The notes under the pieces are model-generated. The model made no database searches. It saw only the letters and a program-made list of their open reading frames with translations, and was not told the origin of the DNA. A DNA stretch of 44,553 nt from Candidatus Ornithoclostridium excrementipullorum (GTDB lineage Bacteria; Bacillota; Clostridia; Christensenellales; UBA3700), in assembly GCA_018716085.1 (NCBI GenBank), contig DVKK01000043.1:1-44553 (forward strand). The letters run 5' to 3'. The translations under genes and the position numbers were made by a program. Shown here piece after piece: positions 1 to 44,553 of the stretch; the first letter of the stretch is position 1; every line of letters begins with the position of its first letter.

Positions 1-3000
1 TCATGCCCGTCCTGTCGAAGTCCTCGAACGCGGTATATTCCGTCCTGTATTCGCCGCTTACGGTTATGCGCTCGAGCGCGACCTGCTCGACTTCGAGGAT
101 CGAACTCCCCGTCGTCCCGTTGTAATTGGTCGCGTCGGCAGGAGTGAACGTCCACGTATATTCGTTATGCCCCGCGGTCAGAGTCTGATCCGCGTCCCAG
201 CTTATCGTACCCGCGGTATCGCCGTCGGACACGGTTATCGCCACGTCGTACAGGCTGTCGGAAGTATAAAGCGTTCCGTCGAACGAGGTCACCGCGTTCA
301 CGGTCGGATCGGCTTTGTTCACGGTGTAAGTTGCGGTCGTCTCTCCGATCAGTTCGTAATTGGAATTGCCCGCCTTGACAGAGATCTCATACGAGCCGGC
401 GTTGAATATCTGCGGGAAGTCGTACGGCGCTCCGTTGACGCTGACGAGCAAACCTCCGCAATCTTCCGCCGGCGTAAACATCGCTGCAAGCGCCTGTTCG
501 GACACCTTTTCGCCGTTATATGCCGACTGCGCGTCCTCGGCGGATACTTCTATCTGTCCGGGCACCACGGTAACGGTGACGGAATAGCTCACTACGCTTT
601 CATCGAGCTCCATTTCAATGCTGTCGCTTATCCTAGGATCATCGATTATCTCTCCGTTCGCCGTTTTAAGAGCAGAGTACATTGTAGCATGATAAACCGT
701 ACCTGCGTCTGCAAAAGCTATACCGGAAAGATCGTCGGCGCCGTCCTCGCCTATCTCATCGCCGTAAAACAACATGACGACTTCCGCTTCGTTCGAATTG
801 AATATCTCCGCTTCGAAAAAGTCCGAAGCCGTCCATTGATAACTGTCGCCGTATTGTACGTTTTTGTTTGTCGCGACCTGTACCAATCTGCCGCGAAGAA
901 CTTCTATGCTCCACGGATACTGCTTGTCTGCGGAATCGGAAGTATCGCTCCACTGCATATTCGCGGGATCGTCGAGCGCCGCGACTGCCGTGTAATTGCC
1001 TGCATACGTCTGAGTATTGCCGCTTACGGTGTAATCGGCTCCCGCCGCGACGACAAACGTCTGCTCTATGCCGTTGAATACGAAATTCTGCGTATCGGGC
1101 TGAGCGGGCGCGGTAACGACCTTCTTATCGATAACGTACTCTATCCTCAGCTCCTGAGCGGTATAGTTGGGCTGTCCGTCCGCAAGCGCCGCTATGACCA
1201 CATAGTCGTCGGCGTTGAGTATTGTCTTTCCGCCCTCTACGGTCGCCGTTATTCCGAGCGGCATACCGTTTATGCCGACGGGCGCAACGACCAGCGAAGA
1301 CGGATCGACCGTCTGTCCGTCGTATATCTTTCCGTTGTTTTCGGACGCAGTCATCACGACCGTCTTCGGGACTATACGTATCGTCCCTTCTGCCGTCGCG
1401 GTATCGGCAAACGCGTAATTGCCGTCGGGCAGGACCGCAGTCGCCGTGACGTCGGAGTCGGTCACATTGACCCTGTCGCCGTCGGAATAGGATATATCTA
1501 TACGATCTCCCTCCGCAAGACTTCCCGAAGTCATGTTGAACGTCGCGGTCTTTTCGCCGCCGTCATACGTCATGTCGGGCAGCACGATCGCGCCGTCTAT
1601 CGTCATCTTTGCCACTTCGAATACGCTTGCTTCTTCGTACGTAATATCATAATTGCCGTTGCCGGAAGATACCGTCGCCGACGTCAACGCGACCGTCACC
1701 TGCGTGCCCGCGGGGACCGAAGCGGAATAATCTCCGTCCGCAGTCGTTACCGACAGTTCGAATCCCGTGATACTGCCGTAGATCTGTTGGGGAGATACCG
1801 TGACCGACGTATTGTCCCTTACCGTGTCGGCGCCGTCGAGGTAGGTTATCCCCGCAAGGTCGACGCCCAGAGTTATCGGCAGTTTGGTTATTTCGACGAC
1901 GATATCGTTGTCTACGGCGAGGGTCTGCCGACCGTCGCCGATCGTTATCTGCCCGGGCTGATACACGACGCCGTTTTTGACGAAATATTTCGTCCCCTCG
2001 TAATCGATCGCGGCGAAACCCGCCGAAGTCACCGCGCTTTCCGAATACGTCAGCGTATGCGTTCCGACGTCCGCGGCGGCGCCCGCTTCCGTCCATGCTC
2101 CCGATATCCTCTCGCTGCCGATAGTCAGCTGCGGAGCCTGCGCCGTTATACCGTTATAAGTCCTCGTCGCGTAATATGCGCCGCCGTCCGCCGAAGCGAG
2201 GGTCTCCCCTCCGGAAATGCCGTAATTTGCGTTGGAAGAATACGTAAAACTTATATTCTGATGAGCGGACGCGTTTACTTCATTCAAAACTATCCATGCG
2301 GGCTGTCCGACTTCGGAAGCGCTGCGCGCGATCAGCGACGCTACGGTCACAGTCTCCGCAGCCGCGGATCCCTGCTGTATCGTGCGGACTATATTCGCCG
2401 CGTCGCCGGGGGCTCTCTTGTCGACCGCAAAAGCCACGGTGCCGTCGGACGCAAACCTCGCGTCCGTCAGTACGTCTTTGTCGTAATAGGTCGCGGCGCC
2501 TCTGTTCTGATCGTTACCGTCAAGCCACTCCCTTCCGTTGTTGTCGGAACTGTATATGCCCGACCATGAACCCGCGTTGCCGCTGTCTGCCTGTCCGAGG
2601 ATATATCCCACGTGGCTGCTGCCCGAAGTGCCGATCGTGGTCGCGTTGCCTCCGCTTCCCATCGACATATCGTATTTGAGTATAAGTCCGTCGATATTGA
2701 ACGGTCCGTCGTCGTTGTATCCCACGATACCTCCGACGAGCGCAAGATTGGAAGACGTACCTATCGCCGTGATCCTTGCGTCGGAGTCGCCGTCAAGGAC
2801 GATATCGGAAGCGTTTACCGTTCCGCTGGCGAACACGGTGCCTACGAAGCCGCCTACAAAAAGACTCCCTCCTGAGTATGCGGAGAATCCGTATGTGCCC
2901 GCCGCGGAGTTGTACACGGTAGTATCGGAGATCTGCGTGGCGCCGGACTCCGCCTTGCCGAACAGCGCTCCCAGTCTTGTGATCGCGGATCCCGTCGAAT

Positions 3001-3604
3001 ACGCGTATACGTCGGAAGTCGAACTTTTGTCCGCGTCGAGTCTGATATACACGTTGTCCACGACGGAACCTCCGGTCGCGTATCCGGCGATCACGCCCGC
3101 ATTGATACCGCTGCTGCCGGAAGCAGAACTGCCGAAACGGAAATTACGTACCACGACGGTCAGGTTTTTAACGGTCCCGCCCGCAAGTCCGATGAACAGA
3201 CCTCCCGCGTCGCTTGAAGAAGTATCGGTACTCTCGGCATCTATGTAGACGGTATGTCCGTTGCCGTCGAGCGTGCCGGAAAAAGCGTGAGAATAGTTGG
3301 TGACGTCAAGGCTCGTAACGGTAATATCCTGCGTGAGATAATAATTTCCGCTCGGAGCGTTGCGCGCCGCGGCGATATCCGAGATCTCCGTACCGCTCGG
3401 CTGATATCCTGCGGCGACCTGTCCGTCCTCGAGAGGTTCCGTCTCGCTAACGGTCGCCTTCGCCGCCTCGGACGCGTCGTCCAGCGACGGCACGGTCGGC
3501 GCCGTATACGGTACCGTAAGTAAGAATGCGGCGACTATGACCGCTATGATTACCGCGGCGACCAAAGCCGCGGCGAAAGTCTGCGTCAGCGTTTTCTTTC
3601 CCAT
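1..3604 (-). CDS. Large secreted surface protein, beta-helix plus MBG-like repeats (C-terminus outside window)
   Basis: This is an open frame of about 1,201 codons that runs off the left edge without a stop, so the C-terminus and any cell-wall anchor are missing. The ATG follows a GGAGAAAGG ribosome-binding site. Residues 9-33 form a hydrophobic signal or anchor segment after MGKK. Residues about 70-340 show a GLUG/pectate-lyase-like right-handed beta-helix pattern (LDGNGHTVYI, GGLFIGLAGGTVKNLTV). From about residue 560 onward there are beta-rich repeats of the bacterial MBG/Ig-like type, for example KIYDGQTVD, SAYNGEKVSE and VNKADPTVNAV. Such proteins are exported and usually act as adhesins or envelope structural proteins. 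No catalytic motif is visible, so the exact role is unknown. It has its own promoter (3670-3698) and is the last minus-strand gene at the left edge. Confidence 0.88.
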   Translation of the reverse strand, partial: MGKKTLTQTFAAALVAAVIIAVIVAAFLLTVPYTAPTVPSLDDASEAAKATVSETEPLEDGQVAAGYQPSGTEISDIAAARNAPSGNYYLTQDITVTSLDVTNYSHAFSGTLDGNGHTVYIDAESTDTSSSDAGGLFIGLAGGTVKNLTVVVRNFRFGSSASGSSGINAGVIAGYATGGSVVDNVYIRLDADKSSTSDVYAYSTGSAITRLGALFGKAESGATQISDTTVYNSAAGTYGFSAYSGGSLFVGGFVGTVFASGTVNASDIVLDGDSDARITAIGTSSNLALVGGIVGYNDDGPFNIDGLILKYDMSMGSGGNATTIGTSGSSHVGYILGQADSGNAGSWSGIYSSDNNGREWLDGNDQNRGAATYYDKDVLTDARFASDGTVAFAVDKRAPGDAANIVRTIQQGSAAAETVTVASLIARSASEVGQPAWIVLNEVNASAHQNISFTYSSNANYGISGGETLASADGGAYYATRTYNGITAQAPQLTIGSERISGAWTEAGAAADVGTHTLTYSESAVTSAGFAAIDYEGTKYFVKNGVVYQPGQITIGDGRQTLAVDNDIVVEITKLPITLGVDLAGITYLDGADTVRDNTSVTVSPQQIYGSITGFELSVTTADGDYSASVPAGTQVTVALTSATVSSGNGNYDITYEEASVFEVAKMTIDGAIVLPDMTYDGGEKTATFNMTSGSLAEGDRIDISYSDGDRVNVTDSDVTATAVLPDGNYAFADTATAEGTIRIVPKTVVMTASENNGKIYDGQTVDPSSLVVAPVGINGMPLGITATVEGGKTILNADDYVVIAALADGQPNYTAQELRIEYVIDKKVVTAPAQPDTQNFVFNGIEQTFVVAAGADYTVSGNTQTYAGNYTAVAALDDPANMQWSDTSDSADKQYPWSIEVLRGRLVQVATNKNVQYGDSYQWTASDFFEAEIFNSNEAEVVMLFYGDEIGEDGADDLSGIAFADAGTVYHATMYSALKTANGEIIDDPRISDSIEMELDESVVSYSVTVTVVPGQIEVSAEDAQSAYNGEKVSEQALAAMFTPAEDCGGLLVSVNGAPYDFPQIFNAGSYEISVKAGNSNYELIGETTATYTVNKADPTVNAVTSFDGTLYTSDSLYDVAITVSDGDTAGTISWDADQTLTAGHNEYTWTFTPADATNYNGTTGSSILEVEQVALERITVSGEYRTEYTAFEDFDRTGM

Positions 3605-3669
3605 ACCTTTCTCCTTTATTCATAGCTGCGGGCACCCGTTCGGGCGCGACCGCCGCTCAACACTCAATT

Positions 3670-3698
3670 ATATTATCACAGACCTTTTTACAAGGCAA
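3670..3698 (-). promoter_or_regulatory. Sigma-A type promoter of the large surface-protein gene
   Basis: On the minus strand TTGCCT (3698-3693) is separated by 17 bp from TAATAT (3675-3670), and a TATAAT overlaps just downstream. It lies about 65 bp upstream of the surface-protein ATG. The region between promoter and ATG carries a small CCCG/CGGG palindrome at 3635-3644. Confidence 0.5.
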
Positions 3699-3792
3699 CC
3701 GTTTTCGCACGCGATCGCGTTTTTCGATACAGAAAGCCGCTTTTTATCCGAAAATACGCCGTTTGAAACAAATATCCGACATCTTGCGCAGT

Positions 3793-3815
3793 GAATTGTC
3801 AAGTTAAGCGCAACA
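3793..3815. repeat. Probable terminal inverted repeat of the IS30 remnant
   Basis: GAATTGTCAAGTTAAGCGCA and the following bases overlap the transposase stop codon. On the minus strand they read TGTTGCGCTTAACTTGACA and on. This position and the TTGACAATTC end fit the right inverted repeat of IS30-type elements. No partner repeat is visible in the window. Confidence 0.45.
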
Positions 3816-3925
3816 CTTTTGCAATTCTTGTTCAAACAAGTCAGCCGGCGTTTTGTAGTTTAGCATTTTCTTTGGTCTATTATTTATTTTCGCTACGTTT
3901 TGCGCAAGCGTCTTCGCGCAGTTCA
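3804..3925 (-). pseudogene. IS30-family transposase, C-terminal remnant
   Basis: About 39 codons read in frame to a TAA at 3804 and encode the signature end of IS30-family transposases. The core is KINNRPKKMLNYKTPADLF, which matches the family pattern INNRPRKxLGxKTPxEVF. The rest of the transposase, including the DDE catalytic domain, is missing. The 5' break falls at the last codons of the neighbouring alpha-galactosidase gene. This is a dead 3' scar of an insertion sequence, not an active element. The match is from remembered family sequence and was not searched. Confidence 0.75.
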
Positions 3926-5554
3926 TTCGATTATGAACACTTTGCTCTCGTCGGGACCGAGCTTGCAGGACAGTCTGCTTCCCTCCCCCGTTTCGCCCGA
4001 GAACACCTCGCGGTATCTGCACGCGCCCTTTTTACCGAAAGCCACGTATTCGTCTTTTGCCAAAGCGCTTATATCGAGCGACGCTTTTGCGGAGAAAACC
4101 CCGTTGCGATTGAAGAAACATACCGCTGCCCTGCCGCCTTCGAGCGGACGGGCGAGAACGTCTACCGCAAGACCGCGCCTCAGCCTCTTCGCCTGTTTTC
4201 CGAGTCTGTCCTGATCTATGGCGATCAGGTCTTTGTCCGTGACAAGCGCCAGCACTTCGTCCGATATATTGCGGATGTCGTTGCCGAGTACGAGCGGCGC
4301 CGCCATCATGCACCAGAGCGCGAAGTGCGACTTGTTGCGCTCTCGGGACAGCCCTCCGTTGCCGACCTCGAGCATATCGGGATCGTTCCAATGTCCGGGG
4401 GACGCGTATTTATACAGTTTGACGTTGTGTTCGTAGATCAGTTTGATCCATCTCCACGAAGGATTGATATCGGGAGTGGTACGCCACAGATTGCCCGCGC
4501 TCGCGCCCCATTTATACGGCTGGTTGAATCCCCACTCGCATATAGAGAACGTGATCGGCTTCACCTCTTCTCCGCGTTCCGCGGCGACTTTTTCCGCCGC
4601 CGCTCTCACCGCTGCGCCCATCTTGCGGTATTGCAGCATTGCGCTGTCCGCGCGCGATCCGATAGGATTGAACATTTTGACGGTATTTACGCCTTTCTTC
4701 AGATCGACGACCGTCTGGAAACGTGCGGTCACGTTCCAGAACTTCTGCTTGGGGATATCGAGCATATAGTCGCGCTCTCCGTTGACCTGCACCATGAGCG
4801 CCTTTTCGTAAAGGCCTTTCTTGCGCACGCAGACGGTAAGCGCGTACTTCCCGTCCTCTTCGGCGTAGACGTTGTTATATTCCAACGCTCCGCGACAGGC
4901 GTCCATCCCGCTGACTTTGTACCCGCACGGCAGCTCCTTGTCGGGCATGAACTTGGCGAGTCCCGACACCTTGCCGTCGGTGCAAGGATAGAATTTGCCT
5001 TCCTTTTCGCCGAGTTTTGCGATCTCTATGCCGTAGACGATCGGCGCGTAACGGGATATCGGCTCGTTGTGACAGAAGTCGTATTTGAGGTATTCGAACC
5101 CCCACCTCGCAAACGTGAGCGCGTCTTTGTATTCGTTTCCCAGACTTGCGGGCAGATCCTCGCAGGTCAGAGTGCCGTTGGAAGAATAAATGCCCGCTTT
5201 CAGACCGAGCGCGTTTATCTTTTCGACCAACGCGGACATACCGTGGGCAAACCTCGTGAGGTCGTGACTTATCTCGCCGTTTTCGTCGCGCAGGGACGAA
5301 TGCCAGCAGTCGTCGATGTTGATGTTGCGGTAGCCTGCGTCCGCAAGCCCTTTCTCCTTCATCGCGACGGCGGTCTCGTAGATGAGATCTTCGTCAATGT
5401 TGTTTTTGAACGTGTTCCAACTCGACCAGCCCATGGGCGGAGTCTGAGCGGCTCCGTTGTCGTACTCGACGTCGGAATACAGATCGGTCACCCGCGACGG
5501 ACGCGTGAACAGTTTTTTGAGATAGCAGATCGGGCACATACCGTTTCTTTTCAT
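3923..5554 (-). CDS. GH27 alpha-galactosidase with an inserted carbohydrate-binding-like domain
   Basis: This enzyme is predicted to release terminal alpha-galactose from glycans. The GH27 barrel opens with TPPMGWSSWN (residues 38-47). The nucleophile is Asp159 in YLKYDFC, the acid/base is about Asp362 in WRTTPDI, and the conserved WNDPDML follows at about 389. Between the nucleophile strand and the second half of the barrel, residues about 195-310 form a beta-rich CBM35/CBM6-like insert. At 543 residues the protein is longer than typical GH27 enzymes because of this insert. There is no signal peptide, so it is probably cytoplasmic and acts on imported oligosaccharides. ATG at 5554 is preferred over an in-frame TTG at 5563, because GGAG lies 10 bp upstream of the ATG but only 1 bp from the TTG. 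The stop sits at the edge of the IS30 scar. Confidence 0.9.
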   Translation of the reverse strand: MKRNGMCPICYLKKLFTRPSRVTDLYSDVEYDNGAAQTPPMGWSSWNTFKNNIDEDLIYETAVAMKEKGLADAGYRNINIDDCWHSSLRDENGEISHDLTRFAHGMSALVEKINALGLKAGIYSSNGTLTCEDLPASLGNEYKDALTFARWGFEYLKYDFCHNEPISRYAPIVYGIEIAKLGEKEGKFYPCTDGKVSGLAKFMPDKELPCGYKVSGMDACRGALEYNNVYAEEDGKYALTVCVRKKGLYEKALMVQVNGERDYMLDIPKQKFWNVTARFQTVVDLKKGVNTVKMFNPIGSRADSAMLQYRKMGAAVRAAAEKVAAERGEEVKPITFSICEWGFNQPYKWGASAGNLWRTTPDINPSWRWIKLIYEHNVKLYKYASPGHWNDPDMLEVGNGGLSRERNKSHFALWCMMAAPLVLGNDIRNISDEVLALVTDKDLIAIDQDRLGKQAKRLRRGLAVDVLARPLEGGRAAVCFFNRNGVFSAKASLDISALAKDEYVAFGKKGACRYREVFSGETGEGSRLSCKLGPDESKVFIIE

Positions 5555-5590
5555 AAGTCGCAAACTCCGGCAAAGTATTTCTTTTTATAT

Positions 5591-5618
5591 TCTATAACAA
5601 TAATACTGCCGCGGTCAA
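5591..5618 (-). promoter_or_regulatory. Possible promoter of the alpha-galactosidase gene
   Basis: TTGACC (5618-5613) lies 16 bp from TATAGA (5596-5591) on the minus strand, about 37 bp before the ATG. The -35 is good and the -10 is moderate. Confidence 0.4.
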
Positions 5619-5657
5619 GCCCCTTTTTTCGCGTTCGGACGCATTTCGCAAACGCCG

Positions 5658-6335
5658 TCAGATCACCGCTATCTCGTATATGGCGTCGGCAAGCGCTTCG
5701 CACAGCTCGGAGCGAAACTTCTTGCTCTGCAACAGAGCTTTGTCCTCAGCGTTGCTCAAAAAGCCGCACTCCACTATCGCCGACGGCAGCGAAGAACATT
5801 TCGTGATGAAAAAGTCGCCCGCCTGCGGCGCGAGATCCGTCCTGCCGCAGTACCTTGCGTTTATCCGAGCGTTCAGTATCGCCTGCAACGCCGCCGCGAG
5901 CGAACCTCCCTTTCCCGTATCGTCGTAAAACACCTGTACGCCTCTGCGCGACTTCTGCGCGGGGAAGCTGTTCAGATGCAGACTTATCACGCACGCCGCG
6001 TTGCTCGCCGCGATTATCTCCGCTCTCTTTTCCATATCGGCGCGCTTGCCGTCCGCCAAAGCGTTGTCGTCCTCTCTGGTCAGAACGACGGCGACACCTC
6101 TCCTTTCGAGTTTGTCCGCAAGTTCGAGAGCGAGTTCGAGATTGATCTCGCTCTCCTTTGTCCCGTCGGATGCGGTCACCCCTCCGTCCCACCCGCCGTG
6201 CCCCGCGTCGACGACCACGGATACTCCCGTGCTTTCCGCGGGCATGAATACCGCCGCCGCTCCCGCCGCGACGGCTCCGAAAACCAACAGCATGACAAGA
6301 GCCGCCGCCATGGTTTTTTTGCCTATAAAAAACAT
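5658..6335 (-). CDS. N-acetylmuramoyl-L-alanine amidase (Amidase_3, CwlD-like)
   Basis: This 225-residue zinc amidase is predicted to cut the bond between MurNAc and the stem peptide of peptidoglycan. An N-terminal hydrophobic segment (residues about 10-28) makes it membrane-anchored or secreted. The Amidase_3 core starts at VVDAGHGGWDGG (first zinc His). It continues with the Glu in ESEINLELA and the second His in VISLHLNS, and ends with the catalytic Glu in AIVECGFLSN. The start MFFIGKK follows GGAGGAAAAG directly. A longer reading from 6425 would run through the DnaA-box palindrome and lacks a ribosome-binding site, so it was not used. Family members include the spore-cortex enzyme CwlD and vegetative autolysins. 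The sequence alone does not decide between these. Confidence 0.92.
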   Translation of the reverse strand: MFFIGKKTMAAALVMLLVFGAVAAGAAAVFMPAESTGVSVVVDAGHGGWDGGVTASDGTKESEINLELALELADKLERRGVAVVLTREDDNALADGKRADMEKRAEIIAASNAACVISLHLNSFPAQKSRRGVQVFYDDTGKGGSLAAALQAILNARINARYCGRTDLAPQAGDFFITKCSSLPSAIVECGFLSNAEDKALLQSKKFRSELCEALADAIYEIAVI

Positions 6336-6656
6336 CTTTTCCTCCGCAAAACGAATTTTGTCGTCAAATCGCGTTTTTTGCACTTTTGTATGCCGAAAGG
6401 CGCACTTATCCACAGAGTTTTCCACAAAAACATTCGTTTGTGTGGAAAACTCCGCGCATTTTATGCATCCGCGATATTATGTATATGTGTCGCTAAATCG
6501 CCATATTCGATACTTTTATTCATTCTTCCGTGCATAAGCAAAAACGCGCCCGAATATCCGTCCCGTACCGATTTTTTCCCGTTTCGTCCCGATCCCGCCT
6601 GTCACGTAAACGAACGCCTGCGGCATAGTATGCAAGAGAGTTTTCGGGAGGTAAAT
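6336..6656. other. Non-coding divergent region between amidase and ferritin-like genes
   Basis: These 321 bases hold no convincing gene. They carry a cluster of DnaA-box-like sequences at 6406-6452 and AT-rich tracts around 6470-6530. No canonical -35/-10 pair with good spacing was found for either flanking gene. Confidence 0.6.
6406..6452. promoter_or_regulatory. DnaA-box-like cluster with a 12-bp palindrome
   Basis: TTATCCACA at 6406-6414 is a perfect match to the DnaA-box consensus TTATNCACA. It is followed by TTTTCCACA at 6418-6426 and its reverse complement at 6441-6449. The latter two lie in perfect 12-bp arms (GAGTTTTCCACA, 6415-6426 and 6441-6452) around a 14-bp loop. There is no T-run, so it does not look like a terminator. 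Confidence 0.5.
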
Positions 6657-7157
6657 ATGAACGAACACGCCGCCGGCGCAAAAACGCCTTATCCTTTTTT
6701 TGCCGTCGCCCGCCGAGATATGCACGACGCGAGACTGCTTCAGGACGCTTACGGAGGAAGAGAGAGCGAAACGACCGCGATATTGCAGTACGCCTATCAG
6801 AGTTATGTGCTGGAACGCTCGGATCCCGAGCTGTCGGGACTGCTCAAACGTATAGCGATCGCCGAAATGAAACATCACGAACTGCTCGGAGAGGCGATCT
6901 GGCTGAACGGGAAATCCCCGCTCATCGCCTCGAATACCTGCTTCTGGTCGGGCAGCGCGGTGGATTATTCGGAAGATCCCGTAAATATGCTCGAAAAAGA
7001 CATCGCCGACGAAAAACAGGCGATCAAAAACTACGAAAGGATAGCGGCAATGCTGCACAACCCGTCTTGTTCGGCGCTCGTACTGCGTATAGTCGAAGAC
7101 GAAAAAGTGCACGTAAAACTGCTGACCGAAGCGCTGGAAAAACTTACGGCGCGCTGA
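6657..7157 (+). CDS. Ferritin-like diiron protein (rubrerythrin-type domain)
   Basis: This 166-residue four-helix protein has the diiron ligand pattern of the ferritin-like superfamily. The motifs are a Glu in ESETTAILQYAY, ExxH in EMKHHELLGE, a Glu in DEKQAIKNYE and ExxH in EDEKVHVKLL. Such proteins store iron or remove peroxide in anaerobes. There is no C-terminal rubredoxin domain, so it is not a full rubrerythrin. The ATG is placed 6 bp after a clean GGGAGG site, and a longer upstream frame is not supported. The gene stands alone on the plus strand and converges on the phosphohexomutase gene, with a hairpin between them. Substrate and partner are not evident. Confidence 0.85.
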   Translation: MNEHAAGAKTPYPFFAVARRDMHDARLLQDAYGGRESETTAILQYAYQSYVLERSDPELSGLLKRIAIAEMKHHELLGEAIWLNGKSPLIASNTCFWSGSAVDYSEDPVNMLEKDIADEKQAIKNYERIAAMLHNPSCSALVLRIVEDEKVHVKLLTEALEKLTAR

Positions 7158-7169
7158 CCCCCGAAAGAG

Positions 7170-7199
7170 AAAAACAGCCGACGCAAATGCGTCGGCTGT
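7170..7199 (-). terminator. Rho-independent terminator of the phosphohexomutase unit
   Basis: An 11-bp perfect stem, ACAGCCGACGC / GCGTCGGCTGT (7174-7199), has a 4-base loop and is followed on the minus strand by TTTTT. It lies between two convergent genes and may also slow plus-strand transcripts. Confidence 0.85.
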
Positions 7200-7237
7200 G
7201 CCTTGTCGTTTATGCGTTATGCTATTTTAACGCACAC

Positions 7238-8977
7238 CTATCCCAGAATCTTCTTTTTCAGATCTTCGGTAAAAGCCGTGTTGCGGCGCTTTGCCTCTTC
7301 TACGGTTTTCGCGTTTACCGAAACGTACAGTTTGAGTTTGGGCTCCGTGCCGCTGGGGCGTATGCACACCCATTCGTCGTCGCCGAGATCGTACTTGATC
7401 ACGTTGGTCTTAGGCAGTCCCGACGGAGCCTCGGAGCCGTCCGCATAAACCGTAACGCCCTTTTCGAAATCAGTCTCGGACACGGGCTTCTTGCCGCAGA
7501 CGTCCGCGATCGGATTTTCTCTCGCGGAGTCCATGATCGCTTTCATCTTAGCCATGCCGTCCAACCCCTTGAACGCGAACGACGTGCTGCTCTCGCAGAA
7601 GCATCCGAACATCCCGAAGAGTTCGTTGAGCCTGTCGCAGACGCGCTTGCCTTTGTATTGGTAATAGCAAACCATTTCCGCAAACAGCATGCTTGCGACG
7701 ACGGCGTCCTTGTCGCGGGCGTGCGTTCCCGACAGATAACCGTAGCTCTCTTCGTAGCCGAACAGGAAAGTATATTCGCCGCTGCTCTCCCACTCCTTTA
7801 TCTTTTCGCCTATGAACTTGAACCCCGTGAGAACGTCGAAAGACTTCACTCCGTAATGCGCGGCTATCTTGTCCGCCAATCTTGTCGTGACTATCGTCTT
7901 GACTACCGCTCCGTTTGCGGGCAGATCGCCTCTTTCGGCGCGGCGCATGAGTATGTAGTCCATAAGCAGAGCCCCCGTCTGGTTTCCCGTAAGGAGCATG
8001 AATCTGCCTTCGGAATCGCGGACCGCGACCCCCATTCTGTCGCAATCGGGATCGGTGCCTATCACCGCGTCCGCGCCCGTCTTCTCCGCAAGCTTTATCC
8101 CGAGAGCCAGCGCGTCGGGCTGTTCGGGATTGGGCATCCCCACGGTCGGAAAATCGCCGTCGGGCAATCTCTGTTCCTCGACTACGTCCACGTTGATGCC
8201 CATACGGGAGAGCATCGTCGTCACGGGCACGTAGCCGCTGCCGTGCAGAGGACTGTAAACGAGTTTCATGCCCGGTCCTTCCGCGGCGACCGCCTCGGGC
8301 GACAGCGTAAGCTTCGCGACCTCGGCGTAATATCTCTCGTCCACGTCTTTGCCTATGACGGTGATATGCTCGGATATCTTCTTGCCGTTGCCGCCCTTTA
8401 CGCCCTCTCTGTCTTGGGTGATTTCTTCGGTCGGTATGCCGAAATAGTCCGCTTTGTCTATGTATGAAACGACCTGCGCCGTGGCCTCGGGCGACATCTG
8501 AGCGCCGTCCTCGCCGTAAACTTTATATCCGTTATACTCTTTGGGATTGTGGCTTGCGGTGATCATGACTCCCGCTATCGCTTTGAGGTCGCGCACCGCA
8601 AAACTGCATACGGGGACGGGACGCACGTTCTCGAACAGATAGACCCTGACGCCCTGCGCGCCCAAAACGCGCGCCGTCGTCACGGCGAATTCGTAAGAAA
8701 AGTTGCGGGTATCGTAGGATATCACCACTCCTCTGTCGGCGGCGTTGCACGCGTTGATATAATCCGCAAGCCCTTTCGTCGCACGCGCGACGGTATAGAC
8801 GTTCATATTGGCGATGCCGTATGCTATCGTACCGCGCATACCCGCCGTGCCGAACGCCAGCGGAAGGGTAAATCTCTCTTTTATCTCTTTTTCGTCGCCC
8901 GAAATGCTTTCGAGTTCTCTTTTGCCTCTCTCGTCACACAGATCCAGCCATCTGCGATAATTTTCAACGTAACCCAT
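7238..8977 (-). CDS. pgcA: Phosphoglucomutase/phosphomannomutase (PgcA-like)
   Basis: This enzyme interconverts hexose-1-phosphate and hexose-6-phosphate, feeding UDP-glucose or GDP-mannose for envelope glycans. The 579 residues show the four alpha-D-phosphohexomutase domains. The active-site serine is in TASHNP, the Mg-binding loop is DPDCDRMG, the sugar-binding loop is GYEESYGY, and the phosphate-binding loop is RPSGTEPKLKLYV. Its length matches the Bacillus PgcA-type enzyme rather than the shorter ManB/GlmM group. GGAGG stands 7 bp before the ATG. It lies 19 bp downstream of the cation-exchanger gene on the same strand, so the two are probably cotranscribed and end at the hairpin at 7170-7199. 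Glucose versus mannose preference cannot be read from the sequence. Confidence 0.93.
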   Translation of the reverse strand: MGYVENYRRWLDLCDERGKRELESISGDEKEIKERFTLPLAFGTAGMRGTIAYGIANMNVYTVARATKGLADYINACNAADRGVVISYDTRNFSYEFAVTTARVLGAQGVRVYLFENVRPVPVCSFAVRDLKAIAGVMITASHNPKEYNGYKVYGEDGAQMSPEATAQVVSYIDKADYFGIPTEEITQDREGVKGGNGKKISEHITVIGKDVDERYYAEVAKLTLSPEAVAAEGPGMKLVYSPLHGSGYVPVTTMLSRMGINVDVVEEQRLPDGDFPTVGMPNPEQPDALALGIKLAEKTGADAVIGTDPDCDRMGVAVRDSEGRFMLLTGNQTGALLMDYILMRRAERGDLPANGAVVKTIVTTRLADKIAAHYGVKSFDVLTGFKFIGEKIKEWESSGEYTFLFGYEESYGYLSGTHARDKDAVVASMLFAEMVCYYQYKGKRVCDRLNELFGMFGCFCESSTSFAFKGLDGMAKMKAIMDSARENPIADVCGKKPVSETDFEKGVTVYADGSEAPSGLPKTNVIKYDLGDDEWVCIRPSGTEPKLKLYVSVNAKTVEEAKRRNTAFTEDLKKKILG

Positions 8978-8996
8978 GATCGCCTCCGCATGCAGG

Positions 8997-9992
8997 TCAA
9001 GTGACCGCTACGATATTATATATCACAAAACCCGTATAAAGCGCAAGCAATATCGCTCCCTGCACGCGGAACGTCTTTTTGAATATCAGCGACGGAACGA
9101 CAAGGACCGCCGTGATGACCAGCATCGCGGGGACCGCCGCCTGAGCGGTGAAGGCGTCTATCGGAAGCCCGCTGCCCGTGACCGCCGCCGAAACGCCGAG
9201 CAACAGAGTGCCGTTTATCACGTTGGCTCCGATGATGTTGCCCACTCCTATATCCGTCCGCCCCTTTACGAGAGAGGTCATACAGGTGACCAGTTCGGGC
9301 AGCGACGTGCCTATCGCCACGACCGTGATACCCACTATCTGCTGAGATATGCCCAGCGAGATACACAGCGCCTGCGCATTGTCGCAGAGCAGTTTCGCTC
9401 CCCCTGCGATGGCGACCGCGGACACCGCGAACACGGCAAACTTAGCCGCCCACGTCTTTGCGGAGTACCTCTCGCGCAGGGCCGGACCCGAAACGGAGAC
9501 CCTTACGTCCCTTTTTCCTTCGGCGATGTTGAGCGCCACGAACGCGCCGAATACCGCCAGAAGCGCGATACCTTCCGCAAGACTTATCCCCGAGCCCGTC
9601 ATGCAGAACGCCGCGGATACTGCCGCAGCACAGCACAGGAACACCGCCTTCGGCGCAAAACCTCTGCCGATCGACGGCGGTCTGACGGCTATCGCGAGTC
9701 CGAGTATCAACCCTATGTTGCAGAGCATCGAACCTATCGAATTGCCCACGGCGATCATGTTGAATCCTTCCGCCGCTTCGCCTCCGACCGCCATGCCCTG
9801 AATGACCGCGGTAAGGGACGTGAACAATTCCGGCAAAGTCGTACCGACCGATACGACGGTAGCTCCTATAATAAGTTCGGGCACGCCGAGAGCCTTCGCG
9901 ATCCATGAAGCGCACTCCACGAAAAAGTCCCCGCCCTTGACTATCAGCGCCAGTCCCGCCGCCAGCAACACGACGTTGAGAAATATCTCCAT
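8997..9992 (-). CDS. Calcium/sodium antiporter (YrbG / K+-dependent NCX family)
   Basis: This 331-residue membrane protein has two homologous halves with inverted topology, each with a signature alpha-repeat: GATVVSVGTTLPEL (about residues 43-56) and GITVVAIGTSLPEL in the second half. These repeats bind the cations, and the conserved acidic Glu in each (PEL) is present. It is predicted to exchange Ca2+ for Na+ (or H+) across the cytoplasmic membrane. About ten hydrophobic segments are visible. No ribosome-binding site precedes the ATG. A TATGCT lies exactly 6 bp upstream, which could mean a leaderless transcript, but no good -35 is seen. The gene is followed by the phosphohexomutase gene. Confidence 0.92.
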   Translation of the reverse strand: MEIFLNVVLLAAGLALIVKGGDFFVECASWIAKALGVPELIIGATVVSVGTTLPELFTSLTAVIQGMAVGGEAAEGFNMIAVGNSIGSMLCNIGLILGLAIAVRPPSIGRGFAPKAVFLCCAAAVSAAFCMTGSGISLAEGIALLAVFGAFVALNIAEGKRDVRVSVSGPALRERYSAKTWAAKFAVFAVSAVAIAGGAKLLCDNAQALCISLGISQQIVGITVVAIGTSLPELVTCMTSLVKGRTDIGVGNIIGANVINGTLLLGVSAAVTGSGLPIDAFTAQAAVPAMLVITAVLVVPSLIFKKTFRVQGAILLALYTGFVIYNIVAVT

Positions 9993-10065
9993 ACCGACAG
10001 CATATGCCGCCGTTTCCGACGTTATGCCGCGGGCGGTATTTACGGATATCCCGCTCTCCCGCCGT

Positions 10066-10088
10066 AAAAAACGGAGCCTTGCGGCTCC
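10066..10088 (-). terminator. Rho-independent terminator after vanW-like gene
   Basis: GGAGCC / GGCTCC arms (10073-10078 and 10083-10088) with a TTGC loop are followed on the minus strand by GTTTTTT. It closes the six-gene operon that starts at tilS. Confidence 0.85.
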
Positions 10089-10092
10089 TTTC

Positions 10093-11046
10093 TCAATCCG
10101 AATTTTCGGCTACCAGTATTTTTGCGGGTACGGCTCGGTAAACGTCGCGCCGCAATATTTTTTTCTCGGCAAGCACTCCGTCCCGGTACGTCAGTCTCAG
10201 CAAATGGGAACGGTATCCGTTCTTTGCGGCGCGTACGACCTCGTGATCCTTTCCGTCCAGCGCGGGAACGAATTCTATCAGTTCCTCGGTCGGCGCGATC
10301 ACCGCCTCTATCTCCGTCCTGAATTCGTAACGGTCGCTCCTCTTCGTGCCGTAGATCCTGAAAGTGAGCGTTCCTCCGTCTATCTCCGCGTCGACGTAGA
10401 CGGGTCCGTCTCCGTCGTTGACCAGCACCATGTCGATCGCGTCGGATACGGTCGCGTCCTGAGAAAGTTCGCAATACGACGACGGAAGAGAATGCGCCCT
10501 TACGCTTTCGGCGGAAAGACCCGCCCTTATCCATGCGTTGTAGAGCGTCGTGGACACCTGGCACACTCCGCCGCCCACGCCTACGACGTATTCGCCGTTT
10601 TCTATGACCTTGGCTCGGCGGTATCCTCTCGCTTCCGTGCGCAGACCGACTATTCCGTTGAACGAAAGTTTTTCGCCCTCGTCCACTTCCAGAAAACAGA
10701 AATTGCTCGCCGCAAGCGCGAGATTGTAACTCCTGCCGTCCGCGCCTCTGTTGAAAGAGGTGGAAAAACTCGAAACGAGTACGGAGTTTTTATGTACGGA
10801 GGACGCGGGCTCTTCTATCGGAAGAGGTCTGCCTCCGCTCTGCGACGGGATCCTGCCGCCCTCCTCGTCGTACGCGCGATCCGCATTATCCGATCCGACG
10901 CTCTGCGGCGCGACCGCCTCGATCCTCACGTCTTCGGCAGCGGCGTATCCGAACGTCGGTACTGCCGACGGAAACAATGCCGCGCACGCGGCGATGACCG
11001 CAAAAAAGATCTTCTTCATACGGTTATTATGCGCGCGCGGCGGCAT
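10093..11046 (-). CDS. VanW family exported protein
   Basis: The 317-residue protein has a signal peptide (MKKIFFAVIAACAALFPSA, from residue 10) and a VanW domain at residues about 90-210. The hallmark motifs are SFNRGADGRSYNLALAA, GGGVCQVSTTLYNAW and the histidine in VRAHSLPSSY. The last 70 residues resemble a G5 domain, ending in YRAVPAKIL. VanW proteins occur in Gram-positive envelopes and are named from vancomycin clusters, but their biochemical role is unknown. Their presence does not imply resistance. Two starts are possible: 11046, with AGGA 10 bp upstream, and 11019, which gives a cleaner signal peptide. The gene is last in the tilS operon, 31 bp after the PHP gene. Confidence 0.9.
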   Translation of the reverse strand: MPPRAHNNRMKKIFFAVIAACAALFPSAVPTFGYAAAEDVRIEAVAPQSVGSDNADRAYDEEGGRIPSQSGGRPLPIEEPASSVHKNSVLVSSFSTSFNRGADGRSYNLALAASNFCFLEVDEGEKLSFNGIVGLRTEARGYRRAKVIENGEYVVGVGGGVCQVSTTLYNAWIRAGLSAESVRAHSLPSSYCELSQDATVSDAIDMVLVNDGDGPVYVDAEIDGGTLTFRIYGTKRSDRYEFRTEIEAVIAPTEELIEFVPALDGKDHEVVRAAKNGYRSHLLRLTYRDGVLAEKKILRRDVYRAVPAKILVAENSD

Positions 11047-11077
11047 GATTTTACATTCCTGTCGGATTTCGCGAAAT

Positions 11078-11896
11078 TTATTTTATCTTTATCCCGAGAA
11101 CGTCGGCGGTCTTTCGGTCAACGGTCCAGTCCGAGCAGCCTATGTCTCCCGCCTTGCCCTGTCCGTGATAATCGCTGCCTCCGGTCGTTATCATGCCGAA
11201 ACGGGCTGCGACGCCGCGCAGCGCGGCTATATCCGCCTGCGTGTGGGAAGGATAATAGGTTTCGATCCCTCCCAGACCTTCGGCGGCAAGTCCGCGTATC
11301 AGATCTTCCAGCCTGCCTTTTTGCTTGATGAGCATGGGATGGGCAAGCACCGGCACTCCGCCCGCGGCGAGTATCAGTCTGACTCCCTCGACGGGAGTCA
11401 TGCGCTTGGACGGGACGTATGCGCTGCCGTTTTCACCCAGATAACGGTCGAACGCCTCCGTCATATTTGCGGCGTATCCCTTTGCGATGAGCAGTTTCGC
11501 GACGTGCGGTCTGCCCGTACTGCCGTCCTTGCTCTCTATCTGCGCCCTGTCCAGCTTTATCCCCTGCTCCGCAAGCTTGTCCAGAATGGCGTCTATCCTC
11601 TCGAGCCTCTTCTCGCGCAGAGCCGCGAGCCTGCCGCGCAACTCGGCGTTGTTCACGTCGATGCGGTATCCGAGGATATGCACGTCGGTGACCGAATACG
11701 TACTCAGTTCCACGCCGGCTATCACCTGCACGCCTGCCTTTTTGCCCGCCTCGATCGCCTCGTCCGTTCCGTCCACGGCGTCGTGATCGGTCACGGCGAT
11801 ACAGCCCAGACCGTTGCGTTTGGCCTTGACGACTATCTCCGACGGAGAATCCGATCCGTCCGAACAGCGGCTGTGTATATGCAGATCAGCCTTCAT
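11078..11896 (-). CDS. PHP-domain phosphoesterase (RNase AM / TrpH-like)
   Basis: This 272-residue protein carries the metal-binding motifs of the polymerase-and-histidinol-phosphatase fold: DLHIHSRCSDGSDSP at the N-terminus, AVTDHDAVDG, the Glu in GVELST, HILGYRID, VLAHPML and the C-terminal GGSDYHG. This arrangement matches the YciV/TrpH group, which hydrolyses 3',5'-nucleoside bisphosphates and trims short RNAs from the 5' end. That function follows from the family and is not shown here. Its start overlaps the rmuC stop by 11 bp, so translation is probably coupled. It follows two tRNA-maturation genes in the same operon, which suits an RNA-related role. Confidence 0.85.
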   Translation of the reverse strand: MKADLHIHSRCSDGSDSPSEIVVKAKRNGLGCIAVTDHDAVDGTDEAIEAGKKAGVQVIAGVELSTYSVTDVHILGYRIDVNNAELRGRLAALREKRLERIDAILDKLAEQGIKLDRAQIESKDGSTGRPHVAKLLIAKGYAANMTEAFDRYLGENGSAYVPSKRMTPVEGVRLILAAGGVPVLAHPMLIKQKGRLEDLIRGLAAEGLGGIETYYPSHTQADIAALRGVAARFGMITTGGSDYHGQGKAGDIGCSDWTVDRKTADVLGIKIK

Positions 11897-13331
11897 CTCC
11901 GCCCTCCGGAGCGTCTATCGCGGCGGCGGCTTCCTCTTCGTCCGTCGCTATCGCGTATTTGCCGAGCGTAGCCCCTATCCTGTCGTTTCTGTCGATCGCG
12001 CTGCCTATATCCTTAGTGACGTCTTCGCTCTTTTTCTTCGCCTTTTCGAGCAGTTCGTTCAGTTTGCCGAAGTCCTTGCGGAATTTGTCGAACGCCTTTC
12101 TTATCTCCGCGCTGTTCTTCTGTATCTGCAAAGACCTGAATCCCATCTGCAAACTGTTGAGCAGCGCCGCCATGATCGACGGGCCCCCTACCACCACGTT
12201 GAAATCCTGCCTGAGTTTGGTGCTGAGCCCGTCTATCGACATGGCTTCGGCATAAAGGCTTTCGCTGGGCAGATACATGACGGCAAAATCGGTCGTCCTC
12301 GGTTGGGATATGTATTTGTCGCGTATGCTGCGCGCTTGGGAAAGCAGATCGTTTTTCAGCGATTTCCTCGCCTCGTCCGCCTCGGCGAAAGCGCCCGCGT
12401 TCTGAGCCGTGACCAGCCTCTCGAAGTTCTCCACCGGGAATTTGCTGTCTATCGGCAGATATACCTCTCCGCCGTCGCGCCCCGGCATCTTTACCGCGAA
12501 ATCCACCCTGTTTTGCCCCTTGACCCTGAACTGCTCCTCGTACTGGGACTTGTCAAGCAATTCTTCGAGCAGAGCCGCGAGCGCGGTCTCCCCCCATGTC
12601 CCGCGGGTCTTGACGCCGCTGAACACCTTGTTGATGTCCTTTACGTTGTCGCCGAGCTTCTGCATCTCCTGCAAGTTTTTATTTACGGTGTCCAGCTCCC
12701 CGCGCACGACTTCGAAAGACGTTTTCAGTCTTTCGTCCAACGTCTTGGAAAGTTTTTCGTCCACCGTTTCCCGTATCTTTTCCAACTGCACCGAGTTGTC
12801 CTGCCGCACTTTGCCGAGATTGTCGCTCATCTCGCGGCGCATGCCGTCCACGCCGTCTTTCAGTTCTTTGCGCGTTTCGGCGTACTGCATACGCAGATCG
12901 CCGCGCATCTCCGTAAGAGCGCGCTTGAGTTCTTCGCGCAGTTTGTCGAAATCTTTTTCCATACCCGTGTCGATCTTATCCATGTTACGGGTCTGCTCTT
13001 CGCGGAGCTGCTTCATATTTTCTCTGACGTCGCCGATCAACATATTGATCGATTCGCGGTTGCCTTTCAGATTGCTGTCGATCGCGGCGGCGACTACGTT
13101 ATTCGCGTCGCTTTGGGTCTTCGAAATAAAATCCTTCGCCGACGTGATCTCTCTCAGTATCGCTTCCTCTCTGTCGTCCGCGCTCTCGTCTATCATCTTG
13201 CGCACGTCGTTGAGCGTATCGACGTCCGCTCCGCCCTTCTTCGACGCGTACACCGATACCGCAAGCGCCGCTGCGGACGCCGCCGCCGCGACCGCCGCCA
13301 ATACCAATACCGCGATCTCCCATCCTGTCAT
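11886..13331 (-). CDS. rmuC: DNA recombination protein RmuC
   Basis: The 481-residue protein has an N-terminal membrane anchor (residues about 5-29, alanine-rich). A long charged coiled coil follows at residues about 35-215. The conserved RmuC nuclease-like domain comes next, with landmarks VKTRGTWGE, PIDSKFPVENFERL, FAVMYLPSESLYAEA and VVVGGPSIMAALLNSL. RmuC limits recombination at inverted repeats and is thought to be a membrane-linked nuclease. The C-terminus ends in an acidic glycine-rich tail. Its ATG overlaps the cca stop by 4 bp, and its own stop overlaps the PHP gene by 11 bp. Confidence 0.93.
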   Translation of the reverse strand: MTGWEIAVLVLAAVAAAASAAALAVSVYASKKGGADVDTLNDVRKMIDESADDREEAILREITSAKDFISKTQSDANNVVAAAIDSNLKGNRESINMLIGDVRENMKQLREEQTRNMDKIDTGMEKDFDKLREELKRALTEMRGDLRMQYAETRKELKDGVDGMRREMSDNLGKVRQDNSVQLEKIRETVDEKLSKTLDERLKTSFEVVRGELDTVNKNLQEMQKLGDNVKDINKVFSGVKTRGTWGETALAALLEELLDKSQYEEQFRVKGQNRVDFAVKMPGRDGGEVYLPIDSKFPVENFERLVTAQNAGAFAEADEARKSLKNDLLSQARSIRDKYISQPRTTDFAVMYLPSESLYAEAMSIDGLSTKLRQDFNVVVGGPSIMAALLNSLQMGFRSLQIQKNSAEIRKAFDKFRKDFGKLNELLEKAKKKSEDVTKDIGSAIDRNDRIGATLGKYAIATDEEEAAAAIDAPEGGDEG

Positions 13332-14692
13332 TTTTTATCTCCTTTGCCGCCTCTTTGCGGCTGCTTTTTCGCAAACTTTTTTTCCGCCGCGGCTTTGAGC
13401 GCCTGCCCGTCGTTCGGGATCGATCCGAAGAGGCATCTCTCGAAAAGCTCCCTCCCGATCTCGGCGATCTCCTTTCCCTCGAACCCGACGGCGGCGAGCT
13501 CTTTCCCGCTTATTTTCAGCTCAGACGGCGAAAACGGCACTCCCGACTCCCGCATGATATCCCTCTCTTTCGCTATCCGTTCGGCGCGCGGATTGCGGGT
13601 GTGCAGTCCCGTCGCAACGCTGTCCGCTACCATCAGCGCGCACAGATCGTCCAGGATATCCGCATTGTCCGCTATGAACCGCCGCAGAGTGTTGCGCTTT
13701 GCCGTATTGTTTATGTCGAACATATGCAGAGCGATCAGCCTGACCGTCTTTTTGACGAAAGCTTTCGGATACCCCAAAGCGGTCAGCTCCTTCTCCGCAC
13801 TCGCGGCGCCGTACTCGGCGTGAAAATGCATATTTCCGTCCCGCCTCATCGCTTCCGCTTTGCCCTCGTCATGCAGCAGAGCCGCCGTTTTCAGCCCGTC
13901 GGGCGCCGCTTCGGCGCAGACGAAGGCGTGTTCGAGCGCGTCGTATCTGTGCTGAGATGACGGCTGCTCCACTCCGGCGTTGTCCGCAAGAGCGGGAAAC
14001 AGTTTCGCAAGGATCCCCGTTTCGAAAGCCGTATCGAGTCCGTTGCGCAGATATCTGCCGCGCATAAGTCCGTCCCACTCCCTGCGCTTGCGCTCGGCGG
14101 ACAGTCCGTCTATACTGTCGACGTATTTCACGCACGCGGCCTTTGCAGCCGCGTCGGCGGAAAAACCTAATCCCGCCGCAAATCTCGCGAGCCGCAATAT
14201 CCTTACGGGATCTTCCGACATAACGATATCGGCGTCGCGCACTGTGCGCAGCACTCCTTCCTCTATATCCCGTATCCCGCCGAGCGGATCGAGCGTTTGT
14301 CCGGCGAGAACGTCGAAATAAACGGCGTTGCAGCGGAAATCTCTGCGCAGAGAGTCTTCCTCCGGCGACGCGACGTACTCGAAACCCACGGGAGCGTGAC
14401 TGCCTCCCGCAAGCTCGTATCTGTCGCGGCGGAACGCCGTATATTCGCATACGGCGCCGCAGTAATCCACGGTCGCGGACGCGACTCCGCCATGCGGTAA
14501 GACTACGCACCCGTCGGGCAGCATTTCCGCCAGCTTTTCGGGCGGCAGATCCGAACAAACGTCGAAGTCGGGGGCTTTTTCCGCCCGCCCGAGCAACGCG
14601 TCCCTGACGGAACCTCCCACCGCGTACAGTCTGTGCGGCAGTATCGCCTCCGCAAGCGGAACGAGCGCACGGAATATCTCCGAGCAGTTCAT
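13328..14692 (-). CDS. cca: CCA-adding tRNA nucleotidyltransferase
   Basis: This enzyme builds or repairs the CCA 3' end of tRNAs. The 454 residues begin with the nucleotidyltransferase head (GGSVRD and the catalytic DFDVCSD). The RNA-binding region follows (RRDFRCNAVYFD, SEDPVRILRLARFAAGLGF). A C-terminal HD-type domain carries LLHDEGK and MHFHAEYGA. The ATG overlaps the hpt stop as ATGA. The frame stays open upstream to 15001, but that stretch is hpt read in another frame, so the longer start was rejected. The C-terminus is lysine-rich (KKPQRGGKGDKK-like). It sits with tilS, another tRNA-maturation gene, in one operon. Confidence 0.93.
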   Translation of the reverse strand: MNCSEIFRALVPLAEAILPHRLYAVGGSVRDALLGRAEKAPDFDVCSDLPPEKLAEMLPDGCVVLPHGGVASATVDYCGAVCEYTAFRRDRYELAGGSHAPVGFEYVASPEEDSLRRDFRCNAVYFDVLAGQTLDPLGGIRDIEEGVLRTVRDADIVMSEDPVRILRLARFAAGLGFSADAAAKAACVKYVDSIDGLSAERKRREWDGLMRGRYLRNGLDTAFETGILAKLFPALADNAGVEQPSSQHRYDALEHAFVCAEAAPDGLKTAALLHDEGKAEAMRRDGNMHFHAEYGAASAEKELTALGYPKAFVKKTVRLIALHMFDINNTAKRNTLRRFIADNADILDDLCALMVADSVATGLHTRNPRAERIAKERDIMRESGVPFSPSELKISGKELAAVGFEGKEIAEIGRELFERCLFGSIPNDGQALKAAAEKKFAKKQPQRGGKGDKK

Positions 14693-15240
14693 TCGCTCTT
14701 CTCCCGCGCGAGTACGCATATGCTGTCCAGACAGCGGTATTTGCCTCCGAGATCCAATCCGTAACCGACGACGAATTCGTCGGGTATCTCGAATCCCGTA
14801 TAATCGGCTGTAAAGCCGTTGACCCTGCGCGAAGGTTTGTCCAACAGCGCGCATACTCTGACCGACGCGGGCTCTCTCTTTTTCAGCTCCTCGGTAAGCG
14901 CCGCCATGGTAAGTCCGCTGTCTATTATGTCCTCTACGAGCAGAACGTGTCTGCCTCTTATATCCGTGCCGACGTCCTTTCCGAACGTCACCGTACCGCA
15001 TGAACGCGTCCCGTTTCCGTAACTGGAAGCGCAGACGGAATCTACCTCCGCAGGTACGGACATCGCGCGGATAAGATCGGCGAAAAAGATCATGGCTCCG
15101 TTGAGCACGCAGACCGCTACGAGGTCTTTGCCCCTGTAATCGACGTCTATCCGCGAGGCAAGTTCCCTCACCTTCGCGGCAATATCGTCCTTCGTGAACA
15201 ATACCCTTTCGATAGCGCGGCGCGCGTCCTTTTCGGTCAT
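14689..15240 (-). CDS. hpt: Hypoxanthine phosphoribosyltransferase
   Basis: This is a purine-salvage enzyme that joins hypoxanthine or guanine to PRPP, giving IMP or GMP in the cytoplasm. The 183-residue length is typical. The PRPP loop is VLLVEDIIDSGLTM, the flexible-loop region is SSYGNGTRS, and the base-binding end is FEIPDEFVVGYGLD. Its ATG overlaps the tilS stop by 4 bp and its stop overlaps the cca start by 4 bp, so all three are probably translated in a coupled way. The tilS-hpt order is the classic Bacillota arrangement, although ftsH, the usual next gene, is absent here. Confidence 0.95.
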   Translation of the reverse strand: MTEKDARRAIERVLFTKDDIAAKVRELASRIDVDYRGKDLVAVCVLNGAMIFFADLIRAMSVPAEVDSVCASSYGNGTRSCGTVTFGKDVGTDIRGRHVLLVEDIIDSGLTMAALTEELKKREPASVRVCALLDKPSRRVNGFTADYTGFEIPDEFVVGYGLDLGGKYRCLDSICVLAREKSE

Positions 15241-16532
15241 CTTTCCTCCGATCTTATATAAGTTGCTTCGGAATCGGGTCCGACCGCAACGTCGGACGAT
15301 ATCTCCACCCCGACGACGGCGAGGACCCTGTTCCCGTGCGCAAGTACAGCGAGAGAGTCCCTGCGGCTTTTGGGATACTTTATATCGGTAAGATAATCTC
15401 CCAAAGACTTGTCCCCTCCTCCGAACCTGCGGAATCTGTCGCCGACCCTGCGGGTACGGAATACACTGCCCTCGGGCACTTTCGCCGCGTCCAGCCGCAG
15501 TTCTCCGCCCTCCTTATTGACGCAAAACGCGCGTCCGCCTATCTCGAACCTGCCTTCGCCGAACGCCGCCTCGCTCATGTCCTTTTCCGCTTTCTCCGCT
15601 CGGAATACCGCAACGCCCCCGCGCCTCCTTTCCGCGACGAAATCGTGCGGTAAACAAACACGGGCGCCGCAATTTTTGAAATACAGAGCCTCTATTGCCT
15701 CGATGTGTACGCGTTCGCTGTCAACTCTCGCGCCGACTGCCGAAAGCGCCTTCGCCACGCTTGCGGCTACAGCCGCCGGGTGGAGGACGAACGCCTCGTC
15801 CGGTATCAGAGCTTCCCCGTTTTGCGCCCTCGGGTCCGCGCTTGCTGTATCGATATACGCCGCCGCGTCGCGGGCCGCGGCGGACAGCCTCCTTACGTTT
15901 TCGTCGAGCGACGGATACATCTTCTTTATAGCAGGGATCACCGTGCCGCGCAGATAGTTGCGCGTATAAGACGGGTCTGCGTTGGTGGAGTCTTCGCGGT
16001 AGCGCAGTCCGTTTTCCGCGATATACCTCTCCACGAGTTCGCGCGGAGTGGCAAGCATGGGACGGAATATCACGCCGTCGTCCTCTTTCATTCCGCACAG
16101 TCCGTCTATACCGCAGCCGCGGAACACGTGCATGAGCACGCTTTCGGTCTGGTCGGAAAGGTGGTGCGCGGTCAGCACTCTGTCCGCTTTCCCCGACGAT
16201 ACGGTCCTTTCGAATATCTCTCTGCGCACGATCCTCGCGCCCTGCTCGATACCGTAACCGCGCTCGGCGCAGAAAGCGGGGACGTCCTCTTCGTACGACA
16301 AAGCCGGCAGACCGTACTCTGCGGCAAGGCCCAGCACGAAATCCCTGTCCTCTTCGCTCTCCTCTCCCCTTATACGGTGATTTACGTGCAGGACGGAGAG
16401 CTTGCGGCAAAAACCGCCGTGCGCAAGAAAGTGCAGCAGCGCAATGCTGTCCCTTCCGCCGCTGACGGCGACGGCTATGCTGTCGAAGGCATTCAGTTTT
16501 TCGCGAATATCGTCGCCGAACAAACGGATCAT
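15237..16532 (-). CDS. tilS: tRNA(Ile)-lysidine synthase
   Basis: TilS attaches lysine to C34 of tRNA-Ile(CAU), switching it from AUG to AUA decoding. The N-terminal PP-loop SGGRDS lies at residues 24-29. It is followed by LHVNHRIRGEESEEDRDF and the DSTNADPSYTRNYLR block typical of the family. The C-terminal TilS_C region has FRTRRVGDRFRRFGGG and KSLGDYLTD. The first possible ATG (16550) has no ribosome-binding site and lies inside a promoter. The ATG at 16532 lies exactly 6 bp after TATAAT, which predicts that transcription begins on the start codon itself. This is the first gene of a six-gene operon ending at 10066. Confidence 0.93.
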   Translation of the reverse strand: MIRLFGDDIREKLNAFDSIAVAVSGGRDSIALLHFLAHGGFCRKLSVLHVNHRIRGEESEEDRDFVLGLAAEYGLPALSYEEDVPAFCAERGYGIEQGARIVRREIFERTVSSGKADRVLTAHHLSDQTESVLMHVFRGCGIDGLCGMKEDDGVIFRPMLATPRELVERYIAENGLRYREDSTNADPSYTRNYLRGTVIPAIKKMYPSLDENVRRLSAAARDAAAYIDTASADPRAQNGEALIPDEAFVLHPAAVAASVAKALSAVGARVDSERVHIEAIEALYFKNCGARVCLPHDFVAERRRGGVAVFRAEKAEKDMSEAAFGEGRFEIGGRAFCVNKEGGELRLDAAKVPEGSVFRTRRVGDRFRRFGGGDKSLGDYLTDIKYPKSRRDSLAVLAHGNRVLAVVGVEISSDVAVGPDSEATYIRSEER

Positions 16533-16538
16533 GTCTAT

Positions 16539-16567
16539 ATTATATACCATGCGCGCGTTTTGGGCAA
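16539..16567 (-). promoter_or_regulatory. Promoter of the tilS operon, predicted leaderless
   Basis: On the minus strand TTGCCC (16567-16562), a 17-bp spacer and a perfect TATAAT (16544-16539) are followed by ATAGAC and then ATG at 16532. A -10 hexamer normally occupies -12 to -7, so +1 should be the A of the ATG. No Shine-Dalgarno sequence is present. Confidence 0.65.
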
Positions 16568-16636
16568 GCGGCAGCGCCCCGCACGTTTCGTCCTTGCGAT
16601 ACGGGCAATAATCTCGAACAAGCGAGGTCGTAAATT

Positions 16637-17284
16637 ATGGAAAAAACTAACGTTTCTTACCGAAAAAAACCTAAAATAACGGTGGCGGAAGCGTCGTTCG
16701 ACGTCTGTTATCTGCTGTCGCTCGCGGCGCTCGGAACGGCGCTCGCCGTATCCGGCAACGCATTGTGGAGCGCGGCGGCTTTCGTGCTTTTGTGCGGCGA
16801 CGCTCTGCATCTCGCGCCGAGGATAAGCAGAGCGGCGGGAGGCGCTCCGTCCGTATGGGAAGAGCGCGGCAAACTCGCCGCGTCGGTCACGATGACGGTA
16901 TTCTATCTGCTTCTGTGGTTTTACGCGGCGAACGGTTTCGCAGACGTTCCGATCGGAGCCACCGCCGCGGTATGCGCGCTCGTGGCGATAAGGATATTGC
17001 TGTGTCTGCTCCCGAAGTCTTTCGAAAACGGCGCGCCCTTTTCCGTCGCGATAGTACGCAACGTTCCGTTCGTTGCGCTCGGAGCCGCCGTTGCCGCACT
17101 TTACGGCACGTACGCGGGGACAAGCGCGTTTTGTCTGTACGTCTGCATAGCCGTCGCTATCAGCTTCGCCTGCTACGTTCCCGTAGTGCTGTTTGCAAGA
17201 CGTTGTCCCAAACTCGGGATGCTGATGATCCCGAAAAGCTGCGCGTACGTCGCCATAGTCGCTCTGGGGCTTATGCCGCTGTGA
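16637..17284 (+). CDS. Hypothetical polytopic membrane protein
   Basis: The family was not recognised. The 215-residue product has a short basic N-terminus (MEKTNVSYRKKPK) followed by about six or seven hydrophobic segments. They lie at residues about 20-40, 42-60, 78-98, 104-124, 140-160 and 165-190, with a final one near the C-terminus, joined by short loops. No catalytic or metal-binding motif stands out. GAGG lies 9 bp before the ATG. It is a single plus-strand gene divergent from the tilS operon and convergent with the fucosidase gene, with a hairpin at its end. Length and topology suggest an integral membrane protein of unknown role. Confidence 0.75.
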   Translation: MEKTNVSYRKKPKITVAEASFDVCYLLSLAALGTALAVSGNALWSAAAFVLLCGDALHLAPRISRAAGGAPSVWEERGKLAASVTMTVFYLLLWFYAANGFADVPIGATAAVCALVAIRILLCLLPKSFENGAPFSVAIVRNVPFVALGAAVAALYGTYAGTSAFCLYVCIAVAISFACYVPVVLFARRCPKLGMLMIPKSCAYVAIVALGLMPL

Positions 17285-17301
17285 GTCGTCCGCAAAACGA
17301 A

Positions 17302-17323
17302 AGGCGCGTCCTAAGACGCGCCT
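17302..17323. terminator. Probable bidirectional terminator hairpin
   Basis: A perfect 9-bp stem AGGCGCGTC / GACGCGCCT with a CTAA loop lies between two convergent genes. On the minus strand it is followed by TTCGTTTT, a broken T-run. The plus-strand tail is weak. Confidence 0.6.
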
Positions 17324-17344
17324 CTGCCGTCATAGTCTGACGGA

Positions 17345-18949
17345 TCACTTTGCGTACAGCTTGACGCTCCTCAGCACGGGTACGGATCTGGACTGCTTGA
17401 TCACGACCCTTACGGTATCGCTCTCGGGAGCGTCCTCGAACAGAAGGATCCTTCTGTTGCCGATGACCGTGCTGTCGCCTATGAGTTCCCAGCCGTCCTC
17501 GGAGAGCACCCATACTTCGAATTCCTCCACTCTCTGCGAAGAGCGGGAATCCTCGCGCAGGTCGATCCTGCCCAGCTGCATCTTGCCCGAGAGTTTGAAT
17601 TCTATGATGTACTCGTTGTCCTCGAAAGTATAGCCGTCGTAAGTGCTCTCGTCGAGGAGATCATACAGCTCGGGCTTTTCGGTCAGCCCCTCGTTGTCGC
17701 CCACCGATATCGAAGTGACGTTGGCGAGTTTCGCGGTCGTCCTTGCGATCTCTTCGCCGAACTCCGCGAGCACCTCCACGTCCTTTTCGTCGATACGTCC
17801 GTCCTTGTTGGGCGGCACGTTGAGCAGCAGACTGCTGTTGCCGCCTACGGCTTTATAATAAATGTTCAGAAGCTGATCGAGCGACTTGGGTTTTTGGTTG
17901 GAGTGCCAGAACCACCCTTTGCGTATGCTGACGTCCACCTCGGAGGGGTACCAGACGAGATCCTGATATTTCTTGAGAAGTTCGCGGCTGCCGACGTCTT
18001 CGGCGGACGCGTCCACCGCTTGAAGATCGTCCGCTTCGTCGACGCTGCCCTGCCAGTTGGTGTTGGCGGCGTTGCCCTTGCTGACGACGTTCCATTCGCT
18101 CTCGCGGCTGCTGCCGGCTTCGTTGCCGACCCAACGCACGTCGCTGCCCTGGTTCGCCACTACGCAGCCGGGCTGCAATTCTCTGATGAGCGCTTCCCAC
18201 GCTTCGAGATCGTAGGCGAAGTCTTCGTCCATCTCGACGTCCTCGCCGAGCGCTCCGTCCATCCACACGCAGAATATCTCTCCCTTGCCGTCGCCGTCGA
18301 AGTCGGGGCCGTATTCGCCTCCGAGCAACTCGCGCAGCTGATCCATATAGAATTCGTTATAAGCGTTGGTACCGTAAGTTTCGGCGTTCATATCCCACGG
18401 AGAGAGGTATATCCCGAGTTTGAGACCGTACTTTTCGCAACTCTCCGACAGCTCTTTGACCACGTCGCCGTTGCCGTTCCTGTAAGGGCTGTTCTTGATG
18501 CTGTGTTCGGTCGTTTCGGTCTGCCACAGGCAGAAACCGTCGTGGTGTTTCGCCGTAATGATGATACCCTTGCTGCCCGACGCTTTGAGCGCCTCGCACC
18601 ATTGGTCGGTATCCAGCGAAGAGGGATTGAACAGAGCGGGATCTTCGTCGCCCGTGCCCCATTCCGCACCCGTCATGGTATTCATGCCGAAGTGTATGAA
18701 GTTGTAATACTCCAGCTCCATGAAGTCGAGCTGTACCTGCGACGGAACGACGGAGATAAGACGGTCGACTTCCGCGCTCTCCTTGTCGTAGCCGTTGTTG
18801 TAGTTGCCGCAGCCCTCGTCGAACTCGTGCCCCTTCTCGTAGGTCTTTTCGGGATGTTCGTAATAGTCGTAATTTTCGCATCCCGCGAAGAAGCACAGAC
18901 AGCAAATACATATTGCCGCGACTGCCGCGATCACGCTTTTCTTTCTCAT
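17345..18949 (-). CDS. GH29 alpha-L-fucosidase, lipoprotein
   Basis: The enzyme is predicted to remove alpha-L-fucose from host-type glycans at the outer face of the membrane. The signal peptide ends in the lipobox FFAGC (Cys24). The GH29 barrel has YYNFIHFGMNT, ITAKHHDGFCLW, the nucleophile Asp231 in VWMDGALG and WYPSEVDVSIRKGWFWH. The last form resembles the 1,3/1,4-fucosidase branch of the family. Residues about 415-534 form a discoidin/CBM32-like domain (RIDLREDSRSSQRVEEFEVW). A 7-bp hairpin sits immediately before the GGAGAG ribosome-binding site. It lies 44 bp downstream of mrp on the same strand and may be cotranscribed with it, although the functions are unrelated. Confidence 0.92.
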   Translation of the reverse strand: MRKKSVIAAVAAICICCLCFFAGCENYDYYEHPEKTYEKGHEFDEGCGNYNNGYDKESAEVDRLISVVPSQVQLDFMELEYYNFIHFGMNTMTGAEWGTGDEDPALFNPSSLDTDQWCEALKASGSKGIIITAKHHDGFCLWQTETTEHSIKNSPYRNGNGDVVKELSESCEKYGLKLGIYLSPWDMNAETYGTNAYNEFYMDQLRELLGGEYGPDFDGDGKGEIFCVWMDGALGEDVEMDEDFAYDLEAWEALIRELQPGCVVANQGSDVRWVGNEAGSSRESEWNVVSKGNAANTNWQGSVDEADDLQAVDASAEDVGSRELLKKYQDLVWYPSEVDVSIRKGWFWHSNQKPKSLDQLLNIYYKAVGGNSSLLLNVPPNKDGRIDEKDVEVLAEFGEEIARTTAKLANVTSISVGDNEGLTEKPELYDLLDESTYDGYTFEDNEYIIEFKLSGKMQLGRIDLREDSRSSQRVEEFEVWVLSEDGWELIGDSTVIGNRRILLFEDAPESDTVRVVIKQSRSVPVLRSVKLYAK

Positions 18950-18963
18950 TTATCTCTCCTTTT

Positions 18964-18980
18964 GCGCAACCGTGTTGCGC
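18964..18980 (-). promoter_or_regulatory. Hairpin just upstream of the fucosidase ribosome-binding site
   Basis: GCGCAAC / GTTGCGC form a perfect 7-bp stem with a 3-base loop, directly before AAAAGGAGAG and the fucosidase ATG. It has no T-run on the minus strand. It may set mRNA stability or processing between mrp and the fucosidase gene, or be a weak terminator. Confidence 0.4.
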
Positions 18981-18993
18981 GGTTTATCTCACC

Positions 18994-19827
18994 TTATCGC
19001 TTTATCGGCGCCGCCTGTACCGCGGCGAGCGCGTCCGCCGCTTCGGGGCAGTCGATATATTCGGCTCGGCCCTCGTCGCACATAGAGGCGTATTCGGGTC
19101 GGAAAGGGATACGCGCCAGAACGGGCAGGGAATATTTTTCCGCCGTTTCCTCCACTCCGCCTTTGCCGAAAATATAATGCCTGCCGCCGCACGAGGGGCA
19201 GTCGAACCAGCTGTAATTTTCCACTATGCCGATTATCGGCACGTTCATCATCCTTGCCATATTGACGGCTTTGCCGACGATCATCGACACCAGTTGCTGC
19301 GGCGACGTAACGACGATTATGCCGTCCACAGGCAGGCTCTGGAATACGGTCAGAGCCACGTCGCCCGTGCCGGGAGGCATATCGACGAACATCAGATCGG
19401 TATCCCCCCACTCCACTTCGTCCCAGAATTGTTTGACTAATCCCGATATCACGGGACCGCGCCACAGAACGGGATCGTCCTCGTTGCGCAGCATCATGTT
19501 GACGGATATGAGTTTTATCCCTTTCTCGGCGGTAACGGCGGGAAGTATCTTTTTCCCGTCGCTCATGGCGGCGGTATGCACGCCGAACATCTTCGGGATC
19601 GACGGTCCCGTAACGTCCGCGTCGAGTACCGCGGTCGAAATGCCGCGCGCCGCCGCTGCCGAAGCAAGCAGCGCCGTGACTGACGATTTGCCGACTCCAC
19701 CTTTGCCGCTGACTATCCCTATGACTTTTTTGATCTTACCGTGTTCCGCCCTCTTCGGTCCCGCATTGTCTCTCGACGCGCAGTCCGCTCCGCAGGACGA
19801 ACAGTCGTGATTGCATTCCTCTGCCAT
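18994..19827 (-). CDS. mrp: Mrp/NBP35-family P-loop ATPase, Fe-S carrier
   Basis: This 277-residue cytoplasmic ATPase is predicted to bind and hand over iron-sulfur clusters. The N-terminus has a cysteine cluster (CNHDCSSCGADC). The deviant Walker A is SGKGGVGKSS, at residues about 40-49. Later come DADVTGPSIPKMFG, the Walker B-like MFVDMPPGTGD and the bridging CxxC in WFDCPSCGG, which holds the shared cluster in dimers. Both cysteine sites are intact. A GGAGG site lies 7 bp before the ATG and a good promoter lies at 19856-19884. The N-terminal four-cysteine extension resembles the archaeal/clostridial Nbp35 type rather than short ApbC. Confidence 0.93.
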   Translation of the reverse strand: MAEECNHDCSSCGADCASRDNAGPKRAEHGKIKKVIGIVSGKGGVGKSSVTALLASAAAARGISTAVLDADVTGPSIPKMFGVHTAAMSDGKKILPAVTAEKGIKLISVNMMLRNEDDPVLWRGPVISGLVKQFWDEVEWGDTDLMFVDMPPGTGDVALTVFQSLPVDGIIVVTSPQQLVSMIVGKAVNMARMMNVPIIGIVENYSWFDCPSCGGRHYIFGKGGVEETAEKYSLPVLARIPFRPEYASMCDEGRAEYIDCPEAADALAAVQAAPIKR

Positions 19828-19855
19828 TTACGCCTCCGTTCACGCGTTCGATTAT

Positions 19856-19884
19856 ATTCTACAACAGACTCGATCTTTTTGCAA
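19856..19884 (-). promoter_or_regulatory. Promoter of mrp
   Basis: TTGCAA (19884-19879), a 17-bp spacer and TAGAAT (19861-19856) lie on the minus strand, about 29 bp before the mrp ATG. Confidence 0.6.
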
Positions 19885-19992
19885 CGGTTGGACCGTTTTT
19901 CGATCCCGCGAAAAACCGCAAAAAAGGATCCCTTCCGCCCGACGCCCCGAAAAACAGCCTCAACGTTTCTTTTTTTGAGGACAAACGCGATT

Positions 19993-20022
19993 TTTCGACA
20001 TGATTTTCGACAAATTTCGACA
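19993..20022. repeat. Three direct repeats of TTTCGACA upstream of a promoter
   Basis: TTTCGACA occurs at 19993-20000, 20005-20012 and 20015-20022. The starts are 12 and 10 bp apart, close to one helical turn. The array ends 16 bp before the -35 of the BspA-like lipoprotein gene, the usual place for an activator site. No regulator gene is adjacent. Confidence 0.4.
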
Positions 20023-20038
20023 CAATCCGCAAAAACGT

Positions 20039-20068
20039 TTGACAGCCGTCCTCTGCCGACTTTATACT
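20039..20068 (+). promoter_or_regulatory. Promoter of the BspA-like lipoprotein gene
   Basis: A perfect TTGACA (20039-20044) is separated by 18 bp from TATACT (20063-20068). The predicted start is near 20075, about 27 bp before the ATG. Confidence 0.65.
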
Positions 20069-20101
20069 CGGTTTTGAGGCTTGCCGCCTTTCGGGAGGAA
20101 A

Positions 20102-22237
20102 ATGAGAAACAGGAGATTTCCGCTTTTGCTCGCCGCATTTGCGGTATTTTTATTCGGTTTTGCAACGGCTTCGTGTTCCGTGCCCTCGGCAACGGTATAT
20201 TTTTCGGCGGACGGACAGATCGTCGCCGAAGCTGAAGTGACCGAAACGAGCGGACTCGAGCTCTTCGAGCCCGAGACCGACGACGGCCGTTACTTCGTCG
20301 GTTGGTATGCGGACGAAGCCTTTACCGAGCCTTTCGATTATCACCGATATATCGTGAACGATTTTCCCGAAGACGTCGTTATCTACGCTCTGTTCGTCGA
20401 CGGCGATCCCGACGTCTGCGCGCACGAGCTTCGGCACATCGAGGGCAAAGCTCCCTCTTGCGTGGAAGCGGGCAGCGCGGAATACTGGCACTGCGCGCTG
20501 TGCGGCAAGAATTTCGCGACCGAAGATTGCCTGACGGAGATAGATACAGTAATTCTCGCTCCGACGGGGCACGATCTCGTTTTCGTCCCCGAAAAAGACG
20601 CCTCCTGCACGGAGGGAGGCAATGCTCAGCACTGGTTTTGTCCGTCCTGCGGAAAATATTTCCTCGACGAAGACGCAACGACCGAGACCGACGACCCGGG
20701 CATTCCCGCGCTGTCGCATCTGCCCGTGTACGTTGCCGAAGTATCTCCCGCCTGCGACGAAGACGGTACCGCGGAGCATTGGAAATGCGCACGATGCGCT
20801 TTGACGTTCTCCGACGCGTCGTGTATGACTCCCGTCAAAGACGGCGATCTCGTAATCCCCGCGCCCGGGCACTCTTTCGGCGAGCGCACGATAAGCTCCG
20901 CCCCCGACGAAACTTCCGCCGGGAAAGTCGTTTCCGTCTGCTCCGCCTGCGGCGACGCGCGCACGGAGACCGTTCCCGCCCTTTCAGACCGCGACTTCTA
21001 TTCGGTATCCGAAACTCCCTCTTCATGCTCCGAGCACGGATACAGGATCTATTCGTTCGTATTGGACGGCGAGGCTTTGTATGTGAGAGAGCCTCTGCCT
21101 CTTGCCGATCACGTGCCCGCCGCGCCGAGCGGAGCTTTCGATAATTCCTGCACGGAAAACGGTTACACGGGCGACGTTTTGTGCGAAGTATGCGGCGCCA
21201 TGCTGTCGGAAGGCGTGACCGTCCCTGCAAAGGGACATTCTTACGACGACGGCGTCGTCACCGTAAAGCCCTCCTGCGAACATAAGGGCGAATGCGTGTT
21301 TACCTGCTCCGAATGCGGCGATACGGACGTGCGCGAGCTTGCGCCGCTGCCGCATTCGCTCGAATACTTTTCCGAGTTGCTCCCGACCTGCACGCAGGAC
21401 GGACATACAGCCTACAACAGATGCTCGGACTGCGGAAAATATTTCGCCGAAGACGGGCGGAGCGAATTGACCGAAGACGACTTGATCGTGTCCGCATACG
21501 GTCACGACCTTGACGACAACGGCGTTTGTTCGCGCTGCGGCAAGCTCTTTACCGTAGGGCTCGTTTACGAACTTCGCGGGAACGGCTATTACGCGGTCGG
21601 AGCGGAATTGCCGCAGGGTACGACCGAGATCGTCGTACCCGAAACATACGAAGGCCTGCCCGTCATCGGGATAGCCTCGTATGCGTTTGCTAATTACGCC
21701 GACGTCGCTTCGATCACGATACCCGACAGCGTGGCAGAGATCGGGGACGACGCTTTCGCTGGCTGCGACGGCGTGACGGCGCTCACCGTGCCGTTCGTCG
21801 GGAACACCCGCGACGACGAAGAGTTCTCGATCGGAAGCTGGTTCGGCGTCGGATCGAGCAATGCGTCGCTGCCCCTGACGTCCGTAACGCTGACGTCCGC
21901 GACGAGGATACCCTCGGGAGCTTTTTCGCAATGTATAAACCTGTCTTCCGTCGATCTCAACGCGGGAGTGACGCATATCGGCGATATGGCTTTCTTTGCC
22001 TGCATATCCCTGACGTCGGTCACTCTGCCGGACGGCGTGATCGGTATAGGCTCGCAGGCGTTCCGTCAATGCGTCTCGCTGTCAGCGTTAAGGCTGCCGC
22101 AGTCCGCCGAGGAGATAGGCTCGGACGCCTTTGCGTCCGTATCCGACTCGTTATCCGTGACCTTTGCGGGAAGCGAAGTGCAATGGGAAGCCCTGGCAGA
22201 GCATTTCGGCGACAACGTGACCGTGATATACGAATAA
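20102..22237 (+). CDS. Lipoprotein with CxxC zinc-ribbon-like repeats and BspA-type leucine-rich repeats
   Basis: The 711-residue surface protein has a signal peptide ending at a lipobox (FATASC, Cys about 25). A short Listeria-Bacteroides (InlB B-like) module follows at residues about 35-95 (GRYFVGWYADEAFTEPF). Next come about eight or nine tandem repeats of 35-50 residues, built around a Cys-x-E/D-x-G turn, a CxxCGK/D pair and a closing GH (residues about 100-475). One repeat has lost its CxxC pair. The rest is a BspA-type LRR domain (TIPDSVAEIGDDAFAGC, VTLPDGVIGIGSQAF). Such proteins are usually adhesins, and the repeat pattern could bind zinc. GGGAGG lies close to the ATG (spacing about 4), and the longer frame from 20081 was not used. 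Confidence 0.88.
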   Translation: MRNRRFPLLLAAFAVFLFGFATASCSVPSATVYFSADGQIVAEAEVTETSGLELFEPETDDGRYFVGWYADEAFTEPFDYHRYIVNDFPEDVVIYALFVDGDPDVCAHELRHIEGKAPSCVEAGSAEYWHCALCGKNFATEDCLTEIDTVILAPTGHDLVFVPEKDASCTEGGNAQHWFCPSCGKYFLDEDATTETDDPGIPALSHLPVYVAEVSPACDEDGTAEHWKCARCALTFSDASCMTPVKDGDLVIPAPGHSFGERTISSAPDETSAGKVVSVCSACGDARTETVPALSDRDFYSVSETPSSCSEHGYRIYSFVLDGEALYVREPLPLADHVPAAPSGAFDNSCTENGYTGDVLCEVCGAMLSEGVTVPAKGHSYDDGVVTVKPSCEHKGECVFTCSECGDTDVRELAPLPHSLEYFSELLPTCTQDGHTAYNRCSDCGKYFAEDGRSELTEDDLIVSAYGHDLDDNGVCSRCGKLFTVGLVYELRGNGYYAVGAELPQGTTEIVVPETYEGLPVIGIASYAFANYADVASITIPDSVAEIGDDAFAGCDGVTALTVPFVGNTRDDEEFSIGSWFGVGSSNASLPLTSVTLTSATRIPSGAFSQCINLSSVDLNAGVTHIGDMAFFACISLTSVTLPDGVIGIGSQAFRQCVSLSALRLPQSAEEIGSDAFASVSDSLSVTFAGSEVQWEALAEHFGDNVTVIYE

Positions 22238-22253
22238 CGTAAACGCACCGTGC

Positions 22254-22280
22254 AAAAAAGCGGAGGACTTACCCTCCGCT
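22254..22280 (-). terminator. Rho-independent terminator of the ABC/ECF operon
   Basis: AGCGGAGG / CCTCCGCT (22259-22280) with a 6-base loop is followed on the minus strand by TTTTTT (22259-22254). It lies between the convergent lipoprotein and ECF ATPase genes. Confidence 0.85.
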
Positions 22281-22301
22281 CGTCTTATATGTGGTGTTAA
22301 C

Positions 22302-23744
22302 CTACTCCCGCTCGGGATTTTCACCTATACCGAAGTATCTCTCGGTAAGCTCTCTCCCGCCCGTTTCGGCGGCGACTCCGTCCTTGATAAGCACGGCCTT
22401 ATCGCACAGCGCGGCGGCGCAGCGCAGGTCGTGCGTAACGCATATGAGCGTACCTCCGCTCTCCCTGTGCCACGCGTTTATGTTGGAAACGAGTTTTTTC
22501 AGATTGCGGTAATCCTGACCTACGGTCGGTTCGTCGAGAATGAGGACCTCCGGTTGCGTGGCAAGCACCGCCGCCACGGAAACTCTTCTCTTCTGTCCTT
22601 CGCTCAGCGATTGCGGATGTCTGTCCATTATATCGGTCAGCTCGAACTTTTCCGCTATCTTTTCCGCTGTCGCCGGGTCTTTCGCGCCGAACGCTATCTC
22701 TTTGCGCACCGTCGGCATAAACAGCTGATAGTTCGGATTCTGGTAGACGACGCCCACCTTCCCGAACCACTTTCTGCCCGCCCTTCCCGAGCCGAATCCT
22801 TTTCCTAGATACTGATCTATCCTGCCCGACGACGGTCGTATGAGCCGCGCTATAAGCCTCATCAAAGTCGTCTTGCCGCAGCCGTTTTCGCCGAGAAGCA
22901 AGACCCTCTCACCTCTGCGGATATCGAAACTTACGCTTTTGAGTATGTCCCTCCCGGACAGACGTCGTCCGACCTCGCGCAGGGCAAAAACGACGTCGCC
23001 CAAGACCGCGCCCGCCTCGTGATCGTCGCTTATGCTCGCCGCCTGCGCGCGCAGGTAGCTATCCGTATCGGAGATCTCGTTGATCTTGCCGCCGTCTATC
23101 GCAAATACTCTGTCCACATAGTCGAGGACCATATCCAGACGGTGTTCGACCACAAGGACGGCGTAACCGCTTTTCGCAAGCGATCTCAACGCGCCCATAA
23201 GCAGACGGGTACCGGCTTTGTCAAGATTGGCGAGCGGCTCGTCCAATATCATTATTTTCTGTCCCATGGCAAGCGTAGCCGCTGTGATGAGCCTCTGTTT
23301 CTGTCCTCCCGAAAGCGTTTTCGTGCTCCACGTCTTGTCGAGTTTCAGCGCGCGGCAGGCGTTGTCGATCGCCGCGGCGGTATCCTCGGGGCTTTTGGCG
23401 AGATTTTCGCATCCGAACGCTATCTCGTCCTCGACTTTGTCCTGTATTATCTGATTTTCCGCATTTTGAAGCACGACTCCGACCTTGCGCGAAAGCACGC
23501 TCATCGGCATCCCCGCTATGTCCTTACCGTCCACCTTGACGACGCCCGAGAGAGTACCCTGCGCGACGTTGGGGATTATGCCGCAAAACAGCGACAATAC
23601 GGTGGATTTGCCGCTGCCCGAATATCCCGAAAGCAACGTCACTTCGCCGTAATTTACCGCGAGGTCGGCATTGTCGAGCACGGGCACGGGATTGCCGTCG
23701 TATGCGAAGGATACGCGTTTGAGTTCCAAAGCCGTTCTGTTCAT
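22302..23744 (-). CDS. ECF transporter ATPase, two fused nucleotide-binding domains
   Basis: This 480-residue protein contains both energy-coupling-factor ATPase domains in one chain. Domain 1 has Walker A GYSGSGKST, signature LSGGQKQR and Walker B IMILDEPLANLD. Domain 2 has GENGCGKTT, LSEGQKRR and VLILDEPTVGQD. Both sites look catalytically complete. It powers substrate uptake together with the T and S components encoded just upstream. The start MNRTALELK is chosen because its ATG overlaps the ecfT stop as ATGA and follows a GGTGG site. The frame is open to 23804 only because it runs into ecfT. It is the last gene of the six-gene operon. Confidence 0.93.
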   Translation of the reverse strand: MNRTALELKRVSFAYDGNPVPVLDNADLAVNYGEVTLLSGYSGSGKSTVLSLFCGIIPNVAQGTLSGVVKVDGKDIAGMPMSVLSRKVGVVLQNAENQIIQDKVEDEIAFGCENLAKSPEDTAAAIDNACRALKLDKTWSTKTLSGGQKQRLITAATLAMGQKIMILDEPLANLDKAGTRLLMGALRSLAKSGYAVLVVEHRLDMVLDYVDRVFAIDGGKINEISDTDSYLRAQAASISDDHEAGAVLGDVVFALREVGRRLSGRDILKSVSFDIRRGERVLLLGENGCGKTTLMRLIARLIRPSSGRIDQYLGKGFGSGRAGRKWFGKVGVVYQNPNYQLFMPTVRKEIAFGAKDPATAEKIAEKFELTDIMDRHPQSLSEGQKRRVSVAAVLATQPEVLILDEPTVGQDYRNLKKLVSNINAWHRESGGTLICVTHDLRCAAALCDKAVLIKDGVAAETGGRELTERYFGIGENPERE

Positions 23745-24418
23745 ATCGCCACCGCCAGAGCCGCGAGCGCGATCGAGATCGCTATATATACGGCGTCTTT
23801 CCATTGAAATTTTACCGGTTTATAGATCGTATACCGAGCCTTTTTCGTGGTAAAGCCCCTCGTTTCCACGCTCAGCGCGAGCGTATCCGATATATTGACC
23901 AATCTCATGACGAACGGCACCATGAACGCGCGGTAGAATATTTTGGGATTCACAGGCGATCCCGCGCCGCGCGTGCGCATCGCCTCCCTCACCTGCCGGA
24001 CTTCCTTTGCGAGCAAAGGAAAAAACGACAGCGCTATCATCATGCCGAGGGTTATCGCCCGCGGCACGCGAAGCTGCGACAGATTGCGCATGAGCTTTAC
24101 CGGCGCGAGCCCAAGCCCGGGTATGACCGCGGCGCATACCGACAAGATGCGGCTTACCATTGCCAGCGCGAGATCGGAATTGTCCGAAAAAGCATATGTA
24201 AGCCCCCCGAACAGCGCGGTAAAGGCCGCCGCAACGGGAAGCACCGCAAGGCACGCCTTCCAATAACCGAAGCAAAGCAACAACAGCCACGTGGCTCCCG
24301 CATAGACGAACGAATTGACCGTCTTGGCGGTGACCATGCCCACGATCAGCACTACCAGAGAGGCGAGAACTCCCGCTACGGGATATATCGGATTTTTGAC
24401 TTGCAGCCGTTCGCTCAC
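23741..24418 (-). CDS. ecfT: ECF transporter transmembrane component EcfT (CbiQ family)
   Basis: The 225-residue membrane protein has about five or six hydrophobic segments. It carries the two short Arg-Gly motifs of EcfT coupling helices, AMRTRGAG and SVETRGFT, which dock onto the ATPases. Its role is to couple ATP hydrolysis to movement of the substrate-binding S component. It overlaps the S-component gene upstream and the ATPase gene downstream by 4 bp each, so the three are translated as a set. The protein is slightly shorter than housekeeping EcfT proteins of vitamin transporters (about 260 residues), as expected for a dedicated system. Confidence 0.9.
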   Translation of the reverse strand: MSERLQVKNPIYPVAGVLASLVVLIVGMVTAKTVNSFVYAGATWLLLLCFGYWKACLAVLPVAAAFTALFGGLTYAFSDNSDLALAMVSRILSVCAAVIPGLGLAPVKLMRNLSQLRVPRAITLGMMIALSFFPLLAKEVRQVREAMRTRGAGSPVNPKIFYRAFMVPFVMRLVNISDTLALSVETRGFTTKKARYTIYKPVKFQWKDAVYIAISIALAALAVAI

Positions 24419-25179
24419 TTTTTCAGCACTCCCGATTTTTTGAGTTCACGCGCGATCTTCAGCCCTATCAACGCTCCTATGAACGCTATCGCGACCGCGG
24501 CAAGACTTACGCCGACCGCGACCCACGGATGTTCGATCGCGGCAAGTCTGTAAACCGACTCGGACCCGAAGATCATAATGTGCCCGAGATATACCGGGAT
24601 GCTGACGGGAATGAACAGCGCCGCCCCGAGATAGCATGCGAGGTCTTTCCCGTATCCCCTGAATATCGCAAATATCAGGACCTCGACTATGATGCCGCTT
24701 ATGAGATTGGTTATGAACATCTCCTGCGCCATAAAGAGCAAAAACACGCCCGTGAAGATCGACATGAGGAACAGAGAGCCCGTCTTGCGCACCTTCATCA
24801 GCCCTATCGCGGGGAAAACCGAGAATTGCAGCGCCGTGACCACCTGCGCTATCCCGAATACGGGCACCTGCGACACGAAGACCATGACCGCGCTTGTCAG
24901 CAGCATGGCAGCGGATATCACGGCGAGGAACACTATATCCTTGACCTTCCAGTCAAAATACTTTTCCCAAAACCTGCCCGCCGCGCTCTTTTTGCGTACG
25001 GTGGTATCGATATTTTCGTCTTCGCCGTCGCCGCCGATCCCGGCGTTCTCCGCGTCTTTCGGCGCGTCGGATATGTCTTTTGCCTCTTCTTCGGTTTTTT
25101 CGGCAGACTGCGCCGAGCCCGCCACGGAAGCGAGCAGATCGCTCTCCTCTCCGAAACTTCTATCCTTTTCTTCGTTCAT
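24415..25179 (-). CDS. ECF transporter S component, MptD / Trep_Strep family
   Basis: This is predicted to be the substrate-binding membrane subunit of the ECF importer. The 254 residues begin with an unusual acidic cytosolic tail of about 75 residues (many Glu/Asp, EKTEEEAKDISDAPKDAENA). About six membrane segments follow from residue 80 (VKDIVFLAVISAAMLL, VYLGHIMIFGSESVY). The later pattern fits the MptD (Trep_Strep) family, whose substrate is not firmly known. The start overlaps the end of the upstream ABC gene by 20 bp. Confidence is high for an ECF S component and moderate for the family. The acidic tail is not part of the core fold. Confidence 0.82.
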   Translation of the reverse strand: MNEEKDRSFGEESDLLASVAGSAQSAEKTEEEAKDISDAPKDAENAGIGGDGEDENIDTTVRKKSAAGRFWEKYFDWKVKDIVFLAVISAAMLLTSAVMVFVSQVPVFGIAQVVTALQFSVFPAIGLMKVRKTGSLFLMSIFTGVFLLFMAQEMFITNLISGIIVEVLIFAIFRGYGKDLACYLGAALFIPVSIPVYLGHIMIFGSESVYRLAAIEHPWVAVGVSLAAVAIAFIGALIGLKIARELKKSGVLKK

Positions 25180-26857
25180 CGGTCATGACTCCTTTTTCTA
25201 TTTTGTAAACTCTGTCCGCGATCGCCATAGTGGACTCGCGGTGTGATACCAGTATTATCGCTTTGTCGCTGCGGCAGTCCTTGAGCGCTTTGAGGATAAT
25301 CCCCTCGTTGATACTGTCCACGTTGCTTGTGGGCTCGTCGAGAAGTATAAGTCTGCCGTCGTGCAAAAACGCCCGCGCAAGCCCTATCCTCTGCTTCTCT
25401 CCCGCGGAAAGATTGTCGCCCAAAGCTCCTACCTTCGTGTCGTAGCCGTCGGGCAGAGATTCTATGAACTCGTGCACGGAAGCCTTGCGGCATGCCTCTT
25501 TCAGTTCTTCGTCCGTCGCGTCGTATTTCGCTATGCGCAGGTTGTCGGCGATGCTCTCGTCGAAAAGATAAGTGCTCTGCGACACCATGGCTACGTTGTC
25601 GGTAAGGCTGTCGCTGTTGATACGGTCCACGTCCGTGCCGTCGTATTCTATCGAGCCGGAATCCTTTTCCCAAAATCTCATCAACAGTTTGAGCAGGGTG
25701 GATTTTCCGCAACCGCTCGCGCCTACGATACCCACGATCTCACCCGCTTCGGCGTGCATACATACTTCGTTCAGCACGCGCTTGTCCCGTTCGTAACTGA
25801 AGCACAGATCCTTGGTTTCGACGCGGTGGAAATCCATGTCCGTGCCGTCCGTTACGGGTTCGACGGCAGGCTTTTCGGCAAGAAGTTTCAGAACTCTGTC
25901 GCCGCTGGCGAACGTCTGCGTAAGATTGCCCGGCAGAGCGGATATCGCTATGACGGGTCCGAACGATCCGAACACCGCAACGACTCCTATTATCATCTTT
26001 CCTATGCTCAAAGCTCCGGCGGAAACTAAAACTATGCCCACGATCAAAGTGAGTATTATGAACACGGATACGAAAATTTCGGTAATCCCCGCCGCCGTCG
26101 CCGTCTTGCGTTTTATCTTCTTGGTATAGTCCAGAAGCACGTCGCTCCTGCGGTCCACCTCGGCAAGTCTTTCCTTTTCGGCGTTATTGAGGACTATGTC
26201 TTTCACGCCCTTTATGCTGTCGAGAAAATAAGCGTTGAACGACGAAAACTCTTTCCTGTATCCCACGCCGCCCGAACGCAGCAGCGACGACGATATCACG
26301 GGAAGGACGACTCCTATCGCGAAGTATCCGACAAGCGCCGCCAGCGCCAGATACCATGACGACGCGAATCCCACGAACAGGAACACTGCGGTCGAGACGA
26401 CCGCCGCGATACATATCGGCGATATGGTATGAGCATAGAACACTTCGAGCGTTTCTATATCGGAGGTGATCATCGCGATGATCGCGCCTTTGCGTTTGGA
26501 TTCGAGTTTCGCGGGACAGAGCACGCGCAGCGCGCCGAATATCTTGTCGCGCAGCACCGCGAGCAACCTGAACGCTATGTAATGGTTGCAATACTGTTCC
26601 GCATACCGCAGCAGGCCTCTGAGCACGCCGCAGCCCACGGCGAGACCGATTATCAGACCGTAAGACATGGCGATCTGTTCGCCGAGAGCCTTCGCTATGC
26701 CTATCGCGCCGAAAAGCGTCACTCCCATCGCGCTGATAAAGCCCAGGCTGCCGTTGACGACGGCAAAGACCATGATGTAAGCGAGCGATCCCAACAGCAC
26801 GATCAGCCGCGCCATTATCTTTGCTCCGCCCGCTCTTTCCGCATTATTCTTTTTCAT
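25160..26857 (-). CDS. ABC transporter, fused permease and ATPase (CydC-like half)
   Basis: This is a 565-residue half-transporter of the type I exporter fold. Six membrane helices span residues about 15-300, followed by an ATPase domain with Walker A GASGCGKST, signature LSAGEKQR and Walker B LILLDEPTSNVD. It most likely pairs with the preceding gene product as a heterodimer, as CydC does with CydD. The ATG MKKNNAER overlaps the upstream stop by 14 bp, and the end overlaps the S-component gene by 20 bp. Adjacent half-exporters beside an ECF importer are unusual. The exported or moved substrate is not deducible. Confidence 0.9.
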   Translation of the reverse strand: MKKNNAERAGGAKIMARLIVLLGSLAYIMVFAVVNGSLGFISAMGVTLFGAIGIAKALGEQIAMSYGLIIGLAVGCGVLRGLLRYAEQYCNHYIAFRLLAVLRDKIFGALRVLCPAKLESKRKGAIIAMITSDIETLEVFYAHTISPICIAAVVSTAVFLFVGFASSWYLALAALVGYFAIGVVLPVISSSLLRSGGVGYRKEFSSFNAYFLDSIKGVKDIVLNNAEKERLAEVDRRSDVLLDYTKKIKRKTATAAGITEIFVSVFIILTLIVGIVLVSAGALSIGKMIIGVVAVFGSFGPVIAISALPGNLTQTFASGDRVLKLLAEKPAVEPVTDGTDMDFHRVETKDLCFSYERDKRVLNEVCMHAEAGEIVGIVGASGCGKSTLLKLLMRFWEKDSGSIEYDGTDVDRINSDSLTDNVAMVSQSTYLFDESIADNLRIAKYDATDEELKEACRKASVHEFIESLPDGYDTKVGALGDNLSAGEKQRIGLARAFLHDGRLILLDEPTSNVDSINEGIILKALKDCRSDKAIILVSHRESTMAIADRVYKIEKGVMTDERRKG

Positions 26858-28583
26858 TGCCTTCGCCCTCCCCGAGATAGCCCTCTTCCAGCGCTTTCTG
26901 CGTATTGTACAGCGAAGCGTAATCACCGCCGAGCGCCATCAGCTCGGCGTGCGATCCGCACTCTTTGACCTTGCCTTCCGCCATAAAATATATCTTGTCC
27001 GCCCTGACTACGTTGGCGAGCCTGTGGGATATGACTATCACGTTTTTGCTCTTCGAGAGTTTTTCCACGTTGTCCATTATCACAGCCTCGCTGTCGGCGT
27101 CGATATTGGAAGTCGCCTCGTCGAACACGTATACGTCCTTGTCCGCAACGAGATTTACCGCCAGGGCCAGCCTCTGTTTCTGCCCGCCCGAGATATTGCC
27201 TCCGTCCTCCGCGACGATCTTGTCGGGTCCGCCCTCTTCGCGTACGAACCGCGCAAGATCGACTTTTTCGAGCGCGTCGTATATCTCTTCGTCGGTAACG
27301 TCCGGCTTTGCAAGACGGAAATTGGACCTTACGCTCTCGTTGAATATATAAGTGTTGTACGACACTATCGCAAGTTTGGAATACCAGCTCGCGCGCGACG
27401 CTTTTTCTATCGGCATTCCTCCGACCTCCACGCCGCCTTCACGCGCTCTGTACGCGCCGCCGATGAGATTGACGACGGTCGACTTGCCGCAGCCGCTTTC
27501 GCCGACGATGGCTGTAAATCCCGTCCGAGGAAAAGACATCGTCACGTCTTCGAGCACGTCGCGTTTGCCGTCGTACGAGAACGTGACGCCGAGCAATTCT
27601 ATGCTCGGATCGGAAACTTCCCCGTCGCCCCACTGCGGCTCTTTCGCTTCGAGTATTTCCAATATCTTTCTTCCCGCGCTCGCTCCGTTCATCGCCACGT
27701 GGAACGCGCTGCCCAGACTGCGCAGCGGCAGGAAAAATTCCACCGCGACGAGCACGAGGAACAGCGCAGAAAACGGATCGCCGCCCTGCGTTACGCCGTA
27801 GACCGCCAGCGCAATGCCAGCGCCCGCGCCGCCATACGCGACGAGATCCATTATCGTCGTGCTTGCAAGCTGCATCACGAGCACTTTCATCGTTATCTTG
27901 CGGAATTCCTCGGCGCTCTCGTTTATCTGCGCATGCTTGCTCGCGTCGGCTTTGAATATTTTCAGCTCTTTCAGTCCTTGCACGCTGTCGAGAAAAATAT
28001 CGCCCATCGACGTATATTTGCCCCAATATTTCGCAAATATCTTCTTCGCGTATTTCGACACCGCCACGATCGACACGGGAATGAGCGGCACGCATACTAT
28101 CAGCATGACCGCCGTGCGCCAGTCCAACGGTACGCAGATCGCAAACAGAATGAACGGGGCTATCATCGAATAGAAGAACTGCGGCAGATATGTGGAATAA
28201 TACAGATCGAGCTGTTCTATCCCCTCTACGCCCACCTGCGTCATGCCCGCCATCGTGGCTTTTTCGGACGACCTTACGCCGAGTCGCAGCATCTTGTCGT
28301 AAGCGCGTGCGCGCAGGTCTTTTTTTACGTGCGCCCCGAGCGTGTTCTTGAACTCGTTGGTGAGCTTGGTGATACAGAACCTTAGCGCTATGCATACCGA
28401 CGCTATCGCGGCGGGAGCTATGTACTCCGCCGCGCCCGCGCCGTCGGCGGCGAGCCTGACGGCATAACATATACACGCCGTGATGCCGAGATTCGCGAGC
28501 AGTCCGACGATCATCGCCAAAACCGAATACGCTATATATTTACGGTTGCCGCCCAAAAGTCCGAGCAGATCTTTGTCAAGCAT
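26844..28583 (-). CDS. ABC transporter, fused permease and ATPase (CydD-like half)
   Basis: The 579-residue half-transporter has an N-terminal membrane domain of six helices (residues about 15-310). The ATPase domain has Walker A GESGCGKST, signature ISGGQKQR and Walker B VYVFDEATSNID. The start MLDKDLLGL overlaps the end of the YgbA-family gene by 8 bp. A longer in-frame start inside that gene was rejected because it would read its lysine-rich tail in the wrong frame. It forms a probable heterodimer with the next gene. Both ATPase sites keep all core motifs, so neither looks degenerate. Confidence 0.9.
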   Translation of the reverse strand: MLDKDLLGLLGGNRKYIAYSVLAMIVGLLANLGITACICYAVRLAADGAGAAEYIAPAAIASVCIALRFCITKLTNEFKNTLGAHVKKDLRARAYDKMLRLGVRSSEKATMAGMTQVGVEGIEQLDLYYSTYLPQFFYSMIAPFILFAICVPLDWRTAVMLIVCVPLIPVSIVAVSKYAKKIFAKYWGKYTSMGDIFLDSVQGLKELKIFKADASKHAQINESAEEFRKITMKVLVMQLASTTIMDLVAYGGAGAGIALAVYGVTQGGDPFSALFLVLVAVEFFLPLRSLGSAFHVAMNGASAGRKILEILEAKEPQWGDGEVSDPSIELLGVTFSYDGKRDVLEDVTMSFPRTGFTAIVGESGCGKSTVVNLIGGAYRAREGGVEVGGMPIEKASRASWYSKLAIVSYNTYIFNESVRSNFRLAKPDVTDEEIYDALEKVDLARFVREEGGPDKIVAEDGGNISGGQKQRLALAVNLVADKDVYVFDEATSNIDADSEAVIMDNVEKLSKSKNVIVISHRLANVVRADKIYFMAEGKVKECGSHAELMALGGDYASLYNTQKALEEGYLGEGEGNEKE

Positions 28584-28974
28584 CGCTATCCTCTCCTCCC
28601 GCGTCTTTTTTCGGCTCTTTCGCCTTCGCTTCGCGCGCTTTGCGCTTTTCTTCTTTCGCGTCCGCACGTTTTGTTTTCAGGGTCTCCGACAAATGCGCGA
28701 ACGCTGTTATCGGATGAGAAAACATCAGCCTCGGTCCCGAGTAACGCATCACTTCGGATATCCGCGCGCGCATATCGGGCTTGTAACAATGTATCTTGCA
28801 GTTGGAACAAAACGGCTTTTCGTCGCCGAACGGGCACCTCTCCCTGCGCTGTTCGACGTATGCCGCCAGCTCCGCGCAGTCGGAACACAGCTCTCCCTTT
28901 TTCGTCTTGTGCCTGCCTCTGCAATACATCCCGATCATCAGCCGTACGATCTCGAGATCTTTTTGCTTTTCCAT
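28576..28974 (-). CDS. YgbA_NO (nitrous oxide-stimulated promoter) family protein
   Basis: The 132-residue cytoplasmic protein has a conserved cysteine-rich core: YCRGRH, CSDCAEL, RCPFGDEKPFCSNCKIHCY and VMRYSGPRLM. The CxxC, CxxCxxxC layout suits metal or Fe-S binding. The family is named for promoters that respond to nitrogen oxides, and E. coli YgbA is in the NO-responsive NsrR regulon. Its biochemical role is poorly defined. The last 35 residues are a Lys/Glu-rich tail. It is the first gene of the ABC/ECF operon, with AGAGGTG 10 bp before the ATG, behind a promoter with two tandem operators. Placing it first suggests a sensing or accessory role for the transport system. Confidence 0.88.
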   Translation of the reverse strand: MEKQKDLEIVRLMIGMYCRGRHKTKKGELCSDCAELAAYVEQRRERCPFGDEKPFCSNCKIHCYKPDMRARISEVMRYSGPRLMFSHPITAFAHLSETLKTKRADAKEEKRKAREAKAKEPKKDAGGEDSDA

Positions 28975-28994
28975 CAGTCTGTCACCTCTATGCG

Positions 28995-29031
28995 GTTAGC
29001 GGCTGCTACCTTATGGTTAGCATACGCTAAC
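28995..29031. promoter_or_regulatory. Two tandem operators GTTAGC-N4-GCTAAC
   Basis: GTTAGC-GGCT-GCTACC (28995-29010) and GTTAGC-ATAC-GCTAAC (29016-29031) are dyads of the same form, one with a single mismatch. Their centres are 21 bp apart, two helical turns. They cover the region from the predicted transcription start to the leader of the YgbA/ABC/ECF operon, so a bound dimeric repressor (TetR-like is likely) would block transcription. No such regulator gene lies in the window. Confidence 0.75.
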
Positions 29032-29043
29032 ATTCACGCCTCA

Positions 29044-29072
29044 ATTATATAGTCTTTCAAAGAAAAACGCAA
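29044..29072 (-). promoter_or_regulatory. Promoter of the YgbA/ABC/ECF operon
   Basis: TTGCGT (29072-29067), a 17-bp spacer and a perfect TATAAT (29049-29044) lie on the minus strand. The predicted start is near 29037, immediately before the tandem operators and about 63 bp from the first ATG. Confidence 0.7.
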
Positions 29073-29200
29073 ACAAAATAACAGGGTATCTTCGATTTTT
29101 TCGCGCAAAGCCGGCTTATCGGCACAAAAGCGTCGGAAAATCCCGTCCCGCTTTCTTTGGAGCGGCATACCGTCCCGAAACGTATTTCTGCCGCAGTCTT

Positions 29201-30106
29201 TTAAGAAAGCGCAATATCGCAGAATATCGGATAGTGATCAGTCATCGCAAGCCCCTTGCTCTCGTCGAAAAACGGCGCGGTGACGATCTCGAATCTCAGA
29301 GGCGTCGCGCCGACGCCCTCCATGAATATGTGATCCCACAGATTGTCGCTGTGTTCCTCCACGAATCCTTCGTCGCAGACGACCCGCACTCCGTCGGAAT
29401 ATTTTACGTCTTCGGCGCCCGTGACCGAGAGTATGTCGCCGTAATTCGATCCTTCGCCGTAGTCTTCGTTTTCGAGTACGTTGTAATCTCCCGCGGCGAA
29501 CACCGGGCAGCCGTACTCTTCGACGATCTCGTCCATCTTTGCGGCAAGTTCGCGTATCTGCGATGAACGGTAACGCACCTTGTTTTCTTCCGTGCCGAGA
29601 TCGAAATGCGTGGAAGTGAGCGCAAATCTTTCGCCCTCCGCGGTTTCGAAAACTCCCCATGCGACGGCGCGGCAGCCGCTGTTGTCTTTCTGCGAATATT
29701 CGAAATAGCCGCTGTCCACGACGGTCAGCCTGTCTGCGGAGTATATGATATTCGTCTTGATCTTTCCTTCGTGCAGAAAGGCGTACTCCCCTTCTATCCT
29801 GTCGGAGAGATATTTGTACCAATCTCCGCACAGCTCCTGCAAAGCGACCGCGTCGGGAGAGTAATGTGCAAAAAACTCGTCCGCCATTTGAGCGCGGTGC
29901 GGTACGGGCGTGCCTCCCCACGACTCCATATGGACCAGCATATTGACGGACATGATCCTCACGTCCGTACCGTCGGCACGGGTCGCGTCCTGCTGCCTGA
30001 GAGAATCGAACGCCCATTCGGGATAATCCTCCGTCGAACAGGCGCACAGACAGAGAAGCAGCGCGACAAGCATTACTGCGACGGCGACACCCGCAAATCT
30101 CCTCAT
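29201..30106 (-). CDS. Endonuclease/exonuclease/phosphatase-fold lipoprotein
   Basis: The 301-residue protein has a signal peptide and lipobox (LCLCAC, Cys about 22). An EEP domain follows: IMSVNML, the metal-binding Glu in VALQELCG, the His in TSTHFDLG, AGDYNVLEN (equivalent to GDFN) and the C-terminal catalytic TDHYPIF. All core residues are present. Such enzymes hydrolyse phosphodiesters, as in DNases, sphingomyelinases and inositol phosphatases. An outer-surface location suggests use of extracellular nucleic acid or phospholipid, but the substrate is unknown. GAGAGG lies 5 bp before the ATG at 30106. It follows the next lipoprotein gene on the same strand, with a strong hairpin between them. 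Confidence 0.88.
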   Translation of the reverse strand: MRRFAGVAVAVMLVALLLCLCACSTEDYPEWAFDSLRQQDATRADGTDVRIMSVNMLVHMESWGGTPVPHRAQMADEFFAHYSPDAVALQELCGDWYKYLSDRIEGEYAFLHEGKIKTNIIYSADRLTVVDSGYFEYSQKDNSGCRAVAWGVFETAEGERFALTSTHFDLGTEENKVRYRSSQIRELAAKMDEIVEEYGCPVFAAGDYNVLENEDYGEGSNYGDILSVTGAEDVKYSDGVRVVCDEGFVEEHSDNLWDHIFMEGVGATPLRFEIVTAPFFDESKGLAMTDHYPIFCDIALS

Positions 30107-30136
30107 GTTACCTCTCCGTCCCATCTCGCAAGGACG

Positions 30137-30169
30137 AAAAGACCCGCGGCTTGCGCGGGTCTTGCCTTT
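30137..30169. terminator. Terminator hairpin between two lipoprotein genes
   Basis: AAGACCCGC / GCGGGTCTT (30139-30147 and 30155-30163) with a 7-base loop is followed on the minus strand by TTTTCG and on the plus strand by GCCTTTTT. It ends the propeller-lipoprotein transcript. Confidence 0.8.
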
Positions 30170-30175
30170 TTCGTA

Positions 30176-31681
30176 TTATTGCTCTTCTTCGGGAGCGGGA
30201 TAAGTGTCTATATACTTTTCCTTATCCGCGTCCGTCATGAACTTGGGGATACGTCCGTCCTCGGTCTTGTCCGAGCTTTCGTATCCGCTTGCGATCGCGC
30301 TCTCCGCGAGGACTACGTTGTTGGGTTCGGCGGAATAGTCGTCGAGATCCACAAAGAACGTGTATCCGAAGGTGTTGTCGATATAGAACACCTTGTCTTC
30401 GAGGATCGTGGGCGGCAGCCACGAAGTGCTGATATCCGCTTCGCTGATCAGGTATGCGCTCGGTTTGCTTCCGTCGGAAAGCCCGAGGTGCGCCATATAC
30501 AGATTATTGCTCGCCACATAATAGAGGGTATCGGTCGCCACGTCGTATTCTATGACCGTCGGAGAGGCCGAGAAGGAATATTCGAGCTCCTCCGTGACCT
30601 GTACGCCTTCGTCGTTGATGCTGTAAACCGTGAACAGCGACGACGCTATCACGCCCACGCCCTTGTCGAGCCCGATGTGGATGACGGACGAGAGCGCGCT
30701 CTCGGCAAGCTTGACTTCCGCCGCAGGATCGAAAGAAGGCTGCGTGCCGGTAAATTTGTATCCGAAGGTACGCGCAGTGGAATCGACGCCCGCCGCAGCG
30801 GCCTTGGTATAGTACAGCACCACTCCGTCGCTGTCCTCGCCCACGCCGAGCAGCGCTATCGTATAACGGTGTTCTCTGTCGGCGATCTCGTTTTCGTCGG
30901 CGCTCCACGTATATTCGTCGATGAGTTTTATCGGATCTCCTCCGTCGGTCGCATAAAGCACGTTGGTGCTGACGTTCTCGTTGTCGGACGCTTTAAGGTA
31001 GAAGATATAGTCCTTCACCGATCCCTCCGCGCCGACTTCGTAAGTGTCGTTGTGGTTGAACATAACGGCGGTCACTTCCTCGTCGATCACGGTCGCGGAT
31101 TCCGAAACGGACGTCGCGTCATACGTGACCTTGTACAGCGTGTTGCTCGTGTAATAGATCAAAGCGCTGTCGGTAAATACGTATTGAACGCTCGCTCCCT
31201 CCACCATCGTGATCATCTGCGTTTCGGTACCGTCGGTCCTTGTACGGTAATATTCGAGAAAATCGACCTGAACGACTCCGTCGCGGTCGGTCCTGGTCGT
31301 GGGGGTAACGTAATATATCCAGTCGCCGAAGACGTAGATGCCGCCGTCGGTATAGGACGTCTTGAACATCTTGGGCACGACCACCGCCGTATCTGTGAGA
31401 GATCCGTCTTCCGCGATCCTGCTCTTCATGATGCTGCCCTTGACGGAAGCCTGTCCGAAGTAGTTGTCTTCCGGCGCGGTCAAAGTCGACGTGTCGTCGT
31501 TGCCGTTGATGAAATAGAGATACTCTCCCTGTCTTACCGCGAGGGAGCCGTTACCGGTCACCACGGCGTCGGAATCGGTGCCCATGACCGGTCCCCAGGT
31601 AAAGTCCTGACAGGCGGCGAATACCGCAACCGCGCAGACGAGCAACGCGACGATCAGAACTCTTTTTAACACTTTCGCCAT
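30176..31681 (-). CDS. Lipoprotein, probable beta-propeller (function unknown)
   Basis: The 501-residue protein has a signal peptide and lipobox (VFAAC, Cys23). The mature part is beta-rich, with repeated blade-like patterns ending in aromatic pairs (GEYLYFIN, GDWIYYVTP, DSALIYYTS, DTLYYVAS, DKVFYIDN). It resembles the DUF5050/six-bladed propeller repeats of Clostridia. No catalytic residues were recognised. It ends in an acidic tail PAPEEEQ. AGGAG lies 7 bp before the ATG and a good promoter lies at 31734-31762. It is likely a surface sensor or ligand-binding lipoprotein, but this is inferred from architecture only. Confidence 0.8.
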   Translation of the reverse strand: MAKVLKRVLIVALLVCAVAVFAACQDFTWGPVMGTDSDAVVTGNGSLAVRQGEYLYFINGNDDTSTLTAPEDNYFGQASVKGSIMKSRIAEDGSLTDTAVVVPKMFKTSYTDGGIYVFGDWIYYVTPTTRTDRDGVVQVDFLEYYRTRTDGTETQMITMVEGASVQYVFTDSALIYYTSNTLYKVTYDATSVSESATVIDEEVTAVMFNHNDTYEVGAEGSVKDYIFYLKASDNENVSTNVLYATDGGDPIKLIDEYTWSADENEIADREHRYTIALLGVGEDSDGVVLYYTKAAAAGVDSTARTFGYKFTGTQPSFDPAAEVKLAESALSSVIHIGLDKGVGVIASSLFTVYSINDEGVQVTEELEYSFSASPTVIEYDVATDTLYYVASNNLYMAHLGLSDGSKPSAYLISEADISTSWLPPTILEDKVFYIDNTFGYTFFVDLDDYSAEPNNVVLAESAIASGYESSDKTEDGRIPKFMTDADKEKYIDTYPAPEEEQ

Positions 31682-31693
31682 TTTTTACTCCTG

Positions 31694-31717
31694 TATATGC
31701 CGATATAACGGCGTATA
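31694..31717. repeat. Dyad TATAnGCCG-N6-CGGCnTATA in the lipoprotein leader
   Basis: Nine-base arms (31694-31702 and 31709-31717) surround a 6-bp spacer. They sit in the 5' leader just upstream of the AGGAG site of the propeller lipoprotein. It could be an operator or an RNA hairpin near the ribosome-binding site. Confidence 0.4.
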
Positions 31718-31733
31718 TTTTACAAGTATATAC

Positions 31734-31762
31734 ATTATAATATACCGCCCGATAATTGGCAA
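31734..31762 (-). promoter_or_regulatory. Promoter of the propeller lipoprotein gene
   Basis: TTGCCA (31762-31757), a 17-bp spacer and a perfect TATAAT (31739-31734) lie on the minus strand, about 53 bp upstream of the ATG. Confidence 0.7.
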
Positions 31763-31811
31763 ACGATTTTGCGGCAAAAAAATACCTCTCGGGCGCCGAA
31801 AGGAGGGAAAT

Positions 31812-32048
31812 ATGAAGAAATTCGCTTTGAGCGGAGGTTTTCCGCGCAGAGAACGCGGAGGAGAAAACGCCGACGGAGCCGCGCAAAGCATGCTGTTGTC
31901 CGCGCTTCTGTCGTCCGCACGGCAGAATGACGGCGGTACGGAACGACGAGGGGAAACCCCTGCGACGGAGGCATCCGCAACGGACGTTTCCTCCGCCCCG
32001 CCATATTACGAAGAACTGCTCTCCAAAGCCGAGGAACGGCCGTCATGA
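31812..32048 (+). CDS. Small protein of unknown function (78 aa)
   Basis: The sequence was not recognised. The product is hydrophilic and probably largely disordered. It has a basic N-terminus (MKKFALSGGFPRRERG), one short hydrophobic stretch (SMLLSALLSSA, residues about 26-36), a Thr/Ala/Ser-rich middle and an ending with PPYYEELLSKAEE. It has no cysteines and no membrane segment. The main support is a near-perfect AAAGGAGGG ribosome-binding site 4 bp before the ATG, which chance frames do not usually have. The stop overlaps the end of the convergent ung gene by 6 bp. A weak promoter (TTGGCA at 31756, spacer 17) would overlap the divergent lipoprotein promoter. Confidence 0.65.
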   Translation: MKKFALSGGFPRRERGGENADGAAQSMLLSALLSSARQNDGGTERRGETPATEASATDVSSAPPYYEELLSKAEERPS

Positions 32049-32750
32049 ACGACCTGTTTCGAGTTTTTCGTACTCCGAAAGCGATCTTGCCGCCCAATTC
32101 ACGGGGCTTTGCCCGTGTTCTTCCAGGAATGCGTTCGCCTTGGAAAAATGTCTGCATTCCAAAAAGCCCTGGTAGAACGACAGCGGACTGGGATGCACGC
32201 TTTCCAGCACCAGGTGGCGGCTCTTGTCTATGACCGCGCCTTTTCTTTTCGCATAACCTCCCCAAAGCATGAACACGAGGGGCTTTTCTCTCGCGGCGAG
32301 CAGTTTCACCACTTCGTCGGTGAATCTCTCCCAGCCTTTGCCCGCATGGCTTTGAGGTCTTCCTTCTCTCACGGTCAGTACGCTGTTCAGCAGCAGTACG
32401 CCCTGTTTCGCCCAACCGCGCAGATCGCCGCAGTCGGTGGGCTTTATCCCGAGATCGTATTCCAACGCCTTGTAGATGTTGACGAGCGAAGGCGGACACG
32501 CCACTCCCTCCCCGACCGAAAAGCAAAGCCCGTTCGCCTGCCCGTACCCGTGATAAGGATCCTGCCCCAATATCACGACCTTGGCATCCTCGTACGAAGT
32601 GTATTCGAACGCCGCAAGAATTTCCCTTTTCGGGGGATAGACTCTCGCGCTGCGGTACTCCGCGTTGAGAAAGTCGCGCAGCTGCGCCATATATCCGCTC
32701 TCCACCTGCGGAGCGAGGATCTCGTCCCAATCGTTTCCGAGATGAGTCAT
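32043..32750 (-). CDS. ung: Uracil-DNA glycosylase, family 1
   Basis: The enzyme removes uracil from DNA and starts base-excision repair. The 235 residues contain the water-activating loop GQDPYHG, the uracil-binding aromatic in NGLCFSV, LLLNSVLTV and the DNA-intercalating loop HPSPLS. Length and motifs are typical of Ung. The ATG follows AGGAGGCGTT. A longer frame up to 32864 is upstream DNA and was not used. It is divergent from the PHP phosphatase gene and convergent with the small 78-residue gene. Confidence 0.95.
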   Translation of the reverse strand: MTHLGNDWDEILAPQVESGYMAQLRDFLNAEYRSARVYPPKREILAAFEYTSYEDAKVVILGQDPYHGYGQANGLCFSVGEGVACPPSLVNIYKALEYDLGIKPTDCGDLRGWAKQGVLLLNSVLTVREGRPQSHAGKGWERFTDEVVKLLAAREKPLVFMLWGGYAKRKGAVIDKSRHLVLESVHPSPLSFYQGFLECRHFSKANAFLEEHGQSPVNWAARSLSEYEKLETGRS

Positions 32751-32826
32751 AACGCCTCCTATGCCGAAATTGTAACACCGCAAGGCGGCTTTGTCAACGG
32801 AAGCGCCCGTTTCCCCCTCCGCACGT

Positions 32827-32856
32827 TTGACACGGCGGTCGGTATCGTTGTAAAAT
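32827..32856 (+). promoter_or_regulatory. Promoter of the PHP phosphatase gene, predicted leaderless
   Basis: TTGACA (32827-32832), an 18-bp spacer and TAAAAT (32851-32856) are followed by GCAGGC and ATG at 32863. As at tilS, the -10 ends exactly 6 bp before the start codon, which puts +1 on the A of the ATG. Confidence 0.6.
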
Positions 32857-32862
32857 GCAGGC

Positions 32863-33675
32863 ATGAAAGAAAAGATAGACTGTCATACTCATTGCGACTT
32901 TTCCCACGACAGCTCTTCCCCCGCGGAAGACATGATCGCCGAAGCGGCGCGCCTCGGTCTTTCCTATTACGCGATAACGGACCATTGCGACAAAGACTGC
33001 GCGGTATTGCCCGACTTCGGCTGGGTCAGACAGATAGACCTCGAAAAACGGTTCGAAAAACTTCTCCGACTTCGCGACCTCTGGGCGGGAAAGCTCGATA
33101 TCGCGGTGGGACTGGAATACGGTTATCTCGCCGAAGCGGATCCTCTGTATCTCGACATAGAGAAAAAATACGAGACCGACATCGTGATAAACTCCGTGCA
33201 TCTGATACAGAACGAAGACTGCTACTTTCAGTCGTTTTTCGACAAGCGCACAAAAACGCAGGCATATTCGCAATATCTCGACGCCGTTTCCGACAGCGTC
33301 GACGCGCCTTACCGATACGACGTGATAGGACACATCGGGTACGTGATCCGCAAGGCCCCTTATTCGGACAAAATACTGCGCCGCACCGACTATCCCGACC
33401 GCGTAGACGAAATACTGCGCAAGATCATCGCTAAGGGCAAAGCTCTGGAACTCAACAGTCACTCCGAAGGAACGGGGCTGGACTTCCTGCCCGAGACCGA
33501 TACGGTGAAACGCTACCGCGAACTCGGCGGAGAACTGGTCACGTTCGGTTCGGACGCCCATGCGCCGGTCAATATAGCGCGCAACTACGACGTCGTATGC
33601 GACGCCCTCCGCTCTCTCGGGTTCAGGTATATATTCAAATACAAAAGACACGAGCCGATCGCAATAAAACTGTGA
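32863..33675 (+). CDS. PHP-domain histidinol-phosphatase-like protein
   Basis: The 270-residue metal-dependent phosphoesterase has the PHP motifs in order: DCHTHCDFSHDS, AITDHCDKD, the Glu in VGLEYGYL, INSVHLIQ, GHIGYV, LELNSHSEG and GSDAHAP. This layout matches the HisK/HisJ family, which removes phosphate from histidinol phosphate in histidine synthesis. No other his gene is nearby, so a different small phosphomonoester is possible. There is no good Shine-Dalgarno sequence, and the promoter predicts a leaderless mRNA. The methyltransferase gene starts 22 bp downstream and is probably cotranscribed. Confidence 0.9.
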   Translation: MKEKIDCHTHCDFSHDSSSPAEDMIAEAARLGLSYYAITDHCDKDCAVLPDFGWVRQIDLEKRFEKLLRLRDLWAGKLDIAVGLEYGYLAEADPLYLDIEKKYETDIVINSVHLIQNEDCYFQSFFDKRTKTQAYSQYLDAVSDSVDAPYRYDVIGHIGYVIRKAPYSDKILRRTDYPDRVDEILRKIIAKGKALELNSHSEGTGLDFLPETDTVKRYRELGGELVTFGSDAHAPVNIARNYDVVCDALRSLGFRYIFKYKRHEPIAIKL

Positions 33676-33697
33676 TAACCGACACGGGTACGAAAAA

Positions 33698-35056
33698 ATG
33701 AACGACTCAACCGCCTTTGAAAACAGGATTCGGGCTCTGCTGAGAAGCGGATACGACGACTTTGCGCGATCGCTTCTCTCCCCGTGCCCGCCGTCCCTTA
33801 GAGTCAACACTCTCAAAGGCGGCGCGGACAAGCTCTCGCCTTTGCTGCCCGTCGCGCTTACGCCGGTCGCATGGTGCGACGACGGCTTTTATTATCCGGA
33901 AAGTTTCGCCGCAGGCAAAACCGTTTTGCACGAGGCGGGCGCGTACTATATACAGGAAGCGAGCGCAATGTTCCCCGTCACGGCGCTCGACCCTCGTCCC
34001 GGAGAAACGGTGCTCGATCTGTGCGCCGCACCCGGCGGCAAGAGCACCCAGGCAGCCGCTGCAATGGACGGACGGGGCGTGCTGATCTGCAACGAAGTCG
34101 TGCCGTCGCGGGCGGCGATCCTCTCCCGCAACGTCGAACGAATGGGAGTGCGAAACGCCGTCGTGCTGAACGAGAGCGTACGGAAACTGGAAACGCGCTT
34201 CCCCGAATACTTCGACAAGATACTGGCGGACGCTCCCTGCTCGGGCGAAGGTATGTTCGCAAAGAATCCCGCCGCGAGAGAAGAATGGACTCCGGAAACT
34301 CCCGAAATATGCGCCCGCAGACAGGAGGCGATACTGGACAGCGCCGCCGCGATGCTTAAAGCGGGCGGCACGATCGTATACAGCACCTGCACGTTTTCCG
34401 CAGAAGAAAACGAATTGCGGATAGCGGCTTTCTTGCGCGATCATCCCGAATTCGAACTGATAGCGATAAGTTCCCCCGTACCCCGGCCCGATCTCGATAA
34501 TACGGTCGTCCCCGGGAATATCGCGGAAAAATGCGTGCGGATCATGCCTCATCTTGCGCAAGGCAACGGACATTTCTGCGCATTGCTGCGCAAGAAAGAC
34601 GGAGGCGCGCGCTCTCAAAAACTTTTCGCGGACAACGTCCCCACGGCAAAGAAAAAACTTTTCGACGGATTCGCTCGGGATTTTCTCAAAGAGAGCGGTA
34701 TCTCACCCGACGCCGCTTTCGGCGACGTGCTGTGCGATCTTCCCGACGGCTGTCCCGATCTTACGGGGCTCAAAGTTCTGCGCGCGGGACTGCGTCTGGG
34801 CGAGATCGTCAAAAACCGCTTCGAGCCGTCGCATTCCCTTGCCGTCGCGCTGAGCGGCGACGGCGCTTCGTCCGTGCTTGCTCTGGACGCGGACGACAAA
34901 CGAGCGACCGATTATCTGTTCGGCGCGTCGATCGAAAGCGACGAAAGGGGCTGGACTCTAATAACCGCGGGAGGATATTCTCTCGGCTGGGGAAAAGGTT
35001 CGGACGGCACGGTCAAAAACAAATACCCCAAAGGGCTAAGACCCGTTCGGAGATAA
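33698..35056 (+). CDS. rsmF: 16S rRNA m5C methyltransferase, RsmF-like (NOL1/NOP2/Sun)
   Basis: This SAM-dependent enzyme is predicted to methylate C5 of cytosine in rRNA. The N-terminal part (residues 1-90) has the RNA-binding PPSLRVNTL. The SAM site is LDLCAAPGGKS, the first active-site cysteine is in DAPCSGEGMF, and the catalytic cysteine is in STCTFSAEEN. The C-terminal third has the RsmF-type extra domain (GLKVLRAGLRLGE, SHSLAVAL). At 452 residues it suits the bacterial RsmF/YebU group. The ribosome-binding site is weak. Its stop lies only 6 bp from the stop of the convergent MATE gene, with no terminator seen between them. Confidence 0.92.
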   Translation: MNDSTAFENRIRALLRSGYDDFARSLLSPCPPSLRVNTLKGGADKLSPLLPVALTPVAWCDDGFYYPESFAAGKTVLHEAGAYYIQEASAMFPVTALDPRPGETVLDLCAAPGGKSTQAAAAMDGRGVLICNEVVPSRAAILSRNVERMGVRNAVVLNESVRKLETRFPEYFDKILADAPCSGEGMFAKNPAAREEWTPETPEICARRQEAILDSAAAMLKAGGTIVYSTCTFSAEENELRIAAFLRDHPEFELIAISSPVPRPDLDNTVVPGNIAEKCVRIMPHLAQGNGHFCALLRKKDGGARSQKLFADNVPTAKKKLFDGFARDFLKESGISPDAAFGDVLCDLPDGCPDLTGLKVLRAGLRLGEIVKNRFEPSHSLAVALSGDGASSVLALDADDKRATDYLFGASIESDERGWTLITAGGYSLGWGKGSDGTVKNKYPKGLRPVRR

Positions 35057-35062
35057 AGCCGT

Positions 35063-36475
35063 TCAGGCGGACGTATCTTCGCTCTCTTTTTCCGCCGCAG
35101 ACTGCGCGGCGAGTTTGTTCTCTCTCTTTTTCAAGATCCTCGGCAGCATTGCATAGAAAGTCGTCGCCGTGATTATGCCCGCCGTCACGTCGGCGATCCC
35201 TTCGCTGTAATAAACTCCCGCAACGCCGAACTCGTACGGCAGAAGAAAACACAAAGGAATGAGCAGTATGACTTTGCGCAGACACGCCAGAAAAATGGAT
35301 ATCGCCGCCTGGTCCAACGCGACGAAAACGTTTTGCAGACACATCTGAGCAAAGTAGAAGATCGTTCCCGCCATGAAATACGGCATATACCGCTCCACTA
35401 TCGCCGCGACCTCGGGCTCCGCGCTGAAAATATAACAGTACAGCTGCGGAGCGGCAACGGAAACCGCCCAAACCGTTGAGCTGAAACACAGCGCGGCGGC
35501 GGAAACTATCTTTACGGTCTTTTTTATCCTCGCGGAATCGCCTCTGCCGTAATTGTAACTGACTATCGGCTGAACGCCGTTGCCGAGTCCGCTGAGAGGC
35601 ATGCTCGCGATCTGGATCGCGCTCAGCATGACCGTGAGCGCGGCGGTATAATCGCTGTCGCCGTTCGACCACTTTGTGATGTTGTTGTTGAAAACTATCT
35701 GGATCGCGCTCTCCGTCACGCTCATAATAAACGGAGAAAATCCCAAAAAAGCGATACGTGCCGCGAATTTTCCCGACGGTCTGAACTTTTTGAAACCGAA
35801 TCGGTAAGACGAAGACTTTCGGAAGAAAAACGCCGTCACCCATACCGCGGACACCGCCTGCGACAGCACCGTCGCCAAAGCCGCGCCCTTTACGCCCATT
35901 CCGAACGCGAATATGAAAAGCGGATCGAGCGCGATGTTGAGCACCGCGCCTATCGCCACCGTAGCCATTGCCGTAAAGCCGTATCCCTGCGCGCTGATGA
36001 ACGGATTCAGCCCCAGAGAAAACATCACGAACACCGTTCCCGCGCCGTAGACGAACAGATAATCGCGCGCATATCCGTATGCGTCGTCGGGCGCGCCGAA
36101 AAGCTTTACCAGAGGGTCGCACAGCGTGAGCACGACGACGGTGAGCGCCGCTCCGAACACCGCAAGCATCACCGTACCCGTGTTGAACACTCTGCCCGCC
36201 TCTTCCTTCTTTCCCTCACCCGAAAATATGCTCGCAAGAGGCGCGCCGCCCATACCCACCAGATTGGCGAACGCGCTGACGATGATAGTGATCGGGAACA
36301 CCACTCCGAGTCCGGCGAGCGCCTGCGTACCTATGCCGTCGATCGCTCCGACGTACATCCTGTCAACGAGATTGTACAGCAGATTTATAAGCTGTGCTAC
36401 GACCGCGGGGATCGCCAGCCTCGCTACGAGTTTTCCTATACCGTCCTTGCCCAGATCGACACGTCTGTTTTCCAA
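35063..36475 (-). CDS. MATE family efflux transporter
   Basis: This is a 470-residue, twelve-helix antiporter of the multidrug-and-toxin-extrusion family. It has the internal twofold pattern expected: NLLYNLVDRMYVG near residue 32, NPFISAQGYGF, IGAVLNIALDPLFIF, and SGLGNGVQPIVSYNYG in the second half. It is predicted to export cationic drugs or metabolites using Na+ or H+. The start is probably TTG at 36475, since GGAG stands 7 bp upstream and no in-frame ATG fits. The C-terminus is a charged tail. The substrate is unknown. A strong hairpin separates it from the upstream capD-like gene. Confidence 0.92.
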   Translation of the reverse strand: MENRRVDLGKDGIGKLVARLAIPAVVAQLINLLYNLVDRMYVGAIDGIGTQALAGLGVVFPITIIVSAFANLVGMGGAPLASIFSGEGKKEEAGRVFNTGTVMLAVFGAALTVVVLTLCDPLVKLFGAPDDAYGYARDYLFVYGAGTVFVMFSLGLNPFISAQGYGFTAMATVAIGAVLNIALDPLFIFAFGMGVKGAALATVLSQAVSAVWVTAFFFRKSSSYRFGFKKFRPSGKFAARIAFLGFSPFIMSVTESAIQIVFNNNITKWSNGDSDYTAALTVMLSAIQIASMPLSGLGNGVQPIVSYNYGRGDSARIKKTVKIVSAAALCFSSTVWAVSVAAPQLYCYIFSAEPEVAAIVERYMPYFMAGTIFYFAQMCLQNVFVALDQAAISIFLACLRKVILLIPLCFLLPYEFGVAGVYYSEGIADVTAGIITATTFYAMLPRILKKRENKLAAQSAAEKESEDTSA

Positions 36476-36520
36476 TATTTTCTCCGTTTGTTTTTCTCGG
36501 CATGAGCGTTTCGCCGCGTC

Positions 36521-36544
36521 AAAAAAGGAGCCTCGGCTCCTTTT
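36521..36544. terminator. Bidirectional terminator after the surface-glycan operon
   Basis: AAAAAAGGAGC-CTCG-GCTCCTTTT forms a compact stem with A- and T-runs on both sides. It closes the operon that starts at 42611, between the dehydratase and MATE genes. Confidence 0.85.
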
Positions 36545-36562
36545 CGCTTCGCGTCGCGTTCT

Positions 36563-38734
36563 TTATCTGACCGATCTCTTGCCTCGCTTTTTCTTAGGTT
36601 CGGCGCCGTCCGCGTTGTTTTCCGACGGAGCTTGCTTTTCGGGGATATTTTCTCCGACGTCGGCAGAGGCGTCGACGCGCTCCGTATCGGAAACGGTATC
36701 GGGCGTCTGCGAAACTTCGCTTTCGGCGTTCGCCTTAGCCTCGTCCTCTTTCAGCTCCTCGTGATAGCGGAGCTCTTTCTTCTGCATGAGCTCGAAATAC
36801 GCCGTATCGTGATGGAACGTGGGGACCAGCACTTTGAGCTGATCCACGACCGCCTGTTTGTCGTTGGTCTTGCAGATACTGCGCATCCTCTCCAGCTCGG
36901 CGATGAATTTATCGGTGTCGAGCTCGATCTGCCTGCCTATGAATATCTTGTTGTTGTCCGTCTTGCGCAGTCCCTCTTCTTTCATCAGAAGCTCTTCGTA
37001 CAGCTTCTCTCCGGGGCGCAGCCCCGTGAACTTTATCTGAATGTCTTCGTAAGGCGTGTAGCCCATCATCTTGATCATGTTCTCGGCAAGAGTGACTATC
37101 TTGACGGGCTCGCCCATATCGAGTATGAATATCTCGCCGCCGTGGGCGTATGCGCCCGCCTGCAACACGAGGCTGACCGCCTCGGGGATCGTCATGAAAT
37201 ATCTGATTATCTCGGGATGAGTGACCGTGACCGGTCCGCCCTTTTTGATCTGTTCCTTGAACAGCGGGATCACCGAACCGTTGGAACCCAGCACGTTGCC
37301 GAATCTGACTGCGGCGAATTCCGTGACCGAATTGCCGTGGATCTGATGCATAGTTTCGATTATCTCCTCACAGCAGCGCTTGGTGGCGCCCATCACGTTG
37401 GTGGGATTGACCGCCTTATCGGTGGAGATCATGATAAACTTCTTGACCTTGTATTCGTATGCCAGCCTGACTACGTTGAGCGTACCGAACACGTTGTTTT
37501 TGACCGCCTCTTCGGGATTTGTTTCCATCAAAGGCACGTGCTTGTGCGCCGCGGCGTGGAATATGATCTGCGGATGGTATTCCTCGAACAGGTCGCGCAT
37601 CTTGCCCTCGTCCGTTATCGACGCTATCTCCACGTTGAGGTCGTAGTCCGACCCGTAATTGCGCAGTATCTCCTGCTGTATCGCGTACGCGCAGTTCTCG
37701 TATACGTCCAGCACTATTATGCGGCGGGGTCCGTACTTGACGATCTGTCTGACCAATTCGCTTCCTATTGAACCGCCTCCGCCGGTGATCAGGCACACCT
37801 TGTCGTGTATATAATCGCTCACGCCCTTATCGTTGAACGATATCTGATCTCTGCCGAGAAGGTCGCCTATATTGATGTCGCGCGCCTGTCCGACGAGATC
37901 GACGTTGCTTATCATCTCGCTCATATAGGGCAGCACTTTGATCTGGCAGCCCGTCTGCATACAGGCGGAGAGTATCGTCTGCCTTATCTGAGGCTTGATG
38001 GACGGGATAGCGAAAATGATGGTCGATACGTCGTACTTGCGGACGAGTCTGGCTATCTCCTTGGTCGTACCGACGACTTCGACGTCCCCTATTATCCTGC
38101 CCTGCTTATCGGGATCGTCGTCTACCAGACATACGGGCTTGTAGATACTGCTTCCGCGGGAAAGCTCTTCGAGGATCGCGCTGGCGGTAAAGCCCGCGCC
38201 TATGATCATCGTGCGCTTTTTCTGCCTGGGCAGAGCCTTGTCGCGCAGCCGCGCGTAGATCATCTCGTAAACAAGACGCGATACTATGATTATACTGGTC
38301 GTCGAGAAGAATATATTGAAATAGACGGGATACGCTTTGAGCCTGTCTCCGAGACCCGTGATATCTTCGAGCGGAGGCAGTTCGCCCGATATCCAGTGCA
38401 TCACCGCCTGATCGAGTATGGCTATAAGTACGGTCGCGACGGCGCACGCACCCGCTATCCTCAGATAATCTCTGCCTCTGGCATATCTCCAGACCACTTT
38501 GTTGACGCGGAACATCCACAGACACAGGAAATAAACGACGAGCGCTATCGGAAGCGCTTTGAACGCGTTGACGATGATATCGGGGTTGATTATATAGGCC
38601 TGTCCGAGAATTATCGAACCCATGAAACAGACGCACACCATGAGCAGGTCCGCGATGAGCATCGTCCATTCGCGGAGCGTGCGTATGTTGTACGCCTCTT
38701 TCCTTATCTTGATCTTGACCTTTTTCTTCTTCAT
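36563..38734 (-). CDS. Membrane-bound nucleotide-sugar 4,6-dehydratase (CapD/PglF/WbpM-like)
   Basis: The 723-residue protein has four N-terminal membrane helices (residues about 20-150). A CoA-binding-like Rossmann module follows (IIGAGFTASAIL, residues about 185-300). The SDR domain opens with the NAD loop LITGGGGSIGSE and carries STDKAVNPTNVMGATK. In that block Met replaces the usual catalytic Tyr, as in PglF and WbpM. It is predicted to convert UDP-GlcNAc to the 4-keto-6-deoxy sugar for surface glycans. The last 65 residues are an extra acidic tail ending in a basic cluster KKKRGKRSVR. The ATG at 38734 follows AAGGAAAGGGAG. It lies 20 bp after the Wzy-like gene. Confidence 0.92.
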   Translation of the reverse strand: MKKKKVKIKIRKEAYNIRTLREWTMLIADLLMVCVCFMGSIILGQAYIINPDIIVNAFKALPIALVVYFLCLWMFRVNKVVWRYARGRDYLRIAGACAVATVLIAILDQAVMHWISGELPPLEDITGLGDRLKAYPVYFNIFFSTTSIIIVSRLVYEMIYARLRDKALPRQKKRTMIIGAGFTASAILEELSRGSSIYKPVCLVDDDPDKQGRIIGDVEVVGTTKEIARLVRKYDVSTIIFAIPSIKPQIRQTILSACMQTGCQIKVLPYMSEMISNVDLVGQARDINIGDLLGRDQISFNDKGVSDYIHDKVCLITGGGGSIGSELVRQIVKYGPRRIIVLDVYENCAYAIQQEILRNYGSDYDLNVEIASITDEGKMRDLFEEYHPQIIFHAAAHKHVPLMETNPEEAVKNNVFGTLNVVRLAYEYKVKKFIMISTDKAVNPTNVMGATKRCCEEIIETMHQIHGNSVTEFAAVRFGNVLGSNGSVIPLFKEQIKKGGPVTVTHPEIIRYFMTIPEAVSLVLQAGAYAHGGEIFILDMGEPVKIVTLAENMIKMMGYTPYEDIQIKFTGLRPGEKLYEELLMKEEGLRKTDNNKIFIGRQIELDTDKFIAELERMRSICKTNDKQAVVDQLKVLVPTFHHDTAYFELMQKKELRYHEELKEDEAKANAESEVSQTPDTVSDTERVDASADVGENIPEKQAPSENNADGAEPKKKRGKRSVR

Positions 38735-38754
38735 CTCCCTTTCCTTCCGTACGA

Positions 38755-40473
38755 TCAACGACTCGTTTTTCTCTTGCCGCGTCTTCCGCCCGCAGGCTTG
38801 TCCCTCTTTATACCGCTTTTTCCCTGCCCCGAGGGTGTCAAAGTTTCACCCGACGCGTCTTTCGGGATCTCATTCCCGTCCGCGACGTCCTGCGCGTTAT
38901 TCTCCCGAGCCTCGGCGCTCTCTTCCTCCGGGATGGGGCTCGCTTGCGCGCAGTTCCCTTCTTGCGCCGAAACTTCTGCGTATCCGTTGTACGGATCGGC
39001 GCTTTCGCTCTCTTCCGCAGCCGCCGGCTCCGCGGGCGCGGCTCCGTCCGTTTCCGCGACCGTTTTCTCCGACTCGGTCTGCGCCGCCGCTGCCGTTTCG
39101 GAATCCTCTTCCTTGCGCGCGGCGTTGCTTGTTTCGTTGACTGCGGTCGCCACGGCTATGAGCAGCAATCCGGGCACGGCGAGGAACGTAAACGTGTTTA
39201 TCATCGCGTAGCCTTCCACGCCCACGCACGCTATTATCCAGAATACGTTGTACGCCAAGCCCTTCGAAAAAGCGAAGCGCACTCTCTTGTAATACATATA
39301 TACCGACGCCGCCAGTCCGAACAGTCCCAGACTTGCCACGGTCTGGAAAAGCGTGGAGTGGAAATAGTACATCGGATGCCTGTTCAGATACGCGTTTCTG
39401 CCCGAATAACCGAAGCCCACGCCGAAGAACGGATTCTGCTTGAAGACCTCCCAAGCCTCCGAGTACAGCACGTCTCTGCCCGACGATGACAGCCCCGTCT
39501 CGAACGCCTTGTCGAAGAACGCCTTGAACTCTTCGCGGAACACCGCCAGGCAGACGCCCACGACGACCGCGCCCGCGACGCAAGCCGCTATGTAGGTCTT
39601 TTTATACGGCGTTTTTACGATCGTCGCGACCAACAGGATCACGAACGATATCGCGCCGAATATTATCGCGCCGCGCGAAACGGTGGCGACTATCCCCACG
39701 TACTGGACTGCGGACAGAGCCGCGTACAGCAACGAAAGGATTCTGTTTTTCCTCGACACCGCCACATACATCGTTATCGGAGCCGTGACGAGAAGCACGC
39801 TCGCCGCGCCGTTGCTTATGCCCCAGCCGAGATGGACCTCTCCTCCCGGAAGCACGCCCGTCCATACCCTGATATAGTAGACAAGCAGCTGCAAAACTAT
39901 AAGCAGACCGAGAAAAGCGAACGACTTGCCGGCATACTCGACGAACTGTCTTTTCGGCTTTTCGCAGCAGTAATTCCTTATCAGCACATACACCGCAAAC
40001 GGAAACAATCCCAGAAACGCCGCAAAGCCGAGCGCTTTGAGCTTGTCCGTAGCCGCGTCGGTGAACGCTCCTCCCATGAACATCGACGCCGCGACGCACA
40101 GATACGCAAGTCCGAAAGCGCCCGCCGTCGGCTTTTTCACGGGATAATAGACGAAATGAAAGATCAGCGCGCCCGCGACCGGTATCAGGATCGCGAACAT
40201 ATAGACGAAATACGGAGGAAATTCGCTCACGCTGACGATGCAGTATATCGATACTATCACCGGCAGGCACGGCGTGAGATCTCTTTTGAGCACGAGCAGA
40301 GCGCTCAAAAGAAGACACATCACGGTAAAGCCGCTTATCATGGCGCCCGTCGCCCAAAAGAGCAGCACTAAGGCGCATACCAAAGCGAGATACCCCTCCG
40401 AATAGAGTATTCTATCCAACACCTCCAAAGCTTTTCCGTGCAAAACGGAGCTTCGGAAACAGACTTCTTTCAT
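38755..40473 (-). CDS. O-antigen ligase/polymerase-like membrane protein (Wzy family)
   Basis: The 572-residue polytopic protein has about eleven or twelve helices. It carries a Wzy_C-type motif, SGRDVLYSEAWEVFKQNPFFG, in a late extracytoplasmic loop, plus ATVSRGAIIFG before it. It is predicted to polymerise or attach undecaprenyl-linked sugar repeats on the outer face of the membrane. After the last helix (about residue 455) comes a roughly 115-residue Ala/Glu-rich, probably disordered tail that ends in a basic RRGKRKTSR. A similar tail occurs on the next protein. The start lies 14 bp after galE. The gene is part of a four-gene operon. Confidence 0.85.
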   Translation of the reverse strand: MKEVCFRSSVLHGKALEVLDRILYSEGYLALVCALVLLFWATGAMISGFTVMCLLLSALLVLKRDLTPCLPVIVSIYCIVSVSEFPPYFVYMFAILIPVAGALIFHFVYYPVKKPTAGAFGLAYLCVAASMFMGGAFTDAATDKLKALGFAAFLGLFPFAVYVLIRNYCCEKPKRQFVEYAGKSFAFLGLLIVLQLLVYYIRVWTGVLPGGEVHLGWGISNGAASVLLVTAPITMYVAVSRKNRILSLLYAALSAVQYVGIVATVSRGAIIFGAISFVILLVATIVKTPYKKTYIAACVAGAVVVGVCLAVFREEFKAFFDKAFETGLSSSGRDVLYSEAWEVFKQNPFFGVGFGYSGRNAYLNRHPMYYFHSTLFQTVASLGLFGLAASVYMYYKRVRFAFSKGLAYNVFWIIACVGVEGYAMINTFTFLAVPGLLLIAVATAVNETSNAARKEEDSETAAAAQTESEKTVAETDGAAPAEPAAAEESESADPYNGYAEVSAQEGNCAQASPIPEEESAEARENNAQDVADGNEIPKDASGETLTPSGQGKSGIKRDKPAGGRRGKRKTSR

Positions 40474-40487
40474 TTCCTCCCGACAGG

Positions 40488-41501
40488 TCAGTCGTCGTAT
40501 CCGTTGGGATTATTGACCTGCCATCTCCAACTGTCTTCGCACATATCTTTGAGATCGTATTTGCAAGTGAACCCGATCTCCTTTTTAGCGAGCGAGCTGT
40601 CCGCATAGCACTCCGCGATATCGCCGGCTCTCCTCGGGGCGATGACGTAAGGGATCGCCTTGCCGCTCGCCTTTTCGAACGCTTTTACTATCTGCAACAC
40701 GCTGTATCCCTTGCCCGTACCGAGATTGTAAGTGACCAGACCGCAGCCCTCGGACAGCTTTTTCAGCGCGAGATAATGACCTCTGGCAAGATCGAGCACG
40801 TGTATGTAATCTCTGACGCCCGTGCCGTCCTCGGTGGGATAATCGTTGCCGAAAACGCTGAGCTGTTTGAGTTTGCCTATCGCCACCTGCGTGATATACG
40901 GAACGAGGTTGTTGGGTATGCCGTTGGGATCCTCGCCGATAAGTCCGCTCTTGTGCGCGCCGATCGGATTGAAATAGCGCAGGATCGCGATATTCATCGT
41001 CTTGTCCGCCTTGTAGACGTCGCGCAGTATGTCCTCGATCATCAGTTTGGTCGTGCCGTAAGGATTGGTCGTGGACAAGGGGAAATCCTCTTTGATGGGC
41101 ACGCTCTTGGGCTGACCGTAAACGGTCGCGGAAGACGAGAACACGAAATTTTTACAGCCGTATTCCCTCATCACCGCCAGCAACGTCAACGTGCTCACGA
41201 GATTGTTGGTATAATATTCGAGCGGCTTCTGCACAGACTCGCCGACGGCTTTCAGCCCCGCGAAGTGGATAACCGCCTCGGGCTTTTCGGCACGGAATAT
41301 CTCCTCGACCGCCGACTTGTCGCATACGTCCGCGCGATAGAACGCAAACTCTTTGCCCGTGATCTTCTTCACTCTGTCGATCACGGTCGGTTTACTGTTG
41401 CAGAAATTGTCGACCACGACGACTTCACAGTCGTGTTCGAGCAGATCCACCACGGTATGGGAGCCTATATATCCCGCTCCTCCGGTTACCAAAACTTTCA
41501 T
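40488..41501 (-). CDS. galE: UDP-glucose/UDP-GlcNAc 4-epimerase
   Basis: This cytoplasmic SDR enzyme interconverts UDP-galactose and UDP-glucose. Many Bacillota forms also act on UDP-GalNAc and UDP-GlcNAc. The 337 residues show the NAD loop GGAGYIGSH, SSSATVYG, the catalytic YxxxK in NPYGTTKL and the family blocks RYFNPIGAH and RDYIHVLDLA. A GGAGG site precedes the ATG. It lies 12 bp after the HexNAc-kinase-like gene and 14 bp before the Wzy-like gene, which supports a single transcript. Dual specificity is likely from this setting but cannot be read from residues with certainty. Confidence 0.95.
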   Translation of the reverse strand: MKVLVTGGAGYIGSHTVVDLLEHDCEVVVVDNFCNSKPTVIDRVKKITGKEFAFYRADVCDKSAVEEIFRAEKPEAVIHFAGLKAVGESVQKPLEYYTNNLVSTLTLLAVMREYGCKNFVFSSSATVYGQPKSVPIKEDFPLSTTNPYGTTKLMIEDILRDVYKADKTMNIAILRYFNPIGAHKSGLIGEDPNGIPNNLVPYITQVAIGKLKQLSVFGNDYPTEDGTGVRDYIHVLDLARGHYLALKKLSEGCGLVTYNLGTGKGYSVLQIVKAFEKASGKAIPYVIAPRRAGDIAECYADSSLAKKEIGFTCKYDLKDMCEDSWRWQVNNPNGYDD

Positions 41502-41513
41502 ATAAGGACCTCC

Positions 41514-42611
41514 TTATGCTCTCCGATAACGCGCGGCTATGCCGTTCATCTCGTCGAGAACGTTCTCCATACAGCTTACGAGCTTGAATTGAGTTCTGCT
41601 CCTCACGAGATTGTGCGTATCGTATTTTGTCTTGAAATAAACGTCGCCTTCCAGATAATCCGTAAGAAACCGCATACCGCACTCGAACGTCATAAGTATC
41701 GATCCGAACGCCAGCATATCGGTCTCTTTGGGCGTTATCCTGTCACCTATGCCATATAAAAAGCCTTTGGTGAAAGCTTCGTACAGCCCGATGTCAAAAT
41801 TCACTTTGGAAAGATCCTGTTCGTCTTCCATTGCCGTGGAACAGCCGAAACGGACCGCGTCGCCGAAGTCGTAAAGCAGGCTGCCCGGCATTATCGTGTC
41901 GAGATCTATCACGCAGATAGCCTTCTTGGTATCGGCGTCCACGAGGATATTGTTCAATTTGGTGTCGTTGTGAGTGACGCGCAGAGGAATACTGCCGTCG
42001 GCAAGACAGGAAGTGACTTTGTCGCAATAATCTTTGCGCGCGCGCACGAAAGCTATCTCGTCCGCAACGGACGCCGCCCTCCCCTTTTTATCGGCGGCGA
42101 CCGCCGCCTCGAATTTTCTGTACCTGTCTTCGGTATTGTGGAATTTCGGGATGACTTCCCCAAGACGCGACGCGTCGAATCCGTCCAGCCCCGCTATGAA
42201 AACGCCGAACGCTCTGCCGGTATCCTCGAATACGTCGGCGCTCTCCGCAAGCTGATATACGATGGTGTTCTCTATAAAGACGAACGCTCTCCAGAATTCT
42301 CCGTCGGGAGAGGCGTAAAAACTCTTTCCGTCATGCGTGCGTACGAGCGTCAGAGTTTCGCGCAGCGGATCTCCGCCGCGCTTTTTTATCTGTTCCGCCA
42401 AATACTCGGTCACGATGCCGATGTTGTGCATCAGCATAGGAATATCGGGGAACACGTGCTTGTTCATCCTCTGCAGGATGTATCTGCGGCGGCTGCCCCC
42501 GACGTTATAGACGAGCGCGAACGTATCGTTGATATGTCCGTCGCCGTACGGTCCGCCCTCTACGTATTCCCCCGTAAAGGCGAACTTTTCTTTTGCCTGT
42601 TCAAACTCCAA
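41514..42611 (-). CDS. N-acetylhexosamine 1-kinase-like phosphotransferase (NahK family)
   Basis: The 365-residue protein has the aminoglycoside-phosphotransferase fold. The N-terminal part has GHINDTFAL and RRYILQRMN. The catalytic loop is VTHNDTKLNNIL and the metal-binding motif is VIDLDTIMPG. The layout matches NahK, which phosphorylates GlcNAc or GalNAc at C1 in lacto-N-biose and mucin-sugar use. Pairing with galE supports this, but no lacto-N-biose phosphorylase is in view. The start is taken as TTG at 42611, because AGAGGTG lies 4-6 bp upstream. An 8-codon frame beginning ATG at 42627 overlaps it out of frame. It is the first gene of the surface-glycan operon. Confidence 0.85.
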   Translation of the reverse strand: MEFEQAKEKFAFTGEYVEGGPYGDGHINDTFALVYNVGGSRRRYILQRMNKHVFPDIPMLMHNIGIVTEYLAEQIKKRGGDPLRETLTLVRTHDGKSFYASPDGEFWRAFVFIENTIVYQLAESADVFEDTGRAFGVFIAGLDGFDASRLGEVIPKFHNTEDRYRKFEAAVAADKKGRAASVADEIAFVRARKDYCDKVTSCLADGSIPLRVTHNDTKLNNILVDADTKKAICVIDLDTIMPGSLLYDFGDAVRFGCSTAMEDEQDLSKVNFDIGLYEAFTKGFLYGIGDRITPKETDMLAFGSILMTFECGMRFLTDYLEGDVYFKTKYDTHNLVRSRTQFKLVSCMENVLDEMNGIAARYRRA

Positions 42612-42650
42612 AGCGCACCTCTGTCATACCGTGCGGTATCTTTATAGATT

Positions 42651-42679
42651 ATAATAACTCATATTCCCATTCTTGTCAA
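42651..42679 (-). promoter_or_regulatory. Promoter of the HexNAc-kinase/galE/Wzy/dehydratase operon
   Basis: A perfect TTGACA (42679-42674), a 17-bp spacer and TATTAT (42656-42651) lie on the minus strand. The predicted start is near 42645, about 34 bp before the TTG start codon. Confidence 0.7.
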
Positions 42680-42777
42680 CGTTTTGACCGATTGTGCCCG
42701 TTTGCCGTCGCGGACTAACGGCGCAGACTCTCCGACCGCGTTTTTTACGGAAACTTTACATTTTTTCGCCAATACGC

Positions 42778-42805
42778 TTGCGCTCTCGGTTCTTTATGGT
42801 ATAAT
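42778..42805 (+). promoter_or_regulatory. Extended -10 promoter of the right-hand lipoprotein gene
   Basis: TTGCGC (42778-42783), a 16-bp spacer and TATAAT (42800-42805) are present, with TG placed one base before the -10 (TGGTATAAT). The predicted start is near 42812. The leader then carries a GCGCGA/TCGCGC hairpin at 42819-42834. Confidence 0.7.
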
Positions 42806-42880
42806 GATTAACGTGTGGGCGCGATATTTCGCGCATACGCATATAAACGATAATAAAAAGACGTCAACAAGGAGGACCTT

Positions 42881-44314
42881 ATGAGCAAAACCAAAAAAAT
42901 CATCGCTATCACCGTTCCGATAGCGGTCATCGTCATCGTACTCGTCGCCGTGCTCGTTTACTTCTTCGCCTGCGGCGGAGGCCCGGCAATGGCAGCTCCC
43001 GACAACTTCAAACTCGAACTCTACAACTATCGCGTCGGATATATCGAAGGCGATTCCGCAAACAATACGGTTGACCTAACGAAAGCGATCCCGAACGGCA
43101 GCGACTTTACCGTGACCGGCGACGCCGTCACTCTCGAGGGCACCAACCTCACCGCCGTCAAAGCCGGCACCGCTTCTCTCACCTACAATACTCAGGTCCC
43201 CGACACGTCCGAAGATGCCGCCGAAGACGCTACGGTCGCCGCTTCCAAGACCGTGACCGTCACCGTCCTCGAAGGATATACCAACGTCGACACTTGGGAA
43301 GAATTCTACTCCGCCGCCACGAACAGCGGCGCCGAACCCAAGATAGTCGTACAGGCGGAACTCGAAGCCACCGGCTCTTCGATAATTCTCAACGACGCCA
43401 ACGGCATCACCGATCTTACCGTCTACGGCAACACGCTCGAGATCTACGCGCAGGGCGTTATCGGCGGCGGCAGCACCCTCTTCCAGATCGACTACGTTCA
43501 GGCGGAAATGACCTTCGAAGACGTTTATATCGTCGGCGAATACGCCCAGGAAGCCGAAGGCGAAGCCATCGACCTCACGCAGTTCGAGGGCAACGGCTGC
43601 TTCTTCGTCGCATACGGTTCCGACGACGTGTTCCCCGTCATCAACCTCAACCACTGCATGACCGAGAACAGCCAGAAACACGCTTACATCCGCTCTGCCG
43701 AGATGAACGTCAGCGGCACCGTCATGAAGAACGGCGCGGACGCTCTCATCGGCGCAGAGACCTGGAACGCGAAAGGATCCGTCATCAATATCGAAAATTC
43801 CGCTCTCGCGAACTCCGTCGTCTGCGGCATCATCCTCTGCGGCTGGACGGAAGTCACCGGTCCCGAAGATTACTGCACCGTCAACATCAGCGGCTTCCTC
43901 GATATCTTCAACTGGAAGAACCGCGAAAACACCCGTCTGATGCCCGGCAACGATCCCTCCGGACTGGCAGGTCCCGTCAACAATATCGTCGGCACCGAAG
44001 TGGGCAAGTCCAAGTATGACGAAAACTTCGTCACCGGCAACGACGGCAACGAATATCTGCATATCGGCATCATCAAGCTCGCGACGGGATCGCTGAGCGC
44101 AAACAAGTCCACGGTCAACGGCATGGAAGGCATCGATTATTCCGAAAAAGCGTTCCCGCTGCCCTCCGCCGCGTCCGCATTCGCAAAGACCTGCCTGCTT
44201 TACGGTTACACTCCCGACAAAGCGGAGAATTCGTCCAACTATGCGGACAACCCCGTAGCGACCCTCGGCAACAACGAGAATCTCAACTATGAACTGGTCA
44301 ACGGCCGTCAGTAA
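42881..44314 (+). CDS. Abundant surface lipoprotein, probable beta-helix (function unknown)
   Basis: The 477-residue protein has a basic start (MSKTKK), a strongly hydrophobic segment and a lipobox-like FFAC (Cys about 31) followed by GGG. The mature part is beta-rich. Residues about 35-130 look like an Ig-like or BIG2-type module (LTAVKAGTASLTYN). Residues 135-370 look like a parallel beta-helix (ITDLTVYGNTLEIYAQG, VINIENSALANSVV). No enzyme motif is visible. It has the marks of high expression: an extended -10 promoter, an AAGGAGG site, codons restricted to C-ending forms (AAC, GTC, CTC, ATC) more than its neighbours, and a strong terminator. It may be a major envelope protein. Confidence 0.85.
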   Translation: MSKTKKIIAITVPIAVIVIVLVAVLVYFFACGGGPAMAAPDNFKLELYNYRVGYIEGDSANNTVDLTKAIPNGSDFTVTGDAVTLEGTNLTAVKAGTASLTYNTQVPDTSEDAAEDATVAASKTVTVTVLEGYTNVDTWEEFYSAATNSGAEPKIVVQAELEATGSSIILNDANGITDLTVYGNTLEIYAQGVIGGGSTLFQIDYVQAEMTFEDVYIVGEYAQEAEGEAIDLTQFEGNGCFFVAYGSDDVFPVINLNHCMTENSQKHAYIRSAEMNVSGTVMKNGADALIGAETWNAKGSVINIENSALANSVVCGIILCGWTEVTGPEDYCTVNISGFLDIFNWKNRENTRLMPGNDPSGLAGPVNNIVGTEVGKSKYDENFVTGNDGNEYLHIGIIKLATGSLSANKSTVNGMEGIDYSEKAFPLPSAASAFAKTCLLYGYTPDKAENSSNYADNPVATLGNNENLNYELVNGRQ

Positions 44315-44322
44315 GCGAAACA

Positions 44323-44358
44323 AAAAAACCGCACCGCTCGAAAGGGCGGTGCTTTTTT
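44323..44358 (+). terminator. Strong rho-independent terminator
   Basis: GCACCGC / GCGGTGC (44331-44337 and 44346-44352) is preceded by seven A and followed by six T. It ends the right-hand lipoprotein transcript. Confidence 0.92.
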
Positions 44359-44553
44359 GTACTTTTTAACTTTCGAAACAAACGGGGCTCCGTTGCTCCA
44401 CGACGTCTGCGGACGAGATAAGGCGGCGCTTTACGCAATACTATACGGAGCCGCTCGGGCGGAAATAAGCCGACCGCCGTTCACAAACGGCTGTCGGTGC
44501 TTTGCAGTTTCGGGCGAGATATTTTGTGCGGAAACAAGAAGCGCGCCGCTGCC
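44359..44553. other. Right-edge non-coding sequence with a hairpin
   Basis: No gene is seen in these 195 bases. CCGACCGCCGTT / AACGGCTGTCGG (44470-44481 and 44486-44497, one mismatch, CACA loop) forms a long hairpin. On the minus strand it is followed by CTTATTTCC, so it could terminate a gene that enters from beyond the right edge. Confidence 0.5.

Follow-up and report, generated by a model that had tools for sequence, protein, structure and literature searches.

A YgbA, CydDC-like and ECF transporter operon as a probable iron-repressed heme acquisition system in Candidatus Ornithoclostridium excrementipullorum

Results and discussion

A six-gene operon with a probable role in heme acquisition

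The window analysed here, a 44,553-nucleotide stretch (contig DVKK01000043.1), carries a minus-strand operon of six genes (28974 to 22302) for YgbA, two half-ABC proteins and the S, T and double-ATPase proteins of an ECF transporter. With a probability of about 0.78, it encodes those parts of an iron-repressed acquisition system for heme or another iron-porphyrin that lie in the membrane and the cytosol. Heme is indicated because the system has NEAT partners, conserves the heme ligands of CydDC and has an iron-type operator, and also because the order of ABC pair, S, T and A is that of the streptococcal sia locus (PMC6593403). Most likely, the operon is a new variant of that heme locus. Its features are as follows.

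29044..29049, minus strand: -10 box TATAAT, read by eye; the -35 box is weak
29016..29031: perfect palindromic operator GTTAGC-N4-GCTAAC, GTTAGCATACGCTAAC, just downstream of the -10 box
28995..29010: second operator copy with one mismatch; the centres of the two copies are 21 bp apart
28576..28974, minus strand: YgbA_NO protein, 132 aa, first gene; Pfam PF11756, 137.1 bits against a cut-off of 25
26844..28583, minus strand: ABC1, CydD-like half-ABC transporter, 579 aa; TIGR02857 CydD, 386.7 bits, cut-off 435
25160..26857, minus strand: ABC2, CydC-like half-ABC transporter, 565 aa; TIGR02868 CydC, 329.6 bits, cut-off 329.05
24415..25179, minus strand: ECF S-component, divergent Trep_Strep relative, 254 aa; TIGR02185, 24.9 bits; PF09605, 27.4 bits
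23741..24418, minus strand: ECF T-component (CbiQ family), 225 aa, GTG start; PF02361, 59.5 bits against 25
22302..23744, minus strand: ECF ATPase with two fused ABC domains, 480 aa, last gene; PF00005 twice
22259..22280: terminator hairpin from a scan, common to the operon and a convergent plus-strand gene

Conservation of the operon

All five junctions on the minus strand overlap, by 8, 14, 20, 4 and 4 bp in gene order, as the initial annotation of this DNA had described (4-20 bp). That annotation also took the genes for one functional system and called for a survey of their neighbourhoods. In the survey the genes were found together well beyond one genome, and the proposal was not refuted: the YgbA and S genes share a contig and lie 3.5-4.2 kb apart in 31 of the 46 genomes of the GTDB family, and of 80 loci taken from GTDB genomes, 25 have YgbA and the ABC pair with the S gene downstream. 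Because it recurs to this extent, the arrangement is far from chance, although the genomes and loci counted are not phylogenetically independent. YgbA and the ABC pair also form a stable smaller unit without the ECF transporter, in 22 of the 47 loci that have the pair; one culturable carrier of this unit is Clostridium sp. MSJ-8 (locus L057).

The initial annotation had further placed one promoter in front of the operon and one terminator behind it. The terminator is borne out by the hairpin; the scanner assigned it to the plus strand, but a TTTTT run also comes after its stem when the minus strand is read. The promoter is the TATAAT read by eye, and a consensus scan called none in front of the operon.

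Operator and candidate repressor

The operator GTTAGC-N4-GCTAAC occurs in six exact copies in the 1.69 Mb genome, all at four iron-type loci: the operon, feoAAB with a DtxR-family gene, a NEAT-YgbA unit and another ABC pair. Over 13 genomes of the genus the pattern was found 48 times, versus 2 for a reversed control pattern, and many relatives likewise have two copies. The DtxR/MntR-type gene adjoins feo (DtxR-family protein at 5069-5431, minus strand, of locus L128), and in one relative (locus L046) such a gene lies directly upstream of YgbA. Judged from sequence, the operon is most likely iron-controlled, and a candidate DtxR-family repressor may act at this shared operator. Both palindromes in front of the operon had been missed in the initial annotation.

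A NEAT lipoprotein accompanies the operon

A lipoprotein gene lies beside YgbA, at a distance of 13-134 bp, in 25 of the 31 family genomes with YgbA and S (for example at 8358-8891 of locus L034); in two further family genomes it adjoins a second YgbA. In the window's own genome the NEAT lipoprotein is encoded beside a second YgbA on another contig (C15), outside the window, and four operon-bearing genomes of the family had no strong NEAT match beside the operon. Among YgbA loci in general, NEAT was present in 19 of 47 having the ABC pair versus 0 of 33 without it.

Sequence searches with the lipoprotein against the PDB returned nothing real, and structure comparison alone revealed the NEAT likeness. 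Of 17 lipoproteins of this family, 13 matched Pfam NEAT and 5 also HemeBinding_Shp, below the cut-off. The 50 best Foldseek matches to the AF2 model (pLDDT 82) were all chains of NEAT proteins, led by Shp (2q7a, E 3.9e-5), and VIA Z-scores reached 11.6, with the first non-NEAT match down at 5.6. The lipoprotein is thus predicted to have a NEAT fold, its modelled structure matching heme-binding NEAT domains. Three of its methionines, Met 69, Met 73 and Met 145, are invariant.

The ECF transporter and its cargo

The S protein scored 24.9 bits against NCBIfam MptD (TIGR02185), under the cut-off of 76.45, and its homology to canonical MptD members is distant (hhalign 97.5%); the earlier label 'MptD-type' was therefore too strong. 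Against Pfam Trep_Strep (PF09605) it was marginal, at 27.4 bits by hmmscan versus a cut-off of 28.7, rising to 29 with the neighbouring stretches added in a genome search. Apart from a low-confidence N-terminal tail, its AF2 model resembles the solved ECF S-component 5edl (Foldseek probability 1.00; VIA Z 15.2 over 167 residues, 3.2 A). A plasmid search with the S protein gave no match. The best models for the ATPase were ECF_ATPase, at 306 and 282 bits, slightly below the equivalog cut-offs. One operon thus holds a predicted S fold, a CbiQ-type T protein and two ECF-type ATPase domains, and the complete importer gene set proposed in the initial annotation is present.

That annotation had regarded the substrate of the family as not established, a view that is out of date since heme ECF transporters are known: LhaSTA is one, and the paper on it cites others, from group A Streptococcus and L. 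sakei (PMC7299338). Of the cargoes it had suggested, a tetrapyrrole holds up as the best option on the heme evidence, and thiol export is unsupported. The transporter might instead carry another iron- or metal-type compound, such as a siderophore, a metal-free porphyrin, or cobalamin or one of its precursors, and the ABC pair would then be a type-IV importer of the IrtAB kind. Other loci also combine T, A and an ABC pair with S-components from this broad family; the related mptABCDEF of M. avium paratuberculosis is believed to act in iron uptake, with no known cargo (PMC4132290); and an iron-type operator would fit any iron compound. We nevertheless consider this unlikely, as the domains returned as NEAT matches bind heme or hemoglobin and the pair conserves both axial heme histidines of CydDC.

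The CydDC-like ABC pair retains the heme ligands

ABC1 and ABC2 each consist of ABC_membrane plus ABC_tran (Pfam). Both CydDC equivalog cut-offs are needed for assignment; that of CydC was passed (329.6 versus 329.05) and that of CydD missed (386.7 versus 435). In E. coli CydDC the axial heme ligands are CydC H85 and CydD H312 (PMC10374445). The equivalent histidines are kept in ABC2 and ABC1, respectively, in the window and in 40 of 40 relatives. Histidine is absent from the H312 column in nine control ABC halves and in ABC2, but 5 of the 9 controls also have it in the H85 column, so only H312 discriminates. The propionate-holding residues R81 and R136 of CydC are replaced by Gln and His in the operon's pair.

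Cytochrome bd (PF01654) was absent from 47 genomes, including the window's own (93.6% complete), and present in 10 of 14 controls; ferrochelatase was likewise found in none of the 47. The pair is therefore not for bd assembly. Of the 'CydDC-like exporter pair' of the initial annotation, the likeness to CydDC is upheld by the scores and by both histidines; certainty about export is not, and export of thiols is unsupported.

E. coli CydDC is a heme transporter that moves heme outward (PMC10374445). Such export sits oddly with an iron-starvation operon. The operon could on this account serve heme protection, the pair exporting surplus heme, YgbA sensing or buffering it and the ECF transporter being a minor recovery route, and the stable YgbA and pair unit without ECF would suit such a role. 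A detoxification operon, however, would be expected to be induced by heme and not by lack of iron, and the operator is common to uptake genes, feo and NEAT, which makes protection distinctly improbable.

YgbA

The initial annotation's assignment of the first protein to YgbA_NO is secure on its PF11756 score. Across 51 relatives the invariant columns are C18, C30, C33, C47, C56, C59 and C63, together with H22. E. coli YgbA shares the aligned C-terminal motif, conserved cysteines, the CxxC..HCY and the HP motif, but has a shorter N-terminus and not all seven invariant cysteines. Its gene, unlike that of the window, stands alone between fhlA and mutS and belongs to the NsrR regulon (PMC5320621).

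This regulon membership, and the long-standing description of CydDC as a thiol exporter (as in NCBIfam names), would suit an NO/thiol redox system with a CydDC-like thiol exporter, an NO-responsive YgbA and an ECF transporter for a redox cofactor. We regard such a system as most improbable. The operon's operator is also that of feo and NEAT genes, not all of the invariant cysteines are present in E. coli YgbA, and CydDC has now been shown to be a heme transporter (PMC10374445). In a Pfam scan of ten YgbA-neighbour proteins from loci without the ABC pair, none was encoded by an NO gene, and most were housekeeping proteins. The exceptions, a FecCD permease in Veillonella and a TonB receptor in a Bacteroidaceae MAG, neither support nor exclude an iron role of YgbA there. 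The earlier link to nitrogen oxides thus found no support, the operator being shared with feo genes and accompanying a DtxR-family gene and no NO-related gene having been met among the neighbours seen.

Tentatively, and with some doubt, YgbA proteins might form a general family that handles heme or iron in the cytosol, for instance by accepting iron or by taking part in an oxygen-free step of heme opening. YgbA and the CydDC-like pair would then be a heme-moving core to which either an ECF importer or a DUF454 membrane protein is added.

Comparison with known systems

MtsR is a member of the DtxR family. In group A Streptococcus it regulates siaD-siaE-siaF-siaG-siaH, part of the sia locus (shr-shp-siaABC-siaDE-siaFGH), which has a role in heme use and includes the NEAT proteins Shr and Shp (PMC6593403). 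The operon resembles this locus in gene order and in having NEAT proteins encoded with it, and its candidate operator, common to feo beside a DtxR/MntR gene, parallels the metal-dependent control by MtsR. It differs in lacking a classical SiaABC and in containing YgbA, which is not reported in sia; the family's NEAT protein, moreover, is a small divergent lipoprotein.

LhaSTA of Staphylococcus lugdunensis likewise comprises ECF S, T and A, is iron-controlled and imports heme, but neither a CydDC-like pair nor YgbA is described with it (PMC7299338). SiaF and LhaS are likened to the window's S protein by gene order and role, not residue by residue, and heme S-components have very little sequence similarity to one another (PMC7299338). 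ABC1-ABC2 and E. coli CydDC are both heterodimeric half-ABC pairs with both axial heme histidines; the former differs in its genomes without cytochrome bd, in the two replaced propionate-binding arginines and in missing the CydD cut-off. In M. avium paratuberculosis, the MptABCDEF locus likewise brings ABC transporters together with ECF-type genes (PMC4132290). Canonical MptD loci, however, have ABC pairs that score only 130-200 bits versus this pair and lack an H312 equivalent.

Proposed mechanism and significance

For the heme acquisition system that we favour, heme as the cargo, the repressor's identity and the order of the relay are what we infer. When iron is scarce, a DtxR-family repressor would come off the paired palindromes before the operon. 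The NEAT lipoprotein, whose gene has a separate locus here but belongs to the operon in most relatives, would capture heme at the cell surface and hand it to the S-component, with the T and double-ATPase proteins powering import. Within the membrane, the CydDC-like pair would bind heme through its two histidines and carry it to the other side; it would serve as a second importer or else return surplus heme or porphyrin outward. YgbA, predicted to be cytosolic with its seven invariant cysteines, may handle the incoming heme or its iron. A search for HutW/anaerobilin synthase (TIGR04107) matched every genome below the cut-off and was uninformative on heme breakdown.

Gut anaerobes without ferrochelatase or bd oxidase thus appear to invest in heme capture, the simplest use of which would be to supply iron. 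The operon suggests what a divergent group of S-components may carry, points to an unannotated family of NEAT lipoproteins and suggests that CydDC-like pairs may move heme outside cytochrome bd assembly. It also ties YgbA, an orphan known mainly as an NO-induced enterobacterial gene, to heme, giving it a testable role; if a general role in heme or iron handling held true, induction of ygbA by NO in E. coli would reflect damage to heme or iron centres.

Operon layout and conservation of the gene set

The operon comprises six minus-strand genes, from YgbA (beginning at 28974) through the CydD-like ABC1, the CydC-like ABC2 and the ECF S- and T-components to the ECF double ATPase (ending at 22302). 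Successive overlaps, computed from starts and stops, were 8, 14, 20, 4 and 4 bp, in agreement with the 4-20 bp of the initial annotation. A promoter scan in front of the operon returned no call, as the -35 element is weak. The flanking signals were as follows.

29049-29044: TATAAT in front of the operon
29016-29031: perfect palindrome GTTAGCATACGCTAAC, directly downstream of TATAAT
28995-29010: copy of the palindrome with one mismatch, 21 bp away from the perfect one
22259-22280: hairpin between the operon and a convergent plus-strand gene

The product of the convergent gene (20081-22237, plus) is probably a lipoprotein, 718 aa long and containing BspA-type leucine-rich repeats; the gene has the terminator hairpin in common with the operon.

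The locus survey comprised 80 loci from GTDB genomes, each with a relative of YgbA. A CydDC-like pair adjoined YgbA in 47, and S came next in 25 of these. Of 46 whole genomes from the GTDB family to which the window belongs, 31 had both YgbA and S, always on one contig and 3.5-4.2 kb apart; S was found without YgbA in a single family genome, and YgbA without S in none of the 46. The nearest named loci were from uncultured Christensenellaceae and Clostridia MAGs. As the genomes counted are related, these numbers show stable linkage and not independent events.

Where YgbA and the pair occurred together (47 loci), they were joined by ECF genes in 25, by a DUF454 membrane protein in 18 and by neither in 4; no locus had both. 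DUF454 (PF04304) thus accompanied YgbA and the pair only where ECF genes were missing (loci L044, L046, L049, L053, L055-L057, L059, L067, L071, L076, L080, L083, L086, L089, L097, L098 and L108). Proteobacterial DUF454 genes, too, are found in clusters with genes for heme oxygenase and TonB, close to type 11 secretion loci (PMC12282271). The ECF genes and DUF454 may be alternative fittings of a single heme-moving core, and phylogeny could also account for their mutual exclusion.

The importer components

Family searches identified the T-component as CbiQ and two ABC domains in A. S reached 24.9 of the 76.45 bits required by the NCBIfam MptD model and 27.4 of the 28.7 bits required by Pfam Trep_Strep; the E-values of canonical members from other parts of the phylum are 1e-50 or lower. 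Profile comparison nonetheless connected those canonical members with the window's S group (hhalign probability 97.5%). The structure predicted for S matched the solved ECF S-component 5edl over 167 residues (Z 15.2), the next best being ThiT (Z 9.7). On these scores, the profile link and the modelled structure, S is an ECF S-component only distantly related to MptD. The importer had been called MptD-type; its ECF nature stands, and the family name has to be loosened to a distant relationship. In other Bacillota, S genes of the canonical Trep_Strep/MptD kind (loci L171, L172, L173 and L178) lie with T, a double ATPase and a different type of ABC pair (a single half was found in L173). A probable TetR regulator adjoins some of them, and they may serve a cargo other than heme.

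A NEAT lipoprotein separated from the operon

Most relatives carry a gene of about 170 codons between YgbA and ABC1. Its product starts with a lipoprotein signal, and its domain is marked by a near-invariant S-x-M-G-K/Q-x-M motif followed further on by an invariant Met. Pfam NEAT, a heme-binding domain family, matched 13 of 17 members below cut-off (E-values down to 2.4e-6), and HemeBinding_Shp was the second match. The best 50 Foldseek PDB matches of the AlphaFold2 model (pLDDT 82) were all NEAT protein chains, Shp first. VIA-align gave Z 11.6 for IsdX2 NEAT5 and IsdX1; the highest-ranked unrelated protein reached 5.6. The predicted structure settles the fold as NEAT.

The window's genome has this gene on another contig, beside a second YgbA gene, and one sister genome (G002) has it likewise split from the operon.

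L127 (own-genome locus, contig C15) 1096-1395 and 1398-1898, minus: second YgbA_NO gene and NEAT lipoprotein gene, YgbA directly behind the NEAT gene

The palindromic operator seen in front of the operon also lies 57 bp upstream of this unit, which looks like the operon's missing seventh gene, split off with a YgbA copy. NEAT genes were present in 19 of the 47 pair-bearing loci; the 33 YgbA loci that lack the pair had none. In the ECF-less loci L044 and L049, YgbA and the pair are accompanied by DUF454 and by a NEAT protein scoring 55-57 bits (Pfam cut-off 32.8). The lipoprotein profile also partially matched longer open frames of about 440-500 aa in three genomes (G024:C2:413326-413673, G005:C3:10295-10648 and G027:C13:34503-34874), perhaps surface hemophores.

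Predicted heme ligands of the CydDC-like pair

The best models were CydD for ABC1 (386.7 bits, cut-off 435) and CydC for ABC2 (329.6, cut-off 329.05). The heme ligands of E. coli CydDC are CydC H85 and CydD H312 (PMC10374445). Aligned with the K-12 proteins, window ABC2 has His in the H85 column and ABC1 His in the H312 column, as do 25 of 25 operon-type and 15 of 15 other YgbA-pair relatives at both. R77 is conserved in the window and operon-type relatives; the R81 position is Gln and the R136 position His. Nine other half-ABC proteins, including an IrtAB-like pair from the window's genome, served as controls. None had an H312 equivalent; five had His in the H85 column, and the H85 match on its own is therefore weak evidence.

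Cytochrome bd subunit I and ferrochelatase were both absent from the same genomes and present in most control genomes. As the bd subunit is missing, the pair does not serve bd assembly; as ferrochelatase is missing, heme synthesis through that route is unlikely in these cells.

A probable iron-linked operator and YgbA

The 1.69 Mb genome contains six exact copies of the operator, GTTAGC-N4-GCTAAC: one at the operon, two at feoA-feoA-feoB, two at an IrtAB-resembling ABC pair and one before the NEAT-YgbA unit. Thirteen genus genomes held 48 copies, against 2 of a reversed control. A DtxR/MntR-type gene (PF01325 and PF02742) precedes feo, and one lies directly upstream of YgbA in locus L046. The natural reading of these sites is that the putative binder is an iron- or manganese-dependent DtxR-family repressor. 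Two of the own-genome features with the operator are the following.

L129 (contig C57) 5285-7078 and 7080-8792, plus: half-ABC pair, IrtAB-like by eye, with two operator copies
L128 4557-4913, minus: gene for a small winged-helix protein, flanked by the DtxR/MntR gene and feoA, with an operator before it

The L129 pair is likely a further iron-compound transporter; no above-cut-off Pfam family was found for the L128 product. The presumed iron control of the operon suggests uptake, in contrast to the outward heme movement of E. coli CydDC. It is also possible that the pair removes surplus heme or iron-stripped porphyrin.

YgbA itself clearly belongs to YgbA_NO (137 bits, cut-off 25). Among 51 relatives, seven cysteines and one histidine do not vary; E. 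coli YgbA retains their C-terminal cluster but not the full set of cysteines. Given these residues and the retained cluster, a role linked to a metal, Fe-S or heme is plausible. The gene neighbours and operator sites surveyed gave no nitrogen-oxide evidence for the operon. In Veillonella a FecCD permease gene is found near YgbA (L072 8495-9502), and in a Bacteroidaceae MAG YgbA immediately follows the gene for a TonB-dependent receptor (L109 5986-7959); both neighbours may hint at an iron role.

Comparison with known heme loci

In group A Streptococcus, a single MtsR-controlled locus holds siaD and siaE (ABC), siaF (S), siaG (T) and siaH (A), alongside two NEAT proteins, Shr and Shp (PMC6593403). 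In S. lugdunensis heme is imported by LhaSTA, whose description also cites the heme ECF transporters of streptococci and L. sakei and points to the very low resemblance among the S-components (PMC7299338). The window operon shares the plan of the sia locus but adds YgbA, and its type of NEAT lipoprotein is small and different. By this analogy, the operon would best be called a new variant of a sia-like heme locus.
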